This document shows positions 1-64,000 of a stretch of DNA of 64,000 nucleotides, piece after piece. A program made the position numbers and the translations under genes. The notes below the pieces were generated by a model. It was not told the DNA's origin and ran no database searches. It worked only from the letters and a program-made list of their open reading frames with translations. This DNA comes from Chryseobacterium lacus. GTDB lineage: Bacteria > Bacteroidota > Bacteroidia > Flavobacteriales > Weeksellaceae. The DNA lies in the NCBI RefSeq assembly GCF_003336205.1, contig NZ_QPIE01000002.1, positions 186,001 through 250,000 of the forward strand, in the 5' to 3' direction. The number at the start of each line of letters is the position of its first letter. Within the stretch, counting starts at the first letter, position 1.

Positions 1-1
1 C

Positions 2-2461
2 CGCTACACCGTGCTCGAAGGCAATACACCGGTAGCCCGGTCTGAAACCCTGCTCACCATGGACGTGCGCCGGGAACTCCGCCTGGGCGCTGTAGAACCT
101 CAGGTAATGATTTTCCGTGAAGGGGATTCACTGAAGCTGTCCGCACAGATTTTCAATAATGGCAATACCACCGAAGAAACACAGCTTATTGCGCAGTTTC
201 CGAATATCTATGGCCGTGCGATTACGCTGAACAGAAAAGTAACCATGGAACCTTTTTCCAGCCAAACGGTCACCTTCAGCACTGTGGTTGACCGTGAGCT
301 GCTGAATATTGAAGTTTTTACCGTGAATATCGCAGGACTGAACCGGAACCGGGAATTTTTTGGAAATACCATGGTAACGGTACAGAATGCCTCTTCCAAC
401 AGAAAATACATTGATCCATCACAGGTTTCTTCCCTACTGAACCGCATTTCTCCCAATCGCCTCCGGTTGAGCACCCGAAATACTATAGAGGGCAGTGAAG
501 CTTCTTATTTGGCTGACGGGCATACCGAATTCTATCTGAAGAATCTGGAAGGCACCTTGAGTTTTAATGCCGTTTATCGCCCTGAGCAGTTTGAACCACT
601 TTATCTGAGCAATACCTGGCTTGATCTGAAAAAAGGAAATACAGCCGTTCGCTTGGGCAACCTGAACACCTCCGGACTGGAGCGGAATCTCTATGGCCGC
701 GGCATCTCCTTCACCGAAACCAACGACGAGGCTAAACCCCGTATTTCGGTAGGTGCCATGGATAAAAGTTATAACCTGGCCGAACCCCTGCAAAATAACC
801 GGGGTTATTCTGCCTTCGGCACGACTGCGTTTCAAATGGGAGAAAAATCTCAGGCAGAGCAGATGGTGGTTTTCGATCGGGAATCTGACCAGCAGCACTT
901 TATTTTCATGAATACCTACCGCTATCGGAACGAACAGAAAACGTCCCTGGATATAAAACTCGGATATGGAAACAGCAGCGCTTTTAATGAAGGAATGCAA
1001 AAATCCTCATTGGCGGGAGGTTTGGACCTTCGAACCAGTCTTGGGAACTACCACCTAAACACCAGCGGATTTTACAGCTCCGGATATTATCCGGGACTGC
1101 GACGCGGAAACACCTACTTTGACCAGCGGATTTCGCGAAATTTCACGAAACAAAATGTGTGGATGGCTTTCAGCTACAACCGTTACCGTCCGGAATATGT
1201 GATTCCGTCATTATTCGGCTCACAACACAGCGAACAGATCAGTATCGAAGGCGGAACCCAGTTTCAGCTCACAAAAAAACTGAGCCTGAATATGAGCCCG
1301 AAATGGAGAAAGGAAATGGCCAATACTTTTCTCCCGGGATCTACTGCCCTGCATCCGCTTACGTTCAACAGTCAATTGCTGAACACCACCCTGAACTATT
1401 CGCCTCAAAAAAATCATTTCATCCAGTTCTCTTTCCAGCAGGGCTTCTCAGAGTTTGCAGGAATCACCCCCTTAGCGTATATCCACCGTTCTCAGCTGAA
1501 CTGGACTATCGGAAAATTCTCCGTGAACGGGACTTACCAGAAAGGAAATTTCATGCTGTATGAAGGCCAGTTCGGTAGGGAATTTTTCAGGAATACGGAA
1601 AAGTTATCTGCACAAGGCAGCTATCAGTCTGAGTTTCTGAACCAGCGGCTTTCTTTGCAGCTGAACAGCACGTTCAGCTATGACCTGTATTCCGGAACCA
1701 ATCTCGGAGGCATGATGAACGCTGAATACAAACTGGGCCGGAAAACCCTGTTACAGGCCTCTTTCAATCACATGCGGTATTCGGGACAATATTATAAAGG
1801 CGCCTATAGTTTTTATCAGCTCGGGGTACAGCAACTGCTTCCGGAACTTGGAGAAAAAGGAAGTCCGGACAGTGGAACGCTACAAGTGTTTCTATACCGC
1901 GACCTGAACAACAACCGGGTGTACGATCCTCTCATCGACGAGCCTGCTTCCGGGATCAGAATCAGCATCAACAATGCACGGTTTATTACCGACGAAAAAG
2001 GATATATACAGTACAGGAAAGTTCCTTACGGCAGTTACAGAATCAGGCCGGAAGATAGTCAGTGGTTTGCAGCTCAAACGGTAGCTGAAATAAACCAGAA
2101 GAACCAATTGATCACCATTCCACTCGAAAAAGCAGGACTGGTCCGTGGAAAATTCCAATATGAAAGCACCGGCATTCACCAGTTCGACGTCTTTGCCTAT
2201 TACTCCGGAATCCCGTTAATTTTCCAAGATGCTTTTGGCACCCGCTATACTTTTTACGCCAACGAAAAAGGTGAGTTTCACGGGTATCTTCCTGTAGGCC
2301 GGTACGATGTGGAAACCAATGCCGCCGCACTGCAGAAAAATGTATATGCCGTTCCCCACCGCCTGACCATAGACGTGAAGGCAGACGAAACCAACCTCCT
2401 GGGAACCATTATGCTGAAGGTTCGTGAAAAGAAGGTAGAAATAAGGAGATTCGGAGAATAA
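2..2461 (+). CDS. Large outer-membrane beta-barrel protein, usher-like architecture (5' partial)
   Basis: The reading frame is open to the left edge (R-Y-T precede the first possible GTG at 11), so the N-terminus is missing. About 816 residues are visible. Residues ~25-130 look like an Ig-like beta domain. A long middle part (~150-620) has alternating aromatic/polar strands typical of an outer-membrane barrel. Two small beta-sandwich modules follow: ~625-700 contains FLYRDLNNNRVYDPLIDEP, resembling SdrD-B/CNA-B or carboxypeptidase-regulatory folds, and ~705-790 is the second. N-terminal domain, barrel and C-terminal sandwiches together recall fimbrial ushers, but I see no family-defining motif, so function is a guess. 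The stop at 2459-2461 is followed by a ~170 bp AT-rich gap. Confidence 0.6.
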   Translation, partial: RYTVLEGNTPVARSETLLTMDVRRELRLGAVEPQVMIFREGDSLKLSAQIFNNGNTTEETQLIAQFPNIYGRAITLNRKVTMEPFSSQTVTFSTVVDRELLNIEVFTVNIAGLNRNREFFGNTMVTVQNASSNRKYIDPSQVSSLLNRISPNRLRLSTRNTIEGSEASYLADGHTEFYLKNLEGTLSFNAVYRPEQFEPLYLSNTWLDLKKGNTAVRLGNLNTSGLERNLYGRGISFTETNDEAKPRISVGAMDKSYNLAEPLQNNRGYSAFGTTAFQMGEKSQAEQMVVFDRESDQQHFIFMNTYRYRNEQKTSLDIKLGYGNSSAFNEGMQKSSLAGGLDLRTSLGNYHLNTSGFYSSGYYPGLRRGNTYFDQRISRNFTKQNVWMAFSYNRYRPEYVIPSLFGSQHSEQISIEGGTQFQLTKKLSLNMSPKWRKEMANTFLPGSTALHPLTFNSQLLNTTLNYSPQKNHFIQFSFQQGFSEFAGITPLAYIHRSQLNWTIGKFSVNGTYQKGNFMLYEGQFGREFFRNTEKLSAQGSYQSEFLNQRLSLQLNSTFSYDLYSGTNLGGMMNAEYKLGRKTLLQASFNHMRYSGQYYKGAYSFYQLGVQQLLPELGEKGSPDSGTLQVFLYRDLNNNRVYDPLIDEPASGIRISINNARFITDEKGYIQYRKVPYGSYRIRPEDSQWFAAQTVAEINQKNQLITIPLEKAGLVRGKFQYESTGIHQFDVFAYYSGIPLIFQDAFGTRYTFYANEKGEFHGYLPVGRYDVETNAAALQKNVYAVPHRLTIDVKADETNLLGTIMLKVREKKVEIRRFGE

Positions 2462-2630
2462 TCCAAAGGCTACTTATTATGCAGCACTCTGCAATTCAGT
2501 ACATTATGTTTCTTCCAAAAGATAATAATAATTGACTATTATTGTGAGATTAACCTGATTAATAAAAAATTAACGATTAATCTTGTCAGAATGACATATT
2601 TTTCTTACTTTTATTACACAATACACATGG

Positions 2631-3473
2631 ATGAATAAATTTTTGAGAAATTGGGGGTTTGAGCTGCTTACCCCTCATAAACATATTGATGCAGAAGGAA
2701 AAATAACGGCTTTTTGCATCGTGTATACTGCCACAGAACATGTAGAATTGGAAAGTAATGGCAAAACGATGAGCTTGAAACCCGAGACTTTTTTCTTTCT
2801 TCCCCAAAACTGCAGCTTCTCTGTCCCTCAGCCTTACGAGTACGCTGTACTCATCTGGTTTACGGGAGAACTTCTCGCCAATCATCCACAGTTGATGTAT
2901 TACATTAACCACAGTTTGCTTTTTCAGGAAAAAACAGGCACTGCAGTAGACAATCATTTTCTGCCGTATGATGCTTTGCTGAAACAATATGTATCTCCGT
3001 TGCTGAACAGAAAAGTAAACCCGATTTTTAAGAAAAACCTGCTCACCAATTTTATTGAGTTTATCATCATCCGTTCATTGCTGGAAAGTGATCCTTTGCT
3101 GATAGAAAATACGCAACACCAATATGAAAAAGAGATCGCTTCCAAATTTTGCCATCTGGTGACCCAAAACGGACAGCATGATACCACCGTGGAGGAATAT
3201 GCAGAGCAGCTGAACATGACCAAAAGATCTTTGGACCGCGCTATACAAACGGTCTACGGATTCAGTGCCAAGAAATTTATTGATGCCAAAATCACCGACA
3301 TGGCGAAAATCAGGCTTCGCGCCAGTGCCGTTCCGGTGAAAAACATAAGCCATGATCTGGGATTTTCTCAGGAATCAAACTTTACGATCTTCTTTAAGAA
3401 ACATACCGGGCTCACGCCCTTGCAATACCGCGAATCAAGCAGTGATCTTCCGGAAATGAGCACCGCAAATTAA
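2631..3473 (+). CDS. AraC-family transcriptional regulator
   Basis: 280 residues. The N-terminal ~150 residues look like a small cupin-type sensor domain. The C-terminal ~170-270 carry the two helix-turn-helix units of AraC proteins: EYAEQLNMTKRSLDRAIQ, then the family signature ISHDLGFSQESNFTIFFKKHTGLTPLQYR. The ligand cannot be told from sequence. It stands alone between the barrel gene and the convergent prfB, so no target is implied. The ATG lies in an AT-rich leader without a Shine-Dalgarno sequence. Confidence 0.9.
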   Translation: MNKFLRNWGFELLTPHKHIDAEGKITAFCIVYTATEHVELESNGKTMSLKPETFFFLPQNCSFSVPQPYEYAVLIWFTGELLANHPQLMYYINHSLLFQEKTGTAVDNHFLPYDALLKQYVSPLLNRKVNPIFKKNLLTNFIEFIIIRSLLESDPLLIENTQHQYEKEIASKFCHLVTQNGQHDTTVEEYAEQLNMTKRSLDRAIQTVYGFSAKKFIDAKITDMAKIRLRASAVPVKNISHDLGFSQESNFTIFFKKHTGLTPLQYRESSSDLPEMSTAN

Positions 3474-3612
3474 TTTGACGAGAATTCAGATGGTTTCCGT
3501 TTTCGCACTCATTCCGTTGGCGTTTTTGGGACAGAAAATTGACATAACTTCGGCAAAGTTGATTCCGTTTTCGGTGACCATTTTGAGGCTTCATTTCACC
3601 TTGTTATGATTT

Positions 3613-4725
3613 TCACAACCCCAGATCATCATCCGACACTGCGGTTCCGTCAGCCATCAGAAACGCTTTCAAAAATGGAGTAATTTCGCCGTTCATCACC
3701 GCATCCACATCGGAGGTTTCATACCCTGAACGCACGTCTTTTACCAGCTTATACGGATGCATCACGTAATTCCGGATCTGGCTTCCCCACTCTATTTTCA
3801 TTTTTCCGGCTTCTATTTCGTTTCGGGCTTTCATCCGCTCTTCCAGCTCCATTTCGTAGAGCCTCGATTTCAACAACTGCATCGCTTTTTCTTTATTCTG
3901 TAACTGCGAACGGCTTTCGGAGTTTTCAATAATAATGCCTGTGGGCGCATGACGAAGTCGTACTGCGGTTTCTACTTTGTTCACGTTCTGTCCGCCTGCT
4001 CCGGAGGAACGCATGGTTTCAAAACTGATGTCTGCCGGATTGATGTTGATTTCAATGGTATCGTCCACTAAAGGATAAACATACACGGAAACAAAACTGG
4101 TGTGGCGCTTGGCATTGCTGTCGAAAGGTGAAATTCTCACCAGTCGGTGCACCCCGTTTTCCCCTTTCAGATATCCGAAAGCAAATTCTCCGTCCACTTC
4201 CAGGGTAACGGTTTTTACACCGGCTACATCGCCTTCCTGAAAGTTCAGTTCCCGAAGTTTATAGCCCTGATTTTCTGCCCACATGGTGTACATCCGCATC
4301 AGCATTCCTGCCCAGTCGCAGCTTTCGGTTCCGCCTGCTCCCGCGGTAATCTGCAATACGGCTGAAAGTTCATCGCCTTCATTGGAAAGCATATTTTTAA
4401 ACTCGAGGTTTTCGATTTTTTCTTTCAGTTGTGCGAACAAAGCTTCGGCTTCCTTTTCAGTATCGGGATCTTCTTTGGCAAATTCCAGAAGCACCTGTAC
4501 ATCTTCCATTCCGGTAGCGATTTCTTCATACTCTTCCACCCATTTTTTCTTGGAACGGAGCTGTTTCAGGAAGACTTCTGCTTCTTTAGGATGATCCCAG
4601 AATTCGGGAGCTGCGGTTCTCTCGTCATCGTTGGAAATTTCTATTTTCTTTCTTTCGATTTGTAAGAACTTATGCAGGTCAGTAATTCTGGACTGGATTT
4701 CTTTCAGTTGGTCGCTGTTTATCAT
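3613..4725 (-). CDS. prfB: Peptide chain release factor 2
   Basis: Class I release factor recognising UGA and UAA stop codons. 370 residues, full length. The tripeptide SPF (near residue 200) marks RF2 rather than RF1, and the GGQ peptidyl-hydrolysis motif sits in [21 protein letters not shown] near residue 245. The frame is continuous from ATG: at the place where most bacteria have CTT-TGA with an upstream SD (programmed +1 frameshift) it reads TTC TTA CAA ATC (FLQI). Autoregulation by frameshifting is therefore absent. A TATTTTTG -7 box ends only 4 nt before the ATG, predicting a leaderless mRNA. Confidence 0.97.
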
Positions 4726-4729
4726 GCTG

Positions 4730-4737
4730 CAAAAATA
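4730..4737 (-). promoter_or_regulatory. -7 promoter box of prfB
   Basis: TATTTTTG on the minus strand fits TAnnTTTG exactly. Only 4 nt separate it from the prfB ATG, so the transcript should start at or within a base or two of the start codon. No good -33 TTTG at the usual spacing. Confidence 0.55.
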
Positions 4738-4868
4738 AGTTTTTTCTGCGGCAAATGAATCTCACTTTCAAAGCGAAATAAAAGTACTGTTTCTCGTTAT
4801 TGCGAGTCTTATAATACCGCAGTAGAGCAGTTATCGTTGTTTTAAGTTAATACCAAACTGCTCAGCAT

Positions 4869-4897
4869 AAAAAAACCCCTTCAAAAACTTAAAAGGG
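4869..4897 (-). terminator. Intrinsic terminator of the Cys-rich lipoprotein gene
   Basis: On the minus strand a CCCTT/AAGGG hairpin with a ~12-nt loop is followed by seven T. It lies ~55 nt beyond the stop of the lipoprotein gene. Confidence 0.7.
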
Positions 4898-4952
4898 ATT
4901 TCTCGAATTTTATTTTTATGATATTCTAATTACATACAGAACAGTAGTTGGT

Positions 4953-5252
4953 CTAGCCACAATCTTTGCATACTTTACAGTTGGCTTCATTAAAGTAATC
5001 GGCTTCATTGCAACCGTACATTTTGGCAAAATACTCTTGCGCTTTCTGACATTTTTCTGTACCTGCGGAAATAGGTACGGTTTTCTTAGAGCCTATTGCA
5101 CATGTAAAACTAAAGTCATAACCGGGTTTTTCATTGGTCGTTGTAGAAATTTCTTCTTCTTCATCTTCCAGACCGAAAATATCTTCAAAACAACTAATGG
5201 AAATTGTTGAAAAACAGAATAGCAACAAGATGAGATAGATAGTTTTTTTCAT
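4953..5252 (-). CDS. Small Cys-rich lipoprotein, unknown function
   Basis: 99 residues, not recognised as a family. Residues 1-21 form a lipoprotein signal ending in SISIS-C, so Cys21 is the likely lipidated residue. The mature N-terminus FEDIFGLEDEEEE is strongly acidic, as in Bacteroidota lipoprotein export signals, which suggests (inference) surface exposure. The C-terminal half has about six further cysteines and ends in CKVCKDCG, which could bind metal or form disulfides. A TATTTTTG -7 box (5281-5288, minus) lies ~28 nt before the ATG and a terminator follows, so it is probably monocistronic. Confidence 0.75.
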   Translation of the reverse strand: MKKTIYLILLLFCFSTISISCFEDIFGLEDEEEEISTTTNEKPGYDFSFTCAIGSKKTVPISAGTEKCQKAQEYFAKMYGCNEADYFNEANCKVCKDCG

Positions 5253-5608
5253 GGTGATAATGTTTTAATATTAGTTCGGACAAAAATAGACACGATGAAC
5301 TGGTTTCTGCAATACCCCAAAAGTGGTATTTTGGGGATTCATTCTCAAATCCGTTATAGTATTTTGTACATGAACAACATTAATTTCCTCCATGCAACTT
5401 CTTCTTCCATGAAGCATTAAACTTTGTGGTCTTTATTTTAAAATTTTAAAAAACTCTGTGGTCTTTGCGTGAAAGTGTAATCCCCCCAAAACCCACTGTT
5501 CCCAAAATCCTTTCCACATTCAATAAAAATTCCTGCCTGCCAATCTAAAGCATTCACTATTTTTGTGGCCAAAAAAACTATATTTGCTCAACTTAAAATT
5601 TCAAAGGA
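5253..5608. other. Intergenic region between divergent genes
   Basis: 356 bp without a gene. It holds the lipoprotein promoter at its left end and the symporter promoters at its right end. In the middle (about 5421-5468) the phrase TGTGGTCTTT occurs twice, separated by a TTTTAAAATTTTAAAA palindrome; it looks like a degenerate intergenic repeat. No RNA gene recognised. Confidence 0.5.
5558..5586 (+). promoter_or_regulatory. Two -7 boxes upstream of the symporter
   Basis: TATTTTTG (5558-5565) and TATATTTG (5579-5586) both match TAnnTTTG and lie 43 and 22 nt before the ATG at 5609. Either could serve; no clear -33 element at standard spacing. Confidence 0.5.
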
Positions 5609-7165
5609 ATGAACTCAGCTACAGTGCTGCTCTTTTTTGTGTTCGCGTATTTTATTGGCCTGTTGGTTATTGCCTATATTACGAGCCGCAATTCTGACAA
5701 TCAGTCGTTTTTTATCGGAAACAAAAAAAGCAAGTGGTGGCTGGTCGCTTTCGGAATGATCGGCACCAGCCTCAGCGGCGTTACCTTCATCTCGGTTCCT
5801 GGTACTGTAGGGAAAATAACCGGCGGCGACTACCTTTACGGAGGTTTTGAATATTACATGATGGTGATCGGATTTTTTATCGGGTATTTCATCGTAGCAT
5901 TTATACTTTTACCGTTGTATTACCGCATGAATCTGACGTCCATTTACACCTATCTGGGAAGAAGATTTAATATAGAAGCCCACAAAATCGGTTCGCTTTT
6001 CTTTATTATTTCCAGATCTATCGGTGCTACAGCGAGGTTGTATCTCGTAGTAAATGTGCTTCAGATCTTCCTTTTAGAAAGCCTTGGCGTTCCTTTTTGG
6101 GTCACGGCGGCAGTCATTTTGCTGATGGTGCTGCTCTACACTTTTGAGGGCGGCGTGAAAACCATCGTGATTACCGATACCCTGCAGACCTCCTTTATGA
6201 TCTTAAGTTTGATAGGATGCATCGTGTATATTCTTTCTAACCTGAATCTTTCTGCCGGCGAAGCCTACACGATACTTGCAGATCAGCAGTATACTCATCT
6301 CATTAATACCGATATTAATTCCAAAACCTACTTCCTGAAAACCGTTTTGGGAGGGATGTTCATCACCATTGCCATGACCGGCCTCGATCAGGAAATGATG
6401 CAGAAAAATATTTCCGTGGACAATCTGAAAAATTCTAAAAAGAACATGCTGACCTTCGCAGTTACCCTTCTTTTTGTGAATCTGGCTTTCCTTTTTCTGG
6501 GCGGCCTGCTCTATCTTTTTGCAATGGAAAACGGCGCACAGTACGATACCATCGTGAACATCATCAATGGCCAGGAAACCGTTTCCAATGTGTTCGGATT
6601 TAAAGATGCAGCAGGAAATATTAACAATATCATGGGAGACGATCTTTTCCCGGCTCTGTCGCTGCAGGGGTATTTTCCCATGGCGATTTCGGTTATCTTT
6701 ATTATCGGACTGATTTCCGCTTTGTTTCCATCTGCAGACGGTGCGTTAACAGCCGTAACCAGCTCCTACTGTGTCGATTTGCTGACCCTGAATGATGACA
6801 CCACCCTCACTGAAAAACAGAAAAAAAAGATCAGAATGAGAATTCATCTTATTTTCACCTTGGTGTTCTTTGCTTTAATCATGATCTTCAAAGCCATCAA
6901 TGATAAATCCATTGTATATCTCATCATGGAAGTGGCAGGTTATACGTACGGACCTTTATTGGGATTATTTGCATTCGGTATTTTTACCAGATTCCAGATT
7001 ATGAAAAAAGGCGCGATCCTCGCAGTGACACTCATTGCTCCGGTACTCACTTATGCCATCAATACGATGGTAACTCATTATTCAGACTACAGAATCGGGG
7101 TGGAACTTATCATCATCAACGGACTCCTTACCTTCATCGGACTCTGGCTTATCAGGAAAAAATAA
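5609..7165 (+). CDS. Sodium:solute symporter (SSS family)
   Basis: 518 residues, hydrophobic throughout with about 13 predicted membrane helices. The N-terminal part (FFIGNKKSKWWLVAFGMIGTSLSGVTFISVPG) is the conserved TM1-TM2 region of SSS/SLC5 carriers, which couple Na+ entry to uptake of sugars, amino acids, vitamins or sialic acid. Substrate cannot be assigned. The conserved SADGALTA region (near 375) belongs to the helix that helps form the Na+ site in this family. Located just upstream of transketolase but with its own promoters; no terminator is seen between them. Confidence 0.92.
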   Translation: MNSATVLLFFVFAYFIGLLVIAYITSRNSDNQSFFIGNKKSKWWLVAFGMIGTSLSGVTFISVPGTVGKITGGDYLYGGFEYYMMVIGFFIGYFIVAFILLPLYYRMNLTSIYTYLGRRFNIEAHKIGSLFFIISRSIGATARLYLVVNVLQIFLLESLGVPFWVTAAVILLMVLLYTFEGGVKTIVITDTLQTSFMILSLIGCIVYILSNLNLSAGEAYTILADQQYTHLINTDINSKTYFLKTVLGGMFITIAMTGLDQEMMQKNISVDNLKNSKKNMLTFAVTLLFVNLAFLFLGGLLYLFAMENGAQYDTIVNIINGQETVSNVFGFKDAAGNINNIMGDDLFPALSLQGYFPMAISVIFIIGLISALFPSADGALTAVTSSYCVDLLTLNDDTTLTEKQKKKIRMRIHLIFTLVFFALIMIFKAINDKSIVYLIMEVAGYTYGPLLGLFAFGIFTRFQIMKKGAILAVTLIAPVLTYAINTMVTHYSDYRIGVELIIINGLLTFIGLWLIRKK

Positions 7166-7306
7166 TTTTCTAGACGTTTTAATCTGAAAAAAGCTCAAAT
7201 ACCCACCAACTCAACCGCGACGAATCATTGCACCAACAGGTTGGCGATAGTGGGAAAATATGCCGATACCCTGAAAGGTTCATTTTCCCAACCCGTATAA
7301 AAACCG

Positions 7307-7314
7307 TAAATTTG
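7307..7314 (+). promoter_or_regulatory. -7 promoter box of the transketolase operon
   Basis: TAAATTTG matches TAnnTTTG, 21 nt before the chosen ATG at 7336. It places the transcript start near 7318, downstream of the earlier in-frame ATG at 7228, and so decides the start codon. Confidence 0.6.
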
Positions 7315-7335
7315 CACGCAGATAAATCAAGCAAA

Positions 7336-8187
7336 ATGAGCAAAAGTATTGAAGAGCTGAAATCTCTTACAACCCAAATCAGAAGAGATATTATCCGGAT
7401 GGTACACGCTGTCAATTCAGGACATCCGGGAGGAAGTCTCGGCTGCACAGAATATTTTACCGCACTGTACGGAAAGGTGATGAACTATTCCTTACCCTTC
7501 ACCATGGAAGGCAAAAATGAAGACCTTTTCTTTTTATCCAACGGCCATATTTCGCCCGTATTTTATTCCACTCTCGCAAGATTTGGCTTTTTTCCGGTAG
7601 ATGAACTGAGAACCTTCAGAAAACTGGATTCCAGATTGCAGGGTCATCCTACCACGCACGAAGGTTTGCCTGGAGTCCGTATTGCTTCCGGTTCTTTGGG
7701 ACAGGGACTTTCTGTTGCAGTAGGAGCTGCTTTGGGAAAGAAAATGGATGGTGACAAAGGCTTGGTATTTTCTCTTCACGGCGACGGAGAATTGCAGGAA
7801 GGACAAATCTGGGAAGCCCTGATGTTTGCAGCACACCACAAAGTGGACAATCTGATTTCCACCATCGACTACAACAACCGCCAGATTGACGGAGATGTGG
7901 ATGATGTGATGAGTCTGGGAGATTTGCATGCGAAACTGGAAGCTTTCGGATGGACGGTCCTCAATGAGAAAAACGGAAACGACCTGGAAGCCGTGATTGC
8001 TATTCTGGAGAAAGCCAAAACAGAAACCGGAAACGGAAAACCGATCGCGATTATTCTGAACACCGAAATGGGATTCGGAATTGATTACATGATGGGAACC
8101 CACGCATGGCACGGAAAAGCCCCGAATGATGAGCAACTCGCTTTAGGAATCAAACAACTCTATCTGGAAGCTCCTGCTGATTATTAA
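7336..8187 (+). CDS. tktA: Transketolase, N-terminal (ThDP-binding) subunit
   Basis: 283 residues from the ATG at 7336 (MSKSIEELKSL). An in-frame ATG at 7228 would add 36 residues unlike the family and lies upstream of the promoter. Contains the ThDP-binding HGDGELQEGQIWEA motif followed by NRQIDG, plus SGHPGGSLGC and SLGQGLSVAVGAALGKK. Transketolase moves two-carbon ketol units between sugar phosphates in the non-oxidative pentose-phosphate pathway. Here the enzyme is split: this half binds ThDP diphosphate and the next gene supplies the pyrimidine and C-terminal domains. The stop is 17 nt before the partner's ATG, so they form an operon. Confidence 0.93.
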   Translation: MSKSIEELKSLTTQIRRDIIRMVHAVNSGHPGGSLGCTEYFTALYGKVMNYSLPFTMEGKNEDLFFLSNGHISPVFYSTLARFGFFPVDELRTFRKLDSRLQGHPTTHEGLPGVRIASGSLGQGLSVAVGAALGKKMDGDKGLVFSLHGDGELQEGQIWEALMFAAHHKVDNLISTIDYNNRQIDGDVDDVMSLGDLHAKLEAFGWTVLNEKNGNDLEAVIAILEKAKTETGNGKPIAIILNTEMGFGIDYMMGTHAWHGKAPNDEQLALGIKQLYLEAPADY

Positions 8188-8204
8188 TCTTCAATACCAA
8201 AAAA

Positions 8205-9152
8205 ATGAAATTTACCTACACAGAAAAAAAAGATACACGCTCCGGATTTGGTGCCGGCCTTGCAGAACTGGCAGATAAAAACCCGAATGTGGTGGCCCTT
8301 TGTGCAGACCTCATCGGTTCTTTGAAAATGGAGAAATTCATCGAAAAAGCACCGGAAAGATTTATTCAGGTGGGAATTGCTGAAGCCAATATGATGGGCA
8401 TCGCAGCCGGACTTACCATCAACGGCAAAATTCCTTTTACGGGAACGTTTGCGAATTTTTCTACTTCCAGGGTTTATGATCAGATTCGTCAATCCATTGC
8501 CTATTCAGGAAAAAATGTGAAGATTTGTGCTTCTCATGCCGGATTAACGTTGGGCGAGGACGGAGCAACGCATCAGGTTCTGGAAGATATCGGAATGATG
8601 AAAATGCTTCCGGGAATGGTGGTGATCAACCCATGTGATTACAACCAGACCAAAGCCGCTACCATCGCAATTGCAGAGTACGAAGGCCCGGTGTACCTCA
8701 GATTCGGGCGCCCCGCAGTTCCTGTTTTCCTGCCGGAAGACATGCCATTTGAAATCGGAAAAGGAATTCTGCTTCAGGAAGGAACGGATGTGACCATCGT
8801 AGCTACAGGACATCTGGTATGGGAATCGTTGGTTGCAGCAGAAGAGCTGGAGAAGGAAGGCATTTCCTGTGAAGTGATTAACATTCACACAATCAAACCG
8901 CTGGATGAAGAAATCATTTTAAAATCTGTAGAGAAAACCGGAAAAATTGTGACCGCTGAAGAACACAATTATTTAGGTGGACTGGGAGAATCTGTTGCCG
9001 GAATGCTCGCGAGAAAGCGGCCGACTCCACAGGAATTTGTAGCCGTTAACGATACTTTCGGAGAATCTGCTACCCCGGCAGAGCTGATGAAGAAATATAA
9101 AATAGACGCCGCTGCCGTGAAAGAAGCGGTACAAAGAATTTTGAAAAGATAA
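8205..9152 (+). CDS. tktB: Transketolase, C-terminal subunit
   Basis: 315 residues. Carries the transketolase pyrimidine-binding domain (FIQVGIAEANMMGIAAGLTINGKIPFTGTFANF, with the catalytic Glu of GIAEANM that activates ThDP) and the C-terminal transketolase domain (EGTDVTIVATGHLVWESLVAAEELEKEGISCEVINIHTIKPLD). Works as a heteromer with the preceding subunit. Split transketolase is common in Bacteroidota and archaea. A strong terminator follows at 9198-9235. Confidence 0.94.
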   Translation: MKFTYTEKKDTRSGFGAGLAELADKNPNVVALCADLIGSLKMEKFIEKAPERFIQVGIAEANMMGIAAGLTINGKIPFTGTFANFSTSRVYDQIRQSIAYSGKNVKICASHAGLTLGEDGATHQVLEDIGMMKMLPGMVVINPCDYNQTKAATIAIAEYEGPVYLRFGRPAVPVFLPEDMPFEIGKGILLQEGTDVTIVATGHLVWESLVAAEELEKEGISCEVINIHTIKPLDEEIILKSVEKTGKIVTAEEHNYLGGLGESVAGMLARKRPTPQEFVAVNDTFGESATPAELMKKYKIDAAAVKEAVQRILKR

Positions 9153-9197
9153 AACCCTTTTAAACACGATATTATAATCACACTTTCAATGGTGTGC

Positions 9198-9235
9198 AAC
9201 TTTGCCAAGGTTTAAGACTTTGGCAAAGTTTTTTT
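9198..9235 (+). terminator. Intrinsic terminator of the transketolase operon
   Basis: Perfect 11-bp stem AACTTTGCCAA / TTGGCAAAGTT with an 11-nt loop, followed by seven T. Confidence 0.88.
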
Positions 9236-9301
9236 CAGTTTGAAATTAAAATATTTTTAAATTTAATTATAATTTAAACATGCTTTCAGGTGTGTTTTTT
9301 A

Positions 9302-9309
9302 TATCTTTG
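9302..9309 (+). promoter_or_regulatory. -7 box of the secreted-protein gene (copy A)
   Basis: TATCTTTG, a full TAnnTTTG match, within the duplicated module; probable promoter of the gene starting at 9393. Confidence 0.5.
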
Positions 9310-9392
9310 AGAAATCAGTTGCTGATTCATAACATTAATCCACGATAAGTCTACCTCGAAAACTGTAAAAAAAATTAAAATTTTATAATTCT

Positions 9393-9962
9393 ATGAAAAG
9401 TATCTTTTCTTTCTTATTTTTTTTATCTGTAAGTACAATTTCCTATGCTCAAACCTTTACATTGGAAGAATTGCAAAAGAAATTCAAACCTGAAAATTAT
9501 TCTGAAAAGGTATTGTTGGAATTCCAAAAATCAATAGAACATTTAGAAGAAAAACCGGACCTTTACGAATATATTCCAGGAGAAATTATAGCTTGGTCAT
9601 TTATGGATGGTCGATTTCTATTAAATAGTATGTTTCTTATTGAAAATGATTCATTAAAGGAAATTGAAGCCTTGCCAAAAGATGATGCTTTCTTAACAAA
9701 ATTAAACAGCTATGTCCCTGAAAAATCTAGATTTATATATCGAAGAGAGTTATGGACACTTCCAGCCGTAAAAGAGAAATTAGCTAACAAATCCTACTTA
9801 ATCAAAGTTAGTGTTAAATCCTACAATCCTCGTCCTTACGAACCCAGTGAAGATATTCTAACCTATAATTTAGAATATGCAACGAAAGACTTTAAGAATT
9901 TTCGCTTGCTTAGACTTAAAAATGCTAATTCTGAAAAATGGGTTAAAGTTGGTAAATATTGA
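9393..9962 (+). CDS. Secreted protein of unknown function
   Basis: 189 residues, no family recognised. Residues 1-19 are a typical signal peptide ending TISYAQ, so the product is periplasmic or secreted. The mature part is Lys/Glu-rich, mixed alpha/beta, with no Cys pair, lipobox or T9SS tail. Base composition is clearly more AT-rich than the flanking transketolase gene. The gene lies exactly between two copies of one terminator/promoter module, suggesting it was inserted between tktB and the lipoprotein gene at 10116. Confidence 0.7.
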   Translation: MKSIFSFLFFLSVSTISYAQTFTLEELQKKFKPENYSEKVLLEFQKSIEHLEEKPDLYEYIPGEIIAWSFMDGRFLLNSMFLIENDSLKEIEALPKDDAFLTKLNSYVPEKSRFIYRRELWTLPAVKEKLANKSYLIKVSVKSYNPRPYEPSEDILTYNLEYATKDFKNFRLLRLKNANSEKWVKVGKY

Positions 9963-10003
9963 ATCTTGAGCAAATGTTGAACAACACCCGCGTTCGAGGT
10001 CTC

Positions 10004-10116
10004 ATGGTGTGCAACTTTGGCAAAGTTATTTTTAAATTGAATTACAATTTAAACACGCTTTCGGGTGTGTTTTTTTATCTTTGAGGGATCAACTGTTGAT
10101 TTATCACTTTAATCCA
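10004..10116 (+). repeat. Terminator/promoter module, copy B
   Basis: Same order as copy A: ATGGTGTGCAACTTTG, a reduced hairpin AACTTTG-G-CAAAGTT (10013-10027), AATTTAAACACGCTTTCGGG, TATCTTTG (10076-10083) and TTAATCCA, whose last A is the A of the following ATG. About 40 bp shorter than copy A because the hairpin loop and adjacent sequence are missing. Confidence 0.8.
10076..10083 (+). promoter_or_regulatory. -7 box of the lipoprotein gene (copy B)
   Basis: TATCTTTG at the equivalent place to copy A, 32 nt before the ATG at 10116. Confidence 0.5.
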
Positions 10117-10451
10117 TGAAAAAAATCGTTCCCCTTTCAGTTATTCTTGTGTTGGCTTCCTGCAACAGCGGAAAATCTGCTTACACGTTGGGAAACGCTG
10201 AACCCATCATTGATTATCCCAGATCTTATCAGGAAAACGAACAAATGTTACAGATACAGCAGGTGCTGAAACAACAGGAATCGGAAACCGTTTATCTGTG
10301 GAATGGTAAAGTGATGACGTACAAAAAGTTTATAGAAAAAATGGGCGAAAAAAAAGTCAAAACTGTGAAGACGTTGACCAGCCCTGATGAAATAAATGCG
10401 CTTGGTTTTGATAATACGAAAGTGAAGAAAATAATGGTTGCTACCAACTAA
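10116..10451 (+). CDS. Small lipoprotein, unknown function
   Basis: 111 residues. MKKIVPLSVILVLAS-C is a lipoprotein signal with the lipobox cysteine at 16, followed by NSGKSAYT. The rest is a charged, mostly helical domain (QQVLKQQESETVYLWNGKVMTYKKFIEKMGEKKVKTVKTL) that I do not recognise. Its 5' region seems to be the original partner of the duplicated module, because the module runs straight into its ATG. Convergent with the DUF486 gene; stops are 1 nt apart. Confidence 0.7.
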   Translation: MKKIVPLSVILVLASCNSGKSAYTLGNAEPIIDYPRSYQENEQMLQIQQVLKQQESETVYLWNGKVMTYKKFIEKMGEKKVKTVKTLTSPDEINALGFDNTKVKKIMVATN

Positions 10452-10452
10452 T

Positions 10453-10824
10453 TTACTTTTTGAATACGAAATACACCGCCAGAATGAGGCAGATACAGGC
10501 GTACAGATGATTGAGGCTAAGCCGTATGTTCTTGAAAAACACGACGGCAAAAATTACAAAGACGATGAGTGTAATGACTTCCTGAAGCACCTTCAGCTGA
10601 AACAGGCTGAAAGGGCCGCCATTTCCTTCAAAACCAATCCTGTTAGCAGGAACCTGAAACATATATTCAAACAACGCAAGGCTCCAACTGATCAGAATAA
10701 CTGCGAAAATTCCTGCTTTCTTCAGCCAACCCATTTCCCCGAACTTCAGATGTCCGTACCACGCCAGGGTCATGAAAACATTGGAAACAATCAAAAAAAG
10801 AATGGTGGTCAGTCCTTTGCCCAT
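10453..10824 (-). CDS. DUF486 family small membrane protein
   Basis: 123 residues with four predicted membrane helices. The N-terminal TTILFLIVSNVFMTLAWYGHLKF is the conserved start of DUF486, a DMT-superfamily-like four-helix group of unknown function; the PANRIGFEGNGG loop is also conserved in my memory of the family. The product should lie in the inner membrane. No operon partner. Confidence 0.85.
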   Translation of the reverse strand: MGKGLTTILFLIVSNVFMTLAWYGHLKFGEMGWLKKAGIFAVILISWSLALFEYMFQVPANRIGFEGNGGPFSLFQLKVLQEVITLIVFVIFAVVFFKNIRLSLNHLYACICLILAVYFVFKK

Positions 10825-10954
10825 AGGTTAAAAATTAAAAAATGCCCCTGAAAACAGGGACATTCAAATTTAGAAAAATATATGGATTGGTACTATGCGG
10901 ATTTAAAATTTACGGATAATACATTAATGAAATCCTTTCAGTTTGCTGTAAATA

Positions 10955-11674
10955 TTAATTTCTCAGGGTTTTCTCCAACTCGATGGCTTTCGGGAAAAGA
11001 ATATTATTTTCCAGGTGAATATGCTTGTGTAGATCGGTTTCAAACTCTTCCAGCATTTGGAAACTGACGCGATACGTATTGCACGCATCTTCCGGAAACT
11101 GATAATTATTGGTCAGTTCCGCGATTTTCTGGAACCTTTCTCCTTCTACAGCGTGTTCATGTTTCATCATGGCTACCGGATTTTCAACGGTTCCAAAGTG
11201 TGCAGTGTCCAAAGGAGTACCGTCGCGCTGCACCTGAATCATTTTTTTGATAAACGGAAACAGGATCAGTTCTTCTTTTTTCATGTGTGCTCCTAAATCC
11301 TGAGCCGATTCCATGAAGAGTTCGTATACTTCGTGAAGTTCGGGATGACGCTCCCCGTGAACTTTAGCAATTTTCTGTAAAAACTGGATCAAAATTGGCG
11401 TCTTTTCTTCAACATACCTGTGGTGCATCCGTTCCACATAATCTGCCAATAAATCCAATGGCCAGGAATTAAAATCTGTATTTTCTGAATGAACATTACG
11501 GAAGTTCTCCAACTCGTTATAGATATTCGCAGGATCGATGCCTTTCGGTTCGCAGGCTTCGGCAATGCTTCTGTTCCCTTTGCAGCAAAAATCGATTCCA
11601 TATTTTTTGAATACCGCAGCCGATCTGAAATCTTCTGCTACAATTTCTCCGATGGTTTTTTCTAATGTTGTCAT
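10955..11674 (-). CDS. ric: Iron-sulfur cluster repair di-iron protein (RIC/ScdA/YtfE)
   Basis: 239 residues. Residues 1-55 are the ScdA N-terminal domain with the paired cysteines in KYGIDFCCKGNRSIAEAC. The remainder is a hemerythrin-like four-helix bundle whose His and Glu residues (HHRYVEE, HGERHPE, HMKKEE, MKHEHAVEGE, HKHIHLENN) bind the di-iron centre. The family restores Fe-S clusters damaged by nitric oxide or peroxide in the cytoplasm. A -7 box and a long dyad upstream (11698-11741) suggest nitrosative-stress control. Confidence 0.94.
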   Translation of the reverse strand: MTTLEKTIGEIVAEDFRSAAVFKKYGIDFCCKGNRSIAEACEPKGIDPANIYNELENFRNVHSENTDFNSWPLDLLADYVERMHHRYVEEKTPILIQFLQKIAKVHGERHPELHEVYELFMESAQDLGAHMKKEELILFPFIKKMIQVQRDGTPLDTAHFGTVENPVAMMKHEHAVEGERFQKIAELTNNYQFPEDACNTYRVSFQMLEEFETDLHKHIHLENNILFPKAIELEKTLRN

Positions 11675-11697
11675 CTTAATTATTTTATTTGTGAGAA

Positions 11698-11741
11698 CAA
11701 AATTAGGTATTATTTCTAATTAAGACAAACTTATCTTAATT
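11698..11741 (-). promoter_or_regulatory. ric promoter with overlapping dyad operator
   Basis: Minus strand: -7 box TAATTTTG (11698-11705), 20-nt spacer, -33 TTTG (11726-11729). The -33 box lies between two arms AATTAAGA and TCTTAATT (11734-11741 and 11718-11725), forming a 24-bp near-palindrome. A regulator bound there would cover the -33 box. A third TCTTAATT lies at 11674-11681 over the start codon. The regulator is unknown; an Rrf2 or Crp/Fnr protein would be plausible. Confidence 0.6.
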
Positions 11742-11795
11742 AAAGCACTGCTGATTTTCATCATGTTTTTTCTTATCTGTTCAGGGGAAATAATG

Positions 11796-12179
11796 TTATT
11801 TAAAAAACTGCCACTTGGGAATAAAAGCGAGCAGACCGATTCCGGTATAGAGGAAAAGCGCCGTAACGTCCGAATACAGGAAGGTGTCTAAATAATAAAT
11901 ATGAAAAAGAAAATGAGCCGCCATGGCCAGAGGAAAGAGAAAAACACCCACTTTCCGGTAGAAATAAATGAGAGCCAAAGAAATGAGAATCACCAAATCA
12001 ACGGCAAAAATCAGATAGAAATACCAGGAAGGTATCTGCACATTTTTCTCCTGCTGTTGCAAAAACTGGTCTACATCTATCCCAATACCCATAAGTGCAA
12101 ATAGCAACATGGCTATCAGCGAAAGGTAAAATCCCAAATCCCGTTCAGAGGTTTCGCCTTTAAAATAGTTGTTTTTCAT
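11796..12179 (-). CDS. Small integral membrane protein, unknown
   Basis: 127 residues from the ATG at 12179 (MKNNYFKGETSERDLGFYL) with four membrane helices. A further in-frame ATG at 12224 lies inside a terminator hairpin, so the shorter start is preferred. A near-consensus -7 box TATCTTTA (12186-12193) ends 6 nt before the ATG, predicting an almost leaderless mRNA. I do not recognise the family. It lies upstream of ric on the same strand, but ric has its own promoter. Confidence 0.75.
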   Translation of the reverse strand: MKNNYFKGETSERDLGFYLSLIAMLLFALMGIGIDVDQFLQQQEKNVQIPSWYFYLIFAVDLVILISLALIYFYRKVGVFLFPLAMAAHFLFHIYYLDTFLYSDVTALFLYTGIGLLAFIPKWQFFK

Positions 12180-12198
12180 AAGCTGTAAAGATAAGAAC

Positions 12199-12234
12199 AA
12201 AAAAAAACTTATGAACAATGTCATAAGTTTTTTT
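12199..12234 (-). terminator. Terminator of the Lrp-family gene
   Basis: Stem AAAACTTATGA / TCATAAGTTTT (11 bp, 6-nt loop) followed by a T run on the minus strand, ~24 nt beyond the regulator's stop. A-rich 5' flank makes it potentially bidirectional. Confidence 0.85.
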
Positions 12235-12257
12235 ATGAGTAAGCTGAAAGTACCGTA

Positions 12258-12728
12258 TTAGATTCTTACAGCGTTGATGAGTCTGTTTTTATCACTCAGA
12301 TATTCTTCCATAGAGATCATACTTTCGGTTCTCATTACATCCTGAATGTCATCGATCTGATAAATAATTTTCTTGGCATCGTCGGTGTTTTTTGCCCGGA
12401 TTTTACAGAAGATATTGTACTTCCCGGAAATTACGCTAATTTCCACAACGTTTGGAATTTTGGAAAGTTCTCTGAGGACCTCGTGGGTTCGGTTGGATTT
12501 GGTAAGAAGAATTCCTATGAATGCTGTAAAATAATAGTCCAGTTTAGTGTAATCAATATTCAGTGAAGAACCCAGGATAATTCCGGCATCTTCCATTTTC
12601 TTAACCCTTACGTGAATGGTACCTGCAGATACATCCATTTGCTTGGCAATTTCCGTAAAAGGCATTCTTGTGTTTTCTACCAGAAAATCGAGTATTTTCT
12701 TATCTATTTCGTCCAGTTGATAGTTCAT
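12258..12728 (-). CDS. Lrp/AsnC-family transcriptional regulator
   Basis: 156 residues. N-terminal winged helix (LDEIDKKILDFLVENTRMPFTEIAKQMDVSAGTIHVRVKKMEDAGII) followed by the RAM effector domain (~70-145: YYFTAFIGILLTKSNRTHEVLRELSKIPNVVEISVISGKYNIFCKIRAKNTDD). Feast/famine regulators of this type sense amino acids and bind DNA as octamers. Target not implied by context. A TAAATTTG -7 box lies ~43 nt upstream. Confidence 0.93.
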   Translation of the reverse strand: MNYQLDEIDKKILDFLVENTRMPFTEIAKQMDVSAGTIHVRVKKMEDAGIILGSSLNIDYTKLDYYFTAFIGILLTKSNRTHEVLRELSKIPNVVEISVISGKYNIFCKIRAKNTDDAKKIIYQIDDIQDVMRTESMISMEEYLSDKNRLINAVRI

Positions 12729-12771
12729 TGTCTTAAATTATAATATTAGTAAAGAATGTATATATTTTTTG

Positions 12772-12779
12772 CAAATTTA
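12772..12779 (-). promoter_or_regulatory. -7 box of the Lrp-family gene
   Basis: TAAATTTG on the minus strand, exact TAnnTTTG match, giving a ~40-nt leader. Confidence 0.5.
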
Positions 12780-12858
12780 CAAAAAAATATTATAATATGC
12801 ATTTTCATTTAAAGATTAACAGTTTTTAACCAAATCTTATGTTTTGCTTGTTAATATG

Positions 12859-15800
12859 TTATTGTAATGAATCTTTCTTTTCAGAAGTAATGGTGTCTGA
12901 AGCAAGTTTTGGAACATGATTTTTATCATTTTTCTTACTTCCAAAGATTCTGTTAAAACTCTTACTCCAAACTACCCCTACTCCATAGGCTTGATTCGCA
13001 GCACTATTGGTTCCCATCTGGGTTCCCATTCCGATATTCATGGGTTTGGAATATCCTCGAAGAACCAAAGTACCGTCATTTTTCTTGGACGCATCATACT
13101 CTATGGTCCCTTCTCCTGAAAGATAATCCGTATTGGTTCCTTCAGAACCTCGGGAAAGCGGAATCCCCAAACCGGTTTTCACACTCACCCGCGGCGAGAG
13201 CGCAAAACTGACTCCCGCATTCGCACGGTCTCTGGTTTGCGACGCTTCATCTCCTTTGATATAATTTAAATCAATCTGAAATTCGCTGCTGATGGTATTG
13301 AGTACCGAACCGAGTTGTTTAAATAAAATATTATAACCCGTGTCTTCTGCAATGTTTGCGACATTAAAACCGGTAGCAGAAGTATTGAACCTGTTCATCA
13401 GTAAAACAGAACCAAACTGAATAACTCGTTCATCCTCTTCGTTCATTCTGGAAGCCAGTGTTTCTTTTATCTGGCTGGAAACATCCATCGCAGAAACTCC
13501 CAAAGAAATTTTAGGATTGTTCAGCGTTTGAGTGATTTTAGTTTGCAGAAGCACCTGTATCGGCTGCAGATATCCGACACCGAGATAATCGCCAGCATTG
13601 GAAACCGTACGCACATAATTAGCGGTAATATCCAGCGAAGGCGTCATCGCATCGCCATCCCACAAGATGCTGCTTCCTTTCTCAATCTGAAAAGTACGGT
13701 TCAGCACTGCTTTGGAAGTAAAGGTTCCTGTATCTACAATATATCCACCGTTCATTTCTATATTTCCGTTTCGCGACATGTGGAATCTGAGGTCTTCCGA
13801 AGCACCTCTCACAGAGATATTTCCGATATCATCACCTACAAGAACATTCACCGTGGTACCTTTATCCACAGTCAGCCTGAAGTTAATATTCATATTCGCA
13901 CCAGACCTTTCTACACTTTCGGTAATAATGCTGCCTTTGTCATCTTCTTTTAGAAACCGAAGCATTTTAAATTCTTCTACATTTGAAGTGGAATTGGAAT
14001 TAAAGGTAAACACACTGTTATTCAGTGCTCTCATATTAGGCGTTTGAATACTCAACGAATTCACAGGCCCGGAAACATACAGATCACCCTCTCCGTAAAT
14101 TCTTCCCCAAAACAGGTCGTAATCTTCCTGCGTTGAATTGAGCATCAATAGATTATCTGCCCTCATAATGAGTTCCACCGCCATAGAAGCCAGCGTTTCA
14201 AAATAAATTGCTCCGGAAATGGTACCGCTCGAATTGGCCCGGCCATCACGAACACCAATGTTATTCAGCACTGCAGCACCGCGGGTAAGATGAACCATGG
14301 TATCATCAAAGGAATAGTCTACACCGGTGAAATCGAGTTTTAATCCGAAATCTTTCAGCGAAATATCACCGCTGTAATCCACTTCTTTCAAAGTTCCTGT
14401 TATCGCCAGCGAGCCATTAGCTTTTCCTCTCAGGTTACTGAAAATTCCTTTTACAAACTGATTGGCAAAACGAAGATCAAAATCGTCCATATTGGCGTGG
14501 ATATTCAGCGTTGGAGAAGGCGTATTATTATCTATCGTTCCACTGACATCCAGATTGTTATTTCCGATAATTCCAGCCGAAACCACTTTAGCATCTACAT
14601 CAAAAACATTCGGAATATCACTGCTTTTAGCAACAACCGTAATGATTCCCATATCCTCTCCTCCCATCGAAATATCCTGAACCCGAAGGTTGACCAGTGG
14701 TTCCAGATTGCCGCCATTCATCCTGATATTAAAAATACCGTTGGCTACTCCCTGAATATCCAGTGAATTTCCGTCTTCCTGCATTTCGAGAAGTTTCGCA
14801 ACCTGAAAGTTTTTAACTTCTCCGTCAGCCACAAAATCAGATCCTGATTTAAAAAGCGCATTTTTCACGAAAAGCTCGCTGTCTTGGGAATAAATTCTCA
14901 CATTTTCCAGTTCAATGTCGCCGGTAGCCTTGCGGTAGATCACAGAATGATTCAGGGCAGGGCTGGTGTCTATATGCCAGGTGACATCATTCAGGGTGAG
15001 TGCAGTTGGGTCGAAACGTACGATATAATCTCCAGCAGAATTGGTGGTTTGATTGAAATTAACGGCATAATGCTGCAATGCTCCTTTCACCTCATCTTCC
15101 TCGTCTCCATGTTGAAGACTCACACCGATATTTAACTGTTGATTATTTTCCTTATTTCCGGTAATCGTGACTTCTCTGAAGATATTTTCACCATAAACAC
15201 CACGGTCTATTTTGGCAAAAATCTGTTCTTCCAGATTGGCAGTATTAATTCTCACTGCAAGGTTGTTCACGAGAATGCTGTCTTTGATGACCTCTACTGC
15301 AGGTGGATTTGCTGAAACCAAAACAGGTTCTGCTTCATTTATTTCCTGAGTTCCTTTGAAGTAATATTTAATCTCTGTAGCATCAAGGTTTAATACCAGA
15401 TTGTTTTCGTTGCCGTCGTAAGATCCGATCACAAAAGCACCATTGGAAATCCGAAGTTCCGGCATAAAATAATTGACGATATTCTGCCGCACCTCAAATT
15501 CAATATTAAACTGCTGGTTCCGGAACATTTTTCTTGGAGGTGGCCCTACCAGAATTTTATTCAGTCCGTTCGTGATCATCTCCTGCAGATCGGCCAGATT
15601 ATATTTTCCGGTAATTTTCCCATTCACTGCACCGGGGGCATTCACCGAAACGACTCTGTTTCCGTTTTCAAAAAAGGCTTTTACGTCTGCAGTCGGAATA
15701 TCAAACCGCTCCTTTCCGGTGCTGAAACTCACGCCGTTCAGGTTGGCATCCAGCGTCATGTCATTCAAATCCGTCATCGACAGATTACCTTTCAGATTTC

Positions 15801-17661
15801 CGCTGATATTCTGAGTTCCTTTTCCGCCCGTAAAGTAAGTCAGATTCAGATGCCGGATATTAGCGGCTACATCCGCCCGAATTCTGGAGGTTCTGAAATC
15901 AATACGCCCTTCCACATTCGCTCTTGCCTGTTGGTCGTCTACATTAATAACTCCCGTGTACACCTTTTCATTCAGAAGTCCGTTCAGATAAACATTATTA
16001 ATTTCTTTATTCAGAATTTCAATTTTGCTGATGCGCGAAGTGGTCCGGATCCTCATGGTATTCACATCGAAACTTTGCCCGTCCAACTGGAAATTTCCTG
16101 AAATTAAACCTACTTCTTTGCTTTTGGTGATGGCAAACGTATTCAGATCCGTCACTTCGGCATAACCTCTGTATTTGGGTATGTCGTTGGAATAATCGGT
16201 CAGGTAAAAGTTCCTGACAAACGCCCGCCCAATTCCTGTGATCAGGTTTCCACGCGGAACAAAAATTTGTTTTGGTGTGATGCGCGCTGCACCGGTGTAC
16301 CTGAGCCGTCCGAAATCGTCCGCAAAATCTTTCATTGGTTCAGAGATAAAAGAAGGAAGCATCGCTTTCAGATCACGATAGGTAAAATCGGTAGAAAGAT
16401 GGTTGGTTTCAATAAGAAAATCACCTTCCATCAGGTTTGCCAGTTTCATCGTGCTGGTATTGATACTCACTTGTTTATTTCCGAGCACGAAATCATGCAG
16501 ATGAAAATTATTGAGCGGCCCTGCCATTCTCCCGGAAATATTGACGGGTTTATAATTATCCCAATCGGTAACAAAATAACTGATGTCATAACCGCTGATC
16601 TGGCTTCCGCGTTTCAGTTCCATTTCCCAGCGTACCCTCTCGGTAAAATTACTCCAGGAACCGTTATTGAGATTGAATTTCAAATCTCCCTGCAGCAAAC
16701 TGTGGTCGGTATTGATGGTAAGGTCTTTCAGCAAAAGAAAATCGTCGGTTAGTGCTGCTTCTGTGGAAAAAGTATCAACGTAATGTTTTTTACCCCAACG
16801 TGTGGTCGTGAAATTCAGGTTATTAATCTGGGCAAAGACATCACCGCCATTCACCTTTATTTTAGGAGCTTTAAGGTTCAGATTTTCTGCCTGAAGCCAA
16901 TTTCCCTCTTCTCCCTCACTGTTTTTGTTGACAATCGAAACACGGGAGTTGATAAGATGAACTCTGGAATCCAGCTGAAAAGGCGGCGTACCCGGATCTC
17001 TTTCTTTTCCTGAATCAAAATTATCGATATAGCGGATAAAATTCGAGATGCTGTCGCCTTCATAGGTAATGACCTTGATATCTGCATTGGTTAGCGTTAA
17101 AGCGTTAAAACTTAAAGAATTATTGTTCGCTGAAAGAGCATTTCTCACCAGCGCCAACCAGTTTGAATTGGCCCGGAATTGTTTTATTTTAATAAACTCA
17201 AGGCCTTTGTGATCTTTAATCCTCAGTCCGTTCACAATGACATCTCCGAAGTAATTGACCTGAACATCATCCGTGTACATTTCGGCTTTAAAGTCCTGAT
17301 TTAAAACCTGAAGTGCCTGATTGGCTGCCCATTTTTTTGTAGCAGGCAAATTAACCACGATTAAAACGGAAACCACAATTCCTAACGCTGACCAGAAAAT
17401 AATCAACAACAATTTGGCCCACCATTTTACGCTGGTCACATCTTTCGTGGCCTGTTCTGCAAGATTTCCTACGGTTTGCACAGGATTTTCAACGGCTTTT
17501 TTAGCTTCGTGAGCCACCGTTTTAACTCCTTCTTTCAGGTCTTGTGCGGTTTCAGTAATTTTTTCATTAATTTGATCCACAGCAGAAGAGCTTGGTTTCT
17601 TTTTACCGGAAGGATCCGGCGGAGTGTCGTTATTTTGATTGTTATTTTCTAAATTTGCCAT
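12859..17661 (-). CDS. tamB: Translocation and assembly module protein TamB (DUF490)
   Basis: 1,600 residues from the ATG at 17661 (MANLENNNQNND). An upstream in-frame ATG at 17730 would add 23 residues and overlap tsaD. The N-terminus is disordered and charged (~1-75), followed by one membrane helix (WAKLLLIIFWSALGIVVSVLIVVNLP). A very long repetitive beta-helix of AsmA/TamB type then crosses the periplasm, and the C-terminal ~400 residues match the DUF490/TamB domain. TamB-like proteins form a hydrophobic groove linking inner and outer membrane, for lipid transport and outer-membrane protein assembly. Head-to-head with tsaD. Confidence 0.92.
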   Translation of the reverse strand: MANLENNNQNNDTPPDPSGKKKPSSSAVDQINEKITETAQDLKEGVKTVAHEAKKAVENPVQTVGNLAEQATKDVTSVKWWAKLLLIIFWSALGIVVSVLIVVNLPATKKWAANQALQVLNQDFKAEMYTDDVQVNYFGDVIVNGLRIKDHKGLEFIKIKQFRANSNWLALVRNALSANNNSLSFNALTLTNADIKVITYEGDSISNFIRYIDNFDSGKERDPGTPPFQLDSRVHLINSRVSIVNKNSEGEEGNWLQAENLNLKAPKIKVNGGDVFAQINNLNFTTTRWGKKHYVDTFSTEAALTDDFLLLKDLTINTDHSLLQGDLKFNLNNGSWSNFTERVRWEMELKRGSQISGYDISYFVTDWDNYKPVNISGRMAGPLNNFHLHDFVLGNKQVSINTSTMKLANLMEGDFLIETNHLSTDFTYRDLKAMLPSFISEPMKDFADDFGRLRYTGAARITPKQIFVPRGNLITGIGRAFVRNFYLTDYSNDIPKYRGYAEVTDLNTFAITKSKEVGLISGNFQLDGQSFDVNTMRIRTTSRISKIEILNKEINNVYLNGLLNEKVYTGVINVDDQQARANVEGRIDFRTSRIRADVAANIRHLNLTYFTGGKGTQNISGNLKGNLSMTDLNDMTLDANLNGVSFSTGKERFDIPTADVKAFFENGNRVVSVNAPGAVNGKITGKYNLADLQEMITNGLNKILVGPPPRKMFRNQQFNIEFEVRQNIVNYFMPELRISNGAFVIGSYDGNENNLVLNLDATEIKYYFKGTQEINEAEPVLVSANPPAVEVIKDSILVNNLAVRINTANLEEQIFAKIDRGVYGENIFREVTITGNKENNQQLNIGVSLQHGDEEDEVKGALQHYAVNFNQTTNSAGDYIVRFDPTALTLNDVTWHIDTSPALNHSVIYRKATGDIELENVRIYSQDSELFVKNALFKSGSDFVADGEVKNFQVAKLLEMQEDGNSLDIQGVANGIFNIRMNGGNLEPLVNLRVQDISMGGEDMGIITVVAKSSDIPNVFDVDAKVVSAGIIGNNNLDVSGTIDNNTPSPTLNIHANMDDFDLRFANQFVKGIFSNLRGKANGSLAITGTLKEVDYSGDISLKDFGLKLDFTGVDYSFDDTMVHLTRGAAVLNNIGVRDGRANSSGTISGAIYFETLASMAVELIMRADNLLMLNSTQEDYDLFWGRIYGEGDLYVSGPVNSLSIQTPNMRALNNSVFTFNSNSTSNVEEFKMLRFLKEDDKGSIITESVERSGANMNINFRLTVDKGTTVNVLVGDDIGNISVRGASEDLRFHMSRNGNIEMNGGYIVDTGTFTSKAVLNRTFQIEKGSSILWDGDAMTPSLDITANYVRTVSNAGDYLGVGYLQPIQVLLQTKITQTLNNPKISLGVSAMDVSSQIKETLASRMNEEDERVIQFGSVLLMNRFNTSATGFNVANIAEDTGYNILFKQLGSVLNTISSEFQIDLNYIKGDEASQTRDRANAGVSFALSPRVSVKTGLGIPLSRGSEGTNTDYLSGEGTIEYDASKKNDGTLVLRGYSKPMNIGMGTQMGTNSAANQAYGVGVVWSKSFNRIFGSKKNDKNHVPKLASDTITSEKKDSLQ
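17650..17657 (+). promoter_or_regulatory. -7 box of tsaD inside the first tamB codons
   Basis: TAAATTTG, exact consensus, 8 nt before the tsaD ATG at 17666. On the other strand these bases encode tamB residues 2-4, so one sequence is both promoter and code. Confidence 0.6.
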
Positions 17662-17665
17662 CGTA

Positions 17666-18700
17666 ATGAACGGATCAATAATTTTAGGGATAGAATCGTC
17701 CTGCGACGATACTTCGGCTGCAGTCATCAAAGGAAACAGGATACTGTCAAATATAGCTGCTAGCCAGACTATTCATAACGAATACGGCGGGGTTGTCCCC
17801 GAGTTGGCTTCGCGTGCCCATCAGCAAAATATCATTCCCGTCATCCATCAGTCTCTCACCAAAGCAAATATACAACAAAATGAGATTTCCGCTATCGGTT
17901 TTACCCGCGGTCCCGGACTTTTAGGCTCACTGCTCGTAGGTACTTCCTTTGCAAAATCTCTCGCGATGAGTCTGGATGTTCCCTTAATTGAAGTCAACCA
18001 TTTACAGGCCCATATTTTGGCGCATTTCATCGAGGATGCAAATCCTGTGCCGCCCAAATTCCCATTTTTATGCCTTACTGTCAGTGGCGGACATACCATG
18101 ATTGTGCTTGTTGAGGATTATTTTGATATGAAAATTATCGGCAAAACCATCGACGATGCAGCAGGCGAAGCTTTCGATAAAATAGGGAAATTATTTGGCC
18201 TTGATTATCCTGCGGGTCCCATCGTGGATAAGTTGGCCAAAACGGGCGATCCCAATGTCTTCACCTTCAGCAAACCGAAAATGGACGGTTACGACTATTC
18301 TTTCAGTGGTGTGAAAACATCTGTACTCTACTTTATTCAGAAGGAACTGAAAAAGAATCCGGAATTTATTTCGGAAAACCTGAATGACCTCTGTGCATCG
18401 GTACAAAAAACCATTACGGAAACGCTCATGCTGAAACTGGAAAAGGCAGCCGCTGAATATCAGATCTCTGAAGTAGCCATCGCCGGCGGCGTTTCTGCCA
18501 ATTCAGGTTTGCGCGAAGCGATGTTGACCAATAAAGAAAAACTGGGCTGGAATATTTACATTCCCAAATTTGAATATACGACGGATAATGCTGCGATGAT
18601 TGCCATGGTGGCACAACTGAAATATGAAAGAGGTGAGTTCTCCGACCTCTCAGTATCGGCATCTGCAAGATATGACCTGGAGGAATCTTTTACAAAATAA
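17666..18700 (+). CDS. tsaD: tRNA N6-adenosine threonylcarbamoyltransferase
   Basis: 344 residues from the ATG at 17666 (MNGSIILGIESSCDDTSAAVI), the usual family start; an ATG at 17639 would lie upstream of the promoter. TsaD transfers threonylcarbamoyl from TC-AMP to A37 of ANN-decoding tRNAs (t6A) with TsaB/TsaE/TsaC. Metal- and nucleotide-binding motifs are present: ELASRAHQQNI, SGGHTMIV, IDDAAGEAFDKIGKLFGLDYPAGP and IAGGVSANSGLR. Only 4 nt separate its start codon from that of tamB. rsmE follows after 11 nt. Confidence 0.97.
   Translation: MNGSIILGIESSCDDTSAAVIKGNRILSNIAASQTIHNEYGGVVPELASRAHQQNIIPVIHQSLTKANIQQNEISAIGFTRGPGLLGSLLVGTSFAKSLAMSLDVPLIEVNHLQAHILAHFIEDANPVPPKFPFLCLTVSGGHTMIVLVEDYFDMKIIGKTIDDAAGEAFDKIGKLFGLDYPAGPIVDKLAKTGDPNVFTFSKPKMDGYDYSFSGVKTSVLYFIQKELKKNPEFISENLNDLCASVQKTITETLMLKLEKAAAEYQISEVAIAGGVSANSGLREAMLTNKEKLGWNIYIPKFEYTTDNAAMIAMVAQLKYERGEFSDLSVSASARYDLEESFTK
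17748..17755 (-). promoter_or_regulatory. Candidate -7 box of tamB inside tsaD
   Basis: TATATTTG on the minus strand. It would start the transcript near 17744, giving an ~80-nt leader to the ATG at 17661, or a short one to the alternative ATG at 17730. No clear -33 TTTG. Confidence 0.4.
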
Positions 18701-18711
18701 ACCTTCACAAT

Positions 18712-19422
18712 ATGAAACTTTTTTTCGGCACTGTATTTCCGGAAACCACCATTGATGCGGACGAGCAACAGCATATAATAAAAGTACTCCGCATGCGCAT
18801 CGGCGAAGAAATTTCCATAACCGATGGAAAAGGAAATCTGGCCAAAGGAACTCTTGTTCTGGAAGGTAAAAAAGCAAATATTGAGGTTTCCGCCATCGAA
18901 AAAGCCCTGCCGGATTTTTCACCGAAACTTCATATTGCCATTGCCCCGACAAAAAATATTGACCGAACTGAGTTTTTCATTGAGAAAGCTACCGAACTGG
19001 GTGTTTCTGAAATTACTTTTCTCCAGACCGATAAATCTGAACGGAAAATCATTAATCCCGAAAAGATAAAAAAACAGACCATCAGCGCCTCGAAACAGTC
19101 GCTGCGGGTTCATTTCCCTGTGATTCATCCTATGGTAAAACTACAAGATTTTATCTCCACCACAGATCTGGAAACAACTTACATTGCGCACTGTGACCCT
19201 TCTTTCGAAAGAACCAACCTAAACGCACTAAAACCAAGAGATCATATTACTTTCCTCATCGGTCCGGAAGGCGATTTCAGTCCCAACGAAATCAAATTAC
19301 TCACCGAAAAAGGCATCAAATCGGTCACGTTGGGAAATCAGCGGTTGCGCACGGAAACCGCCGGAATTTTCATCGCCGCCTGGAATTATTATAATATGAT
19401 GAGTAAGACTGTTGACAACTGA
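18712..19422 (+). CDS. rsmE: 16S rRNA (uracil(1498)-N(3))-methyltransferase
   Basis: 236 residues, SPOUT-class methyltransferase that methylates U1498 of 16S rRNA. N-terminal PUA-like domain (HIIKVLRMRIGEEISITDGKGN), then the trefoil-knot domain with IAPTKNIDRTEFFIEKATELGVSEI, FLIGPEGDFSPNEI and VTLGNQRLRTETAGIFIAAWNY, which form the SAM site. Directly follows tsaD on the same strand and is probably co-transcribed. Confidence 0.96.
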   Translation: MKLFFGTVFPETTIDADEQQHIIKVLRMRIGEEISITDGKGNLAKGTLVLEGKKANIEVSAIEKALPDFSPKLHIAIAPTKNIDRTEFFIEKATELGVSEITFLQTDKSERKIINPEKIKKQTISASKQSLRVHFPVIHPMVKLQDFISTTDLETTYIAHCDPSFERTNLNALKPRDHITFLIGPEGDFSPNEIKLLTEKGIKSVTLGNQRLRTETAGIFIAAWNYYNMMSKTVDN

Positions 19423-19904
19423 ACATGATGACTGTTAAAAAATCCTAAAGAACCTCCCTAACAATTCATATCTCCCGACGTGTAAAATTAATTCATTATA
19501 ACTTTATTGTCTGCACGTTACATCTTATCCACTATAATTACTGTTCGAAACCAACTTCTGATCGTTTGTGTTAATTATTTTTCGTGAATCCACACAAGAA
19601 TCCGATGCAGAACATTAAAAAATTCAATATCATTGATCATTCAAAATTGCTGACTGATTTCCAAAATTTCTGCAATAAAATTCGTAAATAATTTCTTATT
19701 TAATATAGTCTACCGGTAATTCCTGCTTCACTTTTGTACACAGCAGAGAAAGCAACCGATAAAAGGTATTAAACAATTAAGTAATATCTTTATCACTTTT
19801 TCATTTCAAACTCCATATTATTGTAAAACTTTAACACCGCTCCGCTTTTTTTTATGAAATTGTCGTAATATCTTAGCATCACCAAATCACAAAATATTAT
19901 TATT
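19423..19904. other. Long AT-rich intergenic region
   Basis: 482 bp without a convincing gene or RNA fold. Near its right end are two imperfect -7 boxes, TATCTTTA (19785-19792) and TATCTTAG (19869-19876), the latter 28 nt before the ATG of the next gene. No terminator for rsmE was identified. Confidence 0.5.
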
Positions 19905-20783
19905 ATGGCAATTAGAAGAAATTCCGGTAACAGAAGACCATCGTCTTCTTCCGGCAGAAGAACTTCCATGAGAGGTTCAGGATCACGAAACTCAGGCAGA
20001 AACCGTTCGTATCGGGATGATGAGGACGACAGAGATTACTATGATGATGACTATAACAACCGTTATTATGACGATGAGTATGATGATGAAGACTACGACG
20101 ATTATGACGACGATGACTGGGATGATGATGAATACGATAATGAGTGGGACGATGACGAGGATTGGGACGATGACGAGGATTGGGATGATGACGAGGACTG
20201 GGACGAGGACGATTGGGACGATGACGACGATGACGACGATGATGACAGACGAAGAGGCGGAAGAAGAAGCTCCCGCTCCTCCTCAGCAAGAAGTTCAGGT
20301 TCAAACAGATCAAGAAGTCGCTCCGGATCTGGCAGAGGTTCATCGGCAGATGATCAGCCACGAGACGACCAGGGCAGATTTGTTTCCAGATCCGGAAGAG
20401 GTTCTTCTGGCAGAGGTTCATCCGGTCGTGGAAGATCAGGGTCATCTTCCGGAAGAAGTTCAGGATCATCCGGCAGAGGCAGATCATCCGGCAGAGGCAG
20501 ATCAGCAGATGATCAACCAAAAGACAGCCGGGGAAGGTTCATCTCGGAAGGCCGCGGTTCATCGCGTGACAGCGGTTCCCGCTCCGGAAGGAGTTCGTCC
20601 GGTAACAGAGGAAACTCCGGTTCATCTTCAAGACGAGGCAGCTCATCCGGCAGAAATTCAGGTGGATCACGCAGATCTTCACAAAGAGGAAATCCGTATC
20701 ATGATGAAAGGGGCAGATTCACCTCCGAAGACAATGCAAGACGCCGGGGCGGATTCGGAAGCAGAAACAGACGTAATAACTAA
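19905..20783 (+). CDS. Low-complexity acidic/Arg-Gly-Ser-rich protein
   Basis: 292 residues, almost wholly low complexity. Four zones: a basic R/S/G-rich start (1-36); a hyper-acidic Asp/Glu/Tyr/Trp block (~37-114) with a tandem DWDDDE repeat, ending in ten Asp; a long Arg/Ser/Gly-rich part (~115-265) full of GRGSS and RSSG units; and a short basic tail. Three spaced motifs recur: DDQGRFVS, DSRGRFIS and DERGRFTS. The opposite charges suggest a polyampholyte able to bind nucleic acid or phase-separate. The place before a YciE-like gene recalls the KGG-motif protein of yciG-yciF-yciE. Function unknown; frame chosen because it has a normal ATG, stop and neighbour. Confidence 0.8.
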   Translation: MAIRRNSGNRRPSSSSGRRTSMRGSGSRNSGRNRSYRDDEDDRDYYDDDYNNRYYDDEYDDEDYDDYDDDDWDDDEYDNEWDDDEDWDDDEDWDDDEDWDEDDWDDDDDDDDDDRRRGGRRSSRSSSARSSGSNRSRSRSGSGRGSSADDQPRDDQGRFVSRSGRGSSGRGSSGRGRSGSSSGRSSGSSGRGRSSGRGRSADDQPKDSRGRFISEGRGSSRDSGSRSGRSSSGNRGNSGSSSRRGSSSGRNSGGSRRSSQRGNPYHDERGRFTSEDNARRRGGFGSRNRRNN

Positions 20784-20801
20784 TCTATTCTATCACCCAC
20801 A

Positions 20802-20827
20802 ACTGGCTGCGTAATGCAGCCGGTTTT
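20802..20827 (+). terminator. Terminator/attenuator between the RGS-rich and DUF892 genes
   Basis: Nine-bp stem ACTGGCTGC / GCAGCCGGT (one G-T pair), 5-nt loop, then TTTTT. It ends 15 nt before the DUF892 start codon, too close for a separate downstream promoter, so read-through or an internal promoter is needed for that gene. Confidence 0.8.
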
Positions 20828-20842
20828 TAAAAATCAAAAAAT

Positions 20843-21562
20843 ATGGATACCAATAAAAATCCCGCTGCCACAGCTAAAACTGCTGAGAAAACCCCAAAAG
20901 GTTCGGTTTCAAAAGAAAAAGAAGTGAACATGAACAACAATTCGGAAGCCAAAAGACAGACGTTGGAAACGAATGGAAACTCCGAAAATAAAGAGAATCC
21001 AAATCAAAAACCATCAGAAACTGAACGGGACGGACCGTTGTTCAAATTTTTCACCGACGCACTAAAGGATGTTCTGTACGCAGAGAAACACATCCTGGAA
21101 GCCTTGCCCAAAATGCAGAAAGCAGCGACTACTCATGAACTTCAGGAGGCTTTTGAAGACCATTATCTTCTTACCCAAAAGCACATCTCCCGCCTGGAAA
21201 GAGTTTTCAAACTCATCGGTGAAGAACCTGAAGAAAAAAAATGTGAAGCCATTATCGGCATCGTTAAAGAAGGCGAATCCGTTATTGAAAACACGGAAGA
21301 AGGAAGCATGACCCGGGATGCCGCTCTTATTATTGCTGCACAGAAAGTAGAACATTATGAGATAGCAACCTACGGCGGACTGGCCGCTTTGGCCGAAACA
21401 CTGGAATTATACGAGGCTTCCGATCTGCTTCATACGACATTGCAAGAAGAAGAAGAAACCGATGAAGACCTGACGGACATTGCAGAAAGCTTTATTAATT
21501 TTGCAGCAAAAGACGACGAAGAGGAAGACGACAATAAGGACGATGCTCTCGGTTTCTGGTAA
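20843..21562 (+). CDS. DUF892 (YciE-like) ferritin-fold stress protein
   Basis: 239 residues. Residues 1-70 are a disordered K/E/N-rich extension; an ATG about 30 codons in is an alternative start. From ~72 the DUF892 domain begins (FKFFTDALKDVLYAEKHILEALPKMQKAATTHELQEAFEDHYLLTQKHISRLERVF), a ferritin-like four-helix bundle with E-x6-H and H-x-x-R pairs, then KVEHYEIATYGGLAALAETL. A very acidic tail (DDEEEDDNKDD) follows. E. coli YciE/YciF respond to osmotic and stationary-phase stress; the exact role is unknown. The upstream low-complexity gene is a likely functional partner. Confidence 0.9.
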   Translation: MDTNKNPAATAKTAEKTPKGSVSKEKEVNMNNNSEAKRQTLETNGNSENKENPNQKPSETERDGPLFKFFTDALKDVLYAEKHILEALPKMQKAATTHELQEAFEDHYLLTQKHISRLERVFKLIGEEPEEKKCEAIIGIVKEGESVIENTEEGSMTRDAALIIAAQKVEHYEIATYGGLAALAETLELYEASDLLHTTLQEEEETDEDLTDIAESFINFAAKDDEEEDDNKDDALGFW

Positions 21563-21595
21563 GATCCCTGAACAGCGACTCTTTCATTAATATGC

Positions 21596-21622
21596 GCCGG
21601 AAAATCTTCCGGCTGTTTTTTT
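21596..21622 (+). terminator. Terminator of the DUF892 gene
   Basis: GCCGGA / TCCGGC hairpin with a short AT loop followed by a T-rich run. Confidence 0.85.
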
Positions 21623-21720
21623 AAGCAATAAGTTTTTCGCGATGATCATTTTCATCATATAAAAAACAATGGGGTTGCAGATATTTCAATCCATTTTTCT
21701 GCTGTGGAAAGCCAGCACCG

Positions 21721-22239
21721 TTATTCAGAGGTAAGCCGGTGAAGCGTTTCCAATAATTCCGGATCTTCTGGAGAAATAGCATAATAATCGGCAATTTTGC
21801 CCTGTTGATCAATCACCATAAAGCGTGGAACCCAATTTAATTCGATATAATTGTTAAAGCTATTTTTCCAGCCTTCATCGAACCAGTAGTTTTTCTGACC
21901 GGCAATTCCGTATTTATCAAGGCCTTTTTTCCACTGATCATAAGTGCGGTCTAAAGAGAAATACACAAATTCTACTTCCGGGAAACGGTTTTTTATTTCT
22001 TCCGTTTTGGGCAGCGCCAGAATGCAGTCGCGGCACCAGCTCGCCCAGAAATCGATAATCAGGACTTTGCCTTGATAGGGTTTCAAAACTTCACCAACAG
22101 TTATTTTCTTTCCGTCAAAGGACATGATTTTCTGCTGAAGAACTTTCTCAGTAAATTCTTTCTTTACTGCCGTAACGGGTTTTTGCGAATAGCCTGCCGT
22201 ATAGAATAACAGCACTATTATCAAAAGGATTTTTTTCAT
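21721..22239 (-). CDS. TlpA-like thiol-disulfide oxidoreductase
   Basis: 172 residues. Signal peptide (MKKILLIIVLLFYTAGYS), then a thioredoxin fold with active site WASWCRDC, FVYFSLDR and the cis-Pro region WVPRFMVIDQQGKI. Predicted periplasmic reductase or resilience-type (TlpA/ResA) protein. The C-R-D-C dipeptide is unusual but compatible with redox activity. Third gene of ndh-trmD-tlpA; 16 nt follow the trmD stop. Confidence 0.88.
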   Translation of the reverse strand: MKKILLIIVLLFYTAGYSQKPVTAVKKEFTEKVLQQKIMSFDGKKITVGEVLKPYQGKVLIIDFWASWCRDCILALPKTEEIKNRFPEVEFVYFSLDRTYDQWKKGLDKYGIAGQKNYWFDEGWKNSFNNYIELNWVPRFMVIDQQGKIADYYAISPEDPELLETLHRLTSE

Positions 22240-22255
22240 TTTAAATTCATAAAAG

Positions 22256-22936
22256 CTAGTCTTCGCCTAACAGATCCGGCCTGCGTTCACGGGTAATACG
22301 AACGGCTTCATCATGCCGCCATTGTTCTATTTTTGCAAAATTCCCACTAAGCAAAACCTGCGGAACTTTCAGTCCTTTATACTCTTCAGGTCTTGTATAG
22401 ATGGGTGGTGACAGCAGATCGTCCTGAAAACTGTCGGTCAAAGCACTCTGCTCGTCGTTCAGAACGCCTGGCAACAAACGGATCACCGAATCTGCCAAAA
22501 CACACGCTGCCAGTTCGCCGCCGGTAAGCACATAATCGCCGATGGAAATTTCTTTGGAAACATGGAGATCGCGAACCCGCTGATCAATTCCCTTATAATG
22601 TCCGCAAATGAACATCAGATTATTTTTTATAGAAAGCGAATTGGCGATTTTCTGGTTCAGGGTTTCGCCTTCGGGAGTCAGATAAATAATTTCATCATAA
22701 TTCCGTTGGGATTTCAGTTCCGAAATACATTTATCCAGGGGTTCCACCATCATCACCATTCCGGCTCCTCCACCGTAAGGCTCATCGTCAATCTGCCGGT
22801 ATTTTCCGGTACTCCAGTCGCGCAACTGGTGAAAATGAACTTCGGCAAGTCCTTTCTGCACTGCTCTTTTCAATATAGAGGCCTGGAACGGGCTCTCCAT
22901 CAATTCGGGCAACACACTGATGATATCAATTCTCAT
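22256..22936 (-). CDS. trmD: tRNA (guanine(37)-N1)-methyltransferase
   Basis: 226 residues. SPOUT-family enzyme making m1G37 in tRNAs reading CNN/GGG codons and preventing +1 frameshifts. Recognisable by [45 protein letters not shown] and [15 protein letters not shown], the last forming the SAM-binding knot. The start overlaps the ndh stop by 4 nt (ATGA), indicating translational coupling. Confidence 0.97.
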
Positions 22937-24195
22937 TGTTCGGTTTTATTCTTTTTATTAGGAATAATGATGAGCCTCAGCGATGAATCTTTGTTCACAT
23001 AGCTCCACATCCAGTTGAAGAAAACTGCCAGTTTGTTCCGCACCGAAAGAATCAGCATCAGGTGAAGAAACATCCAGAAGTACCATGCAAAAATACCCTG
23101 AAATTTAAAATTGGGCAAATCTACCACCGCTCTGTGCTTACCTATCGTCGCCATACTTCCCTGATCTCTGTATTCGTATTCTTTCCAGTCGGAGCGGTTC
23201 TTCTTCAGAAAGTTTTTTCCGAGATTCTTTCCCTGATTGATGGCCACGTTTGCCACCTGCGGATGTCCGTCGGGATATTTTGGGGTTTCCATGTAGGCTA
23301 TATCACCAATGGCATAAATATTTTCATATCCTAAAACGCGATTGTAACGGTCGGTTTTATAGCGGTTTCTGAACACCACCTCCGGATTCATTCCATCGAT
23401 TACATTTCCAGTAACTCCTGCTGCCCAGATGACATTATTGCTGGCGATTTCTTTTCCGCTCTGCATGAAGACTTTATTACCGTCATAACCGGTCACCATT
23501 TCACCCTTCATGAAAATAACACCAAATTCTTTGAGATATTCTTCCGACTTCTGCTGAGACTCCACGCTCATAGAAGTCAGGGGTTTTTCTGTGGAACTGA
23601 TCAGAATAATTTTAAGTTCATCGAAATTCATGTGCGGATAATCACGCGGCAGAATATATTTCTTCATTTCCGCAAAAGCACCGGCAAGCTCCACACCTGT
23701 CGGTCCGCTTCCTACGATGACAATATTCCAGTTTCCATCGTCGCTGCGTCTTTTTTCAATAATCAGTTTTTCAAAAGTCAGCAACACATGGTTTCTGATG
23801 GAAATGGCTTCCTGGGTATTTTTCATTCCGAAGGTCAAGTGTTCCATTTTTGAATTCCCGAAGAAATTGGTTTTGCATCCCGTTGCGATAACGAGTTGAT
23901 CATAATGAAAATCTCCGTCTTCGGTAACCAGTTTGTTTTCTTCCGGAACGACGCTTTGTACCTCTGTCATCCTGTATTGCGTGTTGCGGGAACGCTGAAA
24001 AATCTTTCGGAATGGGAAAGAAATGTTGGAAGGTTCAATTCTTCCGCAGGCGACCTGATAAAAAAGCGGCTGAAACATATGATGGTTCACTTTGTCGATC
24101 ACCAAAACTTTTTTATTCTTATTGTTGAGTGTCTTGGCGAGTTGTAATCCGGCAAAGCCACCACCAATAATCACTATTTTTTCTCGTGTTTCCAT
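22933..24195 (-). CDS. ndh: Type II NADH dehydrogenase (NDH-2)
   Basis: 420 residues. Flavoprotein passing electrons from NADH to quinone without proton pumping, at the cytoplasmic face of the membrane. FAD-binding [13 protein letters not shown] at the N-terminus, NAD-binding [17 protein letters not shown] near 165, and [11 protein letters not shown] near 300. Two hydrophobic/amphipathic helices near the end ([21 protein letters not shown]) anchor it. First gene of the operon; a TAAATTTG -7 box ends 7 nt before the ATG. Confidence 0.94.
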
Positions 24196-24202
24196 AATAT
24201 CA

Positions 24203-24210
24203 CAAATTTA
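24203..24210 (-). promoter_or_regulatory. -7 box of the ndh-trmD-tlpA operon
   Basis: TAAATTTG on the minus strand, 7 nt before the ndh ATG, predicting a leader of only a few nucleotides. Confidence 0.55.
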
Positions 24211-24245
24211 CAGAAATTATTATACCATCTTCATCTTTAAAATTT

Positions 24246-24253
24246 TAGTTTTG
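24246..24253 (+). promoter_or_regulatory. -7 box of the GH25 gene
   Basis: TAGTTTTG, exact TAnnTTTG match, 7 nt before the ATG. Divergent from the ndh promoter within a 65-bp gap. Confidence 0.5.
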
Positions 24254-24260
24254 CACCGAA

Positions 24261-25124
24261 ATGGCAAGAAAAAGAACCAGAATTGGCAGCAAGAGGCGTT
24301 TGCATCAGAAAAGAAGACGGAAAGTAATTTTCCGCCGGTTGCTCCTGCTTGCTGTGTTGTTCTTTGCACTTTCCGGAACGGGATTCTATCTGAAAGAAAA
24401 AATTGCCTTTTATTATGCTTATTATTTTAACCGTTTCGAACATAAAAAATTAAAAAACACCGCCTTTGAAGCCGAAAGAATCGACAAGATTACAGGAATG
24501 TATGCGGATAAGATTTTCGGTTTTGATATTTCCCATTACCAGAATCCGAAAGATTTGCAATGGGACAGCCTGAGCATTGGCAACCGCTCGATCCCGCTGA
24601 GGTTTGTGATTTTACGGGCAACGATGGGAAACCGCGGCAAGGATCGGAATTTTGATGAATTCTGGACCACGGCACAAAAGCACGAACTGATTCGCGGTGC
24701 ATATCATTTTTACCGGCCGGATGAAGATCCTGTGCGGCAGGCCAATAATTTTCTGGAAACCGTGAAACTGGAAGGCGGCGATCTGGTTCCCGTTTTGGAT
24801 ATTGAAAAAAGGCCTGTGAAATATTCCAGAAAAAAACTGATCGAAAACCTGAAAATCTGGATAAAAATTGTAGAGGAAAAATACGGGAAAAAGCCCATTA
24901 TTTATACCTATTACCACTATTACCGAAATGAGCTTCGGGGAGAATTTGACGGTTACCCGCTATGGCTGGCCAACTATAACGACGTTCCTCAGCCCAGCCC
25001 GGAAGATCCTTGGATGATGTGGCAGTTCACGGAAAACGGCATCGCGTACGGCATCAATACAAAAGTGGATTTGAATATTTTCAATGGGAATATGGGAGAC
25101 CTGGAGAAGCTGATGGTGGAGTGA
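24261..25124 (+). CDS. Membrane-anchored glycoside hydrolase family 25 (lysozyme-like)
   Basis: 287 residues. A very basic N-terminus (RKRTRIGSKRRLHQKRRRK) is followed by one membrane helix (~25-42), so the enzyme is inner-membrane anchored facing the periplasm. The GH25 barrel (~80-280) has FGFDISHYQNP with the catalytic Asp, RATMG, GAYHFYRPDEDP, PVLDIEK (DxE pair) and PLWLANYN / MWQFTENG. GH25 enzymes cleave the MurNAc-GlcNAc bond of peptidoglycan. Probably works in wall remodelling; no phage genes nearby. Confidence 0.92.
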   Translation: MARKRTRIGSKRRLHQKRRRKVIFRRLLLLAVLFFALSGTGFYLKEKIAFYYAYYFNRFEHKKLKNTAFEAERIDKITGMYADKIFGFDISHYQNPKDLQWDSLSIGNRSIPLRFVILRATMGNRGKDRNFDEFWTTAQKHELIRGAYHFYRPDEDPVRQANNFLETVKLEGGDLVPVLDIEKRPVKYSRKKLIENLKIWIKIVEEKYGKKPIIYTYYHYYRNELRGEFDGYPLWLANYNDVPQPSPEDPWMMWQFTENGIAYGINTKVDLNIFNGNMGDLEKLMVE

Positions 25125-25173
25125 TTTTATCCATAGTTAAATCCGTATTTTAGCACCATAATTTTAATGACAG

Positions 25174-27051
25174 ATGAATTACGTTTCGGCAGAAAATCTC
25201 ACCAAATCCTTCGGCATCAAAATCTTATTTGAAAACATCTCTTTCAACGTGAATGAAGGCGATAAAATTGCTATCGTGGCCAGAAACGGCACCGGCAAAT
25301 CAACCCTTTTGAAAATTCTTACCGGAAAAGAAATTGCCGACAGCGGAAATGTCACCGTTCACAAAGATATTCAGGTGGTGCTTTTTGATCAGGAAATTGA
25401 TTTCGACCCATTACTTTCGGTGGAAGAATTCATGATGACACTGGATTCTGCACCGATTCAGGCATTGAAAAAATACCATCAGTCGCTGATTTCCGCAGAT
25501 CCGAAGGAAATGGAAAAAGCCATTGCCGAAATGGAACTTCAGAAAGCCTGGGATCTGGAAAATGAAATGAAACAGTTTCTTTTCCAGTTGAAAATCACAG
25601 ATCTGAACGCCAAAATGGGCACCCTTTCGGGCGGACAAATTAAGCGGATTGCTCTCGCAAAACTCCTTACAGAAACCCGCGCTGAACATCGACACGTTCT
25701 TTTAATATTGGACGAACCTACCAATCACCTGGATGTGGAAATGGTGGAATGGCTGGAACATTACCTTTCCAAAGCCAATATGACTTTGCTTCTGGTGACC
25801 CACGACCGTTATTTTCTGGATGCGGTTTGCGATATTATCTGGGAATTGGAAGACAGAAATCTGCACGTCCATCAGGGAAGTTATGCCACTTATCTCGAAA
25901 ATAAAATGATTCGGGAAGAAAACCTGAATGCCACCATCGACAAGGCGAATAACCTGTACCGAAAGGAACTGGAATGGATGCGCAGACAGCCGAAAGCCCG
26001 AACCACGAAATCGAAATCGAGGATTGATGCCTTTTACGAAACTGAAAAAACTGCTAAAACCGATACCCGAAAAGCCGGTCTGGAACTGGATTTTGAAATG
26101 AAACGCTTGGGCAAAAAAATCCTGGAACTGAAAAATATCAGCAAAAGTTTCGGGGAGAAAATATTGCTGAAAAACTTCTCCTATTCTTTTCAGAGAGGTG
26201 AAAAAATCGGAATTGTGGGCAATAACGGAACCGGAAAATCCACTTTACTGAACATTATTCAAGGCCTGGAACCGATGGATTCCGGAAATATCGAAACGGG
26301 GGAAACCATCAAATTCGGGTATTTTTCCCAGAAAGGCCTCAACTATAATGAAGAGGAAAGGGTGATTGATTTCATCCGGAATATTTCAGAGAATTTTCCT
26401 TTGGCCAATGGAAGAACCATTTCGGCATCACAGTTTCTGAGGCTTTTCCTGTTTGACGACCAAACGCAGTATTCGCCCATTTCTAAACTTTCCGGTGGCG
26501 AAAAAAGAAGGCTGCACCTGATGTATGTGCTGTATCAGAACCCTAATTTTTTGATTTTTGACGAACCGACCAACGATCTGGATTTGCCGACACTGACTGT
26601 CCTGGAAAATTTCCTTCAGAATTTTCAGGGCTGTTTGATTATTGTTTCACACGACCGGTATTTCATGGACAGAATTGTGGATCATGTACTGGCTTTTGAA
26701 GGAGACGGAAAGATCAGAAATTTCACCGGCAATTTTTCCGAATACCGCGAAATGAAATCTCAGGAAAGTCAGGAATCAGCACAGCAGGAGAAAAAAGAAG
26801 AAACGGAAGAGAAAAAACAGGAGCCGGTTTCCGTTGCGAAAAAGAAACTTTCCTTCAAGGAACAGCGCGAACTAGAAACCCTGGAAAAGGAAATGCCAAA
26901 GCTGGAGAAAGAGCGTTCTCAAATGATGGAAGCCCTGAACAACGAAACCGATTATGAAAAAATAGCGGGCATTTCAGAAAAACTCAAAGATATTTCAAAC
27001 CGCCTGGAAACTATGGAAGAACGTTGGTTTGTGCTGCAGGAATTGGTGTGA
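25174..27051 (+). CDS. ABC-F family ATPase, Uup type
   Basis: 625 residues. Two soluble ATP-binding cassettes with no membrane domain: first Walker A ARNGTGKST, signature LSGGQIKR, Walker [13 protein letters not shown]; second [28 protein letters not shown]. Between them is the linker of ABC-F proteins (P-site tRNA-interaction motif in this family). The last ~75 residues form a charged coiled coil (FKEQRELETLEKEMPKLEKERSQ), the Uup C-terminal domain. Such proteins act on ribosomes or DNA structures. Confidence 0.93.
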   Translation: MNYVSAENLTKSFGIKILFENISFNVNEGDKIAIVARNGTGKSTLLKILTGKEIADSGNVTVHKDIQVVLFDQEIDFDPLLSVEEFMMTLDSAPIQALKKYHQSLISADPKEMEKAIAEMELQKAWDLENEMKQFLFQLKITDLNAKMGTLSGGQIKRIALAKLLTETRAEHRHVLLILDEPTNHLDVEMVEWLEHYLSKANMTLLLVTHDRYFLDAVCDIIWELEDRNLHVHQGSYATYLENKMIREENLNATIDKANNLYRKELEWMRRQPKARTTKSKSRIDAFYETEKTAKTDTRKAGLELDFEMKRLGKKILELKNISKSFGEKILLKNFSYSFQRGEKIGIVGNNGTGKSTLLNIIQGLEPMDSGNIETGETIKFGYFSQKGLNYNEEERVIDFIRNISENFPLANGRTISASQFLRLFLFDDQTQYSPISKLSGGEKRRLHLMYVLYQNPNFLIFDEPTNDLDLPTLTVLENFLQNFQGCLIIVSHDRYFMDRIVDHVLAFEGDGKIRNFTGNFSEYREMKSQESQESAQQEKKEETEEKKQEPVSVAKKKLSFKEQRELETLEKEMPKLEKERSQMMEALNNETDYEKIAGISEKLKDISNRLETMEERWFVLQELV

Positions 27052-27082
27052 TGATTTCTTAACATCTGACATTATAATTAAA

Positions 27083-27292
27083 ATGATGGAATTAAGTAAC
27101 ATATTATTAGGATCTTTATTGTTAATAGCCTCCATCCTTTATACATTTAATTTAATAAAAAAATGGAAAACACGGGAAAGAAAGGATTATCCTGATTACT
27201 GGGATTCATCTATGTTTTTTGGAGGTTTAATAGGTGGAATTTCTGTAATGATAGGCATAATTATTTTACTTTTAAATGAATGTAGCCCTTAA
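27083..27292 (+). CDS. Small two-helix membrane protein, unknown
   Basis: 69 residues from the first of two adjacent ATGs (27083, 27086). Two hydrophobic helices (ILLGSLLLIASILYTF and FGGLIGGISVMIGIIILLL) flank a short loop KKWKTRERKDYPDYWDS. No family recognised. AT-rich compared with neighbours; sits 31 nt after the ABC-F stop and may be co-transcribed. Confidence 0.65.
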   Translation: MMELSNILLGSLLLIASILYTFNLIKKWKTRERKDYPDYWDSSMFFGGLIGGISVMIGIIILLLNECSP

Positions 27293-27378
27293 AGATAATT
27301 CTGTTCTATGTACCGCATGATCATTTTTAAATCGGCATTTCTAAAATTCCTTACCTTTACTTTCTAACCAAAATTGCT

Positions 27379-28257
27379 ATGAAATACACAGAAGGAATGT
27401 TGCGCGATGACGCACTGAAAGATAAAATCATCATCGTAACCGGCGGTGGCAGCGGACTGGGAAAAGCCATGACACGGTATTTTTTACAACTGGGCGCCAA
27501 AGTGGCCATTACTTCCAGAAATCTGGACAAACTGAAGCAAACCGCAACAGAATTGGAGCAAGAAACCGGAGGAACGGTGTTGCCTGTTGCCTGCGATGTC
27601 CGCAACTGGGAAGAAGTGGAGGCCATGAAAAACACCGTTGTACAAAATTTTGGTTTCATCGATATTCTGGTGAACAATGCCGCAGGAAATTTCATATCTC
27701 CTACCGAACGCCTTACCCACTCTGCGTTTGATTCTATTCTCGATATCGTGCTGAAAGGAACAAAAAACTGCACGCTTTCCATCGGAAAATACTGGATTGA
27801 TCAAAAACATCCGGGAACAGTACTAAATATTGTGACTACCTATTCCTGGACCGGATCAGCTTACGTTGTTCCTTCAGCCTGTGCCAAAGCAGGAGTTCTG
27901 GCGATGACCCGAAGCCTGGCTGTAGAATGGGCGAAATATAATATCCGTTTCAATGCTATTGCGCCGGGTCCGTTTCCGACTGAGGGAGCTTGGGAAAGAT
28001 TACTTCCGGGAGATCTGGCCGAAAAATTTGATATGCGGAAGAAAGTTCCACTGAGAAGGGTGGGCGAACATCAGGAACTCGCCAATCTTGCGGCATATCT
28101 GGTTTCCGATTATTCTGCTTACATGAACGGAGAAGTGGTTACCCTCGACGGCGGCGAATGGCTTCAGGGAGCAGGCGAATTTAATATGCTGGAAGCGATT
28201 CCTCAGGAAATGTGGGATATGTTGGAAACGATGATTAAAGCGAAAAAGAAATCCTGA
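27379..28257 (+). CDS. SDR family oxidoreductase, 2,4-dienoyl-CoA reductase-like
   Basis: 292 residues. Rossmann SDR with TGGGSGLGKAM, DILVNNAAGNF and VVPSACAKAGVLAMTRSLAVEWAKYNIRFNAIAPGPFPTEGAWERL. The last stretch closely resembles eukaryotic NADPH-dependent 2,4-dienoyl-CoA reductase (DECR). As in DECR, the usual YxxxK tyrosine is Ser while Tyr occurs earlier in TTYSWTGS. Likely removes double bonds of unsaturated acyl-CoA during beta-oxidation. A near -7 box TACCTTTA lies at 27352-27359. Confidence 0.85.
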   Translation: MKYTEGMLRDDALKDKIIIVTGGGSGLGKAMTRYFLQLGAKVAITSRNLDKLKQTATELEQETGGTVLPVACDVRNWEEVEAMKNTVVQNFGFIDILVNNAAGNFISPTERLTHSAFDSILDIVLKGTKNCTLSIGKYWIDQKHPGTVLNIVTTYSWTGSAYVVPSACAKAGVLAMTRSLAVEWAKYNIRFNAIAPGPFPTEGAWERLLPGDLAEKFDMRKKVPLRRVGEHQELANLAAYLVSDYSAYMNGEVVTLDGGEWLQGAGEFNMLEAIPQEMWDMLETMIKAKKKS

Positions 28258-28283
28258 AAAAAGTTTCATTGGAAAAAATAAAA

Positions 28284-28312
28284 AAAGTGGCTTCCAATCA
28301 AGAAGCCACTTT
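28284..28312. terminator. Bidirectional terminator between convergent genes
   Basis: Stem AAAGTGGCTTC / GAAGCCACTTT (11 bp, 7-nt loop) with A-rich left and T-containing right flanks, serving the SDR gene (plus) and the secreted low-complexity gene (minus). Confidence 0.85.
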
Positions 28313-28316
28313 GCTT

Positions 28317-29285
28317 TTAACGACCGCTGCCACCGGAACGGATTCCGGATGAATTTCTCTGAGAAGTTTGCGGTGTACTTTGCGCTCTTGTCGCGGATCG
28401 CTGGCTGGAATTTCTCGTTCCGCTATTGTTATTTCTAATGGTTGCCGGTGCGCTGTTATTCGCACGAACATTGGCAGTTCGGGGAGTTGTATTCCGTACG
28501 CCCGAATTTCCGGAGTGCTGGGATGGAGCAGAAGTATTAACAGATCTGACAGGAGTATTGTTTTGCACTCTCGTTCCGCTGTTGTTTTGCGTTCCGGTAT
28601 CATTGATCACTCTGTTTCCACTGTTGTACTGATTGGTTCTCACCCCACTTTCAGTGTTGATTGTACGCCCATTATTTGCCGTGTTAGTTCTGGGCTGGTT
28701 CCATCCGTAATTATTTCCCGTGGTTTGATGGTAGGTATTCCTGTTGACTTTGTAAATATTAATGTTAATATTCCGGTATCTTGGCCTTACCACATGTCTT
28801 GGTCGGTAATAATTGTTCCAATGATTGGTATAATAAACCACCGGTGCATGTCCTCCATAATATACATTTTGATACACGATGAATATTTGTGGCCCAAGAA
28901 TTCTTTCCAGTGCATAAAATCTGTCGTAATACCAACGGTGAGGATTCATCCTATAATAACTGTTCCACATAGCGAAGGAAGTGAATTGATTGTTCAAATC
29001 CATAATCATTTCAATTTGCCATCTTGTTAACCGGTGCTTTCTGAAAAAGCTATTCCAGTTGACCATAGTAATGCTTCTGCGATAATCGTTATAATATCCA
29101 TTGTAGAAATCATCTGCGAAATAATCATTAGGATATTCGTAATAATAATCTTCCGGAAAATAGAAATTATTGTTCTCGTAATGTCCGTAATCAGGATAAT
29201 GATTGCCCCAGCTATTGTGGGATCCGTATTGGGCAAAAACCAGCATCGAAAAAGAAACGGCAAGCCCTAAAAGTAATTTTTTCAT
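28317..29285 (-). CDS. Secreted Tyr/Asn-rich protein with N/S/T/R-rich tail
   Basis: 322 residues, no family recognised. Signal peptide (MKKLLLGLAVSFSMLVFA), then a Tyr/Asn/Asp-rich segment (~20-70) and an ordered part with RHVVRPRYRNININIYKVNR (~70-185). A long low-complexity tail rich in Asn, Thr, Ser, Arg and Gly (~190-322) ends RNSSGIRSGGSGR. No lipobox or T9SS tail. May be a surface-associated or matrix protein; function unknown. Confidence 0.75.
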   Translation of the reverse strand: MKKLLLGLAVSFSMLVFAQYGSHNSWGNHYPDYGHYENNNFYFPEDYYYEYPNDYFADDFYNGYYNDYRRSITMVNWNSFFRKHRLTRWQIEMIMDLNNQFTSFAMWNSYYRMNPHRWYYDRFYALERILGPQIFIVYQNVYYGGHAPVVYYTNHWNNYYRPRHVVRPRYRNININIYKVNRNTYHQTTGNNYGWNQPRTNTANNGRTINTESGVRTNQYNSGNRVINDTGTQNNSGTRVQNNTPVRSVNTSAPSQHSGNSGVRNTTPRTANVRANNSAPATIRNNNSGTRNSSQRSATRAQSTPQTSQRNSSGIRSGGSGR

Positions 29286-29402
29286 TTCATTTAAATTTTA
29301 TCAAGTGAAGGTTTCCCTAAAACAAACCCGTATATATCCGTGATTGCTACCTTTTGGATGAAAATTAAGAATGGAAGTTAAAGCACATTTCATTTGTATC
29401 AT

Positions 29403-29426
29403 AAAAAAACCTCCCAAAGTGGGAGG
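29403..29426 (-). terminator. Terminator of the T9SS type A protein gene
   Basis: CCTCCC / GGGAGG stem with 5-nt loop followed by seven T on the minus strand. Confidence 0.85.
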
Positions 29427-29450
29427 CTATAAGATTATATTAAAAAAGGT

Positions 29451-30617
29451 TTATTCTACAAGAATTTTTTTGCTGAAAAGTTGTTTGCCGTTGGTGTCTT
29501 TTACCACAGAAACATACATTCCGGGCAGTAAGGTTCCCAGTTCCATGCGTTGTTCAGGATTTCTTTGCACTGCAGTCAGTGTTTTGATAGCTGATCTTTG
29601 TCCCCTCGCATCGAAAAGTTCAAAAATCAGATTTCCCTCTAATTTAGGATCTGTTATTTTTATATTAACATAGCCTTCCGTTGCTTTTGTAGGATAAATA
29701 TCAATTCCTGTATATTGCGTTTCCAAAACTTCTTTCTGCTCATTCAACAAGTACTGACTTGCCAGATCATACACCGGAATTTTTACAGATTCTACAAGCG
29801 TTTTTGCCTCCAGATTCCGCATATTGACTTCATACGATCCACCTTTTGCACTTCCTAACATCACGTTTCCTTCGGCATTTACGGCAGCTCCATTTACAGA
29901 ATATCCTTCAGGTAATCCTTTGATTTTACCAACAAATTCTGCAGTCATCGTATTTAATTTTGCTCTGAAAATATTTCCTGAAGCCGCAAAAATAAGGAGG
30001 TCACCATTGGCATCGGCAATCATATCTCCACCGTATCCGCTGTTTATCTGATGAAGAGAGATCTCAGCTTTTGCGGAAGTATCTTTTACAGGTCCCAAAT
30101 CTGAGATCGTATATCTATCGTTAACTTTTGAAATCTTATATAAATGCGATCCGGAATTCGTCATCGCATAAATGTTTCCGTCTGCTCCCAGTGTCATTCG
30201 TGTAATGTGAGAACCGATATCACATGCAGAAGATTTCAACAGTGTATTTTCTACCAAAGTAATTTTCTTTGAACGGGTATTCAAAACATACATATTGGAA
30301 GAAAACATTGGGAAGTACACGAGATCTTTTCCTGAAGAATCATACGCCAAAGCTGCAATCATAGGCGACTGCGCACGATGAACGGAACTTTTGTTTTCTG
30401 AGAATTTACCGTTTAAAGTTTGGGAAAAAACTTCGGAAGCTGCGGTTTCAGCATTCAGAAAAACCTCTCCCGTCTGAAGAGTTTTCGCATTCATCGACCG
30501 GAAATCATTGAAGTTAATCTGGTTTCCAGGCGTTCCGGTAAGGGCAAAAATATCATGCTGAGCGTGCACGGTCATTCCTGCGCATAACAACAATAAAGGT
30601 AATAGAGACTTTTTCAT
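29451..30617 (-). CDS. Secreted beta-propeller-like protein with T9SS type A sorting domain
   Basis: 388 residues. Signal peptide (MKKSLLPLLLLCAGMTVHAQ). Residues ~85-290 show repeated YxxxxSSGKDLVYF / LGADGNIYAMTNSG / DANGDLLIFAASGN / NAEGNVMLGSAKG blocks that look like propeller blades. The last ~80 residues (IDIYPTKATEGYVNIKI, LFDARGQRS, LPGMYVSVVKDTNGKQLFSKKILVE) are a type A T9SS C-terminal domain that directs export across the outer membrane. A TAAATTTG box lies at 30683-30690. Ligand or enzymatic role unknown. Confidence 0.88.
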   Translation of the reverse strand: MKKSLLPLLLLCAGMTVHAQHDIFALTGTPGNQINFNDFRSMNAKTLQTGEVFLNAETAASEVFSQTLNGKFSENKSSVHRAQSPMIAALAYDSSGKDLVYFPMFSSNMYVLNTRSKKITLVENTLLKSSACDIGSHITRMTLGADGNIYAMTNSGSHLYKISKVNDRYTISDLGPVKDTSAKAEISLHQINSGYGGDMIADANGDLLIFAASGNIFRAKLNTMTAEFVGKIKGLPEGYSVNGAAVNAEGNVMLGSAKGGSYEVNMRNLEAKTLVESVKIPVYDLASQYLLNEQKEVLETQYTGIDIYPTKATEGYVNIKITDPKLEGNLIFELFDARGQRSAIKTLTAVQRNPEQRMELGTLLPGMYVSVVKDTNGKQLFSKKILVE

Positions 30618-30744
30618 AATAGGATAATTTGGTGATGTTTTATTAATATCGGACTAAATTACGGAATTCATTTGAATATAAACAAATTTAAAATCTTAAA
30701 CTTCTTATTTCCATTTGAATTAGGCTAAATTTATGAGCAAATAA

Positions 30745-30768
30745 AAAACCGGAACAAATTCCGGTTTT
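30745..30768 (-). terminator. Terminator of folE-cysS
   Basis: AAAACCGGAA / TTCCGGTTTT stem with 4-nt loop just after the cysS stop; flanked by A runs, giving a T tract on the minus strand. Confidence 0.85.
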
Positions 30769-30773
30769 AGATT

Positions 30774-32240
30774 TTATTTTAATTCGTAAGTAGTTCCGTC
30801 TCTGCCGTCTTTCAACTGAATGCCTTGTTCCAGAAGCTGATCCCGGATCTGGTCTGAAAGTTCAAAATTTTTCGCCTTCTTGGCTTGCGTCCGGATATCG
30901 ATGAGCACCTGCAAAGCCTGATCCAGTTTCGCATTGCTGTTTTCTTCCATATTCTGCAATCCCAAAACATCATACACAAAAGCATACATCAAGTTTCTTA
31001 GTTCATGAAGATTTTCTTCCGTTATGCTTTCCTTCCTTTCTTTTAAAAGATGAATAAATTTCACGGCTTCAAAAAGATAAGAAATCAAAATCGGCGCATT
31101 GAAATCGTCCGCTAATGCCTCTTTACATTTTTGCTCCCATTCTTTAAGATCAAATCCTGCAGATCCGGTTTCCGAAACCTGAATGTTGTCGAGAAGTTTG
31201 ACTGCTTCCATGAGCCTGTGAAATCCTTTTTCTGCTGCTAACATCGCATCATTCGAAATATCGAGAACGCTACGGTAATGCGCCTGCATAAAGCAGAACC
31301 GAACTACGGAAGGATGAAATGGCTTTTCAAAAAAATCATTCTCACCAGAAATTAATTCCATAGGTAAAATATAATTTCCCGTAGATTTGCTCATCCGTTG
31401 ACCGTTCATAGTCAGCATGTTGGCATGCATCCAATAATTAACGGGAGCTGTTCCATTGCATGCTTTTCCCTGTGCGACTTCACATTCGTGATGGGGAAAT
31501 TTAAGATCCAATCCACCCCCGTGAATATCAAAATTTTCTCCCAAATATTTAGTTGACATCGCAGTACATTCCAGATGCCAACCGGGAAAACCTATTCCCC
31601 AAGGTGAATTCCACCGCATGATATGTGCGGGTGAAGCTGCTTTCCACAACGCGAAATCCTGCGGATTTTTTTTCTCATCCTGACCGTCGAGATCACGGGT
31701 ATTGGAAAAAAGTTCATCTATATTTCTTCGGGAAAGTTCTCCGTAATTCAAGCCGCGCCGGTTATATTCCATCACATCAAAATAAACAGAGCCATTTTTC
31801 TCATAAGCAAAACCGTCTTCAATAAGTTTCTGCGCAATTTCAATCTGCTCCAGAATATGCCCTGTAGCTGTTGGTTCGATGGTAGGCGGAAGCAAATTGA
31901 AACGCTGCAGTACTTTATGAAAATCTACTGTGTATTTCTGCACAATTTCCATCGGTTCCAGTTTTTCCAGCCGTGACTGTTTCACAAACCGGTCGTTATT
32001 CACATCGCCATCATCGGTCAAGTGCCCTGCATCTGTGATATTCCGCACGTAACGGACTTTATATCCGAAAAAAAGTAAGGATCGGTAAATAAAATCGAAG
32101 GACATAAAAGTCCGAACATTCCCTAAATGCACGTTGCTGTACACCGTAGGTCCACAGACATACATTCCCACATTGCCTTCTACTATTGGTTTAAAAATTT
32201 CCTTCTCGCCGGAAAGCGAATTATAGATTTTTACGTTCAT
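30774..32240 (-). CDS. cysS: Cysteine--tRNA ligase
   Basis: 488 residues. Class Ia synthetase charging tRNA-Cys. The HIGH-equivalent [12 protein letters not shown] follows zinc ligand Cys29 (MYVCGPTVY); further zinc ligands lie in WHLECTAMS and PHHECEVAQ. The KMSKS loop is [11 protein letters not shown] near 265. DALR-type anticodon domain at the C-terminus. Lies 15 nt after folE in the same orientation. Confidence 0.97.
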
Positions 32241-32255
32241 GATCTTCTTATTTAC

Positions 32256-32924
32256 TTAATAATCCAATTTCGCATGGCTTCCCACATAATGCAGGAATTC
32301 TTGTCTTGTAATAGGATTGGTTCTGAATATTCCGCTCAGTTCTGCGGTAATAGTGGAACTTGCAGTATCCTTAATTCCTCGGCAATTTACACAAAGATGT
32401 TTCGCATCAATAATACACGCAACATCCGTTGTTCCGAGCGCTTCTTTCATGGCATCTACGATTTGCATCGTCATACGTTCTTGAACCTGAGGCCGTTTTG
32501 CGTAATAATCGACAATTCTATTGATCTTTGAAAGGCCAATGACTTCGCCGTTTGAAATATAGGCAACATGCGCTCTTCCGATGATCGGGAGGAAATGATG
32601 CTCGCAGAAAGAATAGACTGTTATGTCTTTTTCCACCAGCATTTGGCGGTATTTGTATTTATTGGAAAAAGTCGAAATTCCTGGTTTATTTTCGGGTAAA
32701 AGGCCACCAAATATTTCGTTCACATACATTTTTGCGACGCGTCTCGGGCTGTCTTTCAGGGAATCATCGGTCATGTCCAGACCTAAAGTTTCCATGATTT
32801 CACCGAAAAGTTTTTCTATCTTCTGAATCTTCTCTTCCGGCGACAGTTGGAAGGCATCCGCACGAATGGGAGTATGTTCTTTTCCGGTAAAAACGTCATC
32901 GTCATTATCAAAAATATCTTTCAT
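32256..32924 (-). CDS. folE: GTP cyclohydrolase I
   Basis: 222 residues. Converts GTP to dihydroneopterin triphosphate, first step of folate and tetrahydrobiopterin synthesis. Zinc and catalytic residues in FCEHHFLPIIGRAHVAYI and CVNCRGIKD; SKINRIVDYYAKRPQVQERMTMQI is the conserved pterin-binding region. First gene of folE-cysS with a TAATTTTG -7 box upstream. Confidence 0.97.
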   Translation of the reverse strand: MKDIFDNDDDVFTGKEHTPIRADAFQLSPEEKIQKIEKLFGEIMETLGLDMTDDSLKDSPRRVAKMYVNEIFGGLLPENKPGISTFSNKYKYRQMLVEKDITVYSFCEHHFLPIIGRAHVAYISNGEVIGLSKINRIVDYYAKRPQVQERMTMQIVDAMKEALGTTDVACIIDAKHLCVNCRGIKDTASSTITAELSGIFRTNPITRQEFLHYVGSHAKLDY

Positions 32925-32941
32925 AGAAGCATTGTATTCAG

Positions 32942-32949
32942 CAAAATTA
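32942..32949 (-). promoter_or_regulatory. -7 box of folE-cysS
   Basis: TAATTTTG on the minus strand, 17 nt before the folE ATG. Confidence 0.5.
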
Positions 32950-33021
32950 AGGAATTTAAATGGTGTTTATATTTTAATTTTAACCAAAAAAACAGTACTT
33001 TCGTTACGCTAAATTAGTTCT

Positions 33022-34176
33022 ATGCTGAAAGCGGTACATGTAAGCGGCTCCCTACAAAAAAAAGAATTTCTCGAATTTCCTGCGCGGCTTTATAAAGATG
33101 ATAAAAGCTACATCCGCCCTCTAAACAAGGATATTGAAGCAGTATTTGACAGAAAAAAAAACAAACTTTTTGAAAGAGGAGAATGCGAGAGATTTCTTTT
33201 CGAAAATAATGCCGGACAAACGGTAGGAAAAGTCGCCGTTTTTGTTAATCCATCTTATAAAAACAATCAACCAACCGGCGGAATCGGTTTTTTCGACTGT
33301 ATCAACGATCAGAAAACTGCTGATTTTATTTTTGATTTTTGCAAAAACTGGCTTCAGGAAAGAGGAATGGAAGCCATGGACGGTTCTATTAATTTCGGCG
33401 AGCGCAATAAATTCTGGGGCGTACTGATCGAGGGATTTCACGAACCGCTGTATGGAATGAACTATAATGCTCCCTATTACCAGCAACTATTTGAAAACTA
33501 TGGTTTTAAGGAGTATTTTCAGCAGCTTTGCTACAGCCGTTCAATTTACGCACCTGTTTCCCGAGCATTTACGATGATGCATTCCAAGCATTCCAGAAAT
33601 CCGGCTATCAAAGCCAGGCCTTTGACAAAAAACCGGCTGGAAAAATTCGCTAAAGACTTCACAGAAATTTACAATAAAGCCTGGGCAAGCCATGAAGGCG
33701 GGAAACAAATCTCTGTCGCAAAAACATTGAGAATGTTCCGTTCTATGAAACCCGTGATCAATGAACATATTGCTTGGTTTGTTTATGAAAATGAAAAACC
33801 GGTGGCAATGTGGATCAACATTCCGGATCTGAATCAATGGTTCAAATACCTGAACGGAGGATTTGGTTTATTAGAAAAATTAAAATTCTTGTGGATCAAG
33901 AAGTTCCGGGAAAACTCCAAAATGGTGGGCATCGTATTTGGCGTAGTTCCTGAATGGCAACGAACCGGAATTGAAGGATTTATGATCTGGGAAGGCACCC
34001 AACATCTGAGGGAACACACCACATTTCAGGAAACAGAACTTCAGTGGATTGGTGATTTCAATCCGAAAATGATGAAAATAGCCAAAAATTTAGATGCACA
34101 AGTGACAAGAAAACTGGCTACTTATCGTTATCTTTTCGATCCCAACCAATCCTTTGAAAGACACCCTGATATTTAA
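33022..34176 (+). CDS. GNAT-fold acyltransferase-like protein (YghO-like)
   Basis: 384 residues. The N-terminal half (LEFPARLYKDDKSYIRPLNKDIEAVFD, GKVAVFVNP, GGIGFFDC, MDGSINFGERNKFWGVLIEGF) and the C-terminal half (MWINIPDLNQW, GIVFGVVPEWQRTGIEGFMIWEG) resemble the tandem GNAT-like fold of uncharacterised YghO-type proteins. The second half keeps an acetyl-CoA loop-like RTGIEGFM. Substrate unknown. Convergent with the desaturase, stops 3 nt apart. Confidence 0.65.
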   Translation: MLKAVHVSGSLQKKEFLEFPARLYKDDKSYIRPLNKDIEAVFDRKKNKLFERGECERFLFENNAGQTVGKVAVFVNPSYKNNQPTGGIGFFDCINDQKTADFIFDFCKNWLQERGMEAMDGSINFGERNKFWGVLIEGFHEPLYGMNYNAPYYQQLFENYGFKEYFQQLCYSRSIYAPVSRAFTMMHSKHSRNPAIKARPLTKNRLEKFAKDFTEIYNKAWASHEGGKQISVAKTLRMFRSMKPVINEHIAWFVYENEKPVAMWINIPDLNQWFKYLNGGFGLLEKLKFLWIKKFRENSKMVGIVFGVVPEWQRTGIEGFMIWEGTQHLREHTTFQETELQWIGDFNPKMMKIAKNLDAQVTRKLATYRYLFDPNQSFERHPDI

Positions 34177-34179
34177 TCC

Positions 34180-35277
34180 TTACATCGTTTCTTCCATCAC
34201 CTCGCTGATGGAAGTGGCATTGGATTTTAAAAGCTGATAATGCTTACCAAGTGCCGTAAACATTGAGAATCGCTTATAGTTAAGGTTATTTTCTTGGGCA
34301 AACTCTTTAATTTCTTCAGTAATTTCATCGTAATAAGCATAACTGTAATTTGGGAAAAGATGATGCGCAACATGATAATTGAAATTACCCAGAACATGCC
34401 TAACAAACCAATTATTTTCTTTTAAATCATTGGTCACTTCAAACTGATGGCGCATCCAGCTGTACGGAAGATTTTTATCTTCATCCAACTGCGGAAATTC
34501 ATTATCAGGAAGCGGATGCAACGGCAGTAACACAAAAAGCGCAAAAATACTGGCCACAATAATTTGAATAAACCAAGCTCCTAAAGCTAATCTTAATGAA
34601 GCCTCAAAAAATAAAACAGGAACTGCAATCTGATAGAAAAAATAGAATAATTTGAAAATGATCATTTTTATTTTTTCATTTAAAGGTATCGCACCCTGAG
34701 TTTTCAGAATGATTCGGTTTTTATCAAAAAAATCGCGGAAATCGCGGATAAACATCCAGTTGAACAGATAAAACGGATAAATTAAAAAGAAAATCCTGTG
34801 TTGTATTTTCTGGATGCCTCTTGGTGGTATATGAGGGTAAATCTTTAAAAGTCCGCTCTGCTCAATATCCGTATCCCATCCGTCCACATTGGGATATGCA
34901 TGATGGCTCACAATGTGACGCTTTTTCCAGATGTAGGAATTCGCGCCTACAAAATCGAAAAACCGAAGTACAACGGCATTTAATCTCTTATTTTTGAAAA
35001 TATTGTTGTGGGCGGCTTCATGAATAAGATTGAGGTAAATGAGAACGAGCAGAATTCCCATAAGAGCAAATAACATAATGTACCATAAAGGATTTTGCAC
35101 ACTAAGAAGAGCTCCAAAATATAATCCGATATAAAATAAAGGCATAATAACCGCTTTCCAACGAATGGAAACATCGCGGTCTTCCGATATAGAAGCAACG
35201 CGATTCTTTACCCGGTTCCTAAGGTCATTAAATAATGAAGTTTCTTCCGTAATTTTTTGATAGATTGGTTTGTCCAT
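34180..35277 (-). CDS. Membrane fatty acid / acyl-CoA desaturase
   Basis: 365 residues with about four membrane helices and the three His boxes of integral di-iron desaturases: HEAAHNN (~90), HIVSHHAYPN (~120) and YHVAHHLFPN (~310). The last box, with N and F, resembles front-end/linoleoyl-type enzymes. Introduces a double bond into fatty acyl chains using O2; probably adjusts membrane fluidity. A TAGTTTTG -7 box lies 16 nt before the ATG. Confidence 0.92.
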   Translation of the reverse strand: MDKPIYQKITEETSLFNDLRNRVKNRVASISEDRDVSIRWKAVIMPLFYIGLYFGALLSVQNPLWYIMLFALMGILLVLIYLNLIHEAAHNNIFKNKRLNAVVLRFFDFVGANSYIWKKRHIVSHHAYPNVDGWDTDIEQSGLLKIYPHIPPRGIQKIQHRIFFLIYPFYLFNWMFIRDFRDFFDKNRIILKTQGAIPLNEKIKMIIFKLFYFFYQIAVPVLFFEASLRLALGAWFIQIIVASIFALFVLLPLHPLPDNEFPQLDEDKNLPYSWMRHQFEVTNDLKENNWFVRHVLGNFNYHVAHHLFPNYSYAYYDEITEEIKEFAQENNLNYKRFSMFTALGKHYQLLKSNATSISEVMEETM

Positions 35278-35293
35278 TTGATACTGATGATTT

Positions 35294-35301
35294 CAAAACT
35301 A
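35294..35301 (-). promoter_or_regulatory. -7 box of the desaturase gene
   Basis: TAGTTTTG on the minus strand, exact consensus, predicted leader ~13 nt. Confidence 0.5.
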
Positions 35302-35442
35302 AAATAATTTCATCAAAAAGTCATTTCAGTTTTCTTAACCTTTATTGCAATATTACGTTTTCTTTAAAATTTAAAAAAGAGAAACTGAATTCTATAAAGC
35401 CTTCCCTGCGAATTCCATTACCTTTAACGAAACAAATATAAT

Positions 35443-35733
35443 ATGAATTTTGAAAACAACAGATCGGGGAACGGGGGTGTGATTACGTTAAACAAAGAAA
35501 CCGAAGAAGTAGGCAGGTTGACCTACACCATTTTTCCTGATGAAAATAAAATGATCATTTCTTTCGTTTTGGTGCACTCTAAGTTTGAAGGCCGTGGAAT
35601 GGGAAAATATCTGGTGGAAGAAGGTATCAAATTTGCTCGCGACAATAACTGGAAAGTGTATCCGCATTGTTCTTATGCCCGTGCTGTGATGTCGCGAATG
35701 AATGATGTAGAAGATATCTTCTTAACACGTTAG
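35443..35733 (+). CDS. Small GNAT-family N-acetyltransferase (YjdJ type)
   Basis: 96 residues. Compact single-domain GNAT with the acetyl-CoA-binding loop KFEGRGMGKYLVEEGIKFARDNNWKVYPHCSYARAVMSR, matching the Gcn5-related small N-acetyltransferase group. Substrate unknown. A near -7 box TACCTTTA lies ~20 nt upstream. Confidence 0.87.
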   Translation: MNFENNRSGNGGVITLNKETEEVGRLTYTIFPDENKMIISFVLVHSKFEGRGMGKYLVEEGIKFARDNNWKVYPHCSYARAVMSRMNDVEDIFLTR

Positions 35734-35910
35734 CACCTCATTAATAATCTTTTTTATCCGGAAAATATAAATTGAACTTCCGAAACACCTAAAAATTCAA
35801 ATTAAAACTGACTATCTTATTATTGAAGTAACGACTATTTCTGAATTTTCTTCATAAGAGTACGAAAAGAACCTCTAAAAAAAAGAATTGTATTTCAAAT
35901 CAGCGTTATC

Positions 35911-36651
35911 TTAAAGTGTTTCGAGAAGTTCATCAGAAATCTCCATATTGTGATATACATTCTGTACATCATCATCTTCTTCAAAACGCTCAAGCATTTT
36001 CATATTGGCTTTAAACTGATCGTGAGTCATTTCCTTTGTTGTATTGGGAATTCTCTGGAGTTCGGCACTTTTGGGTTCTATTCCCAATTCCTCCAATTTG
36101 TGAGATAAGGATCCAAAATCTTCAAAAGCCGTCGTAATCATTACTTCTTCCTCATCGGAATCGATCTCTTCCGCACCACCGTCGATCATTTCCAATTCAA
36201 AATCGTCCCAGTCCAAATTTATCTGAAGTTTATCAAGGGTAAAAATTCCTTTCCGATCGAAGATAAAAGCCAGTTCGCCGTTCTTTCCGAGATTTCCGTC
36301 AAATTTATTGAAAATCGCTCTTACATTGGCCACCGTTCTTGTTGGGTTATTAGTAGTACAGTCTACAAAAAAAGCGACACCACCTTGTCCGTAACCTTCA
36401 TATGATACTTCCTCATAGTTTTCAGCATCTGCTCCACTTGCTTTTTTAATAGCTCTTTCCACGTTGTCCTTCGGCATATTGGCACCTTTTGCATTCTGTA
36501 TGCAACGTCGTAAAGCCGGATTAGAATCAGGATCAGGACCACCAGCTTTCACGGCTAATGCAATATCTTTCCCAATTCTGGAAAACGTTTTGGCCATTTT
36601 ATCCCATCTGGCCATTTTAGATGCTTTTCTGTATTCGAATGCGCGACCCAT
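35911..36651 (-). CDS. yebC: YebC/PmpR family regulatory protein
   Basis: 246 residues from the ATG at 36651 (MGRAFEYRKASKMARWDKMAKTFSRIGKDIALAVKAGG), the normal family start; a TTG 24 nt upstream falls within the promoter. Signatures include PDSNPALRRCIQNAKGANMPKDNVERAIKKASG and YEGYGQGGVAFFVDCTTNNPTRTVANVRAIFNKFDGNLG. Members have been reported as transcription factors and as ribosome-associated proteins relieving proline stalls. Confidence 0.95.
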   Translation of the reverse strand: MGRAFEYRKASKMARWDKMAKTFSRIGKDIALAVKAGGPDPDSNPALRRCIQNAKGANMPKDNVERAIKKASGADAENYEEVSYEGYGQGGVAFFVDCTTNNPTRTVANVRAIFNKFDGNLGKNGELAFIFDRKGIFTLDKLQINLDWDDFELEMIDGGAEEIDSDEEEVMITTAFEDFGSLSHKLEELGIEPKSAELQRIPNTTKEMTHDQFKANMKMLERFEEDDDVQNVYHNMEISDELLETL

Positions 36652-36672
36652 ACTAATATAAAATTTAGAGTA

Positions 36673-36680
36673 CAAAAATA
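36673..36680 (-). promoter_or_regulatory. -7 box of yebC
   Basis: TATTTTTG on the minus strand, 21 nt before the chosen ATG; directly abuts the T tract of the OmpA terminator. Confidence 0.55.
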
Positions 36681-36684
36681 CAAA

Positions 36685-36709
36685 AACACCCTCAAATATT
36701 GAGGGTGTT
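36685..36709 (-). terminator. Terminator of the OmpA/TSP3 gene
   Basis: Stem AACACCCTCA / TGAGGGTGTT followed by TTT on the minus strand, 19 nt beyond the stop. Confidence 0.82.
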
Positions 36710-36728
36710 CATTATGATTTGAAAATTA

Positions 36729-38171
36729 TTATTTTCTTTTTTTAGGAGCAGCTTTCTTAGGAGCAACTACATCAGATTTTTGGTATTTGTTCCATTCAGC
36801 ATCATCACCAACGTATCTTACAGTTACTTTTCTATCAGCTTCTCTTTCTGCGTTAGATGCATTTTCAGGCACCTTAGCATTTTGCTCACCAACTCCGATA
36901 GACTTCAGAACGCTTGGGTCAACTCCTCTTGCATCCAGGGCAGCAACTACAGCAGCAGCTCTTCTTTGAGACAAGTTCAGGTTGTAAGCTTCAGAACCTT
37001 TTTTATCGGTTTCACCTACGAGTAAGAATCTACCACCATCTTTTTTGATGATATCTGCAGCAGTATTCAATGCTCCGTTAGATTCTGGTTTGATGGTCGC
37101 TTTATCAAAGTCGAAATAAACTGCTTTCAGTTCTTTTTCAACTTCTACTTGAGTTACTTCTTTTGGCTTAGGACATCCATTATATTCAGGAAGACCTGGG
37201 ATTGTAGGACAAGCGTCGTCTTTATCAAGGATTCCATCTCCGTCAGTATCTGGCCAAGGACAACCTTGATTTTCTACTGGACCAGGAACATCTGGACAGT
37301 TGTCATCTTTGTCGATTACACCGTCACCGTCAGTATCTGGCCAAGGACAACCGTTGTTTTCCACAGGACCTGCAACATCCGGACAGTCATCCAAATTGTC
37401 AGGAATTCCGTCTCCGTCCGTATCAGGACATCCTTGGAATTCTGGTAATCCTGGAGTATCAGGACATAAATCGTCTTTATCTAAGATTCCGTCTCCGTCT
37501 CTGTCTCTCTGTCCGAATCTGAATAAGATAGAAGCAGATGCTTGCCAGAAGTTAGGAGCGTTTCCATTATTGAAAGGTGTAGATACATAATCTCCCTGAA
37601 TTCCAAGACCGAAGTTCTTAGTAATCCAGAAATTAGATCCCAAACCAAACGGCATAGCAAAGTGATTTGCTTTTCCGCTGGAGTTTTTGTCGTCATAGTT
37701 TACCATGACATCATTTGCGGCATCATAAGTCGGGAATATAACTCCGGAATAATCATGTCTCAAATAACTTGCACCTACTCTCAGATACGGATCAAACCAT
37801 GATTCTTCGTTCCATAGAGCGTTTGCTTTTAATTGTAGACCAAGACCGGTCATTAACATGAATTCTTTACCCATATTAAATCTTGCGTTGGGTACATTAC
37901 CTACGGAAGTTTGCCAATCTAATACTAATGGCCCAACAAGATGTCTGGCTACTGTTAATTTAGAAAGTGGAGGCGTAATATGATAATCACCGACATTGAA
38001 CAATCTTTGGAAGTGATTAAATTTTTCACCTACTCCGCCATTTGCAACGGCCATGTGATTCACTCCGTGAGCTCCTACCCCAATTAGCCAAGGGTTATTG
38101 CTCGTTTGAGCGAACACAGTAGAGGCAACTGTAAGTGCCAATGCTGAAATTCCTAATTTTAGATTTTTCAT
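36729..38171 (-). CDS. OmpA-family porin with thrombospondin type 3 repeats
   Basis: 480 residues. Signal peptide (MKNLKLGISALALTVASTVFA), N-terminal eight-strand barrel (~22-215), then several calcium-binding TSP3 repeats (DRDGDGILDKDDLCPDTPG and variants) and a C-terminal OmpA domain binding peptidoglycan (VYFDFDKATIKPES, NLNLSQRRAAAVVAAL, NAEREADRKVTVRYVG). Abundant flavobacterial outer-membrane protein tethering the wall. Ends in a Lys/Ala-rich tail. Confidence 0.95.
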   Translation of the reverse strand: MKNLKLGISALALTVASTVFAQTSNNPWLIGVGAHGVNHMAVANGGVGEKFNHFQRLFNVGDYHITPPLSKLTVARHLVGPLVLDWQTSVGNVPNARFNMGKEFMLMTGLGLQLKANALWNEESWFDPYLRVGASYLRHDYSGVIFPTYDAANDVMVNYDDKNSSGKANHFAMPFGLGSNFWITKNFGLGIQGDYVSTPFNNGNAPNFWQASASILFRFGQRDRDGDGILDKDDLCPDTPGLPEFQGCPDTDGDGIPDNLDDCPDVAGPVENNGCPWPDTDGDGVIDKDDNCPDVPGPVENQGCPWPDTDGDGILDKDDACPTIPGLPEYNGCPKPKEVTQVEVEKELKAVYFDFDKATIKPESNGALNTAADIIKKDGGRFLLVGETDKKGSEAYNLNLSQRRAAAVVAALDARGVDPSVLKSIGVGEQNAKVPENASNAEREADRKVTVRYVGDDAEWNKYQKSDVVAPKKAAPKKRK

Positions 38172-38248
38172 AGAATTAAATGATTAAATAATTGATATTG
38201 CAAAATAAATATAATTTTTCCTGATAAACAAAGTTTTTGCGTGTTTTT

Positions 38249-38707
38249 TTAACTTTTTTTAAGAACTCTGTCAAGGTTTCTTTTATTTTCTCTCTCTTTG
38301 ATGCTTTCTCTTTTATCATAAAGCTTTTTGCCCCGTGCCAAAGCAATTAAAACCTTAGCCTTGCCTTTTTCATTAATATATAGTTTCAACGGCACGATGG
38401 TATTTCCGGCATCTTTGAGTTTTTTCTCAAATTTCTGAAGTTCCCGTTTGTGAAGCAGCAACTTACGCTCTCTTTTTGTTTTATGGTTATAAAAGGTTCC
38501 CAGTTTATATTCATCAATCATCATGTTAATGATATAAAGTTCGCCATCAATGAACTGACAAAACGCTTCCGTAATACTCGCTCTGGAGGAACGAAGGGAT
38601 TTTATCTCTGTTCCTGTCAGAACCAGACCCGCCTCGAGTTGATCCAAAATCTCATACTCATATCGGGCTCTTTTATTAAAAATATTGACGGTTTTTTCGA
38701 TCTTCAT
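38249..38707 (-). CDS. smpB: SsrA-binding protein SmpB
   Basis: 152 residues from the ATG at 38707 (MKIEKTVNIFNKRARYEYEI); an upstream ATG at 38731 lies before a near -7 box (AAAATTTG) and is less likely. SmpB brings tmRNA to stalled ribosomes. Motifs: GLVLTGTEIKSLRSSRASITEAFCQF, YKLGTFYNHKTKRERKLLLHKREL and the basic tail KLYDKRESIKERENKRNLDRVLKKS. The tmRNA itself is at 57694-58091. Confidence 0.96.
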   Translation of the reverse strand: MKIEKTVNIFNKRARYEYEILDQLEAGLVLTGTEIKSLRSSRASITEAFCQFIDGELYIINMMIDEYKLGTFYNHKTKRERKLLLHKRELQKFEKKLKDAGNTIVPLKLYINEKGKAKVLIALARGKKLYDKRESIKERENKRNLDRVLKKS

Positions 38708-38727
38708 ATTTTCGTTACAAATTTTGA

Positions 38728-40515
<1,788 letters not shown>

Positions 40516-40538
40516 TTTTTTGTTTATTTTAGAATATA

Positions 40539-40569
40539 AAATCCATCTTATCAGCAAGATGGATTTTTT
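40539..40569 (+). terminator. Terminator of the YbiT-type gene
   Basis: AAATCCATCTT / AAGATGGATTT stem (11 bp, 6-nt loop) followed by TTT-rich sequence. Confidence 0.85.
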
Positions 40570-40637
40570 GTTAACGACTATATTCATCACGTCCGGACTT
40601 GTAATTTATAAATGATCCAGTTAAATATTAAACCAAT

Positions 40638-40653
40638 TAAATTTGTAAATTTG
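40638..40653 (+). promoter_or_regulatory. Tandem duplicated -7 box of recJ
   Basis: TAAATTTG occurs twice in direct succession (40638-40645, 40646-40653). The second ends 7 nt before the recJ ATG, so transcripts from either would have leaders of roughly 4 or 12 nt. Confidence 0.6.
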
Positions 40654-40660
40654 TAACATT

Positions 40661-42373
40661 ATGAGTCAAAAATGGATTTACAAACCCGAACCGGACGAGG
40701 AAGTGGTGGACCGACTGAGCATGTCCCTCGGTTTTGGAACATTTGAATCTAAACTTCTCGTTCTTCGTGGTATTGATAATTACGAAAAAGCCCGGGAATT
40801 CTTTAAGCCAAAACTGGAAGACATTCACAATCCTTTTCTGATGGCAGACATGCAGAAAGCTGTAGAGCGTATTGCCACCGCCATAGAAAATGGAGAAAAA
40901 ATATTGGTGTACGGTGATTATGATGTGGACGGAACTACCGCAGTAGCGCTGATGTACCTGTACCTCAGCAAAATTGTTCAAAAAAAATACCTTGATTTTT
41001 ATATTCCTGATCGTAATGCGGAAGGTTACGGTATCTCGAAAGAAGGGATAGATTTTGCCAAAGCGAATGGTTTTTCTCTTATTATCGCATTAGACTGCGG
41101 AATAAAAGCTGCAGACAAAATAGATTATGCGGCTTCTTTGGGAATTGATTTCATTATCTGTGACCACCATTTGCCTGGCGATGAAATTCCGAATGCCTGT
41201 GCTGTTTTAGATCCGAAAAGAAAAGACTGCCGCTATCCTTACAAAGAACTTTCCGGATGTGGAGTAGGTTTTAAATTGTGCCAGGGATTAAACACAATAT
41301 ATAAAATTCCCGATGCTGAAGTCTACGAATTGACCGATTTGCTGGCCATTTCGATTGCAGCAGATATTGTAGCGATGACCGGCGAAAACAGACAGTTAGC
41401 AAAATTGGGATTGAAACACCTTCGGAAAACGAGAAATATGGGAATAAGACTCCTTATTCCTGAAGAAAAACTTTCAAATTTTGATATTTCAAATATTGTT
41501 TTTGAAATTGCTCCTAAGATCAATGCTGCAGGAAGAATTTCCCATGGGAAAGCTGCCGTAGAACTCATGATTTCGGATAATCTGAAACACGCCCATCAGA
41601 TTGTGGACAACATTATGGGATTGAATGATGAACGACGCGAATTGGATATGAATTCCACCGTTTCTGCACTCAATCAAATCATCACTACCGGACAAGAAAA
41701 TAAATTCACTACCATCGTGTTCGATCCCAGCTGGAACAAAGGCGTGATCGGCATTGTGGCCTCCCGACTTACAGAAACGTATTACAAACCGACGCTCGTT
41801 TTCACAGAAGGAACCAATAACGAACTGGTAGCTTCTGCAAGGTCTGTTTCAGATTTTGATGTCCATGCGGCGTTGGATAGCTGTTCGGAATATTTCCTGA
41901 AATTTGGCGGACATCAGGCTGCTGCTGGACTTTCTATGGAAAAAGATAAGTTTGAAGCATTTAAATTAAAATTTGAACAAGTAGTGGCAGAAAAAATTCA
42001 GGAGCATCAAAAAACTCCGTGTCTCATGATTGATTCTGAAATCCATATAGATGATCTGAACCGGGAGTTTATGAGTTTTCACCGGAAACTCGCTCCATTC
42101 GGGCCACAAAATATGAAACCCGTTTTGGTTCTTAAAAATCAGAAAGTTTCAGGTTTTGTTAAAACGATGGGGAAGGATAATAATCACCTCAAATTTTATA
42201 TCAAACAGGAATCTACCGGAAGAAGCTATGAATGCGTAGGGTTTAAACTGGGACAGTTTGCGGATGATTTCAGGACGAAAAGTTTTGACATCGCTTTCAC
42301 GCTGGAAGAAAACCACTGGAAAGGAAATATAACGTATTACCTCAATATTCGGGATGTCAAATTCAATGAGTAA
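40661..42373 (+). CDS. recJ: Single-stranded-DNA-specific exonuclease RecJ
   Basis: 570 residues. 5'-3' ssDNA exonuclease of the DHH family, used in recombination and repair. Metal-binding motifs: ILVYGDYDVDGTTAV (~84), LIIALDCGIK, FIICDHHLPGDEIPNACAVLDP, the DHHA1 region FGGHQAAAGLSMEKDKFEAFK and a C-terminal OB domain. The last bases overlap nadD. ruvB and recA in this window are further repair genes but not linked. Confidence 0.96.
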   Translation: MSQKWIYKPEPDEEVVDRLSMSLGFGTFESKLLVLRGIDNYEKAREFFKPKLEDIHNPFLMADMQKAVERIATAIENGEKILVYGDYDVDGTTAVALMYLYLSKIVQKKYLDFYIPDRNAEGYGISKEGIDFAKANGFSLIIALDCGIKAADKIDYAASLGIDFIICDHHLPGDEIPNACAVLDPKRKDCRYPYKELSGCGVGFKLCQGLNTIYKIPDAEVYELTDLLAISIAADIVAMTGENRQLAKLGLKHLRKTRNMGIRLLIPEEKLSNFDISNIVFEIAPKINAAGRISHGKAAVELMISDNLKHAHQIVDNIMGLNDERRELDMNSTVSALNQIITTGQENKFTTIVFDPSWNKGVIGIVASRLTETYYKPTLVFTEGTNNELVASARSVSDFDVHAALDSCSEYFLKFGGHQAAAGLSMEKDKFEAFKLKFEQVVAEKIQEHQKTPCLMIDSEIHIDDLNREFMSFHRKLAPFGPQNMKPVLVLKNQKVSGFVKTMGKDNNHLKFYIKQESTGRSYECVGFKLGQFADDFRTKSFDIAFTLEENHWKGNITYYLNIRDVKFNE

Positions 42374-42953
42374 AAAAATAGGTTTATTTTTCGGATCTTT
42401 CAATCCAATTCACATCGGGCATCTGATTCTGGCGAATTATATTACCGAACATTCCGACATGGATGAACTTTGGTTTGTAGTCAGCCCACAAAATCCTTTT
42501 AAAGAAAAAAAATCTTTGCTGAAAGATACCAACCGCCTGGATATGGTGCAACTTGCGATACAAAATTATCCAAAAATGAGAGCATCCAATGTTGAATTTT
42601 CGCTTCCCCAACCCAGCTATACGATTGACACTCTTGCTCATCTGAAAGAACAATATCCGCAATATAGTTTTGCCCTCATCATGGGTGAAGATAATTTAAA
42701 AAGCCTTCACAAATGGAAAAATGCCGAAAAATTGATGAATGATCATCAGATTATCGTCTATCCACGGGTTTCTATTGGCGATGAGGAAAAACAGCAGCAC
42801 TTTCAGCATGAAAACATCAGCCTCATTCAGGCACCTGTTATAGAAATTTCAGCCACGGAAATCCGGAATATGATCCAACAAGGTAAAAATGTACGGCCGA
42901 TGCTGCCGCCTGAAGTTTTTGAATATCTGGACGGCAGTTCATTGTACAAATAA
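42366..42953 (+). CDS. nadD: Nicotinate-nucleotide adenylyltransferase
   Basis: 195 residues from the ATG at 42366 (MSKKIGLFFGSFNPIHIGHLILANYI); it overlaps the recJ stop by 8 nt, implying coupled translation. An ATG four codons earlier is less typical. Transfers AMP from ATP to nicotinate mononucleotide in NAD synthesis. GSFNPIHIGH is the nucleotidyltransferase HxGH motif; ISATEIRNMIQQGKNVRPMLPPEVFEYL is the ISSTxIR motif region. Confidence 0.96.
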   Translation: MSKKIGLFFGSFNPIHIGHLILANYITEHSDMDELWFVVSPQNPFKEKKSLLKDTNRLDMVQLAIQNYPKMRASNVEFSLPQPSYTIDTLAHLKEQYPQYSFALIMGEDNLKSLHKWKNAEKLMNDHQIIVYPRVSIGDEEKQQHFQHENISLIQAPVIEISATEIRNMIQQGKNVRPMLPPEVFEYLDGSSLYK

Positions 42954-42962
42954 AAATCTTTT

Positions 42963-43304
42963 ATGAATTTCATCGAAAAATATTTTTCAAAATATCCTCA
43001 GGAAAAAATCATTACCTGGTTCCGAAAAGCCTGTGTTGCAGAAGCGTGGACGTGTTTTTTTCTGTATTTAGTTGCCATACCATTGAAACGGTATTTTCCT
43101 GAAAACGATCCCGTTTTAATTTTCATGATTATTATCGGTAATCTTCATGGCTTTTTCTTTGTTGCCTATCTTCTGCTTCTTCTTCCGGTTCGGAAGATTT
43201 TCTCTTGGGATGATGAAGATTTCGTGTTCGCAATTCTGGCAGCATTCTTTCCTTTTGCAACCATTTGGATTGACAAAAGCCTGGCAAAATTTGACCGGGA
43301 ATAA
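42963..43304 (+). CDS. DUF3817 family small membrane protein
   Basis: 113 residues with three membrane helices. WFRKACVAEAWTCFFLYLVAIPLKRYF and GNLHGFFFVAYLLLLLPVRKI match the conserved DUF3817 pattern, including GNLHG. Function unknown. Begins 9 nt after nadD, thus third gene of recJ-nadD-DUF3817. Confidence 0.82.
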   Translation: MNFIEKYFSKYPQEKIITWFRKACVAEAWTCFFLYLVAIPLKRYFPENDPVLIFMIIIGNLHGFFFVAYLLLLLPVRKIFSWDDEDFVFAILAAFFPFATIWIDKSLAKFDRE

Positions 43305-43495
43305 TTTTTCTTGAATTTTTTGTAACATTTCTTTCTTCCTTACGTCATATTAGTCGTAATCAAGGATGCATTGCGCTACAATTATTTATTAACAACCCGA
43401 TAAGGGTTTTATTTTTAAACCATTACTTTGCATTGCAAGCTACTTGACGACGATCACTTCTTTAAAAATAATTAAACAGTAAAAAAAATAATATT

Positions 43496-45694
43496 ATGAA
43501 AAAAACAATTTTTCCCTTAGCGCTCTTATCGATGACTTTGGCCTATTCCCAAAAAGGAGATCAGAAAGATACCTTGAGCATTCAGTCCATACAAGAAGTG
43601 ACCATGACTAAAAAAGTTTTTCAGAAAAAAGCAGACCGTTTTGTTTATGATGTTGCCAATGCTCCTGTTGCAAAAGGAAATACCGGTTTCGGGCTGTTGC
43701 TTCAGGCTCCATTAGTAAGCAGCACCGATGACAAGACCCTCCAAATTCTTGGAAAATCCAATGCTATCATCTATATCAACGGCTCCAAAACAATGATGAA
43801 CACAGAAGCTGTTATCGAAATGCTGAAAAATATGCCTTCGGAGAACATCAGTAAAATCGAGATCATCAGTGTCCCGGGAAGTGAATTTGATGTGGAATCA
43901 ACCGATGGAATCATCAATATTATATTAAAGAAAAAACCTGATGATGGCATCAACGGAAACGTAAGAGCTACCAACAATCACGCAAAGGTAAACCGTCAGT
44001 CGGCAGCAGCATCATTGAATTTCAGAAAAAACAAACTTGGCATCAGCAGCAGTCTCCGTTTTTCCAACTGGACTACCAATCAGGAATATCTTCTGAAAAA
44101 CGGCACAAAAGATTATTTTAATATTTCCGAAGGTCCGGTAAACGATCCCAGTCAAAATTTGGGAGGATATCTTAATATTGATTATTCCCTTTCTGAAAAA
44201 CAGAATATTGCTTTGTTGCTGAATTCCAATGCCAACAGAAGTTATGGTTCTGATGCAGAGCTCTTTAATACCGTAACCACTCCTGCAGGAACCACGTACA
44301 ATATTACTCAGAACAAAGACGATTCTCGTGCTTATAACAATTCAGCAAACCTCAATTATCAGCTAAAAACAGATGAAAACGGCAGTAAGATCAACATGAG
44401 CATTGCTTATCTGAATTATAGAAAATTTGCTAACAGTACGAATGAAACTTTTGATTCAGACAGCAACCGCTGGATTCACGGGCTTTCTCAACGATTCCGC
44501 CAGGAAACTCCCCAAATCATCAACAGCTATACTGCAAAGGCAGATTATCTGCAGAAATTAAAAAAAGATTTTACCATAACAGCGGGCGGAAATTTTTCCA
44601 AAACTGAAACTGACAACGATATTCTTCATGAGAATCTTGATTTGAATACCGGAAGTTACAATAAAGATTTTTCCCAATCCAATCACTTTGTATACCACGA
44701 GAGAATTGCTGCTGCTTATTTTACCGTGGAAAAAACATTTTCAGATGCATTTTCTGCAAAAGTAGGAACGCGGTATGAAAACACCGATTCTACAGGAGAG
44801 ACCCTAGATACACAGGAAACTTTAAAGAGAAACTATAATAATTTTCTTCCGTTTGCTAGTTTCAATTACCAATTGAATCCTGATAACAGTTTTTCCTTCG
44901 CATTTTCGAGTAGAGTGAAAAGGCCGTCCTTTTGGGAAATAAATCCAGTGAGAGTATATTTGACGCCTTCGAATTATATTCAGAATAATCCGTTTGTGAA
45001 GGCTTCCAATGTATATAATAACGAGTTGACCTATATGTACAAAAATTCATACTTTTTAATTCTAAGCCACACTCTTCTGAAAGATGACGCAACACAAATT
45101 CCATTGCAAAACGGAAATGAACTGCGGTATATCCGAACCAATTTCGGCGATAAAAATATGCTGAATGCTTTTGTGGGAATAAACAAAAATTTCTTTAAAG
45201 GCATTCTCAATTCCAACACCAACGCGGGCATACAAACCAATCAGGTAAAAGGTTTTCTGGATACCGATCCTATCACAGGAGATCTTTTTGATCCTTATGT
45301 TATGGACAGAACTACCACTTCTTTCCGTTTGCAGAGCAATAATAACATCAGGCTTTCTTCCAAAAAAGATTTATTTCTGGGGGTGAACTATTTTTATATC
45401 AGTTCACAAGTGATGAGTATCGGAATGCTGCAACCCATTTCGAGTCTGGATATTAATCTAAGGAAAATTTGGAACGACTGGACCTTTGTTCTACAGGCAA
45501 GAGACGTTTTTAACACCAATATTGCCATCATAGAAGACATCCAAGCCAATGGAAATTACAATTCGGTATATAATAAAGGATTTAACAGGAACATTGAACT
45601 TTCGGTAACGTATAATTTCGGCAACAGAAAATTGAAAAAAATGCGGGAAATAAACGATGCAACAAGCGAAATCAATTCCAGAACCGGATCTTAA
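43496..45694 (+). CDS. Outer-membrane beta-barrel protein (TonB-receptor-like, PF14905 type)
   Basis: 732 residues. Signal peptide (MKKTIFPLALLSMTLAYSQ), a short plug domain (QKKADRFVYDVANAPVAKGNTGFGLLLQAPLVSSTDD, YINGSKTMMNTEAVIEMLKNMPSENISKIEIISVPGSEFDVESTDGIINIILKKKP) and a ~550-residue barrel. The N-terminal carboxypeptidase-like domain common in Bacteroidota receptors is absent. Substrate unknown; no TonB box evident. Leader ~60 nt with imperfect -7 sequences. Confidence 0.88.
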   Translation: MKKTIFPLALLSMTLAYSQKGDQKDTLSIQSIQEVTMTKKVFQKKADRFVYDVANAPVAKGNTGFGLLLQAPLVSSTDDKTLQILGKSNAIIYINGSKTMMNTEAVIEMLKNMPSENISKIEIISVPGSEFDVESTDGIINIILKKKPDDGINGNVRATNNHAKVNRQSAAASLNFRKNKLGISSSLRFSNWTTNQEYLLKNGTKDYFNISEGPVNDPSQNLGGYLNIDYSLSEKQNIALLLNSNANRSYGSDAELFNTVTTPAGTTYNITQNKDDSRAYNNSANLNYQLKTDENGSKINMSIAYLNYRKFANSTNETFDSDSNRWIHGLSQRFRQETPQIINSYTAKADYLQKLKKDFTITAGGNFSKTETDNDILHENLDLNTGSYNKDFSQSNHFVYHERIAAAYFTVEKTFSDAFSAKVGTRYENTDSTGETLDTQETLKRNYNNFLPFASFNYQLNPDNSFSFAFSSRVKRPSFWEINPVRVYLTPSNYIQNNPFVKASNVYNNELTYMYKNSYFLILSHTLLKDDATQIPLQNGNELRYIRTNFGDKNMLNAFVGINKNFFKGILNSNTNAGIQTNQVKGFLDTDPITGDLFDPYVMDRTTTSFRLQSNNNIRLSSKKDLFLGVNYFYISSQVMSIGMLQPISSLDINLRKIWNDWTFVLQARDVFNTNIAIIEDIQANGNYNSVYNKGFNRNIELSVTYNFGNRKLKKMREINDATSEINSRTGS

Positions 45695-45698
45695 CACT

Positions 45699-45731
45699 AA
45701 AGGTTGCTTTTCTGAAGCAACCTTTTGTTTT
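45699..45731 (+). terminator. Terminator of the outer-membrane barrel gene
   Basis: AAAGGTTGCTT / AAGCAACCTTT stem (11 bp) then TTGTTTTT. Confidence 0.87.
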
Positions 45732-45765
45732 TAGTTTCATTTTCGAAAAACTACCTGAATAGCTG

Positions 45766-45773
45766 TACCTTTG
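45766..45773 (+). promoter_or_regulatory. -7 box of the alkyltransferase-like gene
   Basis: TACCTTTG, exact TAnnTTTG match, only 4 nt before the ATG: predicted leaderless transcript. Confidence 0.55.
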
Positions 45774-45777
45774 AGAA

Positions 45778-46101
45778 ATGGATTCTTTGTTTAATGATCA
45801 GGTATATGAAATCATCCGCCTCATTCCCAATGGAAGAATGACGAGTTACGGTGCCATTGCAAAAGCGATCGGATATCCTAAACATGCACGACATGTTGGA
45901 AAAGCACTGCGATTTACAGAGGAAGATTTTCCCGCTCACAGGGTTTGCAATGCTTCAGGAAGAATTACCGCAAGCTGCACCCGCAATTTTATGGGAAAAC
46001 TGAAAAAAGAAGGTGTAGAAGTAAAAGGGAACAAAATTCTGAATTTCAGGGAAGTTTTCTGGGATCCGATGATTGAAATCGATGTCAAAGAAAACGAATA
46101 A
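45778..46101 (+). CDS. Alkyltransferase-like (MGMT-domain) protein with Ala at the active-site Cys
   Basis: 107 residues, only the DNA-binding domain of O6-methylguanine-DNA methyltransferase: VYEIIRLIPNGRMTSYGAIAKAIGYPKHARHVGKAL (winged helix with the arginine finger). The motif P-C-H-R-V of active enzymes is P-A-H-R-V here, so alkyl transfer is not possible at that site. This is the hallmark of ATL proteins, which flag O6-alkylguanine for excision repair; most have Trp there, and as I recall a Thermus ATL has Ala. A Cys lies three residues after the Ala. Confidence 0.88.
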   Translation: MDSLFNDQVYEIIRLIPNGRMTSYGAIAKAIGYPKHARHVGKALRFTEEDFPAHRVCNASGRITASCTRNFMGKLKKEGVEVKGNKILNFREVFWDPMIEIDVKENE

Positions 46102-46103
46102 AA

Positions 46104-46141
46104 ATTAAAAAACCTTGTCAACTGATAATATGACAAGGTTT
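46104..46141 (-). terminator. Terminator of htpG
   Basis: AAACCTTGTCA / TGACAAGGTTT stem (11 bp, 10-nt loop), followed by a T-rich run on the minus strand. Confidence 0.82.
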
Positions 46142-46162
46142 CTGTTATTAAAATGATTTTTT

Positions 46163-48052
46163 CTAAACACTCAACTGCTGATAACTTCTTTTGATAAAAT
46201 CCGAAAGGTCTTTTCCTTTCAGCAGGTTTTGTGAAAGCTTGGCAAGATCTAATGCATGCTTAATTTTAGAAGCTTTTTGCTCTTCATTTTCAGTCTTCAA
46301 AAGTTCAGAGGCCAGTTCACTGTTTGAGTTTACTACCAGGTTGTACATTTCGGGAAAACCATTCATCCCAAACATTCCTCCTCCGCCAGTTGCCTGCATA
46401 TCTTTCATTCTACGCATAAATTCAGGTTGGGTAATGAGAAACGGCGCTTCAGAACTGTCCAGATCTTCCACCTGCACTGTAAAAGTCTTGTCGTTCACAG
46501 TTTCTTCTATACTTTTTTTCAACGATTCTTTTTCCGTTTCGTTCAGTTTAGAAATGGAAGTATCTTCTTTCTTAATCAGGTTGTTAATGTGATCGGCATC
46601 TACTCGTGCGAAAGAAATTTTCTCTTTGGAAGTTTCCAGTTTTTGAATTAAATGCGGAACAATGGGCGAATCCAACAGCAAGACTTCATATCCTTTTTCT
46701 TTCGCAGATTCTATATAACTGTGTTGTTCATCGGCATTTGTGGCATAAAGGATTACAAAGTTCCCGTTGGTGTCTGTTTGCATCGGTTTCAGTTTCTCCT
46801 CCAGCTCGTTCCACAGATAAAAATGTCCGTCCGTGTTGGGATACAGTGCAAACTTGTCAGATTTTTCATAGAATTTATCCTCAGAAATCATTCCATATTC
46901 AATGACGATTTTGATATCATTCCATTTTTTCTCGTAATCATCACGATTTTCATTGATGAGCGACACCATTTTATCCGCAACTTTTTTGGTGATGTAAGAA
47001 GAAATTTTCTTCACAGCACCGTCCGCCTGTAAATAAGAGCGGGAAACGTTCAAAGGAATATCGGGAGAATCAATCACTCCTCTTAGCAACATCAGGAAAT
47101 CCGGAACAATCCCTTTTACTTCATCCGTTACAAATACCTGATTCTGATACAATTGTATTTTATCTTTCTCAATATTCAACGAATTGCTGAGTTTTGGAAA
47201 ATATAAAATTCCCGTCATTTTGAAAGGATAATCTACATTCAGATGGATATTGAACAGCGGTTCCTCAAACTGCATCGGATACAACTCATGATAGAATTTT
47301 GTATAATCTTCTGCTGAAAGTTCGGAAGGCGTTTTCGTCCATGCAGGTGTTGGATTGTTGATGATATCATCTACCTCAACCGTTTCAGGTTTTGCATCCT
47401 CAGCTGCATCTTCCGGAAGCGGCAAAGTTTCTTTTTTTGTTCCAAATTTAATAGGAACCGGCATGAATTTATTGTACTTGGTAAGCAACTCGCGAATTCT
47501 GAATTCTTCCAGAAATTCTTCAGAACCATCAGCAATATGAAGGATTATTTCAGTTCCGCGTTCCGTTTTGTCGGTTTCTTCCAGCGTAAATTCCGGGCTG
47601 CCGTCACAAATCCAACGCACTGCTGGTTCGTCCTTATAAGATTTGGTAAGGATTTCCACTTTTTCTGCTACCATAAACGCAGAATAAAATCCGAGACCAA
47701 AATGGCCGATAATTCCTGAATCCTTGGCGGAATCTTTATACTTTTCCAGAAACTCCTCGGCTCCTGAAAACGCCACCTGATTGATGTATTTTTCCACCTC
47801 ACCTGCCGTCATACCAATTCCCTGATCTATAATGTGAAGCGTGCGTTCCTCTTTATTGATTTTGATTTCAATCTGAGGATTTCCGTATTCCATATTTGCT
47901 TCTCCGATACTGATAAGATGTTTCAGTTTCAGTGTGGCATCGGTGGCATTAGAAACCAATTCGCGCAAAAAGATTTCATGATCGCTGTAGAGAAATTTCT
48001 TGATTAGTGGAAAAATATTATCCACGGATACATTAATATTTCCTTTTGTCAT
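46163..48052 (-). CDS. htpG: Molecular chaperone HtpG (Hsp90)
   Basis: 629 residues. Cytosolic ATP-dependent chaperone. GHKL ATPase domain at the N-terminus: LRELVSNATDATLKL (Glu/Asn catalytic and Mg sites), IIDQGIGMT, GHFGLGFYSAFMVA and GTEIILHI. Middle domain with SRSYLQAD-type arginine loop, then the C-terminal dimer domain. Normal family length. Confidence 0.97.
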   Translation of the reverse strand: MTKGNINVSVDNIFPLIKKFLYSDHEIFLRELVSNATDATLKLKHLISIGEANMEYGNPQIEIKINKEERTLHIIDQGIGMTAGEVEKYINQVAFSGAEEFLEKYKDSAKDSGIIGHFGLGFYSAFMVAEKVEILTKSYKDEPAVRWICDGSPEFTLEETDKTERGTEIILHIADGSEEFLEEFRIRELLTKYNKFMPVPIKFGTKKETLPLPEDAAEDAKPETVEVDDIINNPTPAWTKTPSELSAEDYTKFYHELYPMQFEEPLFNIHLNVDYPFKMTGILYFPKLSNSLNIEKDKIQLYQNQVFVTDEVKGIVPDFLMLLRGVIDSPDIPLNVSRSYLQADGAVKKISSYITKKVADKMVSLINENRDDYEKKWNDIKIVIEYGMISEDKFYEKSDKFALYPNTDGHFYLWNELEEKLKPMQTDTNGNFVILYATNADEQHSYIESAKEKGYEVLLLDSPIVPHLIQKLETSKEKISFARVDADHINNLIKKEDTSISKLNETEKESLKKSIEETVNDKTFTVQVEDLDSSEAPFLITQPEFMRRMKDMQATGGGGMFGMNGFPEMYNLVVNSNSELASELLKTENEEQKASKIKHALDLAKLSQNLLKGKDLSDFIKRSYQQLSV

Positions 48053-48187
48053 TTTGATAAGTTTTAAAATAATGTTTGATGATTCACAAAAAAAACACCA
48101 TTCTCAAGAAGGTGACAGAGTGGCATTTTTCGGCTATAGAATAGAGAAATTCCTTCCTGATTTGAAGTAAAATTTTCTTTTTTAGAG

Positions 48188-48222
48188 AAAAAAAAACTTC
48201 GGTACACAAAACTGCACCGAAG
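48188..48222 (-). terminator. Terminator of recA
   Basis: CTTCGGT / ACCGAAG hairpin followed by nine T on the minus strand, ~25 nt beyond the stop. Confidence 0.88.
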
Positions 48223-48246
48223 CCTAAAAATTCTATCAGAAAAAAA

Positions 48247-49248
48247 TTATTTATTCTTTAAAGCTTCTCTTACTTTATTCTCAATTTCTTCTGCCAGTTC
48301 GGGATTGTCTTTCAACACATCTTTTACAGCATCGCGGCCCTGCCCGAGTTTGGTTTCTTCATAGCTGAACCATGAACCGCTTTTCTTTACGATGCCCATT
48401 TCCACAGCAGTATCCAGAATTTCTCCCGTTTTAGAAACACCTTCGCCATACATAATGTCAAATTCTGCCATCTTGAAAGGAGGAGCTACTTTGTTTTTAA
48501 CGATTTTTACTTTCACGCGGCTTCCTACAGCTTCGTCTCCCTGCTTTATGGGTGCACTGGCTTTTCTGATGTCAATTCGCACCGAAGCATAAAATTTCAA
48601 AGCGTTACCTCCGGTTGTCGTTTCAGGATTTCCGAACATCACTCCAATTTTTTCACGAAGTTGATTAATGAAAATCACGGTACATTTCGTTCTTGATATT
48701 GTGGCGGTCAGTTTCCTTAAAGCTTGGGACATTAGTCTGGCATGAAGTCCCATTTTGGAATCTCCCATCTCGCCTTCTATTTCCGCTTTCGGCGTTAATG
48801 CTGCTACAGAGTCGATCACCACGATGTCAATCGCTCCTGAACGGATCAAATTATCGGCGATCTCCAAGGCTTGTTCACCGTTATCTGGTTGGGAAATAAT
48901 CAGATCATCCAGGTTGATTCCTAATTTCGAAGCATAGTGTCTGTCGAAAGCATGTTCCGCATCAATGAAAGCTGCAATTCCACCTTGTTTTTGGGCTTCG
49001 GCAATCGCATGCAATGTTAATGTTGTTTTACCGGAAGATTCAGGGCCATAAATTTCAATCACTCTTCCTTTCGGGTAACCGCCAACTCCCAGAGCAATAT
49101 CTAAACCTAGCGAACCGGAAGGAATTACCTCAATGGAAGCATCTACAGAATCATCGCCAAGTGTCATCACGGTGCCTTTTCCGTAGGTTTTATCTAATTT
49201 TTCAAGCACTAAAGCGAGTGCTTTCTTTTTATCGTCTGCTGTACTCAT
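48247..49248 (-). CDS. recA: Recombinase RecA
   Basis: 333 residues. DNA strand exchange and SOS coprotease. Walker [11 protein letters not shown], Walker B-like [11 protein letters not shown]2 loop [27 protein letters not shown], and the KxK-type C-terminal region. No LexA box I could recognise in the promoter region; -7 box TATTTTTG lies 17 nt before the ATG. Confidence 0.98.
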
Positions 49249-49264
49249 TATTAATTTATTTTTT

Positions 49265-49272
49265 CAAAAATA
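49265..49272 (-). promoter_or_regulatory. -7 box of recA
   Basis: TATTTTTG on the minus strand, exact consensus; leader ~13 nt. Confidence 0.55.
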
Positions 49273-49374
49273 CGGAATTATAATCTCAAAATTTAGAAAT
49301 GTTAATAAATATTCGGTTGCGATTTGAATTTAAAAATTCAATATGTTAAACAGTTTACTAAAGTCGGATCGACT

Positions 49375-50013
49375 TTAGTATCTGCGGTTTCTTAACATGA
49401 AATTTAAGAATTGATAAACTTGCTCCGGACTATGTTCACCGAGATAGGAAATATAACGGCCATCTTTCGAGATGATGGTAAAGTTACCATAAAGTGTTTC
49501 GGCAGGATAAAAGAGTTTTGAAAAAACAGCGTCTTTGTCTTTGATCCACTTTCGGAATTTATTATCGAATTTGCTGATTTTCGGAAAATTGCGTTCATCA
49601 CTTACATAATAAAGCTCAGCATTATATTTCTTGGTTATATTTTTAAAATGGTCCTTTTGCAAAACATACCCTCTTAACCCTCTTTTTAATTGCTCCTTTG
49701 GCTTCGTGGTTAGGTAATGGATAACTGCAAAATCTTTATCAAGTACTTTATTGCCGTCTAAAGAAAGAAATTCTCTGACTGAATTTAATTGTTCGGCAGT
49801 TAAATATCCACTGCGAATTCTATTATAAAGTACTTTTGCAGGCTTTCCATCAATAAATTTTTCTAAATCAATATTTTTAGAATAATCTTTCGTTTCTAAA
49901 AATTGAATTAAACTGATTTTCTCTCCAGTTTCTAAATAAAAATCCATCGCGGTTTCATCTTCTTGCTGACTAAAAAACAAGAATGGGAACAAAAGAAAAA
50001 AAAGTGTTTTCAC
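49375..50013 (-). CDS. Secreted protein of unknown function
   Basis: 212 residues. Short signal peptide (MKTLFFLLFPFLFFSQ). The mature protein is rich in Lys, Phe and Tyr with no Cys. The C-terminal part GNFTIISKDGRYISYLGEHSPEQVYQFLNFML faintly recalls the end of a thioredoxin/peroxiredoxin fold, but there is no active-site cysteine, so I do not assign it. The stop codon lies inside a perfect 10-bp inverted repeat. Confidence 0.7.
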   Translation of the reverse strand: MKTLFFLLFPFLFFSQQEDETAMDFYLETGEKISLIQFLETKDYSKNIDLEKFIDGKPAKVLYNRIRSGYLTAEQLNSVREFLSLDGNKVLDKDFAVIHYLTTKPKEQLKRGLRGYVLQKDHFKNITKKYNAELYYVSDERNFPKISKFDNKFRKWIKDKDAVFSKLFYPAETLYGNFTIISKDGRYISYLGEHSPEQVYQFLNFMLRNRRY

Positions 50014-50046
50014 AAAAAGTTATTATTTGCTAAAGATAAAAATTTC

Positions 50047-51252
50047 TCAATAATGAAAATCTTTCGGGGTGTGTTTTATATAGTCATCTAACACCTTCAT
50101 CTGTTCTTTATTGCCGAAATTCACCAGTTTTTGGTAGCCTTCAGGCGTATTTATTTTCCATATTTTTTCAGAAATCCTGTTCCCCTGAATGATCATTTTT
50201 GGGAACAAGGCCGGAAAAGAAACTTCCGGAATTTTCAATCTCTCGTTCAATTCCCTGTCCAGCAAAAACCAATTCATACTCTGGTGAAGTTTAAGCAACA
50301 GTTTTCTTTGAAATTTAAATTTGTAAATGGTATTGGTAAGGTTTTCGTCCAGCAAAGCCCGCGACAACTGCACAGAATCCTCATCCGCTTTGTCCTGAAG
50401 CGCACTCCATAAATAGAGCTGCTCTACGGCTTCTTGCCTGTTTTCGGGAAGATATTCTGCAGGAATTCCCAGCAGATAACCGATGTATTTCCAAAGATGA
50501 AAAACACCTTTCTTCTCTTCTTCGGAGATTTTAATTCCCAGTTTTTTCAGGCCTTGCATAAAAACCATTGAAAATCCGGTATAGGTAGCGATCATATCCC
50601 ATGAATTGATGGGTTCGCCCCAGTTTTCGTAATCCCAGTTTTCAGCTTTCGCTTTGATGCTCAATCTCGCATAAGAATGCATCAGCCGGGTTCTGACAAT
50701 CAATTGATACGCATCGGAATTAACTTTCAAAGCGTTTTCCCGTGTCACATGAACCCAGAATTCCAGTGTATCTTTTAAACGTTTCACCGCTCCTTTTTTT
50801 AAAGCTCCGGTGAAAATGAGCGGCTTGTTGAGATAGGCAAAATCGTAACCACCCATCAAGGTGAAATCACGGAGAATAATTAAAGCGTTCGTCCCGGTGC
50901 GCATGTTGAACCTTGCGCCAATATTGGCCAGTTCGGGATCGAACCACTCCGGAATCTGCTGCATTTGGAGAAACATTTTCTTCAGGCTTTCTGGTATTTC
51001 GTCATTTTCCGAGACAGGATTTTGGGAATATTTCTGTACCAACGCACTGGCTTCGTGATACGGCAATTTCAGATAAGTATCTTTTACCACCTGGTCACCC
51101 AATTCATCTACTTCGTAATATAAATGGGAATATTTTTCAAAATTTTGAATATCAATAGAGATGCCCGCCATTTCCAGAAGTTCCTTTCCGTTTCCGGAAT
51201 TCCAGAAAGTTTGGAAATGTAGACTGTTATAAAACTTTGGTTGAACTTTCAT
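50047..51252 (-). CDS. DUF2236 (MpaB / rubber-oxygenase-like) protein
   Basis: 401 residues. Contains the helical DUF2236 core: FNMRTGTNALIILRDFTLMGGYDFAYLNKPLIFTGALKKGAVKRLKDTLEFW, VRTRLMHSYARLSI (the R-x-x-H pattern used for heme in Lcp rubber oxygenases) and EPINSWDMIATYTGFSMVFMQGLKKLG. Members range from latex-clearing heme oxygenases to uncharacterised proteins. No signal peptide, so cytoplasmic. Substrate unknown. Confidence 0.82.
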   Translation of the reverse strand: MKVQPKFYNSLHFQTFWNSGNGKELLEMAGISIDIQNFEKYSHLYYEVDELGDQVVKDTYLKLPYHEASALVQKYSQNPVSENDEIPESLKKMFLQMQQIPEWFDPELANIGARFNMRTGTNALIILRDFTLMGGYDFAYLNKPLIFTGALKKGAVKRLKDTLEFWVHVTRENALKVNSDAYQLIVRTRLMHSYARLSIKAKAENWDYENWGEPINSWDMIATYTGFSMVFMQGLKKLGIKISEEEKKGVFHLWKYIGYLLGIPAEYLPENRQEAVEQLYLWSALQDKADEDSVQLSRALLDENLTNTIYKFKFQRKLLLKLHQSMNWFLLDRELNERLKIPEVSFPALFPKMIIQGNRISEKIWKINTPEGYQKLVNFGNKEQMKVLDDYIKHTPKDFHY

Positions 51253-51318
51253 GCACTATCCGGTGACAAATATCAAACCACATCAACTTAAATTTGACGA
51301 CTGGAAAGAATCAGAAAG

Positions 51319-52614
51319 CTAAACTTCCCCAATAATCGATTTCATTACCGTAAATTCCCGCAATGCATAAAGAGAAAGTTCAACACCATAACCTGAATTT
51401 TTTCTTCCTCCGAAAGGCATTCTCCAGTCGGAACGGAAATTCTGATTGATGGCAACGCTTCCGCTTTCCAGATGAGTCGCAAAAAACATTGCTTTATCTC
51501 TGTCTTTTGTGTACACTGCATTGGCCAATCCGAACATCGTGCTATTGGCAATTGTTAAAGCTTCGTCGTCATTTTCAGCTTTAAATACCATTCCCAGCGG
51601 ACCAAATAATTCCTCGTCCAATACCGGATTTCCGGCATTCATCTCCATCAGGCCGGGTTCGAAAGCCATCTCGCCGACTCTTTTCAAAGGCAACAGAATT
51701 TTCGCACCATTATCGATGGCTTTCTGATATTGATTTTCTAATTCGGAAGCGAGATCTTCCCTGGCCATAGATCCCAAAACAGTTTCCGGATCCTCAGGAT
51801 TCCCCGGAATGTATTTTTGATATTCTTCTATAAATTTTGACAGAAATTCATCATAGATTTTATGGTGAATAATGAAACGTTTTCCTGCAACACAGGTTTG
51901 TCCGCAATTCTGCAACCTCGCTGAAGCAGCGTCTTCCGCAGCTTTGTTAATATCCGCATCTTCCAGAACAATGAATGCATCGCTGCCACCCAATTCGAGC
52001 ACACATTTTTTCAGATTTTGTCCTGCCACGGCGGCCACTTTTCTTCCGGCTGCTTCACTTCCTGTTAGCGAAACTGCTTTAATAACAGGACTGGCAATCA
52101 TTTCTTCAATCTCCGAATGCGAAGCTTTCACATGAGTAAAAGTTCCCACAGGAAATCCGGATTCTTCAAAAAGATGCTGAAGGGTATCGCCGGTTTCTTC
52201 ACAAATGGAAGCATGTTTTAAAATCACCACATTTCCTGAAAGCATTGCCGGCACAGCAAACCTCAGCGCTTGCCAAAAAGGATAATTCCAGGGCATAATC
52301 CCAAGAATAACGCCCATCGGTTCATAATGAATTTCTGAAACGGCATGTTCTGTTTCCACTTTTTCTGTCATCAAAACATCCTTTGCTTCTGCATAATAAG
52401 CGCACATTCCAGCACTTTTTTTAATTTCTGAAATTGCCTGCGACACCGGCTTGTTCATTTCGCGGGTAATGATTTGCGCAAATTTTTCTTTATTTTCCAA
52501 CAGTTTTTCTGAAAGAACCGTCAAAAGTTTTTGTCTTTCCTGAACCGAAGTTTTCTTCCACTCCATGAATGCTTTCTGTGAATTGTCCAGGATATTCTGT
52601 AGGTTATTTTCCAT
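51319..52614 (-). CDS. NAD(P)-dependent aldehyde dehydrogenase (succinate-semialdehyde dehydrogenase-like)
   Basis: 431 residues, slightly short for the family. Cofactor region GVILGIMPWNYPFWQALRFAVPAMLSGNVVILKHA, SLTGSEAAGRKVAAVAGQ, general base in LELGGSDAFIV, catalytic Cys in NCGQTCVAGKRF, and PFGGRKNSGYGVEL near the end. The arrangement matches the SSADH-like YneI/GabD group that oxidises succinate semialdehyde. Alone between the DUF2236 gene and hutG. Confidence 0.9.
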   Translation of the reverse strand: MENNLQNILDNSQKAFMEWKKTSVQERQKLLTVLSEKLLENKEKFAQIITREMNKPVSQAISEIKKSAGMCAYYAEAKDVLMTEKVETEHAVSEIHYEPMGVILGIMPWNYPFWQALRFAVPAMLSGNVVILKHASICEETGDTLQHLFEESGFPVGTFTHVKASHSEIEEMIASPVIKAVSLTGSEAAGRKVAAVAGQNLKKCVLELGGSDAFIVLEDADINKAAEDAASARLQNCGQTCVAGKRFIIHHKIYDEFLSKFIEEYQKYIPGNPEDPETVLGSMAREDLASELENQYQKAIDNGAKILLPLKRVGEMAFEPGLMEMNAGNPVLDEELFGPLGMVFKAENDDEALTIANSTMFGLANAVYTKDRDKAMFFATHLESGSVAINQNFRSDWRMPFGGRKNSGYGVELSLYALREFTVMKSIIGEV

Positions 52615-52690
52615 AGTGTAAAATTACTAAAAAAAGCATTCTTTGCCGAATGCTCTTTATTTATTGAATAACAAATCGATATTGACAAAG

Positions 52691-53608
52691 TCAATTTTTA
52701 TCGCTGTACATCAGCCATTCGTTCACTAAACTGGCTGCCAGACGGGCCGTTTTTTCACCGGTATCCAAACTGGGATTTACTTCAGCCACATCCAGAGCGA
52801 TCAATTTTTCATTTCGCAGAATATGACGGTACCAAAGCATAAAAACCGGATCAGCAAAAATTCCGTTGTAGGCTGTTGCCGAAACGCCGGGAGCCACAGC
52901 CGCATTGAAAACATCCATACAAACGGTGAGATACAACAAATCAATTTTTTCAGAAAGGCGGTCGATTTGTTCATAGATGAAAGGAAGATTTTCATAAAAA
53001 AGTTCATCAGCCAGAATATATTTCATTCCGAATTGGTGTGCTGTATCGAACAGTTTCAGGGTATTTGAATTCCTTTGAATACCAATATGCAACGAATGGA
53101 TTTTTTCATCCTGAGCTATCTGCCAGAACCCTGTTCCCGAAGTTGCACCGACGCCTTCTTCCGGCATTCGGTTGTCAAAATGAGCATCGATATTAATGAT
53201 TCCAATTCTTTTTTCCGGAAATGCTTTTTTCAGTCCGCGGTAATGGGCAAAAGTAACCTCATGGCCGCCTCCCAAAACCAAAGATCTCGCGCTTTTTACT
53301 ACAACCTCAGCTACCGCATCAGCAAGTTTTTGTTGTGCAGTTTCCAAATCCTGATTTTCACAGAAAAGATTTCCAAAGTCTTTTAGTATTAAATTGGAAT
53401 AAACCACTGGAAAATTAGCCATATTTCTTCGGATGCTATCGGGTGCATCCTTGGCTCCGGTTCTGCCTTTATTCCTTCTCACTCCTTCATCCACAGCGAA
53501 ACCATGTAAAATGAAATCGTTGGGCGATATTTCTTTATCAAAACTGATCATTTGAAATAGCCTTTGATGTAAAGCATCATCTCCGTCATTTCTTCCGGTC
53601 CAAACCAT
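52691..53608 (-). CDS. hutG: Formimidoylglutamase (arginase/ureohydrolase family)
   Basis: 305 residues. Manganese ureohydrolase cleaving N-formimidoyl-glutamate to glutamate and formamide, final step of histidine breakdown. Metal ligands in LVLGGGHEVTFAHYRGL, NIDAHFDNR and the SxD-type LTVCMDVFNAAVAPGVSA. Starts 2 nt after the hutI stop. hutH and hutU are not in this window. Confidence 0.88.
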   Translation of the reverse strand: MVWTGRNDGDDALHQRLFQMISFDKEISPNDFILHGFAVDEGVRRNKGRTGAKDAPDSIRRNMANFPVVYSNLILKDFGNLFCENQDLETAQQKLADAVAEVVVKSARSLVLGGGHEVTFAHYRGLKKAFPEKRIGIINIDAHFDNRMPEEGVGATSGTGFWQIAQDEKIHSLHIGIQRNSNTLKLFDTAHQFGMKYILADELFYENLPFIYEQIDRLSEKIDLLYLTVCMDVFNAAVAPGVSATAYNGIFADPVFMLWYRHILRNEKLIALDVAEVNPSLDTGEKTARLAASLVNEWLMYSDKN

Positions 53609-53610
53609 GA

Positions 53611-54855
53611 TTAGTATTTTTTTCCATTGATATACACAAAACAGGGCGATATGCTTCCCTGCATGTACAGAACGTTCTGATAGTTATCTGTTTTGTACGC
53701 CACGAAATCTGCCTTTTTTCCCGAAATTATTTTTCCCCGATCTTCCAACCCCAGAGCATGTGCGGCCCTAAAAGTAATTCCTGCAAGCACTTCGGCTGTA
53801 GACAGTTTTTCATAGGTGGCCAGAATACTGGCCTGTGTAATTAAATTTCCCATGGGTGCTGATCCCGGATTCCAGTCGCTCGCAATAGCCAAAATAGCTC
53901 CGGCATCCAGCAGTTTTCTGGCTGGTGTAAAAGGTTCGCCCAATCCGAGACTTGCTCCCGGAAGTGCGACCGCTACGGTATCCGAAGCCGCCAGAAAGGC
54001 GATATCTTCATCCACAGTGGCTTCAAGATGATCTGCAGATTTTGCTCCAACCTCCACGGCAACTCTTGAACTGCCCGGCGTGAACTGATCGGCATGTGCG
54101 GTGATATCAAAACCGAGAATTTTCGCTTTTTCTAAAAATATTTTGCTCTCCTCAGGCTGAAATGCAGATTTTTCAATAAAAATATCTACTCTGCTCGAAA
54201 GATTTTCTTCTTTCACTTTTGGCAAAACTTCTTCCAGAACATAATCCAGATAGCTATTGCTCCCATCACTATCTTCCACAAAATCCTTAGGTTTCATGTG
54301 TGCTGCAAGACAAGTGGAAATAAGAGTTGCCGGTGTCAAACCTTGAGCCTGACGAATCACTCGAAGCATTTTCAACTCCTGTGTTTCATTCAATCCGTAT
54401 CCTGATTTTATTTCGATTGTCGTAATTCCTAAGGATAAAAGAAAATTAATCCGCTTTAAAAGCCCTTCCAGCAACTCTTCTTCCGTTGCTTTTCGCGTAT
54501 GTTCCACCGAGCTCCAGATACCGCCGCCAGCTGCTGCAATTTCCAAATAAGTTTTTCCCGCATTGCGCATTGCAAAATCATGAGCACGGTTTCCGCCGAA
54601 GCAAATATGCGTGTGACAATCGGTAAAAGCAGGTAATAAAACAACATCTTCATCAATTACCTCAATATCACTTTCATAATTTTCTTTCAGAAAAAGTTCT
54701 TTTAATTCTTCGAAATTTCCGGCATTTACAATCTCATTATTGTGAATCAAAACACCTCCGTTTTCGATGATTTGAAGTTGTTCATCATTTATTTTTCCAC
54801 GAAGCGGAAGATCTGCAAGAGTAACAATTTGCCTGAACGGCCCTATTAATTTCAT
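53611..54855 (-). CDS. hutI: Imidazolonepropionase
   Basis: 414 residues. Amidohydrolase opening the imidazolone ring in histidine degradation. Metal-binding DCHTHICFGGNRAHDFAMR, GGGIWSSVEHTR, IEIKSGYGLN, TAHADQF and SDWNPGSAPMGN. Upstream gene of hutI-hutG; a near -7 box TACATTTA ends 4 nt before the ATG. Confidence 0.95.
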   Translation of the reverse strand: MKLIGPFRQIVTLADLPLRGKINDEQLQIIENGGVLIHNNEIVNAGNFEELKELFLKENYESDIEVIDEDVVLLPAFTDCHTHICFGGNRAHDFAMRNAGKTYLEIAAAGGGIWSSVEHTRKATEEELLEGLLKRINFLLSLGITTIEIKSGYGLNETQELKMLRVIRQAQGLTPATLISTCLAAHMKPKDFVEDSDGSNSYLDYVLEEVLPKVKEENLSSRVDIFIEKSAFQPEESKIFLEKAKILGFDITAHADQFTPGSSRVAVEVGAKSADHLEATVDEDIAFLAASDTVAVALPGASLGLGEPFTPARKLLDAGAILAIASDWNPGSAPMGNLITQASILATYEKLSTAEVLAGITFRAAHALGLEDRGKIISGKKADFVAYKTDNYQNVLYMQGSISPCFVYINGKKY

Positions 54856-54920
54856 AAGGTAAATGTAAACATTTGGACATAAAATAACAAGAAAGAAGGG
54901 TGAAAAAGATGTTCTGATTT

Positions 54921-54951
54921 TTTGTTTTTCATTTTAAAAATTTTACCTTTG
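54921..54951 (+). promoter_or_regulatory. ruvB promoter
   Basis: -33 TTTG (54921-54924), 19-nt spacer, -7 TACCTTTG (54944-54951): both elements at ideal spacing. Leader about 19 nt. Confidence 0.7.
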
Positions 54952-54973
54952 GTAGCTACTGAAATAAAAAGAA

Positions 54974-55996
54974 ATGTCAGATTTTTTACATGCGGACAAG
55001 GAAAATTATTCTCAAGATGAACTCCTGCAGGAAGAGAAAATCCGGCCGCAAAGTTTCGGAGATTTTGCCGGACAAAGGAAAACGCTGGACAATCTTGAAA
55101 TTTTCGTAGCTGCGGCGAAAAACCGAAATGCAGCTCTGGATCATGTGTTGCTTCACGGTCCACCGGGATTGGGAAAGACCACTTTGGCACACATTATTGC
55201 CAATGAACTTGAAGTAAACTGCAAAATTACTTCCGGGCCAGTGTTGGATAAACCCGGAAGTCTGGCCGGACTGCTGACCAATCTGGAGGAAAATGACGTT
55301 CTTTTTATTGATGAAATTCACCGTTTGTCGCCTATCGTGGAAGAATATCTTTATTCCGCTATGGAGGATTATAAAATAGACATTATGCTGGAGACTGGTC
55401 CCAATGCGCGAAGTGTGCAAATAAACCTGAATCCATTCACACTGATAGGAGCCACCACCCGCAGCGGAATGCTCACCAAACCGATGCTCGCCAGATTTGG
55501 GATCCAAAGCCGGCTGGAATATTACACGGTGGAACTTCTCGGGATGATCATTGAAAGAAGCGCAAGAGTTTTAGGAGTAAAAATTTATGAAGATGCCGCA
55601 CTCGAAATTGCCCGAAGAAGCCGCGGAACACCAAGAATTGCTAACGCATTATTGCGCAGAGTTCGGGATTTTGCGGAAATAAAAGGAAATGGCGAAATAG
55701 AAATCAACATTACAAAATTTGCATTAAACTCTTTGAATGTAGATGAATTCGGGCTGGATGACATGGACAATAAAATCATGCGGGTGATGATAGAAAACTT
55801 CAGGGGAAAACCGGTTGGAATTTCTGCGTTGGCAACCTCTATCGGAGAAAATCCGGAAACGCTGGAAGAAGTGTATGAACCGTTTCTTATTCAGGAAGGT
55901 TTTATTATCCGGACTCCACGAGGACGGGAAGCGACGGAAAAAGCGTATCAGCATTTAGGAATTTCAAGACCAAAAAGAACAGACGAACTTTTCTGA
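54974..55996 (+). CDS. ruvB: Holliday junction branch migration helicase RuvB
   Basis: 340 residues. AAA+ motor driving Holliday-junction migration with RuvA. Walker [16 protein letters not shown], Walker [13 protein letters not shown], sensor 1 [20 protein letters not shown], and the winged-helix C-terminal domain [29 protein letters not shown]. Standard length. ruvA/ruvC not nearby. Confidence 0.97.
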
Positions 55997-56039
55997 GAAA
56001 AAAACTTTACTCTGATCACAGATTTATTTTAATCAAAAT

Positions 56040-56906
56040 ATGAAACTATATCCTCTACAATGCGGTAAATTCAAATTAGACGGCGGTGCCATGTTCGGAG
56101 TGGTGCCAAAATCTATTTGGGAAAGAACCAATCCCGCAGACGAAAAAAATCTTATTGAACTGGGAACGCGTGCTCTTCTGGTGGAAGACGGAAAAAAACT
56201 CATTCTGATCGATTGCGGATTAGGCAATAAACAGGATGAAAAATTCTTTGGCCATTATTCACTTTGGGGAGAGGATTCTCTAGAGAAAAATCTTTCCAAG
56301 TATGGTTTTGTAAAAGAAGATATTACCGATGTTTTCCTTACCCATCTTCATTTCGATCATTGCGGAGGAGCGGTGGAATGGAACGATGAAAGAAATGGCT
56401 ATCGTCCCGCATTCACCAATGCACAGTTCTGGACCAATGAAAATCACTGGCAATGGGCTACCGAACCTAATCCAAGAGAAAGAGCAAGTTTTTTGAAAGA
56501 AAATATTCTGCCAATGCAGGAAAGCGGACAGCTTAATTTTCTTCCACTTCCTGCAACCGGTAATTACGGTTTCGCTCCGGATTTGAAAATGGATGTCATT
56601 TTTGTAGACGGACATACCGAAAAACAAATGCTTCCTGTGTTGCAATATCAGGATAAAACCATTGTTTTCGCTGCCGATTTGATTCCTACCGCCGGCCACA
56701 TTCCGCTGGTGTATGTCATGGGATATGATACGCGGCCACTTTTGACAGTAGAGGAAAAAGATAAATTCCTGAGGCAATGCATTGACAATGAATATCTTTT
56801 ATTCTTCGAACACGATGCCCATCATGAACTTGCTAGCCTGAAAATGACGGAAAAGGGAGTGCGCCTGGACGAAACCTTTAGTTTTAATGAAGTATTTGGT
56901 TATTAA
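56040..56906 (+). CDS. MBL-fold metallo-hydrolase
   Basis: 288 residues. Metallo-beta-lactamase fold with metal site THLHFDHCGG (H-x-H-x-D-H), further ligands in VDGHTEKQM, FAADLIPTAGHIP and FFEHDAHHE. Resembles quorum-quenching lactonase-like and general hydrolases; the substrate is unknown. No signal peptide. Follows ruvB after 43 nt. Confidence 0.88.
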   Translation: MKLYPLQCGKFKLDGGAMFGVVPKSIWERTNPADEKNLIELGTRALLVEDGKKLILIDCGLGNKQDEKFFGHYSLWGEDSLEKNLSKYGFVKEDITDVFLTHLHFDHCGGAVEWNDERNGYRPAFTNAQFWTNENHWQWATEPNPRERASFLKENILPMQESGQLNFLPLPATGNYGFAPDLKMDVIFVDGHTEKQMLPVLQYQDKTIVFAADLIPTAGHIPLVYVMGYDTRPLLTVEEKDKFLRQCIDNEYLLFFEHDAHHELASLKMTEKGVRLDETFSFNEVFGY

Positions 56907-56974
56907 AAACTTCTTTACCTTTACCAATGAAAATTTTCCGAAATTTTGTAAATATTCATCTTCGTAAAAAATAT

Positions 56975-56982
56975 TATCTTTG
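56975..56982 (+). promoter_or_regulatory. -7 box of coaE
   Basis: TATCTTTG, exact match, 16 nt before the ATG at 56999. Confidence 0.5.
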
Positions 56983-56998
56983 AATTTATTTGAAAATT

Positions 56999-57637
56999 AT
57001 GGACACAACTGAGGGTGAGCCCCCACCGTCTGAACCCGAACCGAAGATTATCGGGCTTACCGGCGGCATAGGCTCCGGAAAAACTACTGCGGCACAGTTT
57101 ATAGAAGAATCAGGATTTCCTGTTTATTATTCAGACATCCGTGCCAAAGAAATTGTGAATGAAAATGAGGTTCTGAAGCAAAGCATTCAGGAACTATTAA
57201 GCCCAGAATCATATGACGCTGAAGGGCTGTATAACAGAAAAACAGTTGCTGAAAAAGTTTTTGGAAATCCGGTATTGCTTCAGCAATTGAACAGCCTTAT
57301 TCACCCTGCCGTCCGCGATGATTTTGAGTATTGGGTGCGTCGCCAGCATACTCCTTTCGTTTTTAAAGAAACCGCGTTACTTTTCGAACTTGGCTTAGAG
57401 AAAGAATCTTTTCGAACTATTTTGGTTACTGCCGAGGATAATCTTCGAATTAAACGGGTGATGGATCGCGACGGAAAAACTTATCGCGAGATAAAATCCG
57501 TTATGGAACAACAGATGCCGGAAAAAGACAAAATGAAAAGAGCCGACTTTATTATTCACAACAACAACGGGATAGAAACCCTGAAAAAGGAAATAGAACA
57601 AGTTCTGCAAGCTCTGAATGTGGTTGTAAAACAGTAA
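56999..57637 (+). CDS. coaE: Dephospho-CoA kinase
   Basis: 212 residues from the ATG at 56999; a TTG three codons earlier is the only alternative. Phosphorylates the 3'-OH of dephospho-CoA, last step of CoA synthesis. P-loop IIGLTGGIGSGKTTAA, PVYYSDIRAKEIV, LIHPAVR, ALLFELGLEKESFRTILVTA and RMDRD-type lid region VMDRDGKTYREI. A 13-residue Pro/Glu-rich extension precedes the P-loop, which is unusual. Confidence 0.95.
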   Translation: MDTTEGEPPPSEPEPKIIGLTGGIGSGKTTAAQFIEESGFPVYYSDIRAKEIVNENEVLKQSIQELLSPESYDAEGLYNRKTVAEKVFGNPVLLQQLNSLIHPAVRDDFEYWVRRQHTPFVFKETALLFELGLEKESFRTILVTAEDNLRIKRVMDRDGKTYREIKSVMEQQMPEKDKMKRADFIIHNNNGIETLKKEIEQVLQALNVVVKQ

Positions 57638-57652
57638 GTTACTCTACATAGC

Positions 57653-57680
57653 AAAAAAAATCCGACGGCATTCCGTCGGA
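57653..57680 (-). terminator. Terminator of ssrA (and coaE in the other direction)
   Basis: TCCGACGG / CCGTCGGA stem (8 bp, 4-nt loop) followed by eight T on the minus strand. Confidence 0.85.
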
Positions 57681-57693
57681 TTATCTTTATTAG

Positions 57694-58091
57694 TGGAGCT
57701 GGAGAGATTCGAACTCTCGTCCAAACAAGCAATACGCAAGCTTTCTACATGCTTATTCTGCTATTGATTTTCGACTGTAAACAGAGAGCAAACACCCAAT
57801 TTACAGCTTATCTTCTGAAGTTTTCGTTCCGGAACCGAAGTTTTCCCGGACTTATTTTCGCTTTTTCTATGCCCCGGACTCAGACGCTGCGAAACAGAGC
57901 TTCTGCGGGACATCTTGTTTCCTTACTATACTTCGGGAAAAACGCTTATCCTACTATGATTCAGATTAAGCAGCAAGAGCATACTCTTGGTTGCCAGTTA
58001 AAAATGTGCAGCAAGGGATTTAAGAGATCGCGCTGCGGTTCTCTGCATGCTTACTTACCCATTGGTCTTGCTGTCGAAACCGGTCAGCCCC
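57694..58091 (-). ncRNA. ssrA: Transfer-messenger RNA
   Basis: About 398 nt. The 5' end GGGGCTGACCG with GTTTCGACAG (58072-58091) and the 3' end with GTTCGAATCTC and CAGCTCC form the tRNA-like acceptor (7 bp with one G-U). The 3' CCA is not encoded: the discriminator A is followed by CTA. The tag frame (57966-57995) reads GNQEYALAA then TAA, so the peptide added is A-GNQEYALAA, ending in the ALAA degron. Works with SmpB (38249-38707) to free stalled ribosomes. Confidence 0.96.
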
Positions 58092-58105
58092 AATTTGTAA
58101 GTTTG

Positions 58106-58113
58106 CAAAGATA
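58106..58113 (-). promoter_or_regulatory. -7 box of ssrA
   Basis: TATCTTTG on the minus strand, 14 nt before the mature 5' end, consistent with a short precursor trimmed by RNase P. Confidence 0.6.
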
Positions 58114-58183
58114 TGAAAAAATATCCTAATTTCTTTCTCTGCAAAAATGACATTCAGTGCCTCCCCTAATTTGTTGCAAATTA

Positions 58184-61100
58184 TCACTCTCTGTTTTTCA
58201 CAAGAATCCAGCCTTTCCGTATGATTGTTTTTTTCGAAATGGGATCTATCCATGTTACCTGATACCAATAGGTTCCGGTACTTACCTGAGCATTGGCATA
58301 CATTCCACCCCAGATAGTTCTGGCAGGAGCGGAACGGAAAACTTCTTTTCCATACCGGTCGTAAATGGTTGCGGTGAAATCTTTGTATTTGCTGGCAGCT
58401 GTGAAATCAACATAATCATTCACACCGTCACCATTTGGCGTGATGGCATTAGGAACAAAAAATGTAAGATATTCCACCGTCGCATAGCAATTCACTCCTT
58501 TATAACGAACCGAAACATAATACGTCGTATTGCCAAGGATATTTCCAAAAACATTTGAACTTTGCCAGTTTATTCCATTATCTATAGAATACTCCATTTC
58601 TGCCGTTACATCTTTAACATTTATCGTTAATCCGTTTCCTTCGTAGATAATTTCATCAATTTCAGGAATGGGAGTATAAGTAGCTTCTGCTGTCAACTGT
58701 ACGGAACACACTCCATTGCTGATAGTGACTGTGTATGTACCTGCTGTATCCACTTGTAAAGTCTGTGAAGTTTCGCCCGTATTCCAAAGATAGGTATATC
58801 CAGGTCCTGCTCCCGCATCAAACGTACCGCTGTCGCCTTTACAAAATTGAATATCCTGAAGCGTAGAAACTATTGCTGGAACAACATTAATGGTAACAGA
58901 AGCCGTAGTTCCTTCACAACCATTTGCTCCTACCCCACTCACGCTATATGTTGTAGTAACCGAAGGTGATACCGTCTGGGTATTTCCTGAGCCAGTGAGC
59001 CCCACCCAAGTATATGTTTGTGCCCCGGAAGCTGTTAAAACTACGGATTCACCCTGACAAATAGTGAGACTGCCTGCCGTCAATCCAATTACAGGCGGTT
59101 GATTATTTTCAATAACTGTTACTGTCTGCTGTTGAGAACAAGAGTTCCCGAAAGTATTGGTAATCGTAAGCGTATAATTACCTCCCTGATTCACAACGGG
59201 AGTCAAAGTATTCGCTCCGGACACAATATTTCCTCCTCCAGAAGCTGTCCAAAGTATATTGACCTGTCCTTGTGAAAAAGTGGAAGCAGAGGCATTCAAA
59301 GTTACGGAAGTATTGATACAGGTAATTTGTGCGGGTTGCGCAATCACAATATTAATCGGCGCATCCATCGTAACAGTGGCAGAAGCAGTGTATTGACATC
59401 CTGCCGGTGTTGTAACCGTTACGGAATAAGTTCCGGCTGCATTCACCGAAGTTGTTTGTGCATTGGAACCGTTAGACCATGCAAATGTATATCCTGTTCC
59501 GGTAACAACAGCGGTAAGCGTTGTTGATGATCCTTGACAAATAACTGTGTTTCCGTTAATAGACAAATTAGGATTGTTATTTTGAGCAATATTTACCGAA
59601 ACTGAGGGACTGACGCAGTTACCATTAGAAACGGTCAATGAATAATTTCCCGGCGTTGTGACAGTGATGCTTTGCGTTGTTTCTCCAGTAGACCAAAGGT
59701 TTCCAGTTGCATAATTGGAAGTCAGAATAACAGGATCTGTTCCACAAATAGCGGGTGCAGATTGTGTAATAACCGGCGCAGGAGTTGATGTTACTATTAG
59801 TTGCAATTCTGCGATCTGGAAGCAATTTCCATTGCTCACCCGGACATAAATTATGGTATTCCCGGAGTTATAAGTTGCCGGAGTGGTAATATTATTTGTA
59901 TTTCCTGCATTGGCATCTGCAAGGTTGGTATAATAGGTAAAAGTAACACCCGGAGTTGTACTGATATTTGGCTCTGCCGAGGTAAGGTCGAACGTAAAAG
60001 TATTCGTTACGGAACATTCATTCATCAAATAATTCTGCACGGCAGGAACCGGATTTTCTGTAACGATAGCAGATTGCTGAAACTGACATCCCGCTGGCGT
60101 TGTTACAGTCACGGTATAAGTCCCCGGTGCTGTTACGGTTATTTGCGAGCCCGCAACACCATTAGACCATAAAAATGTATTTCCGGTTCCGCCTGCTGTG
60201 GCTGTGAGGATGGTAGAATCTCCAGCACAGAAGGACATATTCCCGCTAATTTGAAGATTCGGGTCTGCACTTCCGGTAATGGTAATGGTGGCGGAAACAC
60301 TGGCGCACAAACCAACGGTATTGGTAAGTGCATAAACTCCAGGAGTTGTAACATTGATCGATTGGGTCGTTTCTCCGGTAGACCATAAGTTTCCATTGGT
60401 GTAATTAGAAGTGAGCGTAATGCTTCCTGTTCCACAAATCACTGTTCCGGATGCGGTAATCACCGGTGTTGCAGGCTGAGCTTCCACCGTAAGCTGCAGT
60501 TCGGCAATATCGCTACACTGCGTACCGATTACTCTTACAAAAAGAGTAGTATTTCCAGAAACGTACGCTGTTGGATTAGTAATAAAATTATTGTTTCCCG
60601 CAGTCGCATCTGCCAGATTGGTATAATATCGAAAAGTAACACCCGGAGTTGTACTGATGGAATTTTGTGCTGAAGTAAGATTAAAAGTGGCTGTATTGCT
60701 GGCTGAACAGACGCTCAAAGAAGCATCTAAAGCCTGAGGAAATGGCAATGTCGTTACTGTAATTGAAGCATTTCCCGGGCAAGTTGTATTGGGAACATGC
60801 ACTTCGACAGAATAAACTCCAGGCTGGCTAACCGTGTAAGAAACACTGGTAGCTCCGGGGATAAGATTATTATTGAAAAACCACTGATACGTAGCACCTG
60901 GAACTGCAACAGAAGCGTTGAGCGTTTGCGAACTTCCCTCACAAATGCTGATGCTGGAAGGTAAATTATTTCCGGAAGGATCAGTCAATTGTACGCCGAT
61001 ATTGAAAGAACCTGCCTGAAGAAATACGCCGGTATCAAACTGCCTGTCCGTGTAATCTGCCAACACCATTTTGAAACGGTAGGTTTCTCCAGGAACTACT

Positions 61101-61870
61101 GTCGCTGTCGCTGTTAGGGGAATCGTTCGGCCTGCGAAATTCGTTTCTATGTTGGTCGAATTATATCCTCCGAAATACTGCTGATTGATCGCAGGACAGG
61201 ATGGGGAGACATACGGATGAATATTGGTTACTCTTACCGGTGTTCCATTCGGCAAAACAGCAATATTGGTATAGGTAGGATCAGTTACTTTTTTTAACAG
61301 CAATGCAAAACCATCACTGAAATCACACTGATAATTCCCGTCATATTCTTCTGAAGCAAAAATATAATTGAATTTTATCTCACTGGTGACCGGAGTAAAA
61401 TCAAACTGGATATAAGTAGCATCAAATAGTTCGCTATTCGCCACGCCTAATGCGTTTGCCAAATCAAGATCACCTGCCGTTGATAAATTTCCAGAAAGAT
61501 TAGGAATAAAGGAATTTCCCGCAGTATTTGCCGGGCCTGTCATAAGTACTACTCCATCGTTAAAGGGAAAATTGGTAGTCCCCTTATTAAAATAACCCCA
61601 TGAGCGATTGGTATTGGTTGCCGTAAGATTAGGAGAAACAATTACATTTGTTACATTCGCTGTACAATTTGAACCACCGGTAATCAAAACATTTTTTATC
61701 AAATCCTGAATACTATAGGCACTCTGAGGATATGCTGGCGTATTAACATTAATAAAAGCTCCTGCTTTCATCGTGGCTGCTGTTGCAACTTTAGGCTTAT
61801 TTTGAGTTCTTTGCGCCACAACAAATGAGCAGAAAAAGAAAAACAAAATCAGTACTATTGTTTTTTTCAT
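58184..61870 (-). CDS. Large secreted multi-Ig protein with T9SS type B sorting domain
   Basis: 1,228 residues. Signal peptide (MKKTIVLILFFFFCSFVVAQ), then a choice-of-anchor-L-type domain (~40-290: GGSNCTANVTNVIV, FNYIFASEEYDG, DGFALLLKK). About nine Ig/PKD-like modules follow (~300-1110), with recurring SICEGSSQTL, LWSTGETTQ and GTYTVTVTTPAGCQ units. The C-terminal ~90 residues (FFVPNAITPNGDGVNDYVDF, YDRYGKEVFRS, GTYWYQVTW, RKGWILVKN) are the type B 'gliding motility-associated' T9SS sorting domain. A 231-residue block inside is tandemly duplicated. Probably a surface adhesin. Confidence 0.93.
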   Translation of the reverse strand: MKKTIVLILFFFFCSFVVAQRTQNKPKVATAATMKAGAFINVNTPAYPQSAYSIQDLIKNVLITGGSNCTANVTNVIVSPNLTATNTNRSWGYFNKGTTNFPFNDGVVLMTGPANTAGNSFIPNLSGNLSTAGDLDLANALGVANSELFDATYIQFDFTPVTSEIKFNYIFASEEYDGNYQCDFSDGFALLLKKVTDPTYTNIAVLPNGTPVRVTNIHPYVSPSCPAINQQYFGGYNSTNIETNFAGRTIPLTATATVVPGETYRFKMVLADYTDRQFDTGVFLQAGSFNIGVQLTDPSGNNLPSSISICEGSSQTLNASVAVPGATYQWFFNNNLIPGATSVSYTVSQPGVYSVEVHVPNTTCPGNASITVTTLPFPQALDASLSVCSASNTATFNLTSAQNSISTTPGVTFRYYTNLADATAGNNNFITNPTAYVSGNTTLFVRVIGTQCSDIAELQLTVEAQPATPVITASGTVICGTGSITLTSNYTNGNLWSTGETTQSINVTTPGVYALTNTVGLCASVSATITITGSADPNLQISGNMSFCAGDSTILTATAGGTGNTFLWSNGVAGSQITVTAPGTYTVTVTTPAGCQFQQSAIVTENPVPAVQNYLMNECSVTNTFTFDLTSAEPNISTTPGVTFTYYTNLADANAGNTNNITTPATYNSGNTIIYVRVSNGNCFQIAELQLIVTSTPAPVITQSAPAICGTDPVILTSNYATGNLWSTGETTQSITVTTPGNYSLTVSNGNCVSPSVSVNIAQNNNPNLSINGNTVICQGSSTTLTAVVTGTGYTFAWSNGSNAQTTSVNAAGTYSVTVTTPAGCQYTASATVTMDAPINIVIAQPAQITCINTSVTLNASASTFSQGQVNILWTASGGGNIVSGANTLTPVVNQGGNYTLTITNTFGNSCSQQQTVTVIENNQPPVIGLTAGSLTICQGESVVLTASGAQTYTWVGLTGSGNTQTVSPSVTTTYSVSGVGANGCEGTTASVTINVVPAIVSTLQDIQFCKGDSGTFDAGAGPGYTYLWNTGETSQTLQVDTAGTYTVTISNGVCSVQLTAEATYTPIPEIDEIIYEGNGLTINVKDVTAEMEYSIDNGINWQSSNVFGNILGNTTYYVSVRYKGVNCYATVEYLTFFVPNAITPNGDGVNDYVDFTAASKYKDFTATIYDRYGKEVFRSAPARTIWGGMYANAQVSTGTYWYQVTWIDPISKKTIIRKGWILVKNRE
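59357..60740 (-). repeat. Tandem internal duplication within the type B T9SS protein (2 x ~693 bp)
   Basis: The phrase AAGTAACACCCGGAGTTGTA ends at equivalent points 693 bp apart (59947 and 60640, plus-strand ends of AAGTAAC). Protein copies share SISTTPGVTF / NISTTPGVTF, YYTNLADA.AGN, NLWSTGETTQSI and VTTPAGCQ. The offset equals 231 codons. Confidence 0.8.
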
Positions 61871-62020
61871 TATATCAATTTATTAGGAATCATTATGTAT
61901 AATACTGACTTGGAGACTATTATCCGTATCCCTATTATCACTATGTTCCTTGTTTTTCAAAAATTAAAAGTGGTTAAAAATAGTAATTATTTTTTTATAG
62001 CTCCTTACAAGATTTTAATA

Positions 62021-62052
62021 TTTGGTGGCTTCAAAAAAAAATTTTACTTTTG
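62021..62052 (+). promoter_or_regulatory. rpsU promoter
   Basis: -33 TTTG (62021-62024), 20-nt spacer, -7 TACTTTTG (62045-62052). Predicted start near 62056, leaving a leader of about 20 nt. Confidence 0.7.
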
Positions 62053-62058
62053 CAAACC

Positions 62059-62070
62059 AAAATGAGATGT
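62059..62070 (+). promoter_or_regulatory. Extended lineage-specific Shine-Dalgarno of rpsU
   Basis: AAAATGAGATGT is the exact complement of ACATCTCATTTT, which I recall as the 16S rRNA 3' tail in Chryseobacterium/Elizabethkingia-type bacteria (in place of CACCTCCTTT). Core TGAGA is 8 nt from the ATG, correct SD spacing. Flavobacteriales rpsU is known to carry an exceptionally strong SD for autoregulation by ribosomes lacking bS21. The 16S gene is not in the window, so the match rests on memory. Confidence 0.7.
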
Positions 62071-62075
62071 AATAT

Positions 62076-62273
62076 ATGTTAATAATTCCAGTAAAAGACG
62101 GAGAGTCTATCGACAGAGCCCTCAAAAAGTACAAAAGAAAATTCGACAAAACAGGCGTAATACGCAAGTTAAGATCGAGACAGCAGTTTATAAAACCTTC
62201 TGTTATCAAAAGACAGAAGATTCAAAAAGCCGCTCATAAGCAAAGAGAGGCCAGCTTAGAAGAGCAGTCGTAA
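62076..62273 (+). CDS. rpsU: 30S ribosomal protein bS21
   Basis: 65 residues, normal length. Begins MLIIPVKDGESIDRALKKYKRKFDKTGVIRKLRSRQQFIKPS, typical of bS21, with a basic helical tail KRQKIQKAAHKQREAS. In Bacteroidia bS21 helps hold the 16S 3' tail away from mRNA. Translation is probably self-limited through the leader SD at 62059-62070. A terminator follows at 62296. Confidence 0.97.
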   Translation: MLIIPVKDGESIDRALKKYKRKFDKTGVIRKLRSRQQFIKPSVIKRQKIQKAAHKQREASLEEQS

Positions 62274-62295
62274 GATTTCCTTACACACATACCAT

Positions 62296-62335
62296 ATCAC
62301 TTTCCGAATCGTTATATTTGGAAAGTGATTTTTTA
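62296..62335 (+). terminator. rpsU terminator, loop carrying the xerC promoter
   Basis: Stem ATCACTTTCC (62296-62305) / GGAAAGTGAT (62320-62329), 14-nt loop, followed by TTTTTA. Confidence 0.82.
62313..62320 (+). promoter_or_regulatory. -7 box of xerC inside the rpsU terminator
   Basis: TATATTTG, exact match, ending at the first base of the descending terminator arm; 24 nt before the xerC ATG. Confidence 0.5.
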
Positions 62336-62344
62336 TTTCTACCC

Positions 62345-63217
62345 ATGACTGAAAAATTCATAGAACATATCATCGTAGAAAAACGCTATTCCGCACACAC
62401 CATCACCAGCTACCGCAAAGACCTGGCGGATTTTCTGCACTTTTATTTAGAGACAGAAGGTTCAGAAAATTATCTTCAGGCCGATAAAAAAATCATCAGA
62501 AACTTCATCGCTTATCTCGGAGAAAAGAAACTAGCGAAAAGAACCATTAACCGCAAACTTTCCACCCTCCGAAGTTTTTACCTTTTTCTTTTAAAAATAG
62601 GTGAAATCAAAGCCACGCCGATGGAAAACATCTCAACCTTAAAATATTATCCCGAAATTCAAATCCCTTTTTCCCGGGATGAAATGGCAAATCTACAGAT
62701 GCTTTTATCTGATTCTGAACAATTTTTTGAAATGCTCATCATCGAAACGCTGTACCAGACCGGAATGCGGAAAGCCGAACTGTGCAATCTCCTTTATCAG
62801 GATGTGAATTTGAAAGGAAATGAAATGAAAGTGACCGGAAAAGGCAACAAGCAAAGAATCATCCCTTTCTCCGATGAACTGAAGCAGCAACTGGAGTTTT
62901 ACGCAGTCCAAAGAAAACCATTGAAAGACAACGAAAAATGGTTTTTCCTCCATCCCAAAGGCAAAAAACTGGGAGAAAAATTTGTCTATTCCATCGTAAA
63001 CAAGTACCTTAGTCTTGTCACTTCAAAGAAGAAAAAGAGTCCCCATATTTTAAGGCACAGTTTTGCTACTCACGTCTTAGAAAATGGGGCTGAAATTTCT
63101 AAAGTAAAAAAAATAATGGGCCATTCGTCCTTGGCATCCACACAAATGTACACGCATGCCAATATTGAAAAGTTGAAAAAAGTATTCGGCGAGGCTCACC
63201 CCAGAGCAAAGAAATAA
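62345..63217 (+). CDS. xerC: Tyrosine recombinase XerC-like
   Basis: 290 residues from the ATG at 62345 (MTEKFIEHIIVEKRYSAHTITSY); a TTG nine codons earlier lies within the promoter/terminator. N-terminal SAM-like DNA-binding domain (~1-85), then the catalytic domain with Arg in TGMRKAEL, H-x-x-R in SPHILRHSFATH, His in IMGHSSLASTQ and nucleophile Tyr in MYTHANIEKL. Presumed chromosome-dimer resolvase acting at dif; housekeeping context rather than a mobile element. Confidence 0.92.
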   Translation: MTEKFIEHIIVEKRYSAHTITSYRKDLADFLHFYLETEGSENYLQADKKIIRNFIAYLGEKKLAKRTINRKLSTLRSFYLFLLKIGEIKATPMENISTLKYYPEIQIPFSRDEMANLQMLLSDSEQFFEMLIIETLYQTGMRKAELCNLLYQDVNLKGNEMKVTGKGNKQRIIPFSDELKQQLEFYAVQRKPLKDNEKWFFLHPKGKKLGEKFVYSIVNKYLSLVTSKKKKSPHILRHSFATHVLENGAEISKVKKIMGHSSLASTQMYTHANIEKLKKVFGEAHPRAKK

Positions 63218-63268
63218 ACGAAGGTGCAACAGGCACAAATTTTTAACCTTTAATTAAATAATGCAGTT

Positions 63269-63559
63269 ATGAAAATCACAGTACAATCCCTTGGAGTTAC
63301 TCCTCATGCGCCACTGGAAGAACATCTGAACAAAAAAATATCGAAACTCTCCACTTTTTACGATAAAATTTTGGAATGCCAGGTAGTCCTGAGAGTGGAA
63401 AATACCAACGAGAAGGAAAATAAAACTGCCGAGATAAGATTAGTAGTTCCCGGAGATGATATTATAGTAAAAAAGACTTCTGAGAGTTTTGAAGAAAGCG
63501 TGGATCAATGCGTGGAAGCCGCTAAGAGGTTGCTAATCAAGAAAAAGGAAACCGCTTGA
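63269..63559 (+). CDS. hpf: Ribosome hibernation-promoting factor (short HPF)
   Basis: 96 residues. Begins MKITVQSLGVTPHAPLEEHLNKKISKLSTFYDKILECQVVLRVEN, the beta-alpha-beta fold of HPF/RaiA; basic C-terminus. Short type without the dimerising tail found in long HPF. Binds the decoding centre of inactive ribosomes in stationary phase. Fits the ribosome-related cluster rpsU-xerC-hpf-tRNAs. Confidence 0.95.
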   Translation: MKITVQSLGVTPHAPLEEHLNKKISKLSTFYDKILECQVVLRVENTNEKENKTAEIRLVVPGDDIIVKKTSESFEESVDQCVEAAKRLLIKKKETA

Positions 63560-63588
63560 TTTTTTTTCTAAAAAAATACTAAAGTAAA

Positions 63589-63621
63589 TTTGTAGATTTC
63601 AAAAAAACAATCATATATTTG
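63589..63621 (+). promoter_or_regulatory. Promoter of the tRNA-Thr/Tyr operon
   Basis: -33 TTTG (63589-63592), 21-nt spacer, -7 TATATTTG (63614-63621); leader ~38 nt to the mature tRNA-Thr. Confidence 0.65.
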
Positions 63622-63662
63622 CACTCGCAAAAAGAGATCAGCGTTCTTTTGAAATCTATTTT

Positions 63663-63736
63663 GCCTCCTTAGCTCAGTTGGCCAGAGCACGTGATTTGTA
63701 ATCTCGGGGTCGTGGGTTCGAATCCCTCAGGAGGCT
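63663..63736 (+). tRNA. tRNA-Thr (TGT)
   Basis: 74 nt cloverleaf: acceptor GCCTCCT / AGGAGGC, anticodon loop TTTGTAA with anticodon TGT, T-loop GGTTCGAATCC. Discriminator T; CCA is not encoded. Confidence 0.96.
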
Positions 63737-63759
63737 CTTGCAACATTTATCTTAAAATT

Positions 63760-63840
63760 GGGGAGATTCCAGAGCGGTCAAATGGGACTGACTGTAACTC
63801 AGTTGCTTCGGCTTCGCAGGTTCGAATCCTGCTCTCCCCA
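63760..63840 (+). tRNA. tRNA-Tyr (GTA)
   Basis: 81 nt. Acceptor GGGGAGA / TCTCCCC, anticodon GTA in loop CTGTAAC, long variable arm as expected for Tyr, T-loop GGTTCGAATCC. CCA not encoded: discriminator A is followed by CATT. Confidence 0.96.
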
Positions 63841-63859
63841 CATTTTTTGATAAAAAACT

Positions 63860-63890
63860 TTTGCAGATTTCAGAAATTAAATTAAATTTG
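63860..63890 (+). promoter_or_regulatory. Promoter of the tRNA-Gly (tuf) operon
   Basis: -33 TTTG (63860-63863), 19-nt spacer, -7 TAAATTTG (63883-63890): optimal spacing. Suggests tRNA-Gly starts a new transcription unit. Confidence 0.65.
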
Positions 63891-63925
63891 CACACCGTTT
63901 ACCAACAGATTTGTAAACACAAATT

Positions 63926-63998
63926 GCGGAAGTAGCTCAGTTGGTAGAGCGTCAGCCTTCCAAGCTGAATGTCGCGAGTTCGACCCTCGTCTTCCGCT
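63926..63998 (+). tRNA. tRNA-Gly (TCC)
   Basis: 73 nt. Acceptor GCGGAAG / CTTCCGC, anticodon TCC in loop CTTCCAA, T-loop GAGTTCGACCCTC. In flavobacteria this tRNA usually precedes tuf-secE-nusG, which would lie beyond the right edge. Confidence 0.95.
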
Positions 63999-64000
63999 CA

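Follow-up and report, generated by a model that had tools for sequence, protein, structure and literature searches.

A gene pair encoding a long disordered protein with balanced charges, directly followed by a ferritin-like protein of the DUF892 family, is kept in many Bacteroidota. Judging by its sequence, the locus found in Chryseobacterium lacus is a pair of the YciG-YciF type whose first member has become much larger, i.e. a widespread variant of a known pair. The disordered gene is under purifying selection, and its sequence drifts while the opposite charges stay jointly constrained. A preliminary description of this DNA had proposed an undescribed stress-related system, and this proposal is partly supported: the core of the idea holds, with a YciF-like partner and a widespread pair, and our literature search returned no published account of a charge-balanced disordered and ferritin-like stress pair, but the pair is an enlarged form of one already known.

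The gene pair and its products

The window, i.e. the whole 64,000-nucleotide stretch that was analyzed, comes from a 2.4-Mb genome and contains the two genes on the same strand, the disordered gene directly 5' of the YciF-like gene and 59 nt apart from it according to the window ORFs, which is the arrangement of a YciG-YciF pair. The features are as follows, all on the + strand.

19905..20783, +: CDS, 292-aa disordered diblock polyampholyte in the YciG position (ORF, composition, dN/dS, AlphaFold2)
19905..20015, +: basic N-terminal cap, aa 1-37, net charge +11 (MAIRRNSGNRRPSSS; RNSG-type start common to relatives)
20016..20246, +: acidic Asp/Tyr/Trp block, aa 38-114, net charge -55
20247..20780, +: Arg/Gly/Ser block, aa 115-292, net charge +32
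20355..20387, +: RDxxGRF-type motif 1 (QPRDDQGRFVS)
20514..20546, +: RDxxGRF-type motif 2 (QPKDSRGRFIS)
20694..20726, +: RDxxGRF-type motif 3 (PYHDERGRFTS)
20739..20765, +: C-terminal motif RRRGGFGSR, kept in 61/70 relatives vs 0.5% of shuffles
20799..20829, +: intergenic hairpin then T run, terminator- or attenuator-like, position kept in relatives
20843..21562, +: CDS, 239-aa YciF-like DUF892 protein (PF05974 match, structure comparison)
21596..21622, +: terminator-like hairpin and T run 3' of the DUF892 gene

The ORFs, the composition and the PF05974 match all confirm what had been read from the letters, namely an acidic Asp/Tyr/Trp and Arg/Gly/Ser protein encoded ahead of a DUF892 protein. 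The 292 residues include 64 Ser, 58 Asp, 57 Arg and 42 Gly, with a single Lys and no Cys, and their charge patterning lies 30 s.d. away from shuffles. The disorder expected in the preliminary description is borne out by AlphaFold2 on the single sequence, which predicts no fold (mean pLDDT 42.5, no helix). The protein thus combines disorder, from AlphaFold2, with segregated charges, from the shuffles, as condensate proteins do. Eukaryotic Arg/Gly-rich, charge-block condensate proteins share its Arg-rich low complexity, segregated charge and Tyr residues, a likeness of composition. The same features recall Rho of Bacteroides thetaiotaomicron, which has a condensing disordered region (PMC13269538, PMC10284900). 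Profile searches of the window protein gave no match in Pfam or NCBIfam, and no known nucleic-acid-binding family in Pfam, NCBIfam or PHROGs; PHROGs and NCBIfam returned nothing useful as a source of a family. A weak PHROGs match of an RDxxGRF peptide to a portal protein (E 0.003) suggests that such motifs may occur in phage proteins too.

The second protein matches PF05974 with 175.3 bits (E 1.2e-51, cut-off 23.7). It had been taken for a YciE-like protein, which proved wrong: its closest structures are those of YciF (2GS4 and 4ERU, 43-44% identity, TM 0.91-0.94 normalised to YciF), whereas YciE (3OGH) shares only 18-20% identity with it. In the predicted model, a ferritin-like core at about aa 65-225 (pLDDT 93-98 per block) follows an N-terminal extension of about 60 aa modeled with low confidence, and the C-terminus is acidic. 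The putative metal-site residues E81, H107, E143, E170, H171, E173 and E203 are invariant or nearly so. Dps and bacterioferritin, which are weaker structural matches, share the ferritin-like four-helix fold, but the partner belongs to DUF892/YciF, outside the cage-forming families; to our knowledge, DUF892 proteins form no cage.

The neighbors of the window pair are housekeeping genes, tsaD and rsmE upstream and trmD, with a thioredoxin-like gene, on the other strand; no catalase gene lies beside the pair. A +1-frame ORF of 265 aa overlaps the disordered-protein gene and is probably a by-product of biased codons, since conservation sits in the named frame.

Conservation of the pair and relation to YciG

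Loci were gathered with the window DUF892 protein as query and supplemented with further stretches. They contain 74 DUF892 genes with such a protein encoded directly upstream, at a median gap of 73 nt, and 78 without. The 74 pairs, in many genera, span Weeksellaceae and Chitinophagaceae and, with few exceptions, cluster in a single region of the DUF892 tree, so that a conserved pair with fixed gene order, which had been suggested as a check in Bacteroidota, does exist, and the pair is not confined to this strain. On a DUF892 tree of 150 rows, 10 changes explain the paired/unpaired label, where shuffled labels require about 50; a single clade (support 100/98) takes in most of the unpaired rows. 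The low-scoring DUF892 paralogues sampled in Weeksellaceae are all unpaired, several of them sharing a genome with a paired copy. In a phylum-wide sample, the newly fetched loci that score above 200 bits are paired with a single exception, and those below 200 bits are unpaired. The pair is therefore specific to one DUF892 subfamily. Paired DUF892 proteins are also more acidic than unpaired ones (-22 vs -13), and the residue adjoining the conserved Glu203 is Glu in 66 and Lys in 2 paired rows, vs Lys in 53 and Glu in 12 unpaired rows. This Glu in place of Lys is a marker of the subfamily, although the split may reflect shared descent rather than function.

Most exceptions in the paired group retain traces of the disordered gene, which is frameshifted, gapped or cut down to roughly 40 codons. 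Its reduction to about 40 codons beside a retained DUF892 gene, in a few Chryseobacterium, indicates that the large form is not indispensable. The hairpin is kept together with the DUF892 gene in Chryseobacterium loci with a short remnant (L040, L041, L061, L148, L029).

In enterobacteria, yciGFE likewise has the gene of a disordered KGG-family protein immediately ahead of that of a YciF-type DUF892 protein. The gene order in E. coli is yciG-yciF-yciE (NC_000913.3), but no yciE-type gene follows the window pair. YciG itself has 59 aa, carries two KGG motifs and lacks charge blocks, whereas the proteins described here are mostly 200-430 aa long and join an acidic block to an Arg block, their charges being balanced. 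According to PMC7161692, KGG proteins are disordered and under the control of RpoS. PF10685, the stress-induced bacterial acidophilic repeat motif of KGG proteins such as YmdF, PA2146 and SEN1538, is also matched above its cut-off in several relatives of the window protein: three of the five tested at the same position score 29.6, 39.6 and 100.7 bits, the other two lacking a match, and those that pass carry up to five motifs. By pattern, a KGG-like motif is present in 53/71 relatives and RDxxGRF in 47/71, neither of them appearing in shuffles, and some Chitinophagaceae versions start with a KGG motif. The window protein differs in having no PF10685 match, nor is there one in the window genome. 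The motifs in its relatives nevertheless mark it as an enlarged YciG-type partner, in line with the preliminary placement of a large disordered protein in the YciG position, and KGG is one among several motifs that replace each other along a long disordered chain.

In several Chryseobacterium, Crp/Fnr-type regulators precede the pair, and it is followed in turn by a long KatE-type catalase, a Zn-dependent alcohol dehydrogenase, CinA and a short-chain dehydrogenase; a catalase gene is also found near by in the yciGFE-katN locus of Salmonella. The neighborhood in Chryseobacterium supports a role in general or oxidative stress, which lends weight to the stress link proposed earlier, but these neighbors are absent from the window locus.

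Selection, charge balance and RNA elements

Across 12 close orthologue pairs, the dN/dS of the disordered gene is about 0.05-0.2 and most changes hit the third position of a codon; the adjoining DUF892 gene shows much the same pattern. Purifying selection acts on this reading frame, which evolves like a translated gene, contrary to the possibility, raised earlier, that the first gene is untranslated.

To compare charges, positive and negative residues were counted independently in each protein; the charge of the acidic block against the remaining net charge was dropped as a test, because the second quantity includes the first. The two counts are correlated with r = 0.93 (raw), 0.92 with independent contrasts and 0.80 once length is removed, whereas negatives against Gly or Ser give -0.20 and -0.16 after length is removed. 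The positive/negative ratio is 0.81 +/- 0.07, where random re-pairing would spread 0.26. Charge segregation exceeds 3 s.d. of shuffles in 65/70 relatives; the other 5/70 keep the composition and show no segregation. The opposite charges singled out in the preliminary description are thus under joint constraint, and a balance kept over evolution suggests a stress system that forms droplets or coats nucleic acid.

A stem-loop followed by T residues separates the genes in 61/71 pairs; typically, about 10 nt lie between the stop codon and the stem-loop, and about 27 nt remain ahead of the following start. Hairpin sequences are entirely different from group to group. Nevertheless, within 18 Chryseobacterium-type hairpins 95% of cells pair and 8/14 base pairs show two-sided changes, a level of compensation reached in 0/500 shuffles. 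With the same test, control co-directional gaps of 40-130 nt contain a hairpin in at most 19/93 cases vs 20/24 pairs, and by eye most of these 19 sit 3' of DUF892 genes. Since terminator-like hairpins also occur in 6/18 other short co-directional gaps of the window, a single hairpin is unremarkable and only its conservation matters. Little room is left after the hairpin for a promoter and a leader, so partial termination would be the simplest reading. E. coli also has a hairpin between yciG and yciF, but as it is not followed by a clear T run, an attenuator common to E. coli and these pairs was not accepted.

Many Chryseobacterium-type relatives carry another hairpin in the 5' leader, about 50 nt before the start codon (examples at L018:387-422 on the + strand, L021:3098-3133 on the - strand, and L152). 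Its stem is variable and compensating, and its loop is almost fixed as AAUACUAGUCA, or AAUGCUAGCUA in some genera. No Rfam family matches this element. A covariance model gives one strong match, at this locus only, in 5/7 Chryseobacterium-group (g21) genomes, the other two having divergent forms that the model misses; the Chryseobacterium element was sought in the window and not found.

Possible functions of the pair

From these features we infer condensation, protein interaction and iron handling. In the reading that we prefer, and to which we give about even credence, the disordered protein would be a scaffold with balanced charges that is linked to stress and produced in surplus; by condensing, it would concentrate a ferritin-like iron/peroxide protein or hold it in position. 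A small disordered KGG protein of the YciG-YciF kind would have been enlarged into a charge-balanced diblock polyampholyte. The intergenic hairpin might let only part of the transcripts through, and such partial read-through would leave the disordered protein in excess over the DUF892 protein. Attraction between the acidic and Arg blocks, with Arg-Tyr contacts, could yield a salt-sensitive condensate, with or without nucleic acid as a support. In it, the Arg block would hold the strongly acidic DUF892 protein with its ferritin-like metal site. There it might bind and oxidize iron and consume peroxide near DNA or RNA under stress. A bolder version, which seems to us a long shot, is a cage-free ferritin system: the condensate of the diblock protein, kept in excess by the conserved attenuator hairpin, would replace the shell and, under stress, gather a YciF-like iron oxidase together with its iron close to nucleic acid.

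The same charge balance would suit condensation and autoinhibition alike. In the latter case, DNA or RNA could be bound directly by the Arg/Gly/Ser block and its KGG or RDxxGRF motifs, with the acidic block as an intramolecular mimic that blocks binding until stress; the DUF892 protein would protect the coated nucleic acid in the manner of Dps, and a droplet would be unnecessary. An Arg-rich block almost devoid of Lys (R 2665 vs K 162 in 71 relatives) and the ferritin/Dps-like fold of the partner are consistent with this model, which we consider unlikely, though less so than the other alternatives: no known nucleic-acid-binding family was matched in the disordered protein, and net charge is negative in every tabulated relative, so free binding of nucleic acid would need some trigger.

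A simpler role, as a LEA- or hydrophilin-like bulk protectant against drying or osmotic stress with a merely co-expressed DUF892 gene, would agree with the extreme hydrophilicity, the near absence of Cys, the full disorder and the Chryseobacterium stress neighborhood. Segregated blocks, charge balance, conserved mini-motifs (KGG, RDxxGRF, GFG[SG]R) and pairing with one DUF892 subfamily would all be superfluous for bulk protection, and make this role improbable in our view. Slightly more doubtful still is a model centered on iron, in which the disordered protein binds iron with its Asp/Tyr block, seeds a ferric mineral for the DUF892 protein, in place of a ferritin shell, and attaches to the acidic DUF892 protein through the Arg block. 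In E. coli, DUF892 proteins sequester iron: they lowered the level of free iron and raised the magnetic retention of the bacteria (PMC5126674). The acidic block of most relatives has 8 or more Tyr, and its net charge lies at about -30 to -55; metal binding by this block is putative, however, and mineral seeding does not call for a tight charge balance.

The long partner, its clear blocks, a measurable charge constraint and the restriction to one DUF892 subfamily make the action of KGG and DUF892 proteins, both common among stress proteins, testable. If the protein condenses with its partner, as in the scaffold reading, the pair would be a natural bacterial case of evolution holding a charge pattern rather than a sequence, and would offer a mechanistic handle on YciG.

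Further short motifs, GHPF[FY]GNQYT and NPGRP[KR]GS, are repeated in the Arg block of relatives L003, L008 and L004, and in L004 and L007 this block is a series of seven to eight near-identical repeats around NPGRPKGSRNGDGRSS. The window genome also has a second DUF892 gene, of the unpaired type, which adjoins a DJ-1/PfpI gene (G000:C26, locus L116:3366-3899).
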